Origin: Entophlyctis helioformis
Lineage: Eukaryota; Chytridiomycota; Chytridiomycetes; Chytridiales; Chytriomycetaceae
Assembly: GCA_025526915.1 (NCBI GenBank)
Contig: JAHLKH010000130.1
Location: 1 to 64,000, forward strand
Reading direction: 5' to 3'
DNA length: 64,000 nucleotides
A model generated the notes under the pieces. The model saw only the letters and a program-made list of their open reading frames with translations. It made no database searches and was not told where the DNA came from. The translations under genes were made by a program, and so were the position numbers. Shown here piece after piece: positions 1-64,000 of this stretch; the first letter of the stretch is position 1; each line of letters starts with the position of its first letter.

Positions 1-1118
1 GCTGTGGAAGGATCGCGCCATTCGGCGGGCACTGCAAAAGTCCAACAAGTACTTCATCCAGGACAACATCGAATAGTGAGTGGGGGAGTCGAGTCGACTG
101 GCTGTGACTCTTGTCTTTGCAGTACAGGAGCTGACTCTACGGGTTGAGGTGGGCAGCTTTCTGTCGCGATTAGAGACTGTGACCAGCCCCGACTATTCAA
201 TGACCAACGATGGCAAGCGCGCGGCATAGGGATGCTCATGTGCACGCATGGGACTTGGCTGACAGGCGATCATGCCGGCATTTATACATGGCACTGCAGA
301 TATACTGAATGTTCGGCATCGCACAACACAGATTGTCGAGACGCCGCTGACAGTGAATGGCAGTCGGACGTTTAGGTTCATTGATGTTGGCGGACAGCGT
401 GGGAACCGGTGGGTGATGCCAAACAAATGCTGTTGGCGTGCTTCTGTTGTCGCTAAGCAGCATTGCGAGCCAGGAAACGATGGATCCCATACTTTGACGA
501 TGTCAACACGATCCTGTTCATTGTCTCGCTGGCTGGATTTGACCAGTGCCTTGTGGAGGATCCGACAGTCAATCGGATGTCTGACTCTCTGGCGCTGTTC
601 GAGACCATCTTCCACCACAAGTTGCTCGGCAACGCGTCCATCATCCTCTTTCTGAACAAGAAAGACCTGTTTGAAGTCAAGTTGAAAGAGTCGGCCATTT
701 CGGCCTACTTTCCCGACTTTGATTGTAAGGCAGCCCGCACTTGGCATGGGCACACTGGTGCTCGACGCGATACAAGACTGACGTGTGCGCACCGCGGCTG
801 TGGCAGCGACCCTCGAAAGGAACGCAAAGGCAGGGCTGAGCTTCTTCAAGAAAAAGTTCAAGCATGCGTGCAATGGGCTGACAGACGATCCAGCCGGAAG
901 GAAGCTGTACACGCATGCGACAACCATCACCGATAGCAAGTCCATGTCGGTGATTATCAGCGCAGTCATGTAAGGACTGCTGTGCACACTGTGCCAGCAC
1001 TGGTCTTTGGCGTGCATCATAATGCGGTGTGTCTCAGTTCTGATGATGGTGTCTTGCTGCTGTTGGCAGTGACGGCATTCTACTCAAGTCGGTCAAGAGT
1101 GGCGGGTTTATCTTGTGA
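1..1118 (+). CDS. Heterotrimeric G-protein alpha subunit, 3' part (5' end outside window)
   Basis: Membrane-associated GTPase that relays receptor signals. The reading frame enters at base 2 (LWKDR). I place exons at 2-75, 157-212, 300-408, 474-724, 807-969 and 1070-1118. The spliced protein shows DNIEYFLSRLE, DDILNVRHRTT (switch I arginine and threonines), FIDVGGQRG (switch II), FLNKKDLF (guanine specificity), YTHATTITD in place of the usual TCAT box, and a C-terminus ending SVKSGGFIL with no cysteine four residues from the end. The P-loop lies off the left edge. Five introns are needed to restore the family alignment. The second (213-299) begins with GC rather than GT. The gene is convergent with the TMEM128 homologue. 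Family assignment is firm; the subclass cannot be decided. Confidence 0.95.
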
Positions 1119-1313
1119 TGCTACCCGGCACACCATTTGCATCCGATCGCTGCGAAATACATCCAAGAGTGGCCAAAGAAGCGCGACCACAGCCATGTCC
1201 CATTCCTCCATCCATTCATTCCCGATGCCGCTGCATGTTGCGCCCGGCCCACTCCATTGCCATCCAGTCCTGGTCCCGTTTGGCCCAGCCGGCAGCATCC
1301 AGTCCGCTTGTGA

Positions 1314-1848
1314 TCAGAAGAAGGAGATGAATGCCGTGATGCCCATAAACCACAGGAAAGATAGCACGGGCGTGAGCATGCCGTACGCCGGCCACAGCAT
1401 CGCATTGCTGGAGATGCTCGCCACAACCCCCAGCGCTGTTGCGAGCCGGATGCTGTTGGGCACATCAGATTCCCAGTTCTTGTAGTCTGCTCGGCGGCCG
1501 TGGCGTGTCCGTGGCAAGTAGACCTCGAGATAGAGAAACACCGACAGGAAGCCGACCATGGACACTGCCGCAACGTAGAACCATGTGCTGTGGGTTTCCG
1601 CAAATGCTGGTGAGCTTGCAGGTGGACGCCGAGCGCCATATTCAGATGCTTGAACGCCACAATGCTCACCCTTGCGCATGTGAACGGACAGCGTCGAGCA
1701 GCTCCATGTAGTAGGCCAGACCAAGGGCCACCACCACCCAGGCAATGGATTCAAGGCTGCGCTGCAGCTTTCCTCGAGGCGGCCCTGCCTGCAGGTCGCG
1801 CTGATGTGCTGGCACTCGGGCCCGTTTCTGCTGACTGTCAGATGTCAT
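1314..1848 (-). CDS. TMEM128-family membrane protein
   Basis: Small multi-pass membrane protein matching the TMEM128 family, whose animal members sit in the endoplasmic reticulum. Two coding exons are joined across an intron at about 1608-1667, giving ...AQGTWFYVAAVS. Four hydrophobic segments are visible: SIAWVVVALGLAYYMELL, WFYVAAVSMVGFLSVFLYLE, a stretch around LATALGVVASI, and LSFLWFMGITAFISFF at the C-terminus. The spacing and the motifs YYMELLD and FMGITAFIS match the family. The start at 1848 (MTSDSQQ) is the nearest suitable ATG, giving about 160 residues as in the family. The gene lies in the same direction as, and 200 bases downstream of, the phosphatidylserine decarboxylase. The gap contains several CACGTG-like boxes (about 1945-1975). 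The biochemical role is unknown for the family. Confidence 0.8.
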
Positions 1849-2047
1849 GTGTAGCGCTCGCTCTCCAGATGACGGACTGGCTGGCGGCTGAGCAGTGAGC
1901 AAACGGGCGAGGTCAAGATGAGGGGGCAGAGCCGCGCACACTTGTCACGTGGCTTGACGTGACCAACACGTGAACGGAAGCCAAGGGTCTTTGTTGTCGT
2001 AGAGCCACACATCCACATCACATCTCAGCCACAAGGGCTGAACACTG

Positions 2048-5000
2048 TCACAATGCGCTTTTAACCCCGAGCGAGTTGCCCATCTTGACAAGCGTCTCGA
2101 GGCCCTGGTCAGAGTTGGTGGAGAGATCGCGGTCAAACTCGATGGCGTTCTTCTCAAACACAAGCACCACTGTCGATCCGCCAAACTTGTAGTACCTGCA
2201 ACAGGAGAGTGGATAAGCGAGTCTCAAACTGGAAGAAGGCGGCAAGAGCATTCGACTGCCAAACAACCAAAGACTGGCATCTCATACCCGTGTTCATCCA
2301 TGCGTTGCACAATCTGGCCAGGCCGCGACGTGATCACCACGCTTCCCACCAGCATCGCGCCAATGCACACAATGGCGACGCGGCCAAAATGTGCCGAGTC
2401 CATGTACGTGACCGTCCTCACGTTTTCTGTGTAAACGTCAATCGCGGATCTGCCACGACATGCAACAACGCGTGTGAGAGCTTGGATGCAAGTGTCGTTT
2501 CAGTCATTCAACAGATTCAATAGCGGCACCAAGACTTACTGAACGGCCATGGGGCTGGTGGTAAAGTATGATCCGTGGATGAGCCTGGTATCGAGCGTCA
2601 GCCCATCGACAGGGAAATGAACGCGATGATAGTCTGTGCATCATCGACCGCGAATGCGTCAGTTTGTTTGCGCACACCGTGCTGATTCACACTCGGGGCT
2701 GATTGCCGAACCTTGCGGTGCAAGTCTGAAAATAGCGAGCGATCCGTGATTAAACCGCTGGGCCTGTTCATGACAGTGCGTGCATGTAAGTGAGGTGGAC
2801 TTGAGCATAGCAGACTCGGCCAGACGCAGTTACCTGGCTGGCATCACTCAGCAGGTTGGCTACTGAAAACTCTGACCCCTTGATCCACAACTGCGTGGCT
2901 GCTTGGATACTCTTGAAGACCATTACACGACCGTCTGCGGGACACACAACAACTTGCTACGCTTCCCAGCACATTGTCCATTCGAATCATTCCCCATCAG
3001 CACAAGAAAGCAAGTCGTGCATGTTGGGTATTACGCTACAAGGCTTACAGGGTCGAGTGACGCGAGCGTGCGCGCTGTAGGCTTGAGTTTCCTTGCAAAG
3101 AACTCGTTAAAGTTTTTGTAGGAATCCATAGGGTTGAGAACTGCCCCCATCTGTCGGGTCAGCTAAATGAACAAGGTCGTACTAAACTCGAATCCTTGAC
3201 ACACCTTCGTCGAGATCCAGGTTGTGAAACGCGACAAATGAGGTGATTTGGCTCTTGCTTGATGGATCGTCAAACTTGCGGCCCTGCCTTATGGCTGTAA
3301 AGTCCCGACACATCCACAATCCATGCATTAGATCAGCCATCATCTCACGGCGTGTATGCCACTGAACACATACACATGTCGTGCAAGAGATTGCGGATCG
3401 CATCCGTCTCTTGCAGTGCTTGTGAGCCTTTGTACTGGTAGAGAAGCCGAATGCCGAGACGGATGTAGATGGGTATCCGTTCTTCGCACAGCTGCCCAGT
3501 CTGCCACGGCAAAACGGAGTCAGTGCCTGGATATGGGCATTCAATGACCGAGACGACTAGTCGTGCCACGGTCCAAGCAGGCTCACGGCTCGATCTTGAT
3601 ACAGAATGGTGTTTAGGCCTTTGCCTCGTCCATGCTCGCTCGATACGTAGGACAGGATTTTGGTGTACCACATGCGCGACGCGTGGGCCGGTGTCAGCAA
3701 GCCACCGAGAACTGAGTTACAGCGGTCATGGCATCCATCAGCTTGAGATGCATCCACAATTCATACCCACGGGGCATGCGGGACACGCGTACTCACCGAA
3801 ATGGTCAACCTTGGCGGCATCCATGTGAGAGCACAGCGCAACGTGTGACACAATGTCGAGATCCTGGGTTTGCCGAATCTCCTTGAGGCAGATAGGGCAC
3901 TGCTTGATCTCAATCATGCGTTCGCCAGGTCGCACCCCTTTGGGGGTCCTGAACGGGCTCGGCCTGTATGCCCACGAGTGCCTCGGAGGCTGGCCAGCAT
4001 CAAATCCTGCTCCTGCACTTGATTGCACTGCCTGGTGCGGGGCCGCAGTTGTGTGGCTATTATCTTCGGCATCTACATGTAAACGCGACTCGAGCTGCAT
4101 GACGGCCTCATCAAATGTCATGTCGTCATCTGGCGTTTTGCCCATATCAAAGAAAAGGCCGTCGATCGTTTCGTCAGAGTATGTTGATCCTATCGAGTCG
4201 AGAAGCGTCGTCAGCGTGGGCTTGTTGATCGTGCTGCTGTCGGGCTTTGTGAAGCTCTCGATGAGACCCAGGAAAAAGTTACAGCGAAGTGCTATGCAGG
4301 GAGGATGTGTGAGTGCACATGCCCACCAAGACAATGGCTAAACTGCTGGACAGGTTGGCCGAAGCAAGCTCGGACAACAGTCGGGGCATTCATACTTGTG
4401 TAGGGCACAAACCCAAACCTGATCAAGAAGCGCGGGGTTGGTGCACCGTGTAGCAGCTGTGTATACGGCATTTGATCAGTGGACAAGCGGCGGGCATTCG
4501 GCCAGTTCAAGACGAAACGCAAAGTCGAGCACCGGCTGGCTCGCTCACCTGTTTCTTGGTTTTGAGAGGCAGCGACAGATCTTGCAGCAGAGGCTCGGAG
4601 CGCGGAAAGCTTGCCTTGGGCAAATGGCCGGCCGCCACGATTAGATCTTGGATGGGGATCTCGGCAAACCCGATAGCCTCGCTGCTTGAAAAGTCTTCGT
4701 GATCGAACACGGTTACATTGATGTTCCAGTTGGCCTTGCGCTCGATTGACTTGACGTGTCTGTCGTCCATGGCAAGTTTGCGATTGGCCAAGGGGTGAGT
4801 TGCGTTGTTACGATGCACGGCTGTTGAATGAATACCAAGTTGGCATAAGCGAACAGACGAATGTCATACATACAGAAACGCACGCTGGCCCCAGTCGGGA
4901 TCAAGCGATTGTCGCACAACCTTTGTGCGGAACGTGCGTTTTCTGGTAGACGTGGCAAGCCTGGGTCAGAGCCTTGCCGTGATGATACCAACGCAAAAAC

Positions 5001-6279
5001 AGCAACAGCAACAACAGCAACAGCGGCAAAGAAAATGCGGACACGACTGACCCAAACGAGACGACGGCAAATGGATCGCAGTTGAAGCTGCGAGATCTAC
5101 TCGGCTCAAGAGGAAGATCCCGTGCCCCAACGACTGAAGCCGGCATGCCGTGCATGCATTCGCGGTGAGCCTTGCAAACCAGCGCACTCTACGCCTCATG
5201 CAAATGCACATGCCAGGAGCCATATGGCTTACTCTCGAGCGTGAGCATTCCGACAAGCTCGCTATGGTCAAGAGCAACCTTTTCCAACAGATCCCGCGGG
5301 TCCATTGTCGTGACGCTGGTTGGCGACACATCTGACACTGTGGCTGATGGATCGGCTGTCTGGCGGACGACGTTTGTAAAATTGTTAAAGTACAGATCTG
5401 TCCGCCACAACAGCGAGTCATTGACTGTTAGCGTTCGTCGTTCGTGATGCAGCCGTGGCTGCAATAGGACAGCAGCAGGGCAGTGGATGCACCATCCGCA
5501 GGATCGTCACTCGAAACCAGCGTGGCGTGGTCCCATGACTTTGGAACGTATTGGCGAAACATCTCCTTGAGGTCGCGATCAATGTCGCCGACAATGCCGA
5601 CACGGAACGAGATGTCGCCGCGAACCACCTCGTCTGACTTGCGTGGGTTGAGAATGTACCATGCACTGCTGTTCTTGGGATCGTCGTAGTCGGATGCGTA
5701 GTTGACGAGCGTGGCAACTGGGATTGTGTATTCGCCCAGAAAGTCGCGGCCGATCAGGTCCTTGTCCCAGACATGGAAAGACGAGCGACTCTGGGATGGG
5801 AGCAATGGCCGCCAGTCAGTTCCCGGCATTGCTGTTGCATGGCCGCTGCAAGCCGCACGGGCCAAACCTTGAAAGTGTGCGCTCGTGATGGTGCTGATGG
5901 GATGCCGGCGTTGGACGAGGAACGAACGAGTGAGCACTCGCCAGAACGCATGCACACACAGGATGCGCATGGCGCGGCACGAGCAGTATGGGCAGCAACC
6001 GCCGCTGGCTGGCAGGGAGGCGCCTGCACAAGCCCTCGCTTACAAGAGCATCTCGACGTTCCACACTGGGTTGAGCGTGCGTGGCACCACGTGCGTCTTT
6101 TGCTGCTGGTCGCCAAGCTTGACGGTCACATACGGGTCGCTGGTGCCGCTGCGGTCCTTGCCAATGAGGTTCCGCGCACATACGACTGCACGGCGTGTCA
6201 GTATCCATGCGTGTGTGTGTGTGTGTGTATCTGCAGCTGTCTGTCCGCCACCTTTGACTTTGATTGTGGCGGCACGCAT
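2048..6279 (-). CDS. Phosphatidylserine decarboxylase, PSD2-type with C2 domains
   Basis: Converts phosphatidylserine to phosphatidylethanolamine on endomembranes. Reading from 6279, the protein starts [10 protein letters not shown] and runs into a first C2 domain ([18 protein letters not shown], then [14 protein letters not shown]). A second C2 follows ([10 protein letters not shown], then [19 protein letters not shown]). Next comes an EF-hand-like segment ([12 protein letters not shown] to [13 protein letters not shown]), then a zinc-ligand-like element CPICLKE...DIVSHVALC at 3800-3900 that is typical of fungal Psd2 proteins. Catalytic parts follow: [52 protein letters not shown], and the self-cleavage segment [11 protein letters not shown] with GGST, which makes the pyruvoyl group. 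The last residues are GVKSAL. There are more than ten introns. The first exon is short (about 28 bases); its splice restores the first C2 strand. The gene is divergent from the Bud20-like gene, 117 bases apart. Confidence 0.9.
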
Positions 6280-6396
6280 CGATCACTTTGAACAAGCTTG
6301 GCAATTTTTTTTTTTCGTCGCCATTTCAATAACTGTGAGACCAGCCTGGACTGTGCTGGTGGGGTGGATGGCTGATTCGCATGTGGACAGGCAGCC

Positions 6397-6436
6397 ATGG
6401 GTCGTGTAGGACGGAAAAGACAGCACCACCGGTACG

Positions 6437-6469
<33 letters not shown>

Positions 6470-7086
6470 TTGTCGGCCGAGGCTGTGCGGCTCGGCAATC
6501 ACACTGACCTTGATGCATTGGCAGCATTCGTGACGTCAAGAGAGCGTCACGCACCCGTGCCCGCACCAGAGACCTCGATCAGGTGTTTGAGGACATGAAG
6601 GTGCCCGCCGAGCAGCTAAAGAAGCCCGCCGACCTGGACTTGCCTGGCATGGGCCTCAACTACTGCATCGAGGTGCGTCGCTTGCCTGGCCAGCGTGTGT
6701 GGCAATTCGCTGATGGATGCTGCGACGCCGAATGGCTGCATGGCTGCATCATGTGGCCCCGACGACAGTGCGCTCGCCACTTTATCTCTGCCGAAGCGCT
6801 TGCCGAGCACAAGACCACCAAGCTGCACAAGAAGCGGTGAGTCTGTCGGCATGATCGGCGATGCCTGTCTTGCTCCCGCCGACCAGATCGGACAGCTGTG
6901 GGATGGCTATGGGATGGCTGTGGGATGGCTGGGGGACAGCTGTCGGACGGCTGCAGCTGACACACCTGTGACGATCGCACGTGCAGTGTCAAGGTGCTTG
7001 CAACCGAAGAGCCATACACACAAAAGGACGCCGAGCTTGCAGCAGGGCTCACAACCGACAACGGGCCGTTGAGAACATCCCAATGA
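6397..7086 (+). CDS. Bud20/ZNF593-like C2H2 zinc-finger ribosome biogenesis factor
   Basis: Nuclear shuttling factor of the pre-60S ribosome in yeast (Bud20) and its animal homologue ZNF593. Four exons at 6397-6431, 6526-6672, 6769-6836 and 6987-7086 splice cleanly. The protein starts MGRVGRKRQHHR, continues RTRDLDQVFEDMK and GMGLNYCIECARHF, with C-x2-C then H-x5-H (AEHKTTKLHKKR) forming the single finger. It ends VKVLATEEPYTQKDAELAAG and a short tail. The Arg/Lys-rich start, RTRDLD and the EEPYTQ motif after the finger are family hallmarks. The C-terminus is short compared with yeast Bud20. Intron 1 contains a GCGT repeat. The next gene starts only 37 bases after this stop. Confidence 0.9.
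6435..6469 (+). repeat. (GCGT)n microsatellite in intron 1 of the Bud20-like gene
   Basis: About eight tandem tetranucleotide units directly after the 5' splice site. No function is inferred. Confidence 0.9.
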
Positions 7087-7123
7087 ACGCTGGATTGTTG
7101 CCAACACATCCCAACACATCGCA

Positions 7124-7822
7124 ATGCGTGTTCTCGCGCTGGCTGCTGTTGCTGCGAGCCTGCTGGCTCTTGCGGCTGCAGAAGTACGTCTGGCGCTACC
7201 CCATCCCATGCCTCGGCGACGCTCTGGTGCCATGCCGCTCTGCAAGCTGCCCTTGCTGTCTGCGCCGTCCCTTTCGGCGCTAGCCAGCATGCTGCCGTGG
7301 TTGGGCTGACATCGCTTTGCCACCTGCGATGGCTGCCTGCTGCAGCTTGTCGAGCTGAGCGAGTGCCAGGGTATCTGGTCGGTCTCCGAGGTAGGCGGCC
7401 GCTCGCCAGGCACGGTCGAAGTCAAGTTCAAGCCTCTCTCGAGCGTCGGCTCCATCGCCGTCAGCATCTTCAACTTCCTCGACAGTGGCATGCTGGCACA
7501 GAGCATAGACATTGAGGCCGGCCAGCTTGTTTGCTCAGCAAGAGACGTCGAGTTTGGCCGCTGCAAGCCAGACGAGCTTGGAAAGTTCCACATCCAGCCA
7601 AGCTCCGAGCAGCAGTCGCCGCTAAAGGCCCCCATCTTGAACGAGCGTGTCCTCTGGGCTCCTCCAAACACCCCTGCGGATCTGGCCAGCTTCCAGAAAC
7701 GCGCCGACGTGGCTGCCGGTGACAGCAGCCTTCGCTCTCTGCTGCGTGTCCAGCCGCGCCATGCCAGAAAGATCAAGCGGCAATCGCCTCAGCCGCCAGG
7801 TGCACCCTCGACCGCACCTTCG

Positions 7823-7857
<35 letters not shown>

Positions 7858-10098
7858 CCCACAGCCGTCAGGGTCTCCAGCCCCGGCTCCAGCTCCATCT
7901 CCCTCAGCTTCGCCAGCAGCCGCTCCAGCCGCGCCTTCCCCAGCTCCACCTGCAGCGCCGTCACCACCTGCTCCTCGCCCGATCGTGTTTATCAGAAACT
8001 CAACATTCAAGTTTACGTACGAAGCAAAGGCATCGGGCCTCTACTGTGTGGTTATTGAGACGGAGCTCCAAGAGGATGTCGACTACACAGTCGATGTCGT
8101 CGTCACAAATCCCTACGGCCTGCTGCCTGCTCTATTCTACCCTGCGTTAACGGTACGCGGCTGGCGCGTTTCCATGCACAGCAGTGTTTCCCTCAAACTG
8201 ACTCGACCATCATCTCTGATTGACTGCAACTGCGACGTTACATTTACAAAACGGTGTGGCCACAGTTCTATGGCGCCATGTCCATGGCGTATCTGGCGGT
8301 TGGCGTCATCTGGATGGCACTCTCGTTCCGCTACTGGGTGGATCTTCTTCCAATCCAGCATTTTGTCTCTGGCGTCATTGCCTTTCTGATTCTGGAAATG
8401 GCGTTCAACTATGTATGCATGCCCCTCGTGATTCGAGCTGGATCTTAGCGCACACGACCTGGTAGTGATGGCTCACGCTTGCCTACATGTTTGCTTGCCA
8501 TGATCGCCAGGGCCTCTATGAAAACTTCAACGGCACAGGCAGGGTGTCCAACTTTTTGCTTGTTCTGGTCGTGATCTTCAACTCTGGACGCATCAGCCTG
8601 TCGTTCTTTATGCTCCTCATTGTGTCGCTCGGATATGGCGTTCTCAAGTAAGCTATGCACATAATCATTGTGGCTTTGTTGTTGGGGGGTTTAACCCCCT
8701 CTGACTGATTGTGCGCATGGCCGCGGTTTGGCAGGCCCACGCTCGGCGATACGATGAAGCGATGCATTTCCCTCGGCGTTGTCCACTTTGTGTTCAATGT
8801 GTCGTACTCGGCCAGTGCGCTGCTTACAGAAGACAAGAACGCCGTGCTAGTCTTCTTCATTGCCATTCCACTTTCGCTGACCATGACCTCGTTCTACACG
8901 TGGATCTTTGCTGGTATCCACTTGTGCATGCTATTCGAGTGTTTTTGATTGTTATGACATATGCATGGATGGATGGATCGATGGTGCTAACCATGGCTGT
9001 GCACACACACGGACACACACAGGCATGACGGATACCATTCAGCGACTCAAATCGCGTCGTCAGAGTGTCAAGCTACTCATGTACCAAAGTATGTAGGCTG
9101 ACGGCAGACAGAATGAGGCATAACGCGTGGCTCACACGGAACCTAACCATACACGACTCTCGGCACGACATTACATGGTATGGAAACCCTAGGACTCTGG
9201 TACATTCTGGTCGCATCTGCGATAGCCGTTCTTGCGGTGGTTGTGGCCAACTCGGTAAGTTTGGCGATGAGAATGGCTAGGGCCAGCCCATCTTGCTGAT
9301 TGATGCATCCACTCAGGTCAATCTGTCGCATCGCTATGAGATTGAGTGGACTGCGTTCCAGTGGAAATGGCGCTGGATGCTTCTTGATGGCGCGTAAGTT
9401 ATTTCAAACCTGTCGCTGGCGTCGGCAGTGTTGCGTGCACGTCTGACAGTCTCCAACTTGCGATGCGTACGTGCAGCATGAACATCATCTACTTTTTCGT
9501 GTTTGTGAGCGTGTGTGTGCTCTGGCGTCCAACAGAAAACAACCAGCGGTACGGACTCGACCAGCTTGCGCAAGAAGACCCGGACGCAGACCCGCGCGGC
9601 ATCAAGCTTCACAATGTCGGGCATGGCAACATGGATGACGAGCTGGACGAGTTTGAGCACGAGTTTGGAACGTACGGCGACGACCACGTGGAGACTGCCG
9701 AGGACGTTCTCAAATGGGTCGAGCAGAACGTGGGGAGTGCAACAACGCACAATGCAACGGCAGCAGCCTCTGCATCGAGCATTGGGATTGGGATCGTGAA
9801 CAGCAGTGATCTGCAGTCACGGCCGCGTCACCAGCAGCAGCAGCATCATCATGACGATGAGACGAATGACGGCCATTTACGGCTGGCGCTTTCTTCGTCG
9901 ACACTTGGCAGCGGAAGCGGCGTCACGAGCATCCCTGCCAACGTGGCAGCGGCTGCACACTATGCCGCACCGCCACTTTCAAGAGCAGGAGAAGCAGCCC
10001 TGGTGGCAGATTCAGAGCGCGCACCCCTTCGTGTCCGTAACGACACGGAAGACACGGGCGATCTACGGCCGTCGCACTCGTCTGACCGCCTGATCTGA
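7124..10098 (+). CDS. GPR107/GPR108/PTM1-family seven-helix membrane protein
   Basis: Member of the lung seven-transmembrane receptor family (animal GPR107/108, yeast PTM1), Golgi/endosome proteins. The first exon encodes a signal peptide (MRVLALAAVAASLLALAAA) and ends at a GTACGT donor. A lumenal domain follows (SECQGIWSVSE, VCSARDVEFG, then FKFTYEAKASGLYCVVIE). Inside it is an insertion of Ala-Pro repeats (about 7795-7980). The helical region begins WPQFYGAMSMAYLAVG and continues FRYWVDLLPIQHF, NFLLVLVVIFNSGRISLSFF, GVVHFVFNVSYSAS, TSFYTWIFAG, LWYILVASAIAVLAVVV and FQWKWRWMLLDGAMNIIYFF. The cytosolic tail is acidic (MDDELDEFEHEFG), then Ser/Ala-rich, ending SDRLI. At least eight introns are present. 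Family call is firm; the exact role of fungal members is not settled. Confidence 0.88.
7795..7980 (+). repeat. Ala-Pro repeat (CCTGCT units) inside the GPR107-like lumenal domain
   Basis: In-frame hexanucleotide and related units encode repeated A-P and S-P pairs. Such stretches are flexible and often O-glycosylated in secretory proteins. Reverse-strand open frames here are mirror images of this composition, not genes. Confidence 0.8.
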
Positions 10099-10317
10099 CG
10101 ACGGCTTGGAGCCATGGCTGTCAGGAAGCAAGCGCGGGCATCCACGTGGACAGCAGCGTTTTATTGTAAAGTGGGCCGGCGTGTCATGCCACCACCAGCA
10201 TGGACGACGAGTGGGCGACGCACATCATCAAGCATGTCATCGAGGTCGATCAGAAGGACCCCTGATTCAATGAAACGATGCTGGCATGGCCGCCCAACGT
10301 TCGCCAAACGTTTCAAA

Positions 10318-12317
10318 ATGAGCCGCGACCGTCTTGGTGAAATTCGGGTGCGTGACTGTGGCTCATGGGCTGTGCCCGACTGTGCCCGACTGTGCAGGGC
10401 TGTGCAGGGCCGTTGCGGGCTGCTACGGGCTGCTGTGCGGCACTGGGAGTTGCACAGCTGTGCGGGGCCTGTGCAGCAAGACCTTGTAGGCGGTCCGCTG
10501 AAAGGCAAGACAGGCGCTCAGTCCTTGCCGCCTGCCGCCTGCCGCCTGCCGTTGCTGGCTTCAAGCGTTTCAACTGCGGCCACGGCAGCCTGCCGCTTGT
10601 CCACCTGGCGGCTGCAGGCTGCCCCTGCCCACCTACCTACGCATCCATGTGCCTGCCCTCCGCCTGCACATCTTGCGCCTGCCCTACCACCTGCCTTTAT
10701 CAACGCCACTGACCCCTCGGCTTCTTCCATGATTGAAACCGGCCTTGTGCGCCTCCCTTCGTTCACTCTCCGTGGCTTTTGCGGCGCTGATCGAACCGGC
10801 CATCCATGCCATGTCTGCAACCCGCACACACATCCTCTGCGTCGGTGGCTTGGACAGACAAACGGACGCACAAACCAGAACGGCCCGTCGTACGGTGGCC
10901 AGCAGCCAGCAGCGCCAGCCGCCCTCGACTATTCGCGCGGTGGTGACTACGGCGGCAGTCGTGGTGGCCGCAGCGAGTACGGTGCGCCTCCGTCACTGCG
11001 AGACGGCGGCAGCGATCGTGGGGGTCGCGACGACTATGGCAGAGGCGGCCGTGGTGGCTATGCAGCTGGCGGTCGCAACGACGAGTACGAGATGAGCGGA
11101 CGCAACTCGCCCCCGCGCGGCGGGCCTCCTCCACGACGTCCTCCCCGCGCTGGGAGAGGAGGCGGCGGCGATTTTTACAGCGAGGTGTGTGTGCCCTTCT
11201 GCTGTGCTCAGTCTGCTTATCCACCAGCTGATCCATGGATGCCCCGTTGATGCTGACAATGGTTCTGCTGGCAGGTTGACGAGATTAATGCGTCGATCGA
11301 CGCCGTCAACCGCAACATTGCCACCATCGAGCGTCTGCACAACAGAGCGCTTGTCGGCGTGCGCCAGGATGAAGCAGCCCGTATGTGATCGATGTTCTTT
11401 TTTGTTTGGCTTGCCCTGCACGATGTTTTTGGCGCTGATTCGTACAACGCATTCGTGCACTAGGCATAAACCGCGATCTGGATGCTGTTCAGACAGAAAC
11501 GAGCGATATGATTTCCGATGCCCGCCAGCGACTGCAGCGTCTGTCCAACGAGACAAAGACCATGCGTGGCCCCGAGGTCAACGCGCGCAAGGCTCAGCAG
11601 TCGACGCTTGCAAAGAAGCTTATGGACGTTGCACAGACATACCAAAACGTCCAGGTCTCGTACAAGCAAAAGTACCGCCAGCGCATGGAGCGCGAGATCC
11701 GTATTGGTAAGTGTTGTGATGCGGTCTTTGTGCGCTGCCAAGTATGTGCCTGTGGCCTGGAGCTAACGCACCAGTCGTGTCTGATGCTGCGGGCTGCAGC
11801 ACGCCCCGATGCGTCTCGTGAGGATGTGGAGCGTGCGCTCGATTCGCACAGCGGGCCCGTGTTTGCGCAAGAGATGCTTTCCAGCCGCATCGGCGAGCAG
11901 CGTCGCGCTTTGCAAGAAGTGCAAGGCAGACACGAAGAGCTGCGCAAGATGGAGCAGTCGATTGAGGAGCTTGCGCAGCTTTTCTTGGACATGAAGACGC
12001 TATTGGATGTACGTGGACTGCACCCCCCTGCCATGACCACGCGTGCTGGCGTTCATGGCGAACTGACTCTCTGTCGCTGTCTCCAACAGACGCAGCAAGA
12101 AATGATCGACACCATCGACACACACGTGGAGAATGCACAAGTGTACGTTGAGCAGGGCAGCACAGAGTTGACGCAGGCCATCAAGTACCGCGAGGCGTCC
12201 CGCAAGCGCCTGTGGTGGGTCCTGGCCATCGTTCTTATCGTCATTGTCGTTCTCGCGGCCGTCCTGTACTGGCAGCGTTGCTCGCTGTTGAAGATCGACT
12301 GCCCGCCTTCAAAATAG
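10318..12317 (+). CDS. Plasma-membrane-type syntaxin (Qa-SNARE, Sso/syntaxin 1 group)
   Basis: Target-membrane SNARE for exocytic fusion. The ATG at 10318 gives MSRDRLGEIR, a start common in fungal Sso proteins. A first intron of about 530 bases follows, rich in short C/G repeats. The second exon encodes an unusual Arg-Gly-rich extension of about 90 residues (GGDYGGSRGGRSEYG, GRGGRGGYAAGG). The Habc bundle begins VDEINASIDAVNRNIATIE and runs through RLSNETKTMRGPE. The SNARE helix is MEQSIEELAQLFLDMKTLLD, then TQQEMIDTIDTHVENAQVYV with the zero-layer glutamine. One C-terminal anchor ends the protein (WWVLAIVLIVIVVLAAVLYW), with a short lumenal tail. A 21-codon upstream reading frame (10200-10265) precedes the start and may be a uORF; this is only a possibility. 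Confidence 0.92.
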
Positions 12318-12570
12318 ACGGCGCTCGCCTCTTTACGCTCGCAGTCATTTGCCCATCATCGTATTCGTCCTTCCAGCCGCATACAAGGCCCCATCTGCTA
12401 ATGTCCATCTGCGGATTGAGCTTGTGTTTTTCAGCATTTCCTTCTTCGTGTGCCGCTTTTGCCGCCGTCTCTTTGCCCTCTGTTGCCCTTGCAGCCGTCA
12501 CATTTCTGAACAGATCCTCAATATATTCATCTCCTCCATGATCCCAAATGTACAGAGATGCTTACTATGG

Positions 12571-15500
12571 TCAGCCCGACAGACTCCATTTGACGAGTGC
12601 ATCGGGACACGGTCCAGAGTACTCTTTGATGGCCTGGCGTATCTGTGCACGGCTGACAAGGCTCTGCACCATTCGGTACTCCTTTGGACCTGACCGCAAC
12701 GATGGCATAAGGGATGATATCGACGACGCAGTTATGCTCCCACCGCCATCGCATGCACGGACCATGCCGAGCTCAACAAGCGTCTCAAATGCCTGTCCAT
12801 ATGCGCGTTAGATGCAGCCATTGCAGGTCCACGCATAGCGACGGATGCGGCGTAAGACGGACAGAGCAAGCGTACCTTGAGAGCAACGCGCTTGACAAAG
12901 AAGATGCTGCCACCTGCATTCGACAAGGACGACCCAGACGCCGATCTGGATCCAGACTTGGGAGTGCCCACAACCGCGCCCATGCGGCCCGACTGCGACA
13001 CGCGTTGGGCAAACTCGCGGTACTCGTCAAACACCATCTCAAAGTTGAATGCAGTGACTTGGCGCTGTAAGAGACACTGCACTGCCACGAGCAGACACAG
13101 CTCCAGCACTGAGAATCCTGTTTGGATGAAGATGGGTTCAAATCAGCATAAAGACAGGATGGCAAAGCATCCACCCAAGGCTGCGACGGAATGGAAAGGC
13201 AACGTACCCTGGATCATGGCCACTTTGTTGTCGCTCATCACACTCTCGATGGACTCTTGCAGAATTTCGGGCCGAGGGTAGGAATGCTCTGGCGTCAAGC
13301 ACAGAGAGTGGAGATGCATGCGTTGAACGCCAGGGTCCACGTGCTTGACACCTGGTGCAGCTTCTTGAGCAGGGATACAGTTCCCGATGCAGCAAAGATG
13401 GCCTAATGGCATGCAAGTGTGATCAATGTCAGTTTTGGCATCCTTGAGCAGCCATGCAGAAAGACCGTGTTGCTCTCTTCTTTGGCAGATGCATGGCAGT
13501 GGCTCGCACCTTGACATGTGGTTGAATCGAAGAGAGTATCCATGGCCAGTGGCGCGCATATCTTGTGCATTCAGAGTCATCATAGACTCTAGTGTTGCAC
13601 AAAACTCTTCAAACGACTTGGCAGGATACAGATGCAAAACGCGGTGGGAGAATCGCGACTTTACGCGTTTCTCGAGCAGCTCGATGGCATCCTGGACAGA
13701 AAGAGTCGGCATATCCAGGCAATGGTCAGCGATCAAACTCTCCAAAGAATGCAGACAAGGCAGGAAAGAACGTACAAGTCGGCATGTAAGCCCGATGACT
13801 GCGACTGGATTCTCGTTCTTTTGCGAAATGTCAAACAGATTGTAGAGCAATGTCTGCTTGGCATGCTGTGCAAAGAGGTCCATCTCGTCAAGGATAAAGA
13901 TAATGGGCGTGCTATTGTGCGTGCCAGCCTTGAGTGTTGCAAGGATATACGCCAGTGTCTCGGCAAACGATCCCTGCAGCAGTGAATTAGTTGGCCAATC
14001 GAGTCGATGCAAGCAGGAGAGCGCCTGTCTGCTCCTTCTTACTGGCTGGCGTGACGTGACATTGGCCTCCATGTGCAGTTGCTTGGCGATCGATCGAAGA
14101 GCGAGCCGATCGTCTGTATGCACCAGGCCGCTGAGGTAAACTTCATAGAATGGTTTGGCTGAGCCGACTCCTGCCGACTCTTCAACTGCAGCAAGACGCC
14201 TGAGAGCCGCATTGAGCACCGTGGTTTTGCCTGTGCCGCGACCACCCACAATAAGCATCGAGTTGCTCTCTCCCAGTTTGACGGTTCTTTCAAGCAAATC
14301 ATGCACCATTCTGTACAACCACAAAGCAATCGGCCAGAGAGAATAAGCACATTGAAGAATGCAAGCCGATATTGTTCAAGCACTTACGATGCAGTCTGGC
14401 GATCATCCTGACCAGCAAAGCTGAAGTTTTCAGCAACGCGAGTGGAGAAACGCTCCATGATTGCATTCCGTGCAAGTTGCTCGGGCGATGGCGCAGTGAT
14501 GTGTGACGCCTTTGGCTGGTGTTTTGGCGATGGAGCAACCTTTGGCATAGATTTGCCGGCATTTGCTTGTTGCGACACAGAGCTGTCCAGTCGAGACGAA
14601 CGACGAACACTTTGCAGGACGCTTTGCTCACAACCCGGCTCAGGCTGTGCTTCGGATCGCTTGGCGTCCGTGTCATCAGCGGTCCCTGCCTTGCGCAGAC
14701 AATCAGCAAACGATCGAGGAGGCTCCAGCAGGGACACGTCAGTGCTTGGGTAGCCTGTAGTGCCCGGGACTGGCGACACGACTCCCACTGTATGGGGCTT
14801 GTTGACGTTGATGGCGTCCAGAGCAACCGCTGCCGAAACCGGTTTGGATGCCAACCCCAGAGATTGTGCTGCTTTACCAGTCGACAAACGCGGACGCAAC
14901 TCGTGCTTTCGAACTGGGGTGCAAGGATGCCGAGACGACGGGCTGTGGCCACCTGCTGCCGATGCACGAGACACGACCGGAGGCAGCAAGTCTCGTGGCA
15001 AGGTCGGTGTTGATGCATGGACGCGCTTCGAGATACGGCTCGACGGCGTTGTGCAAAGGCGTTTGCTGGGCGAGTCGACCTGCGGGTGGAGACTGTCCGA
15101 GATGGCATTGGCTGTTGGTGACGATGGCTCAGACTCGTAGCGCCGCTTGGCTGACAGTGTGGGCGGCATGACCAGTGTGCTGGAGCGGGCCATATGCACG
15201 GCAGAGCGGCGGTGGGTGTTGTTGGCGCCGAAGCAGCAGACGCTGACGATGAACCAAAGAAGGCCGACGATACAACTGGGCTGTATCGAGCCTTGAGCGC
15301 AGCATCCTTGGCTCCCTTCAGATGGGGGATCTCTGGGGTTGTCTCTCTTGTCAGACGCTCGGCCATTGGCGATGGACCGGGCCGATGCTGCTTGTTGTCG
15401 CTGCCGTTGCTGGCACGAGCCGTGAGCGGGTCGGGCGAGTCTGCACGGTCTGCACGGTCGCTGTCGTTCTGGCCATGTCCGATAAAGGCCTTTGCTGGGC

Positions 15501-15684
15501 CTGGACCGGCAATGCGTTGGCGTGGTGCGGGCTCCTTGGACACAGCGGCGGCTGTGGACTGTGCACTTGCTTCGGCTGTGCCTCCCAGACGGCTGCTTCT
15601 TCGCTTGACCACCACCACCACCTCGTCGTCGTCGCCACTGCCGGTATCGGACAGGACGGTGATGTGCCGGCTGCTGTGTGTCAT
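12571..15684 (-). CDS. ORC4: Origin recognition complex subunit 4
   Basis: AAA+ subunit of the complex that marks replication origins and loads MCM. Downstream of a long disordered N-terminus come LARNAIMERFS, then Walker A (GGRGTGKTT), then FYEVYLSGLVHTDDRLALR, GSFAETLAYIL, Walker B (IIFILDEMDLFAQH), TLLYNLFDISQ, AVIGLTCRL and ELLEKRVKSRFSHR. The C-terminal winged-helix part ends KEYRMVQSLVSRAQIRQAI to VKWSLSG. At least six introns. Two starts are possible: ATG at 15193 (MARSSTLVMPP), or ATG at 15684 (MTHSSRHITVLSD, then KRRSSRLGG), joined by an intron or frameshift near 15200-15260. I list the longer model because that upstream frame stays open and reads like a basic, disordered ORC tail. 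With it the gap to TOM22 is only 47 bases. Core identification is secure, start is not. Confidence 0.9.
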
Positions 15685-15731
15685 TGTCCGGGGAAATATC
15701 CCAATTTACCGAAAATATTCAAAGCGACGAC

Positions 15732-16427
15732 ATGGTTCAACTGGCAGAGGTCACAGCGTCAAACGAGACGGTGAACAAGACGGACAAGGCCGTTGCCGAC
15801 GAGGCCCTTGAGAAGGCCCGCAAGGCCGAGGCCGAGGCTGCCATTGGCTCCTCCGAGGAAGACGAAGACGACGACGACGATGACTACGAGGACGACGCCG
15901 CCAACGACGACGAGGAGGACGACGGTATTGTTGCACTCGCCAACGCTGATCAGACCGACAACGACAACGACGACGACGACGACGAGGACAGACACAAGTT
16001 CAACCACGAGTTCAAGGAGACGATTGGCGAGCGTCTTGCTGCGCTTGTCGATGTGGTGTCGCCAGTCACCCGTGCCAAGGTGTACACGACGGTCTCCAAG
16101 ACGGTCGAGTTTTCCGTGGCGGCCGTGAGAACGGTCGGCTCTGGCGTGTGGGTGTTGGCGACCGCCGGCCTTTTGGTGTTCTTGCCTGTGGTGCTTGAGG
16201 TGGAGAGAGAGACGGCCATGATCCAGCAGGAGCACCAGCAGAGACAGCAGCAGCAGCAGGCTCAGCAGGTGCGTTCTGCCTGCATGTCTGCGATTGTATT
16301 CTTTGTCTGTCTGTCTGTCTATTTGTCTGTTGGCATGTTGGCTGACCGGGCCTGCTCGCCCATCCATGGACGATGACCACGGCACAACGCCCCGTTGCAG
16401 ATCGCGCAGGCGCAAGCCCAGGCATAA
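15732..16427 (+). CDS. TOM22: Mitochondrial import receptor subunit TOM22
   Basis: Central receptor of the outer-membrane TOM complex. Exon 1 is 15732-16268, exon 2 is 16401-16427. The ATG at 15732 (MVQLAEVTAS) is the first in frame. The cytosolic domain is strongly acidic (runs of Asp/Glu at about 15858-15990). It is followed by the family signature ETIGERLAALVDVVSPVTRA and by the single membrane helix (SGVWVLATAGLLVFLPVVLE). The intermembrane-space tail is Gln-rich (QQRQQQQQAQQ, then IAQAQAQA from exon 2). Length, about 187 residues, fits fungal Tom22. The reverse strand carries a long mirror open frame caused by the GAC/GAG runs. Confidence 0.9.
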
Positions 16428-16570
16428 GCAAGCGGATCGTATTGCCAACGTCGTCATGAACCATTGAAGTTTTATAGCGTTTCAACGACCCACTGCCAGA
16501 ACGGCCATCAGTGCCGTCAATCTGCTGTACAAGTCCGATCGGCCGCTTGTGAAGACGAGCCGGATTGGCG

Positions 16571-18095
16571 CTATTGGTCGTGCGCATTGGAATGCAATGG
16601 TTGTACTTTCCCTTGTGGCGACTGTATGGGCTGCGCAGGAGGGATGAACTGGGACGGATTGCGGTAGATCTGCAGTGGTGCATGGTTGGTAACCGTTGGT
16701 GCATCGCCAGCAGACATGGCTCGCCACCGATGACGAGCAAGCTGCGCAAACTTACATGCAGACATAAGCAAGAAAGACCCCGAGAGCACGCGCCATACTC
16801 TTCAAACTCGTGGCAAAGCAGTTGATCACGGAAGTGATTGTAGTTGCTGGCATACACAGAAGGCGGATATGGACAGAAATCACACTGCAGCTGACGCCCA
16901 CCAAACCACCGTCCGCGCATCACAGCAAGAACCTTGAGCGCAGACTCTTCCGTGTCAAACACGGCATACACGTTTCCGCTGTGGTGTGGTGGGGAGATGG
17001 TGCTTTCACACGGCAAATGTAAATGTGCTGCAGCGGTCCGTGTCTTGCAAACTCTTGTGAGATGTCCTTGAAGAAAGACGTGAACTGATGTGCAAAGTGG
17101 GATGCAGTCATGAGAGCATGCTGCGATGCAGTTTGCTGAGATCCCTGCGGTGGTGCATGCTGTAGCGGCAATGGCGACGGCTGGAACATGTGGCGAAAGA
17201 CGAGACACTTGCTCAAGATGGGATGCGTGTGTGTCTGCTGGCAACTGGATCCTCGAGGGCAAGCACCAGTCTTTGAATAAAACCTGCACTCTGGTGTTTG
17301 AAGCTGTGACTGTGGCGCGGATGCTGCTGCTGCCAAACGCCCTGGCGACGTTAAAGTTGGTGCCAAGGCATCATTGGCGCAGATCGGACACTTGCAGATC
17401 TTGCTTGTGCCAGTGTGCGCCGCAAGCTCTCGAATGCATCCCCCCAGTTGTTCTGTCCAGTCCAGTCCAGTCCAGTTCATGTAAGAAAAGGGTGTGCAAT
17501 GCCACTGGCCATCTCGGGGACATTGGTCCAACCTTGACTCGCTCCAAACGCTCTCGCTCTCGCTGCTCCAAGTCCTGCATTCGCCGTTGCCGTGCCTCGA
17601 TCTGCGCCTCAAACTGTGCCTCCCGCTCAAGCCATTGCCGCTCTTGCTCCGCATGGACTCTAACAGATACAGCATCATCATCATCAATGGTCGTGGTTGG
17701 ATGTCATCCCCCTTCAGCGATTGCCGGTTGTGCTTTGGCCGTTCTCACGCAATACAGCAGCAATGCAGTCTGAAGCGCAACTGAAAAGGATATCGGCTGG
17801 CAGCCTCGAGCCGTACCATGACGGTCTGCTCCTGCACAGACATGCGTGCATACCTGGCTTCGTCCGTGTCGTCACCCTGCTCAGAGTCATCGTTGGCCTC
17901 GGCAGATATCGGGATGGCGTGGCTCTGGCGTAGTCGCTGTCGTCTGGCTTTCTTCTTGCGGTGGCGGTACTCTTTGCGGTTGGTGCGAACAGGCCCAAAG
18001 AGAGACTTTGGCAGCGGGGTTGGTGGTTTTGTCTGGACAGCCGCCTTGTCGGCAGACGCTGCCAGTGAATGAGAACCAGGAAGTGAACTTGACAT
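16571..18095 (-). CDS. U2AF35-related splicing factor (ZRSR2-like)
   Basis: Recognises the 3' splice site in pre-mRNA; the animal homologue ZRSR2 acts mainly in the minor (U12) spliceosome. From ATG 18095: MSSSLPGSHS, a basic segment (NRKEYRHRKKKARRQR), a Glu/Arg coiled coil (QERQWLEREAQFEAQIEARQ), then the first CCCH finger (CRFYSKTGACPRGSSCQQTH, C-x8-C-x5-C-x3-H). The atypical RRM (UHM) follows, with FFKDISQEFARHG and NVYAVFDTEESALKVLAVM, then GRWFGGRQLQCDF. The second finger is CHEFEEYGACSRGLSCLCLH. The last intron (acceptor near 16671) joins it to IYRNPSQFIPP, equivalent to the VFRNP of animal proteins, and the protein ends HSNAHDQ. No RS domain is seen. Presence of a ZRSR2-type factor hints that minor introns may survive in this organism; that is inference. 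Confidence 0.88.
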
Positions 18096-18137
18096 GGCTG
18101 TGGTAATTGTATGAATATTGGAAGGAAGCGAGCCAGC

Positions 18138-21100
18138 TCAAGTATTCAAGGTATGGCGCGAGTACGAATGATCGTGCCGGAAGCGCTTGGTACGATCCAG
18201 GGTAGACGTTGCGTGGTCCGACGGAAAGCCGTGTGGGGTGCCGGCATTGGCAGACTCGGCGCGCATTGCAATCCGCTTGCTCCGCCTCGTCGGGTTGGAA
18301 GGCGACGTCAGCACAGCGCCATCGCCAGAGGCAGCGCCGGCAACGATGGTTTGGGTCGCGCTGGAGTGGACCGCCTGACGACCTCCACCGGCACGGCAGT
18401 CGTACTGGACTTTCTGTACAGACTCCAGATCATGTACCCAGCTGTCCATGTCCGCCTGATCGACGTATGTGAATCGGCTGTAGGCTTCCGGAAAGGCAAT
18501 GTTGGGGATAAACGGCTCTAGGTGGTCAAACGCCTGGGCCGGCGTCATGTGGAGCGGGCGGCCGATCGTCTCGTGGTATGTGGGAAGCAGAAGAGAGAGG
18601 ATGGCAGATGCCGAAATAGGCGGGCATTTGCGATGGAGATGCTGCCAGGTCGGGCTGGCATCTCCATGGCCGTGAACTGTACAAACTGGCTCTGTCGTGG
18701 CTCCGCCATGGCCTGCCGATCCTTGAGCAGAACTGGCGTTTTGGACAGCGTGCGCAGAGGCGAGATGGAATGCAGACGCATCTGTGTGTGGTGCGGCTGC
18801 AAAGGAAGGTGGCTCTGGTCCCAACACCTGATCAGCGGATGACTCTGATGCAGATGCGCTTGTGGCTGCCAATGAGAGCGGTAAAAGAATGGGCGGCACA
18901 CTTGACGGCGACATGTGCCACGGCGGAATGACAGACGATCGTCCTTGGCCAGACGCGTTGCCAGGCTGCTGCGTACATAGCGAGGCTGTGGCAGTAGGCG
19001 ACAAACTGCAAGCAGCACACGTGGCACAGATCTCGGAGCGAGGCGGGTCTGGGGTGGGCCGATCTGTGGGTCCAGCATGGATCAGTGAATAAGCAACCAA
19101 GCCAGCAAAGCATCATCGGCAATGCTACGCAACGGCATGCACAGTAAGCAACTTGAGCAGGGCTACTTACACCATGCCGGGACAGACTTGATATCGACTG
19201 GAGCTGCTCCAACAAGCGACGCGCTAGCAACAGCGGCCGCCACATCGTCTCTGTCCGACTCTGACAGCATGAGTAACCAAGTGTCATCATGGGTTGAGCG
19301 TGGCGAGAAAAGAGCGGAATGTGAGCCTGACGAAGAGCACGTGAAGCTGGGCGGGCTCGAAAAGGTGCGTGCCATAACGGACGACGATTCAGAGCCCATG
19401 GGTGCACCTAATCTGGGCCGCGTTGGCGAGCTCCACGAGACATGCTTCTCAATAGGCGGTTGGAGATATCTGCGAGGAGCGTCGCCAGGATGAAGCATGG
19501 AATCAAACGCGGAGGCGGACGAAATGCGAGGTCGGTCACGAGTGATGTTGTCAGGCGTGCCGCAGTTGTGTTGCCAGGGCTGCGGCTGATCACAAAGCAA
19601 TGTGCTCTCAGGATCAACGGTATCATTGTAATCAACCGTGGCGCTTGACGGGCTATCATCCAGAAGAAAGTCTTGGCTGGCATCCATGCACTGGCTGTCG
19701 CCAGGGAGGCCCATGATAGGGTTAGGCATGGTGACAGCCTCGGACTCAAAGTCGGACAGGAAGCCAGACCAGTCGGGTGAATGGGCCCATGGCGATGCGA
19801 GCGATTCGGGTCGAGCAACTGAGCAAGGCCAGCTGTGTCAGAAGGTTGCGAAGACGAGCCCGACTGCTGCGAAGACGAAACAGAAAGCGAAACCGAGAGC
19901 GCAGCAGAGGTGGCCGTCGAGAAGTCGTCCTCGTTTTCGTCCTCGTTGTCGTTTGCCGATGAATTGTGGGTATGTAGGTGTGGGTGAATATGACGATCTT
20001 CTTGCAGCAGTGGCGCGTGCCGAGACAGGAGAGTTGCTGAATCGGGCCCCTTTGATGCGCCGAGTTGGTTATGGATGCCGCCCGTGTCTGGCTTGGCCTC
20101 GCATGCATTGGCAACAGCATCGCTCTTGTGGGCACACACGGACGAATCGCCTGTATCAATCGAGTTGATGTGGCACGCAGGCTTGTCTGCACGGTCGAGA
20201 AGGCGTGCGAGAAAGCTACCGTCATGGCAAGGGGTATGCACAGGCATTAAAGGCGTTGTGGCGGACGTTTGCAAGCAATCCTTGGCAGCCACATCTGCGT
20301 GGGCTGTAGAGTCGTGCAGCAGCAACATCTTGGTCTTGCCGTCATTGGGATCAAAGATGCTGCTGGCGTCGTTATCGCTAAAGCGGGCGTACAGATCGAT
20401 CTGCCCAACGGTCTCAGAGTCTGTCGAGAACCGAGAGTCGTCAAAGTCACTTGTGGCCGTCATCAGCAATGATGGACGCGACTTTGAGGTTAGGGTGGAC
20501 TCGCTCATAGCCAGAGTGTCGTCACTGATGGAGAGCCAGGAAGAGCCTGCAACAGACAAGTCTAAAGAAAAGACGGTATTTGGGAGACGCGAAGTGAGTG
20601 TGTGAGAGCGTGAGCGCGTGAGAGGCAGAAAACAAGCATCAACGCACCTTGAAGGAGGGGATGTCCTTGAGCTGGCCCCTTGGCATCAGCAAGGCCGTTG
20701 GGCAGATCTTCATCATCAAACAAATCCAGGTCAAAGTCATCCGAGTCCATGTCCGCAGGGATATTGTCAAGACGATCAGCGGCCGTCTTGTCTGCATCTG
20801 CGATTGCACAGTTCACGGTGCAGTTTTCGCCACGGTGGCTTGCGCTGTCTCCCTCGCCAGGGTAGTCGCTGTCGCTGTCCAGGATGATGCTGTCTGGCGA
20901 TGCCGGGCCAATGGAGATTGGGCAGTTGCCGGAGAAGAACGCAACATTGTCGTGGTGCAAGTGATCCTTGCAGTCGCAGATGAACGCGCCGTCATCCAGG
21001 GCGGGCTTCTCGGCGGAATCAGACGATGAAGTGGCGGAAGACGGCTGTGGCGGCGGCTGAGGGGGCGGGTTGCGTACATTCAGAATGACTGGTGCGGCGT

Positions 21101-22014
21101 CAGAACGGGCGGGATATTGGACGGATGGATTCGGGCGGAACAGCGCGTGGCTGCTGGACCCTGAGATGGCGCGGGAGCGAGAGGATGGCAGCAATGGTGC
21201 CGATGTGGATGAAGACGCAGACCGCAGACGTAGACGCAGACATAGACGCAGACACGGATGACAGCAGGTCATTGTCGGCAGGGGCAAGCGACTTGCGGAG
21301 CGTGGGGGACAGATGGTGGAAGGCGTCCAGCTCGTCGTCTTCGTCGTAGGTGGTCGGACGAGCGACGATGGTCTGGGCGGCGCCCTGCTGACGGTGGGCA
21401 GCATGCAAGGTGGCGAACGAGTGGTGGCGGTGATATCTGTACTGATACGGCTGGAATGCGTGTGGGTGGGTGCGATGTGGGTGCGATTGCATATGCGCGG
21501 CCACAGGCCTGCTTGTCGCGTTGGTGCTGGCGTGCGAGGCGGAGAAAGGGTTGGCAGATGCCTCATCGGCTGCCTCATCGGTTGCGGCTGCGGCTGAGGC
21601 AGAGCCCGTGGGAGCATCCGAGCCCTTGCACAGCGACGAGGGCCCAACCATGCGCTCATCGAGGTCGTTCACAGGGCTTGGCAAGAGCCGATCAGGCAGC
21701 GGGTGACGGGCGTGTCGGTGGATGCCAGACTGGCGGGAGTAGTGTGTGGAGCGGACAAAGGCCGATGGACGATGCTGCTGCAGGACCGCTGCAGAGAGGG
21801 CGGCGGCCGACAAGCAAGACGCCGAGGCAGACGCCGAGTCGCTGGCAGAGTCTGCTGTCCCGGCGGCTCCTGCACAGGCAGTCGCAGACGTCGACGCAGA
21901 CGCTGTCGCAGACGCAGACGCAGGATGGAAGGACGAAAAGGAGCGGTTCATGGGCGTGCGAGCCGCGGCAGCCATGGCCAAGGCAGCCGGTGCCGATGCG
22001 GTGTCCGAGGTCAT
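18138..22014 (-). CDS. Long, mostly disordered protein of unknown function
   Basis: I do not recognise this gene. From ATG 22014 (MTSDTASAPAAL) the frame is rich in Ser, Ala, His and Asp. Segments with more order are NRSFSSFHP, DDGAFICDCKDHLHHDNVAFF, DMDSDDFDLDLFDDEDLP, HSPDWSGFLSDFESEAV, and, near the C-terminus, AFDHLEPFIPNIAFPEAYSR followed by FTYVDQADMDSWVHDLESVQ. It ends TKRFRHDHSYSRHTLNT, with basic patches resembling nuclear localisation signals. At least two introns are clear (around 19060-19175 and 20562-20640). Coding phase changes without splice sites near 19808 and about 21210; in both places a one-base error in a G/C run would restore the frame. Together the pieces give about 1,200 residues. 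A nuclear regulatory protein is a guess only. Confidence 0.55.
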
Positions 22015-22199
22015 TGGCGTCAAGCCGGCAGTGTGGTCTGTGTGCTGTGGTCTGTCTGTATGCTGTGGTCTGTATGCTGTGGGCCGCGGGCTGTGGGCAG
22101 TGGGCTGTGGGCAGTCGTCTGACGGTGTCGTGGCCGTGTGCCGTTCAAGCACTGCAGGCAGATACGCTGTCGGCAGGCAGGAGACAGAGAGCGGTGTTT

Positions 22200-22627
22200 G
22201 GTTTAAGTCGCCGCGGGTTGTTTGGCAGCCAGTGTGTGGTGGTGGTGGTGCGAGCGAGCGAGCGAGCGAGGGACGGTGAGGGACGGTGAGGGAGCAGGTG
22301 TGTGTGTGTGTGTGTGTTTAGTCGAGGCAACGAGGCAACGAGACCTTGAGACAAGGCCGCGATCTCGGGCTGGTTGGCTGGCGAGCGGGCTGGCTGGCGG
22401 ACTGGCGGACTGGCCGGTGCAGCCACGGGCACTGCTGGCACTGCTGGCACTGCTGGCTGGGAGGCAGCTGTGGGGCAGCTGTGGGAAAGACACGGGGCAT
22501 GCATGGGACAGACATGGGACAGACATGGACAGACATGGGACAGCCAGGCACCAGCCAGAGGCGTGTCCCGCCCACCACCATGTCCCTCTGTCCCTCTGTC
22601 TGTCCCTCTGTCTCGCACTGTCAACAG
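22200..22627 (+). repeat. Low-complexity DNA: GAGC, TG, GGCACT and GGGACAGACAT repeats
   Basis: A patchwork of short tandem arrays: GCGA units (about 22245-22270), a TG run (22299-22318), TGGCACTGC units (22434-22460), ACATGGGACAG units (22500-22545) and CCTCTGTC units (22580-22612). Long open frames on both strands are by-products of these repeats. It separates the disordered gene from the second G-alpha. Confidence 0.85.
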
Positions 22628-22846
22628 GCACTGCCACATTATCGGACTCTTTTTTTGTGGATCTCGATTTCGGACATTGCATTCAACGCGTCGCTGAGCC
22701 GGTGGCTTGTGTGCAATGATGAACGTCTGTTCTGGCGTCGTCTGGACAGCGCTGTCCTTCAAAACGTCTGCGAGGAGCCAAATGGCCGGGCCAACAGCTC
22801 GTCTCTCGACTCGGACGGTTGTGTTCCCTTGCAAATGCATTTTTAA
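22628..22846 (+). pseudogene. Possible F-box-like 3' exon or remnant
   Basis: An open segment after a plausible acceptor (AACAG at 22627) reads ...SDIAFNASLSRWLVCNDERL then FWRRLDSAVLQN and stops at 22844-22846. The pattern SRWLVCNDERLFWRRL resembles the second half of an F-box (cysteine, tryptophan, then D-x-x-L/F-W-R-R-L). No start exon or other conserved part was found upstream, where the DNA is low complexity. It may be a relic, the end of a short gene, or chance. It is tail to tail with the second G-alpha gene, 15 bases away. Confidence 0.25.
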
Positions 22847-22861
22847 TCCTATCACAGCCTG

Positions 22862-24580
22862 TCACATGAAACCCTGCTCTGCAAGACGTGCCTTGAGCAT
22901 GGTGTCCCTGCATACACCGTGTTGTTTCCCATCGGCGTCAGTGTATTGCTCACCATCAATAAATCGCAATCGCCTTACGTGATGGACGCCACAAGAAACG
23001 CCGTCGACCTTTGGTTTGTGCAGCATGTGGTATGCACATAGAGCGACTTTTCGGGGTTGAGCTTTTTGCCCATAAACTTGCGCTGCACAAAGGAGAGGAC
23101 CGGCGTGTACTCATTGCGTCCTATCACAGCAGTGCTCGCCAGCGTCAGCCAAGTGGACAGGAGCCAATGCGCATGTTTGGAGTCAGCAACCATCCGCCAG
23201 CAGCGTACCTTGATAGTCGGGAAAGTGGTCGGACATGTTTGAATGCTTGAGCTTCCGCTCAAAGAGGTCCTTCTTGTTGAGGAAAAGAATCATGCTCGCT
23301 TTACACAGCAGCGCATTGTTGCAAATCTCCTCAAACAGCTGCAGCGCATCCATCATCCTATTCACTGCAGGATTCTCGTCCAGCATCTGGTCAAACCCTG
23401 CCAGAGACGTGATGAAAAGCATTGCATGCACCCCGTCAAAATGCGACGCCTGTGGATATAGTCGTCAGTGCCCGTACACACAGTTCCGTTGGTCGGATCG
23501 CATCCCCAGAGCAGCCTCCCACACACCCATTGTTTCCGGAACCCACGCTGGCCTGCAACATCAAAGAACCTGAATCGGCGGCCCTCCACCATAAACTGGT
23601 ATTCACTGATGGCTGTTGTCGCGTGGCGTATATGCAAGATGTCTGTCGTCGAAATGATGTCAGACATGCTATGCACAACTGCCAATGCTGCGTGACCTAC
23701 CAATGTCCGTTGGTGTGTACGTTTCTTTTCCCATTGCCACCGCTGCGCTCAGAAAACTGCCAGGCGGTCGAGCACAACCGCGTCAGCTTTAGCAATCTGG
23801 AACGGCTCTGGCAGCAAATGGGCGGCTTACTAGTCTGCCGTATCTTGGATCTTGAACTTGTGCGCATTGCACCATGCTGCCTGCATGGCGTGGGTTGCCC
23901 AGAGCACCGACACGGCATGTGTGAAGCCGTCCGGGAGCCTGCTGGTCCCGTCGTGCAGATAGCTGAGGACCGTGTCCTGTTGTTCCGCCACAGACGGTTT
24001 GGTGTGCGTCACATGTTGGACCGCATGAGGACAAAATTGCGGCAAACAAGCCGTGTCAGCGCTGGTCAGCCTTGAGGGGAAGGTGGTGCGGCGAAGGTGA
24101 CACAGCAGCCCAGAGCCGGTACTGGGCCGCAGCCTGGTCCAGGACCAGCCGCTATTGCGATAGCTGCTGTCTGGCACTTGGTCGATTGGTGCACTGGCGG
24201 ACGCAAGCAGTCCCCCCCGCAAGCAGTCGCCCAGCAAGCGGGCGTGCCAGCATTCGACGGCTTACCCGTTCGGCGGCGTGTCCCGAGACGAGGTCAAGCC
24301 CAAGAGCGTCGCAGGCGGCAACAAGCCCCTTGGCAGACTCGACAATGTTGGACAGCATCTGCTGGCGGTAGACCTCTCGCTGCGGCGCACTGAATCCGCC
24401 TCCCAGAGCCAGCTGTATGTTCTTCAGAAAGGTCGTCTTTCCCGAGTCGCCGCTGCCCAGGATGAGCAGCTTCGGATCGTTCCGAGCCTTTATCAACTGC
24501 TGCCGTTCGAGCTCCAGCTCGGCATCGATGCGGTCCGACACAAGCTTGGCATGGCGCCTGTCCATTCCAGCCGTCCACAT
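22862..24580 (-). CDS. Divergent heterotrimeric G-protein alpha subunit
   Basis: Signalling GTPase. The spliced frame shows AKLVSDRIDAELELERQQL, P-loop GSGDSGKTTFLKNI (usual form GAGESGKST), a helical domain ending SVLWATHAMQAAW and KIQDTADYFLSAAVAMG, ETYTPTDI, then DILHIRHATTAISE (switch I), FFDVAGQRGFR (switch II, DVAGQ where DVGGQ is usual), FITSLAGFDQMLDENPAVNR, FLNKKDLFERK, and YVHTTCCTN in place of TCAT. The last exon, after a GTAAGG donor, ends KARLAEQGFM. A 75-base intron after TADY restores the frame. The first in-frame ATG is at 24580 (MWTAGMDRR); no MG myristoylation start is visible, so an upstream exon may be missing from this model. Family certain, start uncertain. Confidence 0.88.
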
Positions 24581-25095
24581 CCAGCGTCGGTTGGACTGCC
24601 AGCAGCATCCATCCAGCAACGGCACTCACAGCTGCTCAAGGTTGACGAATGTGGCTGCCATTAGTTGTCGAATTGGGAGGTTGGAAAAACGATGTGCCAT
24701 GTCACAAAATGATCGGCTGGTTTGAGAGTCGGGCCCTGATTGGTCGGCTGGTTTGAGAGTCCTCTCGAGATGCAGCCACTGCGTGATGCGAGCACAGGAA
24801 CGGCGCGCCATGACAGAGATCCAGACGCTGCTGCACTTTCCGGTCAACTGCACACCACCTAGCCTATCAGCGAGCCGTTGTCTGCCCCTTGGCATCGGCT
24901 TTACAGTCGCGTGTCACCTCACGTGACCCGAGTTCCACTTTATTATTGCCCGAATGGATCGCGATCCTCGCCATCGACAAAGCAAGTCACATTCTCGTTA
25001 GTTGGTGGGCTGACGTGCTCGCTGATTTGCGCCGTCCACTGGTCGTCAATGATGTCTGCTGACTCTTGTGTCATGGCGTGATATGCAGGCACAGA
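24581..25095. promoter_or_regulatory. Divergent intergenic region between G-alpha and NME5-like genes
   Basis: About 515 bases between two divergent starts. It contains a CACGTGAC box (about 24919-24926) and two copies of a short phrase around GGTTTGAGAGTC (about 24719 and 24751). A short reverse reading frame starting MAATFVNLEQL (about 24629-24662) ends in a good donor but does not join the G-alpha frame. No gene seen. Confidence 0.4.
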
Positions 25096-26099
25096 ATGGA
25101 GTCAACATTGGTGTTGATCAAGCCAGATGCGGTACCGCGCAAGAATGACATTGAGGACCGCTTCAAGCAGGCCGGCTACAAGGTTCTGCAGGTACGTGCC
25201 AAACCATGGCCATGACTTGGTCTTTGCTTTCTGACCGTCTGTCTCTGTAAAACTCGACTCGACTCGACTCGACTCGACTCGACTCTGACGGACAACAACA
25301 GACGCGCACTGTTCGTCTGACCGAAGAGCAGGCGACTGACTTCTACCAAGAAGACCTTGATGACCCAAACTTTTCGCGGCTGGTGGCCTACATGACCAGG
25401 TGGGCGGTACACAGGAGCAGCAACGCTAGATGTCTATTGACAGTAAGCAACTAACCCGTGCTGCCTCATCCTTGGGCATAAGTGGGCCAACCGTCGTCAT
25501 GAATGTTCAAAAGCTCAGCCTCTACGAAGAAATCCAGTCGTTTGTGGGTCCAAAGCACCCAGATATTGGTCGCTCGCTCAATCCAAACTGGTCAGCAAGC
25601 CTCGTCATCTTTCCGCGAAGCATCGTTTGGCAATGGACTGCTGATCGGAATGATGGTGTTGGTGACAGTCTTCGTGCCGTCTTTGGCGGGAAAGACGAGC
25701 TTCACAACGCAATCCATTACAGCGAGGATATTCTGACTGCGCGAAGAGAGCTGCACTTCTTCTTTCCTGACGGTAGGCTGCCATTGCTGTGTCTGGTATG
25801 TAAGCGGAAGTATTCACATCAGACGGCACTCCATGGCAGCCATTGTCGATCCAATCCCATCGATGGATCACGCAAAGCTGTTCCTCGAGACTGCAATCTA
25901 CCCCACTCTGCTTCAAGGCCTGACTGAGCTGTGCAAGGAGAAGCCCGCAGACCCCATTGTAAGTCTTGAGTTCCATTGCATGGCTGTTATTGCCAATGCC
26001 AACCGACTGTGCCTTGACGATTGTGTTGATCAACAGGCTTGGCTTGGCGAATGGCTCGAGGGAAACAATCCGCTCAAGCCCATGATACAGCAAGCTTAA
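25096..26099 (+). CDS. NME5/RSP23-like nucleoside diphosphate kinase-domain protein with Dpy-30 motif
   Basis: Flagellar protein related to animal NME5 and to radial spoke protein 23 of green algae. The kinase-like domain starts MESTLVLIKPDAVPRKNDI, then RTVRLTEEQATDFYQE, SGPTVVMNVQKLSLYEEI, and LRAVFGGKDELHNAIHYSED, where the histidine of HNAIHYSED lies at the family active-site position. The Dpy-30 docking motif follows: YPTLLQGLTELCKEKPADPI then AWLGEWLEGNNPLKP. That tail distinguishes NME5-type proteins from housekeeping NDK. Five introns are inferred; one contains the CGACT pentanucleotide array. The next gene downstream on the same strand is an axonemal dynein chain. Whether the kinase activity is retained cannot be told. 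Confidence 0.85.
25252..25285 (+). repeat. (CGACT)n pentanucleotide array in an intron
   Basis: About seven tandem units in the first intron of the NME5-like gene. Confidence 0.9.
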
Positions 26100-26365
26100 A
26101 CACCCCTCAGCGTTTCCCCAACCAAACATAAAGCAATGAAGAGCCAGAGAAAGTCAAAGGCAAGCAGATGGCACCAGAAGGCAGCGGGCAGAAGGCGCTT
26201 GTCGTTGGGAACGTCTGCCTGCGGCCGGCCGCTACACGCTGGTCTTGCCACCAGGCACACCCCTACCGTGACAACATTCCCGCGACACCTGCTGACTCTT
26301 GCAGCAAAACACGCACAACTTCCATGTCGTGGCTGCCCTGCTGACAGGCACCCGTGGAGGCGAAC

Positions 26366-27318
26366 ATGCCGCAAAAGTCGCTGTCTGTCCACTCGCTAAA
26401 GTCCCTTGATGGCCCAGAGCAGCCTGCTGGGGGAGGCAACGACGACTGGCTTCCGGTAAGTATAGCAGCTAGACTGCATGTGGACGTGGACGCACGCGTG
26501 GACGTGGACGTGGACGTGTCATCTCTATAGATGCGACGCGTCTCGACCTGTTCGACCGGAAAAGGCAGTCCAAGAAGTCCGGCTAACAACCACTATGTAC
26601 ATGAATGTCGAACGGTCGATGGACAAATGAAACTAGCCCAAAGTGCTTCTCAAGCCCCCCGGACAACTTCAGCTTACAGAAGTTGAGCTCGAAGAGGAGC
26701 TGACACGCATCCTGAACGCCAACAACCCGCACGCACCTCAAAACATTGCACGTTACAACAACAAGGAGCGCGTATTCAAAGCAAGCCCGAACATGGAGCA
26801 CATTGTCTTTCACTTTGAGTTCGATGGGTACGAGCCAATCTGCGTACAGTGACGCTGCGCAAACCACTAGACACTCGATTAACACGGCTGCCAACAGCTA
26901 TCTGATCTACCGAGGCTCCGAAGATAATGCTGACAAGCAGATGCAACTCTTGAAGCACCCAAGGCCATCACCAGCTACACAACCACAGAAGCTGAGACGG
27001 GAGACGACGTGAAAAAGTCTGCAAGGGCTCCGCTGAGAAACCAGTTCAACTTTAGCGAACGTGCAGCTCAAACGGTCAACAATCCGTTTAGAGTAAGTGG
27101 ATTTTGGGTTGTGGACCCCAGAATTCAACACTTGCAAACGTGCTATGCAGCTAACGACTTGGCGCTAAAAACACGCAGGAGCGATCAACCAACACTGAGC
27201 CGCCTCCGCAACGCACGTACAGCTTTACTGTAAACCAGTGGACTATTTTTGACGCCTACTCTGAGGATATTCAGCACAAGGAAAAGGCGGCCAAGGAAAA
27301 AGCCAAGGTGGGCGGCTC

Positions 27319-27354
<36 letters not shown>

Positions 27355-29111
27355 ATTTACAGCTCGCCAATAATGCATTTATTGACCACGTTGGGCCACG
27401 AACGGCAATGGATCACAGGCGCCAGCTCCAGGTGGAGCCAAAGGACACAAGGATGAAGACAAGGGGGCCGCTGTCTCGTCCGATGCGCACGGAGAAGACG
27501 TGTACTACAAGAACGCAGAGCTCCGGAAAGCGATGATCACGATTGAGCGTATGGCCAATCAAAACACCTTTGATGACATTTCGCAAGATTACAAGTACTG
27601 GGAAGACGCATCCGATGAGCTGGGCGACAGAAAAAGTGAGCCAGGCAGATGTGGAAAGATTTGCAAACTATGGCTGACATTTTGTCCAGGTGGCACGCTT
27701 CTTCCGTTGTGGAAGTTCATCTTTGACAAGGAAAAGAAGAAGCAGGTCACGACTCTGTGCTGGAACCCTCAGTCGACGGATTTGTTTGCAGTCGGTTACG
27801 GGTCGTACGATTTTTCGCGGCAGGGTCCCGGCATGATTGCGTGCTTTACTCTCAAGAATCCATCGCACCCAGAGTATGTCTACGTCACCGAATCGGGAGT
27901 CATGTGCTTGCATTTCCATCCACAGCATCCGTCCATGATTGCCGTCGGGCTGTACGACGGAACAGTCTTGGTGTACAACATTCAAAAGAAAGTCGATGCA
28001 CCAATCTTCAAGTCCACAACAAAAGGGGGACGCCACACCGACCCAGTCTGGCAGGTACATTTGCCAAGCCATATGTTGGCGACGCGACGATGGAATAACA
28101 TGGACCAATTCGTGGGATACAGGTATGCTGGCAAAAGGACGACCTGGACGACAACCTCAATTTCTTCTCGGTTTCATCCGATGGCCGTGTTACGCAATGG
28201 ACACTTCTCAAAAACGAGCTTTTGCACACTGTACGTTTGCATGGCCACAGCGATCGATGCAGTTGTCGACTCTTGGGTCGAAAATGGTTATTGATCAATG
28301 TCAACATGTTCAATCGACATATAAGGATGCCATTGCGCTTAAGTACGACGGAGACGCAGGCAGCCACAACGCTGATGACGAGCGTCTGTTCTCACTTGCC
28401 GGTGGATGCTGCTTTGACTTCCACAAACGCGTTGAGCACTTGTTCACAGTCGGCACCGAGGAAGGGCGAATCTACAAATGTTCTAAGGACTACAACAGTC
28501 AATACCTGCTTTCGTTTGAAGTAAGCCGACTGCTGTGATGCATATCAGCGATTCATAGACTAACAGCCAAAGTTAGGGTCATCAAATGTCGGTCTATACA
28601 GTCCGCTATAATCCGTTCCATGGAAGCTATTTCCTATCCGCGAGCGCAGACTGGACTGTGAAGCTGTGGGACCACAACGATCCAAAGGCTGTCATGACAT
28701 TTGATCTCAACGGATCCGTCGGAGATGTCGCATGGGCACCGTACTCATCAACCGTGTTTGCGGCAGTCACCGCTGAGGGCAAGGTATGGATTATAGCCAC
28801 GCCATCATGAACAAGGGCTGCCTGTTTACTGTTTGGCCATCTTACCCGGTGTGTGCATAGGTGTTTGTCTACGATCTCAACGAAAACAAGTACGCTCCTA
28901 TCTGCGACAGCAGGTCGTTCGTAAAACCAAGCTGACGCACATCGCGTTCAACCCGTTCGAGCCCATGATTCTTGTCGGCGACGACAAGGGCACTGTTATC
29001 AGTCTTAAGCTCTCGCCAAATTTGCGCCGAAAGAGCCAGACACCCGACGAAGAGACGACAAAGTTGGAGACAGTGATCAATCTTGCAAAGGGAAAACCAT
29101 CCAACGCCTAA
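26366..29111 (+). CDS. DNAI1: Axonemal outer-arm dynein intermediate chain 1
   Basis: WD-repeat intermediate chain that ties outer dynein arms to the flagellar axoneme. Near-diagnostic blocks run through the spliced frame: [20 protein letters not shown] and [78 protein letters not shown]; then the propeller with [106 protein letters not shown] and [20 protein letters not shown]. It ends in a charged tail ([16 protein letters not shown]). Start ATG 26366 ([10 protein letters not shown]). About nine introns, one with a (GAT)n run at 27319-27354. Its presence shows that the organism builds motile flagella. Confidence 0.95.
27319..27354 (+). repeat. (GAT)n microsatellite in a DNAI1 intron
   Basis: Twelve uninterrupted trinucleotide units. 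Confidence 0.95.
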
Positions 29112-29236
29112 CTTGCGGACAGCAAACATCCAAGCGGGAAATACCATGCCTTGAAACCCCAATCAATCCAATAATATCGCCGGTCCGACTGACGTTTCAT
29201 TCACTTTGATCTGGTGGCCAAACAAGAAGTGCAGAG

Positions 29237-32200
29237 TCACGTCACGCAGTAAGCATGGGCAGTGGTTCCATCGGCAAAATGTGTAAACATGGCTGTCGAA
29301 ATTCGCTTCAGGCAGATTCGGCACATGTTGTCGTCGGCAATCTCAACACGCTGTGTTTGGAGATGCATCAAATGCTCCTGAAGCTGGATTGGTGCACAGC
29401 TATGTTAGTTTCCAAATTGTGGCATACAATGATTCGATTGCACCAGCGTACCTGAGCACGCTCAGCCCGCAGGATAGCCAGTTGGATGAGCCCTGCATTC
29501 TTTGAATTGGCAAGAGAGTCCAGAGACGTGGACAAATATTCCTCTAATGCGGTGAGTGGCATTGTTGGCTGAAGAAATCGCAGTGCCTGTTTCGGTCATG
29601 TACGTCAGGAGCATTCGATCACATCTCGTCAAACAAACAATCAAAGCTTACAATAGAACCGTTGATCTTGCTAGCATACATTGCTAGGAAGTGGAGATTT
29701 TGCTCTGTTGTTCGGTCCGTCGATAACATGCAAAGCTCAAACAGGATGGTGAAAATGTTGCGAGACTGAGGATCGGTCGGATTGTAGTGTCGTTCGCAGT
29801 AGAGCCGCGCACCCTCATACGAGTGCAACCTTTTGACGTGGATTTCAAGGGCGTCTCTGTGTTTCTTGAGCCGACCATAAACCACTGCTCTCACTTGCCA
29901 CATTCCTTTGATCCGTGACATGTCTTAGTCGGACCCCTGAATGCAACGACTGGTAATGATAAAGAGCTTTGAAAGCCAACTGACCATCATTAGGTAGACT
30001 CTGGAGCAACGCCTCGGGGTCATAGCTGTTGGAGTATTCGAGCAGACGCACAAGCTTGCTGCTGATATTAGAGTCCTCTGTCAGCAAGAATAGTTAGATT
30101 GCTCATGTCAGGCTCAATAATCGTCGGCGGCATCCTCCCACCAGCGTCGCTCTTGTGCAAGGCGTATTCGGAAAGGTACCGCTTAGCAAGGTCGGTGTGA
30201 AAGCTCCGTGTGGAGTCTTTCAGCTGAAAGACAACGTGCTCCAGATACTGCGTTGCAAGCGGCGGCGGCTGGCCACGAAGAAAGTCAAAGATGCGGTGCC
30301 TGTAGTCGACCGGAACCTGCAGCATAACAACAACAATTCAGCGAGAGTCTGTTCGCACTTGAACAACTATATCCAACGTTCCGGCTGCTGGCAATTACCT
30401 CGTTGTAGTTTTCAGTAAAGACAGTCAATCCAAGCGCTGGGTTGTGTTTAACAACCGGCTCGACGTGTTTGAAAATCAATTCAGCCGACTCTTCCAGCTT
30501 GAGGCGTTGCAGGTAGGAAACAATCTGCTCGTCTGCTGCGTCGAGATTTGGAGAGCTGCTAACGCGCACAGGCACGGGGTGAGTCCAACGCAAAGCATCA
30601 GCAGTCTGATGAAGCCCTTCCAGCAATAACTTACGACAGGTATGCCAGTGCTTTGCTGTGGAGCCGCTTTGAGCTGTAAAAGTCCAACAACGCCGCGTCC
30701 TTCTGCTCAAAACACAGTTACTCTTCTCAATCAGTCGACAGTTCGCCCCACGCATTCAACCAGAGAGTTTGTCAACGGAGCCTCTGACCTTTGCTGTCTT
30801 TAGGAGCTCTTCCGTGATCGCAAGATCGCAAAAGTTTTCAACACGGACAAGCGATCCAAGGAGGGGACTGTTGAGCAAGACGTACGACTTGAGCAGGCTG
30901 GTATCGACTAGCTGCGACAAATGGATCACATCGTCGTACGACAAGCCTTCAAGTGTGCTCAAGTGAAAATCATCTCTCTCAGCCGAAGGTGCTGTCGTCT
31001 GATGGACAGGTCGTGCCAAGGCTAGCTTGGAGTCGGGATGGGGTAGACGAGCACGATACTTGGATAGCCTTGCACGCTCGCGGGACAAGTATCCTGCAAT
31101 TGCCTCCACTGCACCACGATCCCATTCCATGGTGCTCAAGTCGGTGTCGTCATCAAGCAGAGCCGGCATTAGGTCCAAAACGTCCAGCGGGGAAGCGTTT
31201 AGGTTCTCAAGGATGTCAAGGGCCTCCTGATACTTGTGTTCATCTGCGAACATGTAATGAGCTTGCAGTGCACGGACTTTGGTGATGTTTGATGCCTTTC
31301 AATGGCAATTGTGAAAGGGGGTTTCAGGAGGTTAGTGCAATCCTGCCAATTTGCAGCTAGGCATATTTCCAGGTCACACACCTTGTCCTCTTCACCGGCA
31401 AACTCGAGCTCTTCAATAAACTTGAGTGCGTCGTCATACCGATTCTCTGCAACAAGCTCTTCAATCTGCGGTTCAACTGCGTGAGATGCATGCATTTCTG
31501 ATTCAAGTTGTCGAGCGTTTGCATGACAGTTGTGTTCTGCAGTACCTGATCTTCAAAGTCAAGCGGCAGCAGTCGCCAAACGTTTTTGGTACTCGTCGCA
31601 AACAGCAGCTGGCTTGCAAGCATCGCCGAGCACTCTGGCAGCTGAATGATTTGGAGCGTCTGTCCTGATCTGATGCTTCTCACCTCGACCTTGAACTGAA
31701 TCAGTCCAGCCAAGTAGTAGTCCTGATGGACTGGCATGCGAAGTAAGCGCAACATTGATCAGCTTCAATGTACACACAAGAGTCATTCATGAAAGCGCAA
31801 ACTGCACCTACCGACATGGGATGGTGGCGCGGACCAAAGGAACACACGTTTTGAGACGCCTGCCCTGGGATCGAATCGGAATACTGATGCTGTGCCATGG
31901 AGCATCAATCAATGGTCAACGTGGGGGTTTTTGTCAGAGTATTCGAGAGCAGACTATCGGGTCTTACTGTGAACGGTAATGAAGAAATGCCCTCCATCAG
32001 ATGTCTCTGTCAAAATATAAGGCGTCACAAGCTTCGCAGGACTGCCGACTGAGGGCCGTCCATGGCAGCAAGGTCCTTGAGGAGGAGGATATCCTTGACG
32101 GTATCGTCGCGTAGGTCAATGTGGAGTGCACTTGTGCCATTTGGAGCCACAATGTCGTTCTCGCTCGTCCAGAACAAGCTCGATGGGATTGATGCCAGCC

Positions 32201-33051
32201 GGATCTCCTGCATATGGATGGTACGTGCATCAGCAGGCTGTCCTGGAGGTTGCCCCTCGCAACAGCTGGCGGCTGCCAATGTTGCAACATGCTTTGGACA
32301 ACCTTGAGTGGATGACTTCGTACTGCGATACTGCGAACACGACGATGGTGCGACGAATGACGGCGGCAAACATATCGTTGATGCTTGGAAGTGTCTCGTG
32401 GACTGGCCGCCATGCTTGGATGGTGGAGCATCCGCGCGTTTTGGGCATGGGCGATGTGACTGACAGGGAGCCGTAGTCACAAACAACAAGTGTGCTGTCT
32501 GCGTTGATCGAATGCCGCCAACTTAGCCACCAGCCAATCTGCGGTTCGGCCAATTGGTAGGGTCGGGAACCACACCTGAAAGAACCGCAAGCGACTTGCT
32601 CTTGGGCAAGACGACCAGGCTGTCGATGGCCTTTTTGGAGAATCCCTTGGACACCTCGGCAAGCGTGATTGTGAAGGACGGCTCGTCTTCAACTTCGTAG
32701 ACAAGGATGGAGCCATCTGCCGTTCCGATGAACAGCTTGGATGCTGCTCTCGCCAAGACATGTGCCGATAGCCTGCAGTCAGTGTGTGCACATGAGAGCA
32801 GGTTTGTACTGCATCGTTTCCTTGTCACACACGACGCTGGCAGTCGTGGGCCAGGTGCCACATGCTCGAACTGAGCTGGACAAGCCTGGCCCCCAACAAA
32901 GCGGGAGATGGCAGGCTTCACGAGGTCGAAGGATGCAGCGCAAGACAGTCCACAGCTGCAGCCGTGCATGGAACCTACACCAGCTGGCCGTGCTCTGTAT
33001 CTGGAGCGGAAACCCCTCGACCACGGGCTGAGGCAAGAGTATCTCAAACAT
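29237..33051 (-). CDS. VPS39: Vacuolar sorting protein VPS39/Vam6 (HOPS subunit)
   Basis: Subunit of the HOPS tethering complex at vacuole/lysosome fusion. Start ATG 33051: MFEILLPQPVVEGFPLQIQS, then the N-terminal CNH propeller (ASKLFIGTADGSILVYEVED, LVVLPKSKSLAVLSG). The middle carries VEPQIEELVAENRYDDALKF and EYQEALD-like helical repeats, then VDTSLLKSYVLLNSPLLGSL (VPS39 domain 1). The clathrin-type repeats include IFDFLRGQPPPLATQYLEHV and AKRYLSEYALHKS. VPS39 domain 2 ends with a zinc-binding element, NMCRICLKRIS ... FADGTTAHAYCVT, at 29237-29340. Many short introns. The gene is convergent with DNAI1 (125 bases) and 75 bases downstream of USP39 on the same strand. Confidence 0.9.
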
Positions 33052-33125
33052 GACTGACGAGATGTGAGGCAAGGTTTGTTTATCGTGCATCGACGCCTGG
33101 CCACCGATGAGCCAAGGATGCGCAA

Positions 33126-35203
33126 TCAAGCGACCCGCTCCCACACTTGCACATAGGTTTCTGCAAGCAGGATCATCTGCGCAACAATCTCTTCCACAAA
33201 CAAGTCCTGGATCTGGAACCACTGGTCCTTTCCCTTTGATAACAGGTGCACTTTGTATACTCCGTTACCCGGACCTGGACGGCCTTCGTGGCAGATGTTG
33301 GCGACCAGGTCATAGCGAGCACTCTCTCCTGTCTCCGTGTCTTGAAGCCGGCCGATACCCGCGCAGCAGGCCACCCGAGAAGCCCAGTGGTCCAGCGCTG
33401 TCAGCATTGATTCGCGTCCACCTCACATACACACATTGACGTGTAGCAAACTCACACTCGCTCATGTCCAGTCCCTTGATGGGAAAGTTTACAATGGTAG
33501 GGTTCTTCTCCGTCGACAGCCAGTTGTTCTTGCTAAAGCGTTTGATGCAAAAGATCAGGTAGGGGGGCAGCTTGCTGATCTTGAACCGCTTAATCGTGGA
33601 TCCTGAATGCTGGAGCCATTGCAGTCGTAGAGCTGTATGATCAGCAAGCATAACACGGACAGTCGGCATTACCCAAGCTGATATGCAGTAGCACGACTCT
33701 GTTGACTCACGTGGGGCGTCTTTCCATCGTATTTCGCGAGCAAGGTGACGAGGGGGACTTGCGGAATGATATTCTTGTCAGCTTCGTCTGTGAAAAGCGG
33801 AGCCGGCGGTGGTTCAAGTGCCAGAAACCAGAATGGCGTCACTGTTGTCGTGATCGTCGTCTGAGCATCGTGAGTGCCAGCGAGCCTTGATTCGGCAACT
33901 TGAGGTCCAGCAGGTTAGAATCGACAGCAAAGCCGCGCACCAATGGGTTCTCAACAACTCACCCACTTCCTCTTGGTCCAGTGCATCGTTTGTGCCTGTC
34001 TCACGCCTCAGGACGGTTTCTGTTTCAACCCGAAGCTCGCCTTGAAAAGCACTTTGAAAGATGGCTAGGTTGCAAACGCAGGCATGTCAGCTACGAGACC
34101 CATTAACATACGACAGCATGCATCGCCTTACTCTTCCGCTTCTCCTTTTCTTGATCAGGCCGCGATGCAGCGTGTTCACAAACCACGACAGAAACTCTGA
34201 CACGTCACATTGCTCTCCAAGACGGAACCGTTTCTGACTGGCATTCGCGATTTCCTGGTGGGGTTGCAGGCATTTGCAATGAGTCGCAGATGTACAAGCC
34301 AGGGCCGTGCCGCTCCACGACATAAAGTCACCTGAATCAGCTCGTGTGGGCTAACCTGCCCCTTGAACGATCTCCGATTCCACATCTTGCGGACAAGCAT
34401 TCCAAATCGGTCAACTTGCACAAGAGTATGGAACTATAATGTCAGCCATGGCAACCTTGCCTCCGGCTCGCCACAAACCAGTGCCCATCAACTGCTCACC
34501 AAGTTCAGATCCAGTTGCGCTAGTTTCCAGCAGGAAATGATCGCGAACCATCTTTACATGAGACAAGGCTTGCACGACCACGTTGATGTAGTCGTTTGCC
34601 TTGATGTTGTTCAGACCAACGAATCCTGCATGCGCCAAGATCAGCACTTTCACACAACCAGCCCATCGACCAAGGCATGCCAAGCCAAGCGCGCCAACTC
34701 ACCAGGCAAGTACATCTTATTGTTGAGATCGTATGATGCTGCCATGCTGCTATCCAGACCGTCGACCTGGTCTTGTCAAAGGTTGGCTTGATGACGTACT
34801 TGATGTCGCCAAGCGAAGGGTCGTCGACTTCGTAGCCATCTGGCAGAATGTAGACTCCAAGAGTCTCGAGGTTGATAAACACATGGTGGTCTTCGTTCAT
34901 GCTGTGGAAGTAGGCATGCGACTGCTTGCCACGGCCTTGGTAGTACTTGCCGCACACAAGACATGCGTACACGTTGATGTTGCTCAGCGAGACGGAGCAC
35001 AGCTTCTCAAAGTCAAAGTCCAGGCGAGCTCGGTTGATGGTCTCGAGGTAGAGGCCACGCAGGGCCATGGCTGCTGGTTGCTGCGTGCGCTGACGCTTGG
35101 CTCGAGGAAAGGCTTGCTCCTCTTCTTGCTGTGCTTCATTGCTGCTGTCGTCACCCGCACCAGCACTGTGCTCACGCTGGCCGTCTGGTGTGATCTCCAC
35201 CAT
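33126..35203 (-). CDS. USP39/Sad1, catalytically inactive ubiquitin-hydrolase-like tri-snRNP protein
   Basis: Component of the U4/U6.U5 tri-snRNP needed for spliceosome activation. Start ATG 35203 (MVEITPDGQREHS), acidic and basic leader (PRAKRQRTQQP), then LYLETINRARLDFDFEKLCS and the UBP zinc finger VYACLVCGKYYQGRGKQSHA with the FHSMNEDHHVFINL histidines. The peptidase-like domain begins GFVGLNNIKANDYINVVVQA: the sequence ANDY stands where active enzymes have GNTCY, so the catalytic cysteine is lost as in the whole family. Later blocks are LPPYLIFCIKRFSKNNW, TIVNFPIKGLDM and YDLVANICHEGRPGPGNG, ending VYKVHLLSKGKDQWFQIQD and a terminal helix (QMILLAETYVQVWERVA). Several introns. Confidence 0.92.
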
Positions 35204-35362
35204 TGAGTTGGAGCGAGGGGGACGTAATTGATTTCGTTCCCAAAGAGCACCGTGCGCCGGCACCTGATTGGTCGGCTGGTTTGCCTCGAATTTTGTTCAA
35301 TTTGGCGTCCAATTTCCAATCGTTTTGAATCCAAATTTCATATTCTTGTCCGGAATTCCCAG

Positions 35363-37109
35363 TCACTTTGAGCAGCCTACAGTCGATGCCTTCTCAAGTC
35401 GTGGTCGCTTTGGCTCTTGCTTCTGGACTGCTGAGCCTGTCCCAGGGGCAGCAGTTGGTTGCATGTTGGTAGTGTCACCAAGGACTGTCCTGCGACTGCC
35501 TGTTGTGGCTGTTGGCCTTCTGCGTCCAGTCGGCGCACTTGTGTGTGCTGCTGGGGCGGCCTGCTGCAATGTCCGAACGGGCGACGTCACAGGCGACACA
35601 GACGCACTGGCATCTGCTGCTGCTCTCTTCCGCTTGCTTGGTGCTCTTTGGCGGCTGGCTGTTGGCGTGGCAGCTACAGCAACGGATGGCTGTCCATGCT
35701 CGTCCGCAAGGTCCTTGTCGTCGTCGAGATTGTCAAGGCACACAGTGTCAACAGAGTCGCAACTGTTGACAGCCATCGCACAACAGGCAGACGAGCTCAC
35801 CAACGAGGTCATGGATGGATCACTCGGCGCATCGTTGAGCTGCTGCGTATCGTCGAGCTGCTGTAAGGCATCGCGCTTGGCTTGGTCTGACTTTGAGAAC
35901 TGTCGAGGCGATACACACAGAATGCCTGCAGCAATTCTGCTCACTCATGCCAACCTCTGTCCTGGCTGCCTTTGTGTAGACAGCATACTCTTTCCGGACG
36001 GGATCGCTGATGGGGCCCCATACAAAGATGTTGTATGATCTGTCGTAGGATGGGTATGTGCTGTTTGTGCAGTCAGTCTGCTGTGCCATGAGTGCATACA
36101 CATCCTATGAGAATATCCTACCGGCATTTGAATGATGGCTCAACAAGGAATCCGCGCTGCTTGACGTCCATCGACCTGATCTTGAAGATGAGTTGCATCT
36201 GTCGTGCGGCTGACATGAACTCTTCCAGGTCTGACTTGTCATTCCGGCCCTTTCCAGTCCGTCGTAAACTGTCTCGCCACGCGTTAAACAGCTGTGTCCC
36301 ATGCAATGGTTAGTGCTGATTGTCAAGGAGAGTGTGTTGCCTGCCCGTTTGTAAGCTTACTTGCTCCACGGGATAGGACGTAAGCGCGCGACCATACAGG
36401 TGTGTAAAGGTCGCTCCTTCTGGGACTGCAAACTCTGCTTTTGGATCAAGTGTCGCAAGCATGCCCAGATTCTGGTTGTTGGCTGCTGCAAAGACGCTCG
36501 TCTCGGCAAACTGTCGTGTGAGGTTTAGAAGTCAGTGAGTGATGGACTGCTTATTGTGTGTTGTGGGTGATCAGACTTACCTTGTGATGATCGCAGTACT
36601 TTGCATAGTGCTCAAGGAGTTGGAGGACGCTGCTCTTGAACGCCGAAGTGATTCGGATTCCTTGCAGTGCATCACGATGCCGGGATTGCTGGAATCTTGG
36701 AGGCACAGGAGCATGACGAGAAGCTTGTCAATGTCTTTGAGAAGCACCACCAATACTTCACGGCCGCCAAGGTTTCGCCTTGATGGCAAAAGCAGGGAAG
36801 TCATCTTGGCATGAAGCTTGTCAGAACCAAGGGGAGGCGAGACACTTGGATGCATATGACGCCTTTACGCGGGCCGTCTGTGAGCTTGACGAGTGGCAGC
36901 AGCGAGTGTATTTGGTTCTTCTTGTTCACCAGAGTCATGCTTTCAAATGAACCGTCGTTGCAGTGGAAGCACAAGCCGTAGTCTAGAACCTTTCCTGTTG
37001 GGTCGATGGCCTGCGGGTCTGCTTGACTGGGAGCTGGCTCTGTGGTGGCTGCTGCGTCCATGTCGTCCTGCTGGTGCACAGCGGCATGTGGTGGCTGTTG
37101 CTCGTCCAT
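35363..37109 (-). CDS. Unrecognised protein with a disordered basic C-terminus
   Basis: I do not recognise this family. From ATG 37109 (MDEQQPPHAAVHQQDD) the first exon reads KVLDYGLCFHCNDGSFESM and HSLLPLVKLTDGPRKGVICI, ending at a GTGTCT donor. Next: LGGREVLVVLLKDIDKLLVM, SAFKSSVLQLLEHYAKYCDH, FAETSVFAAANNQNLGMLAT, EFAVPEGATFTHLYGRALTS, LFNAWRDSLRRTGKGRND, QLIFKIRSMDVKQRGFLVEP, NIFVWGPISDPVRKEYAVYT. The last third is disordered and basic (APSKRKRAAADAS, GRRRPTATTGSRR, KRPRLEKASTVGCSK), suggesting a nuclear protein. The frame shifts by one near 36660 at a GG pair; a missing base would repair it. It lies 160 bases upstream of USP39, same strand. Confidence 0.6.
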
Positions 37110-37919
37110 TCCAACTCTGTCGCCAGAGCGCCACTGCCACTGGTGGCGGGATCGCTGTGATTGGTCAAGCCCAGATCTGGTCGCGGCACTTGCCCAAATG
37201 CGCGCCATCAACAGCGAGCAGAACACGGGCAACACACAGTGGCAGCTGACGGGCGGATGGTTCCGACAGGCACGATGGACATCGGGAAGCGGGCGAACAA
37301 AGGCACTGAGCGAGCGGAAAATTGGGCCAAGCTGCCACGTGGCAGGTGGATCTGATGCGATAATATTGGATATGGGCAGCTCTGGGTTTCTCCCATCCCG
37401 CAAACCTCGTTGCACTTTGCACTACCCACGGCCACTGACAGGTGTGTCTGTGTGTCTGTGTGCCTGGTGTGCCTGTTGGTGTGCGTGTGTGTGTGGTGCG
37501 TGGTGCGTGTGGGTGTGTGCGTGGGCGTGTGTGTGCGTGTTGGAGAGGGACGTGCGCATGTAGGCGCAACTGAGCGGCAGACGGCAGGCTGCACCGATGC
37601 ACTGCTGGAAGTAGAAGCGCTTGCTGGTACTGACCGTCACGCTGTTCTATGCCCCTGCCTGCCACGCTCCTCACAGCCCAAGACCTCATCAGCCCACGAC
37701 TGCCGCCTGCCCAAGACAACCAGCCCACGACTACCGTCTGCCCAAGACCTGTCATCAGCCCCCTGCCACAGTACTGCCCACTCCTTGCCCACGCTCTGTT
37801 TCGCCGCTGCCGCCCATTCTGTTTTGCCGCTGCCACGTGCTTTCTTGCCGGTGTTTTCTTGCAGACACACTCTTCCTGCCACATGCTGACGCCCCCACCA
37901 CTCGCCTCGACACAGCATC
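37110..37919. repeat. Intergenic region with TG-rich repeat and degenerate 30-bp tandem
   Basis: No gene seen. 37440-37555 is a long TG/GTGCG-rich run. 37676-37765 holds about three imperfect copies of a unit of about 30 bases around CCCAAGAC...CAGCCCACGACT. 37790-37860 is C/T-rich with two GCCGCTGCC phrases. This is the presumed 5' flank of the nuclease-fusion gene and could contain its promoter or the left end of an element; no inverted terminal repeat matching the 3' flank was found by eye. Confidence 0.6.
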
Positions 37920-40900
37920 ATGGGAATCGCAGGATTCGGCCAGGCATCCAAGAAGGGGTATTGCAGCGTCGCAATACCCCCCGACGACAAGGTGTCCGAT
38001 GCATTGGACGTGGCATTTGGAGCCACCCAGCAGCACCAGCCTCATCATCAACAGCACCAGCCTCATCAACAGCACCAGCCTCATCAGCCAGCCGCACCCA
38101 GCATCATCATCATCCTCGTTGATGTGTTGAGCGTATTCTACCCGCAGCTCGCGGCAGCAGCCGCACTTCAGCCGCCATCGTCCATTGGTGAGTGGCTAGC
38201 AATCGTCGCACCCATCCTTGAGGCATTCCTCAAGTCAGTCGGCGACGGCCGGATCATCATCTTCCACGTCGACGGCCAGCACGGCGACTCTGGCATCAAG
38301 CAGCAGGCGCATACCAGCCGCGCCTTGAGCATCTTGCGCGCAGCGGCCAAGGTCCAGCAGTTCTTTGCCAAACGTGCAACCAATCAAGGGTTTAGACAGC
38401 TAGAAATGCAAGTTCCCTGCTTTGTGTTGCATGTGGCGATCCTAACTAACAGTCAATGTTGCAGAAAAGAGCTGCAAGCCCTCCTCCATTCATTCACGTT
38501 GACACGCGACCATAAGGGCCACATTGCCGAGGCTCTCAAGATGCTGCTTGGACCCACTTCCCCACATAGGGTCTGTTGGTGTGCCCACGAGGCCGACGTT
38601 TGCATTGCACGCGACGCTGCCAAGTATGCAAGCCAGCCAAGGTACAGATCGCCATGATATCTGTCTGTTGTGATTGATGGCTGACAATCTGCATCTCACA
38701 ACAGCAGCATTCCCATGGCGGTGATCGCCAACGACTCGGACGTCATTTTCCACTGCGCCGGACGTTGTCCTGTGATCACGACACGCATGTACCGCGGCCG
38801 CGCCACCAATATCCACACATACAATCACCAGGGCATTGCGACCATTGCAGCTGCCCTGGGATTGCGCAGTTTCCCAGGCGCTGCCAACTGGTCGCCGCCA
38901 TGTCAAAAAACGACTATCACGATTGTTACGGGCGAGGTATGTGCGATTCCTGGCTTCATGCTCTGTGTTGTCATCGATCCTGTGGTGTTGACTAACTCGG
39001 TTGCCACTCACATCATCTTGCAGGCATTGCTGCCGCCGTCAAGTTCGTTAACAAGCAGTTTGACGCCGCGGCAAAGAAGCGCGGCTTCAACAACCCGGCC
39101 GACTTCTGTGCGCTCCTTCACGATCGTATGGAGGCCATGGATTTCGCGTACACTGTCGGATTCGCGTACTACAACGACCTGCTGAAGGTTGGAGGCGTGG
39201 CTCTTGCCAAAACTTTCCTGAACGCCTTTGCCGTTTTCATCCTTCACGAGGAATCCGGGGCTTTGCCAACACGGTCGTCGCCCAGACTGGCAACAGCAGT
39301 CAATCCACCGCGCCAGTGCCGAGGCAAGTCTTTTGCTTGACCAGTCGATGACGCTGCATTGTGGATGCATTTGCATGCATAGCACCATACTGACCATCCA
39401 TTGCTACTGGCAATGACAGCAGCCAGGCTGCCAACACAACCACCACGCCCCAAGAACGGTATGTATGCATGTGATCTCTGTGGGTTCTCACATTACTGAC
39501 TTATGCTCCTATTTTGATGTCATTGTTGGATTGTGATGCAGATGCCAGCTGCATGACGGCTGCGTTCTTGTTCACCCCAAGTCGCAGAAACACAACCCCA
39601 ACTCGATCGCCGTACATCTGACTCTGGAGGACGTCGAACGGCTTGGCATCGACATTCTCAACACGAGGGAGATGGATGCAACTTTGGACAAGATCAAGAA
39701 CTGCCCAATCGCTCTTGACTGTGTCCTCAAGCACGCGGCAGATTGCCTCACTGGCATGCCGGACAGTGTTGCTGCCCGTGATTTCTGGCCGAGATCAGCA
39801 GGTCGGCGAGCTCGAAACTGTTACGGATTGTCCATGAGCAGTCTCAAGCAGCAACAGTACGCGCGACGCTCGAGCCAGTCGATCAGGCTATTTGGGATGG
39901 ACATGTAAGTTGCTGCATGTCTCTGATGCATGTGCACTCCTCGCCTGGACGTGTCAAACTCAATCCACTGCTCATTGTACAGGGCGCTGCTGAAAGGATG
40001 AAGAAGCAGTTGGGCAAGATTGTCAATCGTCCATGCAAACCACACCGCCACTTATCGACACCGCGTACGTACTGCTTGCATTGGGATCATGCCAACTCGT
40101 CTACTGACAGCACCTTCTTTGCTGAACGTTGCCATTACAGAAACAGAAGCGCAGAAGGACTCACAGCAAGCCACGCAGCAAGTCAAGCATCAAGGCAAGG
40201 CCATCACCCGAGGCGGTTCCCCATTGACCGCTGCCGACATCTGCGACAAGGCCGCGGACAGGCTGAACGAACTGAGAAGCATCACGGATGGCCAACCAGT
40301 GACACGCCGCGAGCAGCTGAAAGCAGCCATTGACTTGCTAGAGTCCATCATCAAGCAAGCCACGGTGCGTCTTCATCTTCACTGCCTGTGTGTGCATGCC
40401 ATGACTTGGCACGATCGCTCATTGTTCCACTTGACAGGAGGCTCAACTGCCCAAGCTGCCCGAGCAAGAACCACCATCCGCCGACAGCCAGGCTGGTCAA
40501 GCAGACTGCAAGATCTTGTATCTCAATCAAGATGCAGACATCCGGACGACGGTCAGTTCTGGTGTTCCATTGGTGCTTGCGTATGCATTGTGTGCACTCG
40601 GAATGCATTGCTGATCGTGCATCCAACCTCTACAGGCGCGACGCCAAATCACCAAGCAACAGGAGGTGGCGAACAAGCAGAAACGCGAAAAGCAAGCTGC
40701 CAAGGCTGTGGCCGACAAGGCCATCGACAGGAACAAGGAGGGTGCACGCCGGCAAGACCGCCAGAAGAAACCAGTGGGCCCGAATAAGCCGTGAGTGTTG
40801 TACACTGTGCCATGTGCCTTGGGCATGCTTGCTGACATGTGTGGGGTTTGCAGACGCAAAGCTGGAGCACGAGTGGCACAACGTCGGGTTGACAGAAAGG

Positions 40901-43900
40901 GGGGACGCCTCATGTCAGGGGCACCCATGACGCTCTCTGCGGCCACTGCCAGCGACAATCAACAGCCTGCTTCAGTCACCAGCGGCGATGATCAACAGCC
41001 AGCCGCGGATGCACCCGACCATCCCACCAATGACTCACCTGATCCACCTGCTGCAGACGCACCCGACCATCGTAGCATGAGAGTGGAGCTGGAGGTAAGA
41101 TTTAGGACCACCATTCTGCCTGCCTGCATGCATGTATGACTTTGCATTTACTGACATGTTGGCTGGCATGGTGCTCAGGACATGCTGTCCAGCGGCCCGC
41201 AGAGTGCCCCGATCTTTGGCGTTCATGCCATCAGGTCATCGGCGGATTGGACGCGTCCTCTGCTCTCCCAGGACATTGTCACAAGGGTGCACTCGTTTAC
41301 CGTCGGTGCGCGACATGCTGGCCTCGTCATCATCGGCGCCATCCTCGAGGAGCTGCTTGAGCTTGACCAAGACGCACCCCTACCGCCCAAGTACCATATC
41401 TACGGCTGGCTCGATGGCCAGACAACGCGGTACTGTTTCCTGGATGTCGACTTCAAGCAACTTGACGACCTCGGCGACAAGGACGTCATCAAGGGCCTCG
41501 GTGGTGTAACAAAGGCAGAGCTCCTGTCTGGCCGATTCACCCTTCGCGAGGGCATCACTGCGCGGGCCATGTACGGACGGAGTCGATACAACCACACGAG
41601 CAGGGAACGTCGCTTTGGGCACCCAGTGAAACTGGCGAAGGGTACAACACTCGAGTGCTGTACATTCGAGTCGCCTGAGTCGCCCGAGCATGACACCGCC
41701 AAGCAGCCCGACGATCAACCAGTTGCACCCCAGCCAGCTGTGCCCGATGATCACGGCAAGCCTGAGCAGCCAGCAGCAGCAGCACCACCACCACCACCAG
41801 CACTGGCAGTGCCAACACCGGATGACATCCTCTCAATCATCACGACGGACGAAACGTCTATGGCATCTCTCTTCCGGCACGTGTCGTATGTGTTGACTGG
41901 AAGCGGGATGGAGCAGCCGCAGTCCACCATGCTCCAGCTCAATGCTTGGCTCGTGACCATTGCCCAGCTCATGATCCATCGTTGCTGGACGCCAAGCACG
42001 TTGCAGGCCAACGCGACCAAGAGAGCCAACACGACCAAGAACAACGCGCGGCAGAAGGGCACGACCAAGAACGACGCACGGAAGGCCGAGTGGAAGGCAG
42101 GCGCGCGGCATCCAACCAGATGGTGGTCGAGCTCACACCCAGACAATGCACAATGGGCTGATGCACAGCAGGCAGCTGTGCCCTATCGGCTTGTCAACAC
42201 CCTGCTGACTGCAAGCGGCGACATATTCAGCAACCTGGCGAGGGAGGTGAGCGCCACACTCGCCAAGCACTTCATCGAGAACCGGTCAAAGCTGGCATTG
42301 GTCGCAGCCCAGAGAGCAATGCCTGCTGCGACTTCTGAGCAGATTGCAGCGTGGGTCGATGCCATATTTGCGACCGTTGAGACCACCAAGGTTGCCAGGC
42401 GTGCCGCCACTCAGGACGCCGCTCAGGACGCTGCTCAGGACGCTGCTCAGGACGCCCCATTGTCGGCCACTCAGGATGCCACCATGGACGCCGCTCAGGA
42501 CGCCACTCAGGATGTCGCTCCTCCCGCCCCAAGTCTCAAGCGGACCGCGTCACAGCTTCTGCTGGCCACTGATGGCAGTGCATCCAAGAGGCAAAAGGAC
42601 AAGACTACTGCCCCTGTCGCCACAGATGCCATGCAAGACACACCACCAGCCGCACAGGACGGGGACGCCATCGAGATCCCACAAGAGCTGAATCCAATTC
42701 AGGCGATTGTGCGCAGCATGTCAACATCGGACATTGGACGCTTCTACCAACTCCTCAAGCTCGCTGGCACTTGGGTGATGAAGCTCTGCCCCCAGCCCTC
42801 CAGCCGCGACCCCTTTGTCCTCATCACCGAGGCCACCCTCTTTTGGGCGGTGGTGGGGACAAAGAAGGATCGCGTACCCACCAAGGACAATGCTGTCCTC
42901 CAGGCATTGCAAGAGGAGCTCCTGGCCGCAGTTGGTAAGTTGCATGTGTCTATGCCACGTCAATGCTATTTGATGCTAACACTGCACTTTTATCCAAAAC
43001 TGCAAAGATGACACGTTGACTCTCGAGTCGACCAACGACGACATCCGAACGGCCTTCAGCAATAGCAAGGAGCTGGCCATCCTCGACATCCTCCTGCCTG
43101 GCCTCCGCCCCAAGAATCGACACCGTCCAACGCAGGCCGAGGGTGACGAGGCCGCGGTTGATTCTCAGCCTCTGGTGGCTTCAAAGCAAGTGATCAGACA
43201 AGGCAGCATCATGACGGACGGATACACGGTCTATCAGCTGGCACTGGACTGCCGCACAAACCGTCCAGAGTCGCCTCGCAGTATGTGTCATGCTTGGATG
43301 CTTTGGTGCACACATTGATTCTGACATCTGCCTTGATCTGCAGGTCCCAACGCGGCGTCTCCAGCCCAGCAGCCCAGTCTTGCTGATGCTGCTGTTGGCA
43401 TCCTTAATGCCTTGAATGGTCAATTTATCGAGCCTGACCACATGGACGTCACATGTGAGTTGCTGTGCCAATCCAGACGCACACTTGTTGACCACACCAA
43501 CTGACATGCCATCCACAGCTGCCGATCCAGCCAACCCATCAGCCACCAAGCCATACACGCCCAATCCTGTAAGTCACTTGCATGCTAACCTCACGCATTG
43601 GTGCACATGCATTGCACATTCCTCACTCATGCCATGGCATGGCAGGCTCAGCGCAACTTTAATGCATCCCAGTGGCTGCCCGATGTTGCTGATGCCAACA
43701 ATCTGTTCATTAACCAAGGCTACCAGACTGTTCGCGTTGTCAGCTTTGATTGGGGCGAGCGGTACCTGTTTGGCGCGTCCAGCATGCTTGTCAATGTCAA
43801 GGAGGAGACATACACGATGGAGTCCAACTACGTGCTCTCCTCTGGCATGGCACGAGCCGAGCACAGCCTTCAGCGGTGGTATGCATGCAATGACTCTGCC

Positions 43901-44810
43901 ACACACACTCTTGACCAGATCAACTCACAGTGCCTGCCTCTTGTGCCAGGCTCAACAATCAATATGCCAAGGCAACCGACATCCAGGCGGTCATTGCATT
44001 CAAGACAGCAAAGCATGCCAATCCAGACATCAAGCCTGGCGAGAGAGCCTTTTGGGATCTGCGCTGCCATGCGTACTGCACACCATTCCTGAATGCACGG
44101 GTACGTTTTCTCTGGTTCTGGATGCCCATTGACACGGCCGCCATGCTGCTTGATCGCCTGCTGATCGTGCTGCATGGCATGGCATGGCATTCCACAGAAG
44201 GTCAAGGCCAAGCGGTTCACCATGCGCAGCAACAGCACGTCTGATCGCGGACAGGCTCTTGAGGGCATCATGAAGCTGGCAGGATCGACCACTAAACATC
44301 GCGCATCTCGTGCATCTCAGGGCCTCCCTGTCAGCAACCCTGAGAAGGACATTCCCGTTGTGTGGGCATTTGGCATCGACTTTACAGGCCAAGGTGGCCG
44401 GCATGCTGTGTTTGAGAAGTTTCTCATCAGGCATCTGCGGTCGTCTGGATATGCCTATGTGCGTCTGATGCCATGCCATCCATCTATCCATCTGTGCACC
44501 AATTGACACGATCATGCACACACACACACAGATCTACCGCTGCAACGAGAACCTCACCAGCCAGATGTGCCCGCAGTGCAAGCAGCGGATCCCAGACAAG
44601 AACCGCACCAACCTGCGACGCTACGAGTGCACAGACTGCGATACCGTCTACCACCGAGACGTGCTTGGAGCCACCAACATCGGGATGGTCGCACTGTGGC
44701 ATCTGCTCTATGGACAACGGCCGCTCTATTTGACGCACACGCCAGTCGATCAGCCTGTCGACAGCATCGCAGCAGTATCCTCCACAGACACAGCACGTCA
44801 CTCCATGTGA
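37920..44810 (+). CDS. Fusion-like gene: XPG/FEN1-type PIN nuclease plus Fanzor/TnpB-type RuvC nuclease
   Basis: About 1,900 residues over some 17 exons. The N-terminal part has XPG-family order: MGIAGFG start, IIIILVDVLSVFY, IIFHVDGQHGDSG, CAHEADVCIARDAA (acidic pair), MAVIANDSDVIFHC (D-S-D), AAALGL, LVAAMSKNDYHDCYG, then GIAAAVKFV. A linker with Lys/Arg-rich helix (REKQAAKAVADKAIDRNKEG) follows. The C-terminal part has SIMTDGYTVYQLALD, RuvC-I (VVSFDWGERYLFGAS), VVWAFGIDFTGQGGRHAVFE, RuvC-II glutamate (YRCNENLTSQMCPQC), zinc ribbon (CPQC ... ECTDC) and RuvC-III (YHRDVLGATNIG). This D-E-D plus four-cysteine layout defines Fanzor, the eukaryotic relative of TnpB, an RNA-guided DNA endonuclease family. 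Reading phase carries across most junctions, including CC|A at 40790-40860, favouring one transcript. Single-base frame breaks at about 38866, 39257 and 39787 could be assembly errors or decay. Two abutting genes is the alternative. Confidence 0.75.
38029..38092 (+). repeat. In-frame tandem repeat encoding His-Gln-Pro units
   Basis: Three to four copies of an 18-base-like unit (CAGCACCAGCCTCATCA) near the N-terminus of the nuclease fusion gene. It encodes QHQPHHQ-type residues between the MGIAGFG start and the first PIN strand, so the PIN fold is interrupted by a flexible loop. Confidence 0.85.
42412..42515 (+). repeat. In-frame tandem repeat encoding Ala/Thr-Gln-Asp-Ala units
   Basis: Eight or so GCTCAGGACGCC-type units in the middle of the nuclease fusion gene encode AQDAAQDA. 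It lies between the linker and the TDGY segment of the Fanzor-like half. A basic stretch (SLKRTAS, GSASKRQKDKT), resembling a nuclear localisation signal, follows. Confidence 0.85.
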
Positions 44811-45110
44811 CTTGCACAACCACCAACACTTTGAATCGGGGCACCTCCCGATCGACCTAACGGGTCACTTATCACATCATTATTTCAATAATAATGAAAG
44901 GTAAGCCGCTCATGCATGTGCCTCGCCTGGCTGTCATTGCATGCTCGTTGCTGACTCGAACCTTCCATCGTGTGATGTGCTGGCTTGCATTCGTCGCCTC
45001 TCGGGTCGAATCCAATTCCAAAACGCTTGGCAATTGTTTGAATGTCGGGCCATTTGCCGGCGGTTTGCCGGCATTCCCTCGCCCTATTGCCCACCCCTCC
45101 TCCACGAAAA
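44811..45110. other. 3' flank of the nuclease fusion gene
   Basis: 300 bases between the nuclease stop and the DHX35 stop. An AT-rich hairpin-capable stretch (about 44866-44896, around CATTATTTCAATAATAATG) comes first, then the duplicated segment listed separately. No protein is supported. In Fanzor and TnpB loci the guide RNA is transcribed from exactly this position, so it is the place to look for one. Confidence 0.4.
44939..45100 (+). repeat. Repeat A, copy 1 (3' of the nuclease fusion gene)
   Basis: Near-identical to 49599-49723 in the same orientation. Shared blocks: GCATGCTCGTTGCTGACTCG, AACCTTCCATCGTGTGATG, TCCAATTCCAAAACGCTTGG and TGTCGGGCCATTTGCCGG. This copy has two short extra pieces: about 10 bases near 44981 and about 20 bases near 45070. 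It ends about 10 bases past the DHX35 stop. It could be a dispersed repeat, a transposon end, or a structured RNA. Confidence 0.85.
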
Positions 45111-48100
45111 TCAACAAGCGCGTGGGAAAGTGTAAAAGTGCGGCCTTGTGGAGGGAAAGTCAGACAAGCCCAGTCAGTCGGACGAGCCCAGGCAGATCCA
45201 AACAGATCCAGACAGATCTAAACAGTCGCCCCAGACATGCATCACTCACGCCAGCTCAATCAGCCACAAGGATCAATGACAATCACGTCTCGCATGTACG
45301 CTTTGGTGGTTTCAACAACTGTCGCAGCAGGCCCTTACAGTCAATCGGCTGGCCATACATACAAGACACCATCAGGCAAACAGACATAACAAGAGCGGGA
45401 TCCGCTGACCTTCGTGAAACACAATCCATGGCGGCGACCGCCGAAAAAGCACAGAGTTTGGATGAATCAAGAGCGTCTGCAGGCAACCACACAGGTGAGT
45501 CCCCAGCAGAAACACCAACGCAGTCTGTGCACACGTTCGCTTTGCATTCCACACCTTGCTGTCTCGAACCGTGCAATAAGTGCCATCGGGCTGCAGCTTT
45601 GCTGCCTGGCTAAAGAATCCGCTTGCAATACACTTCTGAAGCACCGTTGTGTCTGAGCCGCATGAAGAAAGACTCGAAACTCCAAAGCGGCGCAGGTACT
45701 TGACGAGTTGTGCTCGGACAGACACCGCGCGTCGAAGTGCGTGGAAGTTTAGAAAGTTGGACTGGCACCACTTTGGGCTTTTCCGAGAGCGGATAAAGGC
45801 AGAGTACACTGTGCGTGTGCACGATTGTTTGCCGCAACGGTCAGATTCACGTGTTGTCAAAGGCATGGAGCGGATGCATGCACCACACACCGTTGATGTA
45901 CGTGATGTGATCTCCTTCCTCGACTGCAAACTTGCGGCGCGCATCGTCCGCATCTCGCCGCTGGCCGCTTGGGTTAATGAAAACCGGCTCGACCGAAAGC
46001 ACGGCCGCAATCGTCAGCATCTCCTCTGAGCATCCAAAGCGATGGCTGTTGAGGATCTGACAAAGCCCATCATAACGGCAGCGACACCAATGGTAGTTCA
46101 GCAACGCGCAATTTGCTCAACGCCAGCAGCCAACGCAGCCTACGAGGCAACGCTCACCATGGTTGCGAGCATAGGCTCCAGAGGGATCTCCGCAAGGGTC
46201 GCCCCAAGTGGCATCGTCAGCCTTCCGTAGTCATCAACGGCTTCGAGAGAGTAAAGCAGCTGGCCGTTATGTTAGATCCAAACACAATCGGCATCGTGAC
46301 AAACACAACGCCACGAGAGCGCTGTAGATACCTCAAGCGCACGTGCCATGATGTCGGCTGGCGGAGGCGACAAGAAGCCAAACCTGAGCACGTTCTCGAT
46401 CCCAATGGCTTTCAGTTGAAGTACAAGAGATGCCAGATTCGATCTAGTGTGCGAGTTCACGCGGACATGCATTCGTCAACCGTCAGACCATGTGCAGCCA
46501 TGACAGATCAGCCGCAGCCCACTCACCTCTGAATTTCAGGAGTGCTATTGGCAGGAAGCGCAGAGTAGGCGTCTTCTGTGTACAGGCGATACGCCTTTCC
46601 CGGACGCGTGCGGCCAGCACGGCCAGCGCGTTGCTGAGCAGAGGCCTGCGAGACGGGTGCAACAACCAACGCTTCCATTCCAGACGCTGGGCTGAACGCC
46701 CGAATCTAGTCAAAGATCGAGCGAGTCAGCCAGTTGCTCTCCAATACCATCAGGCTGCAATTCAACCTTGCCATGCTTTGCATAGTCCATAGACTTGCCT
46801 TGACAAACCCAGCATCCACAACGTACACTATGCCGTCAATGGTCACAGATGCTTCGGCAATGTTGGTTGCAACAACCACTTTGCGAGTGTCGGGTGGTGC
46901 AGGCTGGAATGCGTATTTCTGCTCATCCATGGTCAGGCCACCGTACAGCGGAACTGCGAGCAACGAGCGGCTCTTGCTAGTGACATCATTCCAAGCATGC
47001 ATATTGAACCATGCCCAGTGAGTCCCGCGTGCACAGGCATTTACACGTTTGCATCACTGCATTCAACGCACGGAAACTGCTCCTCGCTCAAGAGATTTAC
47101 AACTGTCTCAACTTCGTCGCGGCCCGTTAGAAACACCAGTACATCTCCTGGAGGTTCCTGTGGAGGCTCGTGGTAAATGTACAACTTGGCGAGCCTGGCT
47201 TCCAACTCATGCTCTGCTGGCAAGCCATGTCAATCCCCATACCTTGCTATGGATCTTGAGAACAGTACTGACTGCTTCTTGGACATAGTCACTGCAGGGT
47301 TGATCAAGGTAGAATACCTCAACTGAATACATTTGTATGCAGCACCAAGGGCTTGTTAGTCTCTGTGAATCCACGAGTCGTTGCCAACAGTCGCGACAAA
47401 GGAAAGCTCGTGTGCATGCCTGGGTATGTTCTTCCATCCAGCGACATGACCACCGCGTCATCTTTCGACTTGTCTCCCGATGTGTTTGTGTTGTAAAAGT
47501 TGTAGTAAGCTTCTGCATCCAGTGTTGCAGACGCAACTACAATGCGCAACTCGGGCCGCTTCTTGAGAATCCTGCGTAGGCATCCAAGATTAGTGCTTTA
47601 CGTTTCGAAATGGTGCCCGAGACATGCAGGATCAAGTCCACGTACTTTTTCAACACACCCACAAGGATGTCCGTGTAGAGCGACCTCTCGTGCGCCTCGT
47701 CAATCATTACAACAGAGTAGCGAGAAAGCAGCGGATCCAGAAGGATTTCGCGGAACAACATGCCGTCCGTCATGTACTTGATCTTGGTCAGCCGTGGGTC
47801 GCTTTGGTCGTCGAAGCGCACACAGTATCCAACGGCCTCTCCGATCGCACAGCCGACCTCTTCGGCAACCCGCACGGCAACGGACGTTGCAGCAACGCGT
47901 CGCGGCTGGGTGCATGCAACGACTCGGCCACCGGCACACCATCCGGTTTCGGCCAGATACTGGGGCAGCTGTGTTGTCTTGCCAGAGCCAGTCTGCCCCA
48001 CAACAATCACAACCTGGTACTTCTCAACCAGGAACAGAAACTGATCGCGGGCCTTGAAGGCAGGCAGCCGCCGTCGCTGGTCGGCAATCGAAAGCAAGCT

Positions 48101-48341
48101 GTCTGGCCCATAGCTGCTGCTACTGTTGCCGCCTGCAATGGCAGTTGCACTGTCGCCATCGCCGCCGCCTTCTGTCGAGCGCAGGCCGCTGCTTCCGGAC
48201 TGGCTTCGCTCGACACTGCTTCCAGGGGCAACTGTACCGGGCTGTCGCACAGGGTCACAGGCCGAGTTAGCACGGGTGGTGCATGCGGCATGAGCCGGTC
48301 GTTGGCCAACTCATCTGGACGCTTACCCGCCAAAACGACAT
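45111..48341 (-). CDS. DHX35: DEAH-box RNA helicase DHX35
   Basis: Spliceosome-associated ATP-dependent RNA helicase. The start lies in a 15-base first exon (48327-48341, MSFWR), spliced to PGTVAPGSS; the join matches FWRPGT of animal DHX35. Motifs: [16 protein letters not shown], Ia [101 protein letters not shown]. The C-terminal HA2/OB part has [58 protein letters not shown]. The last exons read [11 protein letters not shown], then [16 protein letters not shown] after an intron ending near 45145. Between VIVID and LWLIEL the frame is off by one at 45270-45271 (a GG pair on the plus strand), while both sides match the family perfectly, so a base is probably missing. The inverted repeat starts 5 bases upstream of the ATG. 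Confidence 0.92.
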
Positions 48342-48346
48342 CTGCA

Positions 48347-48473
48347 GGCCAGCGAATCATGCCATGGCCCAACAGTCAGCAGCCAGCATGCACCACCAGT
48401 CGTCAATGCACATTGGCAACCATGCCACCCACAGGTTTGCGACTGTTGAGGTCGATCTGATAAGACGTTGCTG
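48347..48473 (+). repeat. 127-bp inverted repeat, left copy (upstream of DHX35)
   Basis: Reverse complement of 49724-49850, with about 8 mismatches in 127 by my count. The 56 bases nearest the DHX35 ATG are identical to those nearest the HEATR5 ATG. It ends five bases from the DHX35 start codon, so it must contain the core promoter or 5' leader of that gene. Confidence 0.92.
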
Positions 48474-48494
48474 GCCAAGGTTGGATGGCATCCA

Positions 48495-48515
48495 GTCACG
48501 TGAGAAACACGTGAC
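48495..48515. promoter_or_regulatory. Perfect palindrome with two CACGTG boxes, abutting an ATG
   Basis: Arms GTCACGTG and CACGTGAC separated by AGAAA. Each arm holds a CACGTG E-box, the core site of basic helix-loop-helix factors. The second arm ends directly at the ATG at 48516. If the true start is the next ATG (48600), the palindrome sits 85 bases upstream. Confidence 0.6.
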
Positions 48516-49556
48516 ATGATACAGTCACATCGACGGATCGAATCCGCCGTCACATCTGTGAAGGTGGCATTCGCTGGCCCCGACAGTCCGATTAGTGCAA
48601 TGGACGCTCATGACAACGGCAGCCACAACGACGACCAGATGCACAGTCGGCTGTCTAAACGACGAAGCAGCAAACAGAGGCTGCTGCGGCCGCCGGTCTG
48701 CACCCGCCGGCTCAAGGAAATCATCAGGTCCAAGGTTCTGGAGCACTTTGGGCATTCGCTCCAGGTGTTTGCTCGCCATGCAAAGGTGCGGCTGCCGGGC
48801 AACAAGGGAGCCAGCTACCGCCGCCAAGTTGTTCGGATGGTGCTGTCCCGATGGTACGAGTACGTCGTGCGTCTGGTCAAGGCCAGCTGCCTGGTTGCGC
48901 TGGACTGCCTGCGCTCTGAAATCTTCAAGGCCAACGTGCATCTTGGCAGCACGACCGTCCTCGCTGGAGACGTGTGGGCAGCAGTTGCAACACTCCACGA
49001 TCCGTACACAAGCATGGATGCTGATCTGGACGCATTCAACCCATTTACCAACGACAGCGGACAGCCAGCTGATGCTACCGAGTCTGACGACACAGAAGCA
49101 GACACAGAAGCAGACGCAGACGCAGACGCACAAGCAGGCGAGACTGAGGACAGCATGGAGGCGGATGCCATCGACGCCGAGTCGTCTTGTGCATCATCAA
49201 GGTCGCCTGCACCTAAATCGATCGCCACGATTCCTGCGTTTGCGTTTGGATCTGTCCGCCTCAACGATCGCATGCATGTCAGGCCACGGGTGACTGTTGA
49301 TGTCCACCAAGACATGCGGCATGCGACGCGCAGGGTGCAATCCGCCCGTCGTGCATTTGGACACACGTATGGCAGCATGCTGTGGACGCAGCCGTTCGAG
49401 GCCGATGTCAAGCTGCTCGTCGCGCGCGAGGCTGGTCGGAAGATGGCAGTGCGCAGCCTGCGCAGGAGTAAAAAACTCAGTGCCAAAGAGGTGATCGAAA
49501 CGGACTCGGGCACGGACTCGGACGCTTCGGTCGACACGGTTTCGACCGACGAATGA
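48516..49556 (+). CDS. Orphan single-exon gene between inverted repeats
   Basis: 346 codons from ATG 48516 (MIQSHRRIES), or 318 from ATG 48600 (MDAHDNGSHND). No intron, unlike nearly every neighbour. I do not recognise the family. A basic helical region comes first (CTRRLKEIIRSKVLEHFGHS, FARHAKVRLPGNKGAS, YRRQVVRMVLSRWYEYVVRL). Then LVALDCLRSEIFKANVHLGS and TTVLAGDVWAAVATLHD, whose spacing resembles the last two helices of a histone fold (inference only). An acidic low-complexity stretch follows (DTEADTEADADADAQ), then VRPRVTVDVHQDMRHATRR, FGHTYGSMLWTQPFEADVKL and an acidic C-terminus ending DTVSTDE. It sits inside the 127-bp inverted repeats, with repeat A 42 bases after its stop. Codon use is similar to neighbours. 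It may be cargo of a mobile unit. Confidence 0.6.
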   Translation: MIQSHRRIESAVTSVKVAFAGPDSPISAMDAHDNGSHNDDQMHSRLSKRRSSKQRLLRPPVCTRRLKEIIRSKVLEHFGHSLQVFARHAKVRLPGNKGASYRRQVVRMVLSRWYEYVVRLVKASCLVALDCLRSEIFKANVHLGSTTVLAGDVWAAVATLHDPYTSMDADLDAFNPFTNDSGQPADATESDDTEADTEADADADAQAGETEDSMEADAIDAESSCASSRSPAPKSIATIPAFAFGSVRLNDRMHVRPRVTVDVHQDMRHATRRVQSARRAFGHTYGSMLWTQPFEADVKLLVAREAGRKMAVRSLRRSKKLSAKEVIETDSGTDSDASVDTVSTDE

Positions 49557-49598
49557 ACTGTTACCCTTGGATGGCAGGATCTGATCTGCTGGTTGTCG

Positions 49599-49723
49599 CA
49601 TGCTCGTTGCTGACTCGAACCTTCCATCGTGTGATGTGCGTCGCCTCTCGCGTCAAATCCAATTCCAAAACGCTTGGTAATTGTTTGAATGTCGGGCCAT
49701 TTGCCGGCGGTTTGCCCACCCCT
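49599..49723 (+). repeat. Repeat A, copy 2 (3' of the orphan gene)
   Basis: Same orientation as copy 1 at 44939-45100, lacking the two short extra pieces there. It begins 42 bases after the orphan gene's stop and ends exactly where the right inverted repeat begins. Confidence 0.85.
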
Positions 49724-49850
49724 CAGCAACGACTGATCAGATCGATCCCAACAGTCGCAAACCTGTGGGTGGCGTGGTTGCGGATGTGCATTGCCGACTG
49801 GTGGTGCATGCTGGCTGCTGACTGTTGGGCCATGGCATGATTCGCTGGCC
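49724..49850 (-). repeat. 127-bp inverted repeat, right copy (upstream of HEATR5/Laa1)
   Basis: Inverted partner of 48347-48473. Its outer end lies 12 bases before the HEATR5 start codon at 49863. Confidence 0.92.
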
Positions 49851-49862
49851 GAACATAGGGCC

Positions 49863-52800
49863 ATGAGTGTGGTGTCGCCTCCGCCAGACTCGTTCGTCTT
49901 TGACGACAAGCGCATCGAGGCCATCGAGGCACCAGAGAAGCGCGAGCTGGCGCTCTTCCAGTGGCTGTCGACGCTCGAGAAGGACCTTCAAAAGACAAAG
50001 GTGCGTGCCTGTTGTGCTCTTGGCTGGTGCTGGCTGCTCGTTTCGCAAGCCGAGCCAAGCCGAGTTATGCAGAGCTGTGCCGCAGTGTTCCGTCACGCCG
50101 CCATCTCTCTCTGTCTCGGTGGCTGGCTGGCTGGCTGGCTTCCTCCAGCGTCACTGGCCTGCAAGCCACTGGCTATTGACCGATGCGGCCGATGCAACAA
50201 TGCCGACTGACGCTGCCGTGCGCCATGACAGGATCCTATCAAGCCACACCAGGCTGCTTTGGAGAAGCTGCTTCTAAAGTTCCTGTCCTCACAGACCGTC
50301 AGGCCCTCGCGACCCATCTATCAGCTGATCGCGCGGTTGTTTGTTGCTCTCTACAGCAAGGGCGATCCTCGCACTCTCTTTGACACCATTGTCGCTGCCC
50401 AGAATGCACTCGGCGCCAAGAAACTGGACGATCTGGCCATCAAGCTGTATGTTCATTGATCTGCGCTTCCTCACATTCGTCGCTATGTGGCTTGCAACAG
50501 GTCCTGTCAATCAGCCCAGCTAATGCCGATCAACGTACGCCCCCGCTTGCCAGTGCTCTGGTGCATTGCCTCGGTGTCCTCACTGAAGCCCACGGCTCAA
50601 AGGTGAAGTCCATATCGCAGCCTCACCGTCGACGCCATGTATCCTATTCTGATGCGCTCCTTGTACAGGTCATGTCGCTCTTTGGAGAAACCGCATCGAT
50701 CTATATCAAGATCCTCAAAAACGCGCGAGACACAGATGTGAGGCAGACGCACCACTTTGCATCCACATGCTCAATGCGCGGCAGCCTTTTTCTGACATGG
50801 TTCCAAATGGTGCGGCTGCCGGTATAGGTTCCGATTCGCTTCGAGACCTTGCAGGCAGCGAGCCGCGCATTGACAGGAGCGGGCAAAGCCGCCAACGATT
50901 CCACCATCAAGGATCTTGCCCGGTTTGCCAAAAATGGCATCTCGGATAAGCTACCGATTATCCGCCAAGCTGCCGCAGAGGTACATAGCAGTGTTGTAAT
51001 GGCTGTAATGGCTGCATAAGTTTGCTGGTTTTGTTTAATGGCCGTCTCGCTCAGCTTGGTCTCATGTGCCATGCTAATTTGCTTTATCTCGACAACAGCT
51101 TTATGAGGCCTTGTACAAGCACACATCGCAGCTTCCACCCCTGAACATGGCAGAGTACGAGACACTCGTTGCGTCTTTTCTGAAGCCGCTCGAAGGATCC
51201 AACTACTTTGCGCGTCGTGCCTTTGCCAACTTGATCGCTTCACTCTTGAGCATCGCACAGATTCCAGGCCATCTTGCCAAAGTAAGCCCCAAACGGACAA
51301 ATGCCAAGACGGATCCCAACAACGCCTCGAACGCTGCCGAAAAGACGATTCTTTCAGAGGAAGAAATCTTTCTTTTGATCTCAAACCAGTTCATCAAGGC
51401 GACTTCTCGGGAGAGCCGCATTGGCATCATGGAGGCTGCAGCGGCATTCCTGCGACAGAGCGGTCCCAGGTTCGTCGAGGCCAACTATCCTGTCATCCTC
51501 AAGTCGCTGGTTGAGCTTGCCGCGAGCCCGAAAGCTGCGTCCACACGCTCAGAGGCGGTGTTTGTGCGCGAATCGTGCTCGTTTCTGCTACGCGAAGTGG
51601 CCGGCAAGATGTTGACGGAAACTGGCCAGACCAATGGCGTCAAGGAAATCATCTCGAGTTATGTCCGTCGTTGGCCAGCCGTGCTCGCAATAGACATTGC
51701 GCCGTCGGAACACGCCCTGGCATTCGTTCTTGGCGAGCTCGCCGCTCTTTTCGGAGACCTTGGGCCAGCTGCAAATGACTGCCAGGAGGGCGTCATGGAT
51801 GCACTCCTGGCCCTACTTGCGCACCCGTCAGTGCCTGTCAAGATTTCGCTTGCTTGGGTCTTCCGCTCGTTCTGCCTCGCTCTGCCAGAATACCTCTCGC
51901 CAGTCCTGAACCGCCTCGTTGGACTGTTCCAAAAAGACCTTGGCCTCCTGACGGCCGACCGCCCAGACATGATCGACAAAATCATCGGCTATGCCAACGT
52001 GCTGAGTGCAGTCATTGGCGTCCTTCCGCTTCGCGTACTCTACTCGTCGTACGAAGATGCAGCAACCATTTTTGGTCTGTCGACGCAGCTGCTCAAGTCT
52101 GCTGGCTCCATCCGCGATTCGCGGATTGCTGCGTGTCAGACACAGGCGGCGTGGACACTCATTGGCGCGCTGATGAGCCTCGGCCCCAACTTTGTCAAGG
52201 TGCACATCTCACAGCTGCTCCTCATCTGGAAAAACGTCTTTCCCAAGTCCCAGCCAAAGGACATTACTGCCATACGCACCGAGCTCGATTGGAACCTCCA
52301 GCTCGTTTCTCGCGAATCTGCTCTTGCTGCCTTGTATAGTTTTCTTGTCTACAACGCAAAGGAGCTGGCAACCAGCGATGTTGCCAAGCGTATTGTCGTT
52401 TGTCTCAACAACACGCTGCATTTCCTGACCACCATCCCAGCAACATACGGCGCACCGCAAGACCAGCAGAATGCCACCGTCGTGCAGGCGCGCCTCTACG
52501 AGCGCGAATGCCAGCTTCGTAAGCGGCTTTTCAACTGTTACCGCGCATTCAACGCGCCGTCAATCTTTGAGACGACATTTACCCAGCTCGTAAAGGCCGC
52601 AGTCGATGTGTTTGCTCTGGATCCAGAAAAGCCCGACCGGTTCCCAAGTGCACCGAATGCACAGGCAAAGGACGGCGTCGTTGTTATCGAGTCGGTCTTG
52701 CCCACATCCCTCGTCTCTGGATTCACTGTTGATGTGGCGGCTGATTCGGAGGCCGAGGATCGCGGCATCTCCAAAGTGTTGGCCAGAGATACAGACGTGC

Positions 52801-55800
52801 AGGGGCTCGAGGATCTGGTAAGTAGATTATGTACCTTGATGTATTGCATGTCGCGTCTTGTGGCTGGAAACTTTCCTTGGCCGACATGAGACTGACGGCA
52901 TTTTGCTGCAGATTCAGCGTCGCGTGTTTGGCGCTCTTGAGAACGACCCCCACGAGCTGTATCTCGTCACAAGCCTTGCTCGGTCCAGCGAGAATGGGCT
53001 TGAAAGCGCCTTTGCCGAGCTGACTGTTCCCAAGCCTTCGCCACGGCCCGCCGGTGTTGCTGCTGTCGATGCCGCCATTGAGCTGTTTTCCATGCTTCTT
53101 CCGCTGCAAAACGCGCAGTCCCAAGAGACTTTTGTCGAGCATCTTTTCAAGGCTGCCACGCTGCAAAACGGCAAACTCACTCCTCTCCGCAGATCGGCAA
53201 CCCAGATCAACGTGCTCACGGCTGCCATGGGCCTTCTCAAGTACGCCATGGTCAAACGCGGCCAGCTTGGAAGCGGCAAAGTGGCTGTTGTCATTCGCGA
53301 TCTTGTTGATGTAAGTTTGTTGCTGCCCTTTAGAGAATTCAGGGGCAGTACTTTTGTCCCCGGCGGGTCTCAGCCATGTGCAATATCGTCAACTGACCCC
53401 GCTTGCTTGGTTCTATTCAACCCTTGCACATACCGTCAGCCATTGCTCAAGTCGCCTGAAGCCAGCATCCGCTGCATGGCCAGTGAGATCTTTGGGCGTC
53501 TTGCGCGCGTTGTTGGAACCGCCGCATTTGTCAATCCACTCATCCAGAATCTCGTCGACCAAGTTGTTGCCAATCGCGACCCCGAGTCTCGTGCTGGCTC
53601 TGCGCTTGCTCTTGGCACAATCCACAGCTACGTTGGCGGAATGGCAGCCTCTGCACATCTCAAAACAGTAGTCGGCATCCTGCACTCTCTTGCCAGCGAC
53701 CCACACCCGCTTGTGCACACGTGGGCTCTCCATGCCCTGTGGTTGACGATCGAGAGCGCAGGTCTCATGTACGGTCCGTTTGTCAACTCGACTCTCGCTC
53801 TCGTTGCCAAGCTGTATATGTCCGAGAGCCACGAACCAAGCGCTCCTGCTGCCAACATCCCCGGTGCCGATTCCAACGCCGACGTGTACCCTGCGTTTGG
53901 ACGTATTCTGCATGCGCTGGTCGGCGTCATTGGCCCAGAGTTGCAAGCATCGCCCAGCCTTCGCGACATCTGCTTCAGTCTCTACGAGCAGCTAAAGAAC
54001 GACAAGGATCCGTTTGTCGTTGTCGAGGCCATCCGCTGCATTCAGCATTTCATCCTCTTTGCTCGACGGTTCGTCGATGTCGAGCTCCTCATCCCATTCC
54101 TTCAATTGCAGCTCACCGACGACTATCGCACACAAGTGTATCTGATCCGAAAGGCATCCGTAACGTGTCTGTACCAGCTGACTCAGCGCGATCCCGAGAC
54201 GGTTCTGTCTGCAACAACCAATAACCAACTTGAGGAGCAGCTGTTTGCTCTTTTGGACGTTGAGATGGACGTCATGGTTCGCGCAGAAATCAAGGACATC
54301 CTGACGGCGTTGCTGCGCCACACTGGACCCAACAAGCCATCGCGTTGGCTGGATCTCTGCAAGAATATCTTGTCCAAGACTGCGACGCCGATCCCTTCCT
54401 CTGCCGGCAACGGCTCTTCAGGGCCGACGTCCGGTGCTGCTACCGGCGGGCACGATCTTGTTGCAGGATCAGTTGCCGCTGGGGCAGGAAATTCGTCTGC
54501 GCTCGCATCTGCTGCTGGCGGCATTCGATCCACTCGTGGTGTTGCTGGAAACGACGACGACGACGACGAGATGATGGGTATGGATGGCGATGGAGATGGC
54601 GCAGGAGACGCTGGATTTAGGAGCACACCCAGCCCCCAAAAGAGCGGCAATGGATCGGCGTCTGCGTCAGCAACGGCAAATAGCACTGCTCTTGGATCAA
54701 ATGGCTCGTCTTCTGGCGCCGTGGTTCATCTTGTGCCCCGTTGGCGGACGCAGATTTTTGCGCTGGTTTGCCTACGAAACTTGCTCAATGTGGTTCTTGC
54801 AACTGGCCATCAGGAGCACCTTGACATGGCCGTTGCTCGCGCCAAACGCGCGACCTTGACATCCGAGGGCAAACCAGCCGACTTTCTTGTCTTCAGGCTC
54901 ATTGACCTTATTCGCATGGCGTTTAATTCGTCCACGGCGAATGTCAACGACCTGCGCCTCGGTGGCCTGTACCTTTTACGCGATGTCCTCGAGGTATGTC
55001 GCATGCTGCAAACGCGGGCTGTGCCATGGCCAATGCGACCATATGGATACGCGGCAGCTAAACTGGGTACGATTTGGAATCACAGAAGTACGCGCATGTG
55101 CCAGATCCCGATTTTGACGGCCACCCCCTCCTTGAGCAGTACCAGGCCCAAATCATAGCAGCACTAGCACCGGCATTCAGCAAAGAGTCGAGTCCGGACA
55201 TTGTCAGCACAGCATGCAGTGTGTGCGCCTTCTTTATCGGCATCAGCGACGATGTTGCTGCCATGGGCCGTCCGCTAAAGTTGCTGACGGGTTTGCTGGA
55301 GCAGCTTTCGGACGAGAGCCACGTCAACTCGCTGCCAAGCCCCAACGCCTTTGTGATGCTCAAGCTGGCAGTGCTGAAAGCATGGGCAGATCTCCACTCG
55401 CATGCCGCCAAGCTTCCAGACCTGCAGCACGCCATCGCACCCCAGCTTGACCTGCTTGCCAAGCTGTGGATGTCTGTGCTGCAAGATTACGCCAAGCTCA
55501 CTGTCGACGCGGACATCTCCGGATCGCCGTATGCCTCGGACATGTCGCCAGGCATCAACTTGTACATGTCGGCCACGCGCGAAGTAACGCTGCCATTCTA
55601 CAGAGGTGCATGGATCCGCATCTTGCGATCGTTTGCGGATTTGATCGAGAAGCAGTCGCCCTCGACAGCCAAGCTGTTCAAGGATGCCCAGGCGGGACAG
55701 GATGACCGTGCTGGCCCTCGTGCCAAAACGTTCTTTATGCTCTTTGGGCTTTGCATCGAGGCCATCTCTGCGGCTCACACCGGCCCAGGACCAGCTTCCA

Positions 55801-57856
55801 ATGGCCAATCAATTCATCGCATGGCTGGGGTGGACAGCGCATTGGCATCAAGCAGTGCGTCCCCAGACGCCGAGCACGTGGCCGTCTGTCTGGACAGCAT
55901 TCGCAAAATGCTCCGTCCGCATCTCCTTGGCACTGATTTCCTGCCAAAGGTGATCCGCACTTGAGACCCTTTGCTGCTTTTCTTGCCACCGGACCACTTG
56001 CCCAAGCAATGCTCAACTAACCATCAATGGACTTTGGATCCTTGCCTTCAGCCCGTGTTCTTGGAGCTCCTGAGTGTGTACGATCGGCTGATCCAAACAC
56101 AGGACACGCCAATTCAACTTCTCATTGTGGAGACCCTCCACCAGATCGTCCAAGACTATGGAGCGTCGTACTTTGCACCTACAGACGGACCGCATCCGCT
56201 TGCATTTGGTTCCCAGGACAGCGTGACAGGGGGCGAGCCTGCCTCTTCTACTGCAGAGGGCACTGTTGTGCAAGACGAGGTGTATCGATTGCTTCGTGCC
56301 CTCTTTGATGTGTTTGCTATTCACATTCCGGGCATTTCAAGCAGTCCGTCGGCCACAGGTAAGCGCTGCATATCTTGCAATCCCGTATCCTCGGCCATTT
56401 GGTAACTCTTTGGACCATCCGTGGAATGGCTATGCAGTGTTATCCAACCGCCAGATGACGAACGATACCGTGCATCTGCTTCTCAAAGCCTTTGAGACGC
56501 TCGTTCTGCTGGCCAATAGCGCAAGCGTCGCACAGCCCGATCGTGTTGCTGTCATTGGCATTGGCCTCTGCATTGTGGGGGTGATTGCGCGAGTGCCAAA
56601 GTTTGCCAGCGAGGTGATGCCACGCGTCGCTGTTCATCTCAAGCAGTTGCTGGACGCTCTCAGGCTGGACACGAGCTCAGCTGGCGCGTCTCGCGACTCT
56701 GTGACGCTTGCCAACAGCATGTGCTCAGCCGTAGCAAGTTTGCTGGACGTTGTTTCGGATCAGCTGTAAGTCGGCAAGGCTGGCCATGTATGGAGCTCCA
56801 CTGACATGCGCACGTCTCTTTTCCAGAACGGACCTTCTTGAGGCACAGCAGCCGCAGCAAGCCGGCTTACCCATCGAGCTAACGCAACTCAAGAATGCCT
56901 TTCTGGGCATTGTGTTGATTGTGACTTCGCGGCCTGCGTTGAGCCACCATCCTTCCAACCAAGAACGGATTGCAGAGATTGTCAAGGCAATGCTTGAGAG
57001 CCCCAATGTCCAGGTAGGTTAGCGACTGCTGATAGAATTGCCTTGTCAAACGTTTAGCACAATTCTTTGCCTGTTTCTGCAACTGCATGTTTTGACTGAA
57101 CTCCCTGTCCAGCTCTCCATCCTTGGAACACAGTACGCACGCACGTTGGTGTTGCTCTCCTGCCGTGCGGATGCTGCCGAGGCGCAGATTGGTGCCACAT
57201 ATCTGCGCGCCTTGCTCCCAATTCTCTCGGTGCACATCCAACGTCTCGGCACAGAAGTTGCTGCTGGACTGAATGCAGACCTGCTCTCTGCACTGGAAGA
57301 ATCGCTCAAATCGCTTGTTCTGCTCGTGGCAGGCGCACAAGGCGAACGACAACGTAAGTGGATAGTGAATGCACCTTTTGTTGTGGAATGTGCAGTCGTG
57401 CCCCTTGATTGGGACGCCGGGCATTTTCTTGCAAGCCTGAACTGCTGAAAATCAGCAGCGCTTTAGGCTTGATGCTTACACTTTGTGCGTCTAGGTCTCG
57501 GCTCGCTTGCCGTGCTCGTTCCCCTGTTTCTTGCAAGCATGACCGACGTATCCAACCTGAGCGCCATCGAGTTTCGGTCGTCTGCCGCCAAAAGCATCCA
57601 TCTCTTTGCGACACAGGCCCTGCTTCAACTTGCCTCGCAGCAGCAGCAGCACTTCAAGGCCGTGTTGCAGTCGCTTTCTGAAGCGCAAAAGGGCAAGCTG
57701 GAGCGCGCATTTAAAAGCCTTGTCGCCGCTCAATCAGCAGCAGGCGTCCAGGTGACTGACGCAACAAACGGGCTCGGATCTGGACTTGAGCCGACTAGCG
57801 GCGCTGCAGCTGCGTCTGCACCCAAGATCCAGCTTAAAAACTTTGCTGCATTTTGA
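49863..57856 (+). CDS. HEATR5/Laa1-like HEAT-repeat protein (AP-1 accessory factor)
   Basis: Giant HEAT-repeat protein that assists AP-1 clathrin adaptor traffic (animal HEATR5A/B, yeast Laa1). Start ATG 49863 (MSVVSPPPDSFVFDDKRIEA). Family blocks near the N-terminus: PIYQLIARLFVALYSKGDPR, TLFDTIVAAQNALGAKKLDD, ALVHCLGVLTEAHGSKVMSL, then long helical repeats across exons 51111-52815 and 52914-54993 (TQAAWTLIGALMSLGPNFVK; SPEASIRCMASEIFGRLARV; HTWALHALWLTIESAGLMYG). A disordered insertion rich in Gly/Ser/Asp (about 54380-54720) precedes VPRWRTQIFALVCLRNLLNV. C-terminal repeats run to about 57856 (IQLKNFAAF). Some 12 introns, all short. Total about 2,300 residues, comparable with the family. 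Its leader is the right inverted repeat. Confidence 0.88.
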
Positions 57857-58295
57857 CAAGGCGTCACACCAGTGCTCGATCCATCACATACGATGATCTG
57901 ACACATGCCTTGGGGTTTAGCTGCAGCAATAGGACGTTTGACATGGATTCGTGGCCAGAATGAAGCACCAAGGGAGATTTATTGAGAGCAGAGATCAATA
58001 CAGGCTGGGAAAGGTGATGTCTATGTGGGGCAGGTGTGAGAGAAGCGGAGAGGTGGAGGATGATGTTGATGTGCAATCAATCAATGCTACAAAAGTGAGA
58101 GGACACAGAGCAGCTACCAAGGTGGGAGACGATACGGCGTTGGAATGTCCAAGGAAAGTCATCACGCCGCTGGTTAAGGGACCGGACAAACAGGTGGCGG
58201 TGATGCGGGAATCGGGCAAGAGTAAAAAGTGGTAGACGACGGCGGATACGAACGATTAGGGGAGGTGAGTTGCTGATCAGGGTAGGAGACGGAGA
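57857..58295. other. Convergent 3' intergenic region
   Basis: About 440 bases between two stop codons facing each other (HEATR5 and the DIF-motif protein). It presumably contains both 3' untranslated regions. No gene, RNA or repeat was recognised. Confidence 0.5.
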
Positions 58296-60088
58296 CTAGA
58301 ACCAGATTTGGCTGCCAGACGCACTGTTGCCACCTTCCGAGCGACGACCCTTTCCACGCGAGTCGCGGTGGAGATCGTTCGACGAGAGACCACCGGCACG
58401 GTACATCTCTTCAACACGGCTCTTGTCAATGCGCTCGCGGGCCAGGCTTCGGGCGGGCTCGTCGTTGGGGGAGCGTGTGGCACTAGCCTGCTCAACAGCC
58501 GCACCAAAAATGTTGGAGAATGATGTGCTTTTGTTGTAGTCGGCTTTTGGTGCCCATGATTGCTCCGCAGCAGGAACAGACTGGCGAGCATGCTGCTGTT
58601 GCTGTTGCTGCGGCTGCGGCTGGGCTCGGTGGGACGGCTTTGAAGGAGACTGTGTCGGAGTTAGCGATTGCGCGCTGGTGTGGAAAATGTCTGACGCGTT
58701 CTGGCTGTTGAGATAGTGTCTGCGACTGCCGCGAACAGGCTCCGCGTCAGCCTCGTCAAAGACAGACGAGCGGTAGTGGTGGTGTCTGTTGCCAGCGAGA
58801 CGACTAAATGCCGCAGGGTGAACAGCCCCCTCGCCATGCTGCTGTTGAGGAAGGCGCGACTCTTGTTCTTGGCCGTATTGGTTGGTGGACCCGTCGATAT
58901 GAGTGCGGTCGAGGCCATCTGCAGCAGCGTCAATGGCATGGCCGGATGGATAGCCCTGGGAGGCATGGGCATGGGCATGGGCATGAGCGGCAGACTGGTC
59001 GGCATAGTCATTCGAGGCCCAAGACGGGGTTTGCTCATGCTGCTGGCTGTACTGGTGGTACGCAGAGGGAGATGCGCGGCCGACAGCCGTCTCGTTGGGG
59101 GCAGAAAAAGTATGTGAGTCGCCAGACGCGTCGCGTCGTTGCGTGCTTGGCGTGCTCCGTCGATTGGCACTTCCGTTCGAGGGAACGTACTCGCCAAAGC
59201 GCGAGGCGTTGTACTCTGCAGATTCGGCAGCAGACGCAGCCATAGATGCGGCCGCAGAGGCGTTGGCAGCCTGAGCACTGGAGATGGACGCTGTGTGCGC
59301 AGCGCCATTGCCATTGCCGTTGCCGTTGCCGTTGCCGTTGCCGCCGGGCTGCGACGAGAAGAAAATGTCAGACGCCATGTGGTCCTTGCGCAGGGAGTTG
59401 GATCTAGGTTGGGCGGCCGCCGTCGGGGTGGACGGCGATGGGTCGCTGCCAAAGATGAAGGACTGCTGGTTACGATTGATGCGCTGCTGCATGGGCGACG
59501 GTGTGGACGGGGAGGCCTTGGCGTGCATGACAGCGGGCGAGGCGGGGGCGTCGTGGAGGTTGAAGATGTCCGTGCGCTGGAAGCGTCCTCCACGCGACGA
59601 TGCCGATGCTGGACTACGCGCATCAGACAGACCAGCGGCAGGCATCGATGAGTTGTCGACTTGGCCGCTGCCCTGAATGCCGCCTGCCGAGGCTCTGCGA
59701 GACGTTGAGAACAGCTGGCTGGATGTCTGGTCGGCGTAGGACGAACGACCACGGCTGCTGGCAGGATGGCCGTTGCCCGAGCCCTGGCTGTCTGTCGCGG
59801 GGTCGTACTGCTGCATGATGCCGGACACGCCGGACGAGTTGTACGCGGACGAAAGCATCAAGGACTGTTTGGGGGGAAACAGTGCGAGGGGCCAGTGAGT
59901 ATGGTGGACGATGGCAAGGCAAGGGCATGCCAGCGCTGAGAAAAGGCAGGCGTGCGCGCACAGGGGCTGCACGCAGCGCAGACAGATGCCAGTCTGCCTG
60001 CCTGCCCACCAACCATCCATCTGGCCATCCATCTGGCCAGCCGTCGGACCAAACTCACATCGCGGTTTTGGGGTTTTCGCCAAACCAT
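58296..60088 (-). CDS. Disordered protein with repeated D/N-I-F motifs (possibly HN1/Jupiter-like)
   Basis: Two exons: 60059-60088 (MVWRKPQNRD, good GTGAGT donor) and 58296-59864 (SLMLSSAYNSSGVSG onward), about 530 residues. Composition is Ser, Ala, Gln, Asn and His rich with no folded domain. A short motif recurs: RTDIFNLHD, NQQSFIFGSDP, HMASDIFFSS, NASDIFHTS and TSFSNIFGAA, each preceded by polar residues and often basic ones. MASDIF resembles the MASNIFG motif of animal HN1/Jupiter microtubule-associated proteins, but overall similarity is too low to assign the family. A GNGN repeat (about 59310-59345) and AHAHAH repeat (58967-58990) come from hexanucleotide expansions. The C-terminus is charged (RERIDKSRVEEMYRAGG, then SQIWF). 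Divergent from the dehydrogenase, 99 bases apart. Confidence 0.65.
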
Positions 60089-60187
60089 CAAAGCAGGTGC
60101 CGTTGGCCTGCCTGAACGCTGGCCTGTCCGCTGGCCTGCAGCTTCCGTTTGGAGCCTGACACCCACTGCCGATGCTCTTGGACAGAC

Positions 60188-62409
60188 ATGATCTCTCGCT
60201 GCATTGCTGCCGCTGCCCGCTCCAAGGCTTTCCCGTCTGTGGCTGCCAGTGCCATGACCAGTGTTCGTGTAAGTGCCAAGAGCCAAAGCCGTCTCCACAA
60301 CCCGCCATGCCGCTCAACGGGATGCTGCTGCACATCCATTCACTGACTCTCACTCACTCACACACACACTCACTCACTTACTCTCTCTCACACACTCGGC
60401 TGTCGCACTGCCTGTGCCGCTGCTGCGCTTCGCCTCAACGGCCGTCTTGTCTCTGACAGACGGGCGTTGCTGCGTCGCTCGTTCCCAAGCGCTGCATCGC
60501 CAACGACTCGTACAATGTCGCTGTTGCTGGCCTGTCCGAGGACCTTGACCAGGTGCGGCTGTCTTGCAGTTTGCCCAAGGGCACTTGCTCTGCAAGACCA
60601 TGCATTGATTGCGCCAGCCGAGCACCAGAGCTGCGCAGCATGCCTTCCATAACGCCATGCTCGTCGGCCGGTGTTCAACCACATGACCGGCTTGCAGATC
60701 TCATGACTGACGACCGATTTGCATTCACATCGGCGCTTGCATCGGCCATGTGAACAGCTGCGCCAGTCTGTCCACGACTTTGCCCAGCGCGAACTTGCTC
60801 CCCGTGCAGGCGAGATTGACAAGACCAACAACTTCCCCATGGTACGCAGCAGCCCTGTCCTGGAAACATTCTTTAAGGTGCTTGTCGGCCAGTGGTGCTG
60901 ACAACCGAGCTATCATTCAAGGACATGTGGCGCAAGTTTGGCGACATGGGTCTGCTTGGCATCACTGCCCCTGAGGAGTACGGCGGTCAGGGCATGGGCT
61001 ACCTTGCCCACACGATCGTCATGGAGGAGATCAGTCGCGCGTCCGGCTCGGTTGCTCTGAGCTACGGCGCTCACTCCAACCTTTGCGTCAACCAGATTGT
61101 GCGCAATGGAAACAAGGCGCAGAAGGAAAAGTACCTGCCCAAGCTCATCTCTGGCGAGCACATTGGTGCTCTTGCCATGAGTGAGGCTGGCTCAGGCTCA
61201 GACGTGGTTTCGATGAAGATCCGCGCTGAGAAGAAGGGCGATCGCTATGTTCTCAACGGCACCAAGTTCTGGATCACCAACGGCCCTGATGCTGACGTCC
61301 TTGTCGTGTACGCCAAGACCGACCCTTCTGCCGGCCCCAAGGGCATCACGGCGTTCCTTGTTGAGAAGGTGCATTGGTGTGCCCGTCCCACTCGCCTGCC
61401 AAACGCGCACGCCCGCTTGGATTGGTGGCTGACCCTAATGACTACGCGTCAACATGATATTCGCAGGGATTCAAGGGTTTCTCCACGTCTCCCAAGCTGG
61501 ACAAGCTTGGCATGCGTGGCTCCAACACTTGCGAGCTTGTCTTTGACAACTGCGAGATTCCTGGTGCGTCATGGTTTCTCGCTGCCCTCGCACATTGGTT
61601 TTGGCTGTAACTCTTCGCTTTGATGGTTTTTATTGCAGAGGAGAACGTCCTTGGCCAGGTTGGCAAGGGTGTGTACGTCCTTATGAGCGGCCTTGATCTC
61701 GAGCGTCTGGTTCTGTCTGGCGGTCCTCTCGGGTACGTGCCTAGCCGTGCTGTTGCTTGCCTCTGTCGCTGCTGATGCCACTTTTTGATTGGCTTACTCG
61801 CTTGCGATGCAGTCTGATGCAGGCAGCTCTTGACATTACGCTCCCGTATGTTCACGAGCGCAAGCAGTTTGGCACCAGAATCGGAGAGTTTGAGGCACGT
61901 ATACCGGCATGGCTGGCTGGACACTGGCTGAGGCGAAGCCATAGCTGACATTACCTCGACGGCCCCAATCCTATAACGCGTTTGACCATGTCTGCTGTGC
62001 ATGCATCAGCTTATTCAAGGGAAGCTTGCCGACATGTACACTAAGCTGAGCAGCTCGCGTGCGTACGTGTACGCCGTTGGCCGTGCCTGCGATCTTGGCA
62101 ACATCAGCAACAAGGACTGTGCCGGTGTCATTCTCTACTCTGCCGAACGTGCAACCGAGGTTGCCCTTGATGCCATCCAGTGCCTTGGTACGTGTGCGCC
62201 GTGTTTAGAAGGGGCCATGCCGAGCTCTCACCTATCCTTCTATCGGCCCTCTTCACTCTGTGCAATCTTTCCTAGGTGGCAACGGCTACATCAACGACTA
62301 CCCTACCGGCCGCCTGCTCCGCGACGCCAAGCTGTACGAGATCGGCGCTGGCACCAGCGAGATTCGCCGTATGCTGATTGGCCGCGAGTTTAACAAGCAG
62401 TTCGCGTAA
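60188..62409 (+). CDS. IVD: Isovaleryl-CoA dehydrogenase, mitochondrial
   Basis: FAD enzyme of leucine breakdown, oxidising isovaleryl-CoA in the mitochondrial matrix. The first exon gives an amphipathic presequence ([20 protein letters not shown]). The mature part follows: [40 protein letters not shown], then [74 protein letters not shown] and [15 protein letters not shown]. The glutamate in LDLER is the position of the IVD-specific catalytic base, separating it from other acyl-CoA dehydrogenases. The end reads [19 protein letters not shown]. About nine introns; intron 1 has a CACT-rich microsatellite at 60341-60395. No peroxisomal tripeptide at the C-terminus. Confidence 0.95.
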
Positions 62410-62560
62410 TGCGGCCGTGCCAGTGCCGGCTGAGTTGGATGCGAGCAACGCCTATGACCCATTATTGTGGCCGACAATACATTCTGCCCCTGTCTCCTTA
62501 CTTGGTCTCGCTTTGTCTGGGGTTGCCTGCTGGAGACGCGTCGAAGATCACAACTGAGCA

Positions 62561-64000
62561 ATGGACGCGGACATGGAGCTGCGCCTTGCTGGCCACAAGT
62601 GCCAAGCCGAGCACAAACAGCATGCCTCTGCTGCCATCCAAGCTGCCTCTGAGGATCCGGTTGCACAGCTGCTGAAGCGCGCAGAGCCATCCACACAGCG
62701 GCTGCGGAACGCCTTTGTCTTCAAACGACCCAAGCCAGCTGCAACGCCTGCTGAGACATGTCTCACGCCATCGCCGTCTCCTTCGACTACATCTGCCCCA
62801 TCTGCCCCATCTGCCACAATGCAAACCAGCAACGCCAGTCGGCTCACATCTGATGCCAGGGACCCCCACGCCCGTTTGCCTCCTTCGCCAGACAGCTCCA
62901 GCAATGGCGCCGTCGTGCCACAGTTTCCCGACTTGGCCGAGGATCAGCCAAGAGACCAACACGACCAACTCTTGCCCGACACGCGGACTTGCACCAATGA
63001 TGACCAGACCCTCGCTCACTGTACGTGAATCCATGGCACACAACAGCGGCGGCGCAGAGACTCTGAATATGCAACTCACAGTCTGTTCGACTGAACGCCT
63101 GCCTGTTGCCACTGTCGACCTGCAAGACTTGACGGTGCACCACCACAACGACATCCAGTCAGCGATCTTCTGTTCACAGCAGTCTCGCAGAATGGCATGT
63201 TGTGCAACGATCCTCTGGAAACTGCCAGCATTGTGGATTCCTAACCCCAATCTGACCGAGTGCAGACAAACTCTATCAAGGGCCATTTATATGTGCCCCT
63301 CAAGCTGGACCTGTCGCTTCTGATGGATGCGCTACGTAAGGCGACACTCACCATTGCCATTCGGTTTGGTACTCGCGCTGCACTACTGATTGAATGATGC
63401 GTGCCTCCCGTCTTGAACGCTCTGGCAGCCCATATTGGCAAGGGGATGCTGTCAGGTATCACCAATGAGAGCCAGAAGCAGTTTGCGAATGCATGCTATA
63501 TCGCCATCAAAGAGCGCCTAGGCAGCAATGATCTCCACCCCGAGCTCGTCCGCACAAGCGTCCGCCTTGCCTACCTGCCAAGCCTCGCTCAGTCAACAAC
63601 AACAGTCGACGTCGCCTCCTTTTCCCTGTGGCAGCAAAGCAGAAGCCAACTGGCATCCATCAAGGGTTACTTGTCCAAGCTATGTGCACCAAAGCTCACC
63701 ATGCAAGTCAATTGCCCACTCACTTGAGTGCTTGTTTGCTCACTCACACACGCATCTTTCTTGGCATGCATGCGTCACTTGCTCGCAGACAATCGCGACT
63801 CTTTGTATGCACCAACATCCAATGCCGAAACAAGAACACGATGTGAGATCGCTCCGCTGCTTATCATCTCGCTGTATACCCCCAGCACTGAGCAGATTTT
63901 TGCAAGGCATGTATCAGCTGATCCGTTGGGGTTTGTGCTCGTGAAGCGAACCGAGTCTGGAAAGTGTCTTGGGGCAAACACGAGGTCAGCACATTGTATA
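62561..64000 (+). CDS. Unrecognised protein, 5' part (runs off the right edge)
   Basis: I do not recognise this gene. From ATG 62561 (MDADMELRLAGHKCQAEHKQ) a Pro/Ser-rich first exon extends to about 63020 and ends at a GTACGT donor. Later exons, assembled by splice sites with less certainty, read STERLPVATVDLQDLTVHHH, DLLFTAVSQNGMLCNDPLET, TNSIKGHLYVPLKLDLSLLM, then LAAHIGKGMLSGITNESQKQ, FANACYIAIKERLGSNDLHP, VRLAYLPSLAQSTTTVDVAS. The final visible exon reads EIAPLLIISLYTPSTEQIFA and HVSADPLGFVLVKRTESGKC. The second half looks folded (alternating hydrophobic pattern), the first half disordered. Confidence 0.5.

Follow-up and report, generated by a model that had tools for sequence, protein, structure and literature searches.

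The question raised by this locus is whether a flap-type nuclease and a Fanzor-like RuvC nuclease are really encoded in one chain in Entophlyctis helioformis. A preliminary description had proposed such a fusion from coding phase through the splice junctions of a gene in the 64,000-nucleotide stretch of DNA analyzed here (the window), and all of the motifs that it named are where it had placed them and in that order. We believe that the answer is probably yes when the whole family is considered: the locus is best explained as one copy of a roughly 10 kb DNA-transposon family, whose main gene would encode a two-nuclease protein of about 1826 residues. In our best reading, the protein consists of an N-terminal XPG/FEN1-type PIN nuclease, a conserved middle of about 600 residues, and a C-terminal TnpB/Fanzor-like RuvC domain with a C4 ribbon (Table 1).

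The fusion gene is not a single locus but a repeat family in a genome of 29.57 Mb. Among the matches listed, there are at least 147 places with an XPG exon (147 of 150 listed rows, as three were second pieces of places), at least 132 with the middle exon, exon 12 (the best 150 of 178 candidates, merged into places), and at least 179 with the zinc ribbon (the union of two lists of 150 rows). Another count, also leaving out second pieces of one place, gave at least 103 distinct places. The order of XPG, middle and ribbon was found at 75 or more of the 132 listed exon 12 places, and the reverse order at none of those listed. Among these same listed matches, an XPG exon lies upstream of exon 12 at 106 places, with a spacing of 2.29–2.74 kb in 94 of them, and a ribbon lies downstream at 99. 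In the searches that we made, we found no relative outside E. helioformis, and the pairing of an XPG-type with an RNA-guided-type nuclease turned up nowhere else; the one scan of viral genomes used only the XPG half as the query.

The introns of the gene have GT donors in 16 of 18 cases, with GC donors at introns 1 and 4, and all of the acceptors are AG. One copy, L062 on contig C50, splices to a single open frame of 1826 codons, unbroken between the XPG-like start and the zinc ribbon. We read nine full-length copies, and this was the only one with a single open frame; the other eight have frame breaks, some have stops too, and exon 12 is among the exons broken in some copies. In a spliced alignment, the window copy shows no in-frame stops but needs three breaks of frame (near 38881, 39258 and 39784), so as assembled it is out of phase from exon 3 to exon 6. 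These breaks may be sequencing error. The claim of continuous coding phase is supported for the family by L062, but it does not hold for the window copy. The fusion likewise has support at the family level, where the open frame is joined by the same order and spacing genome-wide, by purifying selection on the XPG core and by the placement of the acids in an intron-free structure model.

Table 1. Features of the transposon copy in the window.
Feature	Coordinates	Strand	Remarks
Transposon copy, ~9.9 kb	35215..45099	.	Sharp ends; short imperfect terminal inverted repeat
Second, divergently oriented multi-exon coding region	35366..37108	-	Limits set by eye
Fusion gene	37920..44810	+	19 exons, 18 introns; exon model fully open in L062
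Exons 1–4, XPG/FEN1-like PIN nuclease region	37920..39323	+	Seven conserved acids; structure models
Intron 4	39324..39419	+	Donor is GCAAG at 22 of the 31 loci
Exons 5–11, linker	39420..41094	+	Fast evolving
Exon 12, 575-residue middle region	41179..42934	+	Open over long stretches in many copies
Exon 16, RuvC-I-like strand with DWG aspartate (D1554 in L062)	43646..43878	+	
Exon 19, alternative glutamate E1740, C4 zinc ribbon, RD aspartate D1777	44532..44810	+	PF07282
Conserved 3' non-coding block	44811..45099	+	Hairpins; candidate guide-RNA scaffold

For the C-terminal half, the predicted zinc-ribbon match was obtained: PF07282 (TNB) scored above its cutoff (E 2.2e-11, 44.2 bits against 26.3) and was matched again in another search (E 9.5e-11). 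In PDB, the best E was 0.8 for a profile search and 0.31 for the single sequence. The alternative glutamate, as E-x6-CxxC-x(12,18)-CxxC-x(4,8)-D, is present in 37 of 38 aligned C-terminal rows, which represent 33 distinct copies. Identity with Fanzors in the strict sense held up only in part, since the fingerprint in PMC10711439 combines this glutamate with DPG at RuvC-I, but L062 and the 32 rows keeping that place have DWG (a recognizable RuvC-I part is absent from 6 of the 38 rows). The pattern in that paper also has 120–160 residues between D and E, and L062 has 185. These two departures would suit a C-terminal half that is a separately acquired TnpB of the alternative-glutamate, D-hydrophobic-G kind and not a eukaryotic Fanzor, a reading that we think rather unlikely. 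The Bao and Jurka Fanzor motif, D-X(125,275)-[TS][TS]XX-C4-X(5,50)-RD, does fit, and the C-terminal half, used in one protein search, matched E. helioformis proteins only. The TnpBs of this kind in PMC10711439 share the D-hydrophobic-G and a glutamate six residues before the ribbon with our family, but they are described among TnpBs, whereas the gene here is eukaryotic and intron-rich.

It is improbable, in our judgment, that the two halves are neighboring genes of one transposon, with an XPG protein of about 350–400 aa ending in intron 4 and a RuvC/TNB gene after it, in which case the constant domain order would follow from both genes sharing one element. Translation read through intron 4 does end the chain. 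The donor of this intron in 31 loci is GCAAG at 22, GT at the same place at 5, an uncertain GT at 1 and ambiguous at 3. The public models P0006 (349 aa) and P0005 (397 aa) agree with our junctions for introns 1–3, and P0006 then terminates by reading into intron 4, while P0005 stops around exon 5. The linker, residues 527–799, also evolves fast (dN/dS 0.6–0.85). However, L062 is open across all 19 exons, the five loci with a GT donor belong to another subfamily, and P0005 continues past exon 4 into exon-5-like sequence. In addition, the protein read from exons 6–11 of four diverged copies is still 25–52% identical to that of L062, which suggests that these exons are coding and depend on a start farther upstream.

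We give somewhat less credence to a dead repeat family, in which the fusion is ancestral and the current copies are decaying without a working protein. The frame breaks and stops described above would be expected of such a family, as would the copies with an unrecognizable RuvC-I and the dN/dS of the RuvC part, which at 0.46–0.9 is near relaxed. Against this, assembly indels are possible, one copy is fully open, the active-site residues are kept, and dN/dS is low between close pairs for both the XPG core (0.07–0.22 in all six pairs) and exon 12 (0.17–0.2, against 0.34 and 0.51 for two distant ones). The XPG core is under purifying selection.

The metal-binding acids of XPG/FEN1 nucleases come in the order D, D, E-x-D/E, D-x-D, D, and in FEN1 they are spaced by 52, 72, 2, 19, 2 and 52 residues. 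L062 has seven acids in this order (D61, D111, E198, D200, D225, D227 and D285), with spacings of 50, 87, 2, 25, 2 and 58. All seven are invariant across an alignment of four subfamilies, and each is retained in 31–35 of 35 locus rows (29 distinct copies). When L062 residues 1–420 were shuffled 20000 times, the spacing pattern arose in 26 of the shuffles, and it is present in none of the 42 window ORFs of at least 230 aa, so the arrangement is beyond chance. The N-terminal half further resembles these nucleases in a G-rich stretch after the last acid, and differs from them in its fusion to RuvC, its length of about 350–400 residues and its lack of an XPG Pfam match above cutoff. An N-terminal MGI or MGV is present in only some copies. 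A separate alignment of exon pieces (A4), in which the exon 1 and exon 4 rows were misplaced by identities, was not used.

The expectation that this half would match PIN/XPG profiles was disappointed in part, as no search of Pfam, NCBIfam or PDB, whether with the single sequence or with a profile, produced a match above cutoff. The best Pfam XPG model was PF12813 (XPG_I_2), with an E of 0.026 in 6 of 32 fragment rows, below cutoff; PF00867 was matched by three other places of the genome. Alignment with hhalign to three host XPG-gene fragments, each a single sequence, gave nothing meaningful, and this result is not informative because the host templates had no depth. In the FEN1-type PIN fold the acids sit at strand ends, and the XPG/FEN1 nucleases also have a helical arch and an H3TH-like region. 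An intron-free structure model of the XPG half (pLDDT 65.1, pTM 0.54) fits this fold by eye with medium confidence, in that the acids are at, or just past, strand ends and the strand and helix order resembles that of a FEN1-type PIN. The first model had a low pLDDT of 50.0, which probably reflects the intron residues that it contained. We consider it unlikely that this half has a PIN-like fold but no flap-nuclease activity, and serves, for example, as an RNA/DNA-binding or dimerization part of an RNA-guided nuclease, because, for all that the curated XPG models stay below cutoff and the structure model is of medium confidence, the seven acids are kept in FEN1 order in a region under purifying selection and loss of activity would free them.

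The element begins with GAGGGGG.. and ends with ..CCCACCCCTC. Its start falls at window positions 35204–35217 in 27 of 45 genomic matches, and homology at the 3' end breaks off sharply at 45053 or 45099. The terminal inverted repeat was recognized by eye; exact 14-mers found none at the element ends. We looked by eye for target duplications in eight copies and saw an exact one of 10 bp in C38 and a partial one of about 7 bp in C121, with none in the other six (the window, C1, C89, C125 and the first and second copies in C13). Some copies, including C162, are without one clear end. No transposase was recognized in the element, and the second coding region, searched in three pieces, had no Pfam match. 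In the 3' block, the hairpins at 44835–44852 and 44854–44866 are invariant apart from the final pair of the second one. The structure, scored on 36 rows less three non-homologous ones and six duplicates, has a z of -3.8 against 50 column shuffles. No covariation was seen in these hairpins among the aligned copies, because they are invariant. Rfam gave zero matches at the gathering threshold for 30000–52000.

Spizellomyces, the host of SpuFz1, is a chytrid. The RNA-guided Fanzor SpuFz1 (PMC10432273) and our family share a fungal host and a RuvC with zinc ribbon, together with the alternative glutamate described for Fanzors in PMC10711439, but Fanzors nearly always have DPG where our family has DWG, and the XPG half is extra here. 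The Fanzor1 elements described by Bao and Jurka in 2013 (PMC3627910) are likewise DNA transposons of eukaryotes whose protein ends in a TnpB-like half, and the Bao and Jurka motif is common to both. According to that paper, the MuDR-type fungal elements among them have terminal inverted repeats, which compare with the short imperfect one here, and 9-bp target duplications; Mucor MCi-2 combines 5' parts that differ with 3' parts that are almost identical, as we see; and C. merolae CMe-1A has about 150 copies, a number comparable to ours. SPu-1-1p in the same paper has 633 residues, against 1826 here, and our gene adds 18 introns and the in-chain XPG-like nuclease.

If our reading of a two-nuclease transposon is right, the fusion protein would combine RNA guidance with flap cleavage. 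The structured 3' non-coding end would be transcribed as a guide RNA, and the RuvC half, guided by it, would cut homologous or vacated sites close to the element. The XPG half would then trim 5' flaps or branched ends left by the RuvC cut or by repair synthesis, and this trimming would steer repair to copying of the element, as homing-like retention or gene conversion. Between L062 and another copy, L065, dS falls from 2.49 at the XPG part, which is near saturation, to 0.18 at the RuvC part, and the 3' ends are strongly homogenized among otherwise very different copies. This homogenization fits repeated break-driven copying. A separate XPG protein might also be made through the conserved weak GC donor that follows the XPG part. 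As a more tentative extension, it is possible that the element is a self-contained homing machine, in which an RNA-guided RuvC of an unusual alternative-glutamate, DWG lineage is fused to a flap endonuclease that acts on the break or R-loop and that the GC donor, used alternatively, can free; such a machine would drive gene conversion of 3' ends among the more than 100 copies.

As far as is known, the cut made by TnpB and Fanzor nucleases is of one kind, and its repair falls to the host. Judged from sequence, a flap-cutting nuclease and an RNA-guided-type DNA nuclease appear to be fused in one chain here, and with more than 100 copies in one small genome the family is a testable one. If true, a flap trimmer in the same chain would be a new means of directing what follows an RNA-guided break and a natural template for genome-editing fusions, and it would inform our view of how transposons of this kind maintain their copies.

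The fusion gene was read in a genome of 482 contigs and 29.57 Mb, in which the window is bases 1-64000 of contig C130. From six-frame reading and alignment with five other copies, we modelled 18 introns, each with a GT or GC donor and an AG acceptor. In the window copy, introns 1 and 4 have GC donors; at the same places some other copies have GT, and GC is kept in one copy group. When spliced under this model, L062 (C50:75200-83600), the copy used for residue numbering, gives 1826 codons without a stop. A spliced aligner written for this analysis, with the L062 protein as the query, recovered these 18 introns in both L062 and the window copy; for L062 this is a consistency check and not independent proof. 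The window copy was 92% identical to the L062 protein with zero in-frame stops, and three frame breaks throw the reading out of phase from exon 3 as far as exon 6. The preliminary description had rested the fusion on coding phase through the splice junctions, and this holds for L062 but not for the window copy. The remaining seven full-length copies have 1-7 frame breaks each, four of them also with one or two stops, and a few of these defects may be alignment or assembly effects. One of the nine full-length copies read is open.

Two public gene models match the XPG-like half, P0005 (397 aa) and P0006 (349 aa), and their junctions agree with ours for introns 1-3. P0006 reads into intron 4 at its 3' end and stops, and P0005 continues to exon-5-like sequence and then stops. 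A gene caller that ignores GC donors would presumably shorten such models; these donors are possibly the reason for truncated public models in this family.

Feature coordinates in the window
Feature	Position	Strand	Remark
Host-like reading frame	34520-35205	-	translation presumably SAD1/USP39-like
Transposon	~35215-45099		
Second gene of the element	35366-37108	-	multi-exon, divergent
Fusion gene	37920-44810	+	19 exons
Intron 1	38408-38464	+	GC donor
Intron 4	39324-39419	+	GC donor
Exon 12, tandem repeat	42382-42531	+	in-frame, 12-nt unit (QDAA-like)
Stretch compared with four copies	43890-45099		
Inverted repeat, first arm	48347-48473		127 nt, 94%
Second 3'-end copy	49589-49716		87% identical
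Inverted repeat, second arm	49724-49850		127 nt, 94%

The first exon has at least 153 genomic matches and the ribbon exon (exon 19) at least 150. The XPG exon carrying NDSD..KNDY occurs at no fewer than 147 places (150 of 154 candidates scored), and there are at least 179 ribbon places. Among the matches listed, 88 of the 147 XPG-exon places are followed within 15 kb by a ribbon in the same orientation (approximately 6.7 expected by chance), mostly at 6.0-6.5 kb; at this range five have one on the opposite strand, and none has one upstream. The middle exon (exon 12) was found at 132 places or more. Among the 132 listed, 106 have an XPG exon upstream (94 of these at 2.29-2.74 kb), 99 have a ribbon downstream, 75 have both and none has the wrong order; the 26 without an XPG exon include several close to contig ends. 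The block around the exon-12 tandem repeat has gaps of 48, 12 and 24 bases relative to three close copies.

Taken alone, this constant order would also fit two genes within one element. However, the L062 frame is open throughout, the intron-4 site is conserved, and exons 6-11, which are 25-52% identical to L062 in four other copies (L065, L097, L098 and L099), are coding in character, all of which counts against two genes. For these reasons we favour one chain, and consider it likely that the XPG-like and RuvC/TNB parts are joined.

In the XPG-like half, seven acids are invariant in a four-subfamily alignment and are widely kept across 35 rows: D61 in 35, E198 in 31, and D111, D200, D225, D227 and D285 in 34 each. 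Their spacings in L062 are 50, 87, 2, 25, 2 and 58, and in human FEN1 they are 52, 72, 2, 19, 2 and 52; the pattern arose by chance in 26 of 20000 shuffles. The dN/dS of the XPG core was 0.07-0.22 in four close pairs and 0.19 in two distant pairs, for which dS is near saturation. The structure model of P0006 (pLDDT 65.1, pTM 0.54) has strands at 5-10, 53-58, 140-142 and 169-173 and acids at 10, 60, 147/149 and 175/177; beyond D235 it becomes helical. This predicted layout is like that of FEN1-type PIN folds. The preliminary description had read an XPG order in the N-terminal part and a Fanzor/TnpB order in the C-terminal part. In profile searches of the translation, the C-terminal half passed the cutoff for PF07282, and no Pfam XPG model was above cutoff. 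XPG_I_2 reached 6 of 32 fragment rows (best E 0.026) and one of four longer rows (0.25), all below cutoff, and PF00867 matches three other places in the genome and not this family. We consider metal-dependent nuclease activity of this half likely.

In the RuvC/TNB half, the alternative-glutamate Fanzor pattern, as defined in PMC10711439, is present in 37 of 38 rows. The DPG of that paper is replaced by DWG. The Bao-Jurka motif, as given in PMC3627910, is also present. In 32 of 38 rows D1554 is conserved, and the remaining six have no similar sequence at that position; E1740 is kept in 37, and the four cysteines and D1777 in all 38. With a dN/dS of 0.46-0.9, this half is less constrained than the XPG core. 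Sequence searches of PDB with it gave no significant match.

Protein searches, each over the best ~8000 candidates by shared words, found six relatives (four and two), all from Entophlyctis helioformis. Among these candidates there was no long fused annotated protein, the host's own included, so the annotation seems to split these genes. A scan of viral sequences with the XPG half gave 18 pattern matches, none of them confirmed. Fanzor and XPG were not found together in the literature searched, largely outside subscription journals and preprints; one paper there mentions Fanzor with chytrids, and another, on Cas12a, mentions XPG with transposons and TnpB.

At the 5' limit of the element, 27 of the 45 genomic matches start at 35204-35217; at the 3' limit, homology stops at 45053 or 45099. 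The 5' terminus is GAGGGGG or GAGGGGCAGGCAATTC, and the 3' terminus in reverse complement is GAGGGGTGGGCAATAGGG. A candidate target duplication is an exact 10 bp on contig C38 and partial on C121, with none at six other copies examined. The second gene, which occupies the 5' part of the element and is by eye frame-broken in the window, has no Pfam match and could encode the element's mobility protein; no transposase was recognised. The 5' end adjoins the start of the host-like frame, which places the insertion directly upstream of its likely start. The second 3'-end copy, with the inverted repeats beside it, is perhaps another or a nested element.

The dS between L062 and L065 is 2.49 for the XPG core, 1.05 for exon 12 and 0.18 for the RuvC part, which points to recent sharing of 3' ends among deeply different copies. 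The window copy, L065, L097, L098 and L099 have close 3' parts on half-different 5' parts, a pattern that indicates strong mosaicism or gene conversion. In the 25-base bin at 44825, the 3' non-coding block matches the window at 0.93 identity across the 36 rows compared, duplicates and three non-homologous rows among them. Over 27 rows it forms two hairpins that hardly vary (z -3.8 for the whole block, with 50 column shuffles as reference), with no covariation in the hairpins in these rows. We regard this block as a candidate guide-RNA scaffold, and lean towards RNA guidance of the RuvC half.

Starting from the observed architecture, we infer each step of a mechanism. The RuvC half would make a guided cut with RNA from the element's 3' end, and the XPG half would trim 5' flaps where the cut is made or as repair copying proceeds. 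As a joint mechanism this is tentative; if the steps do act together, the element, or its 3' end, would be copied into the broken site.
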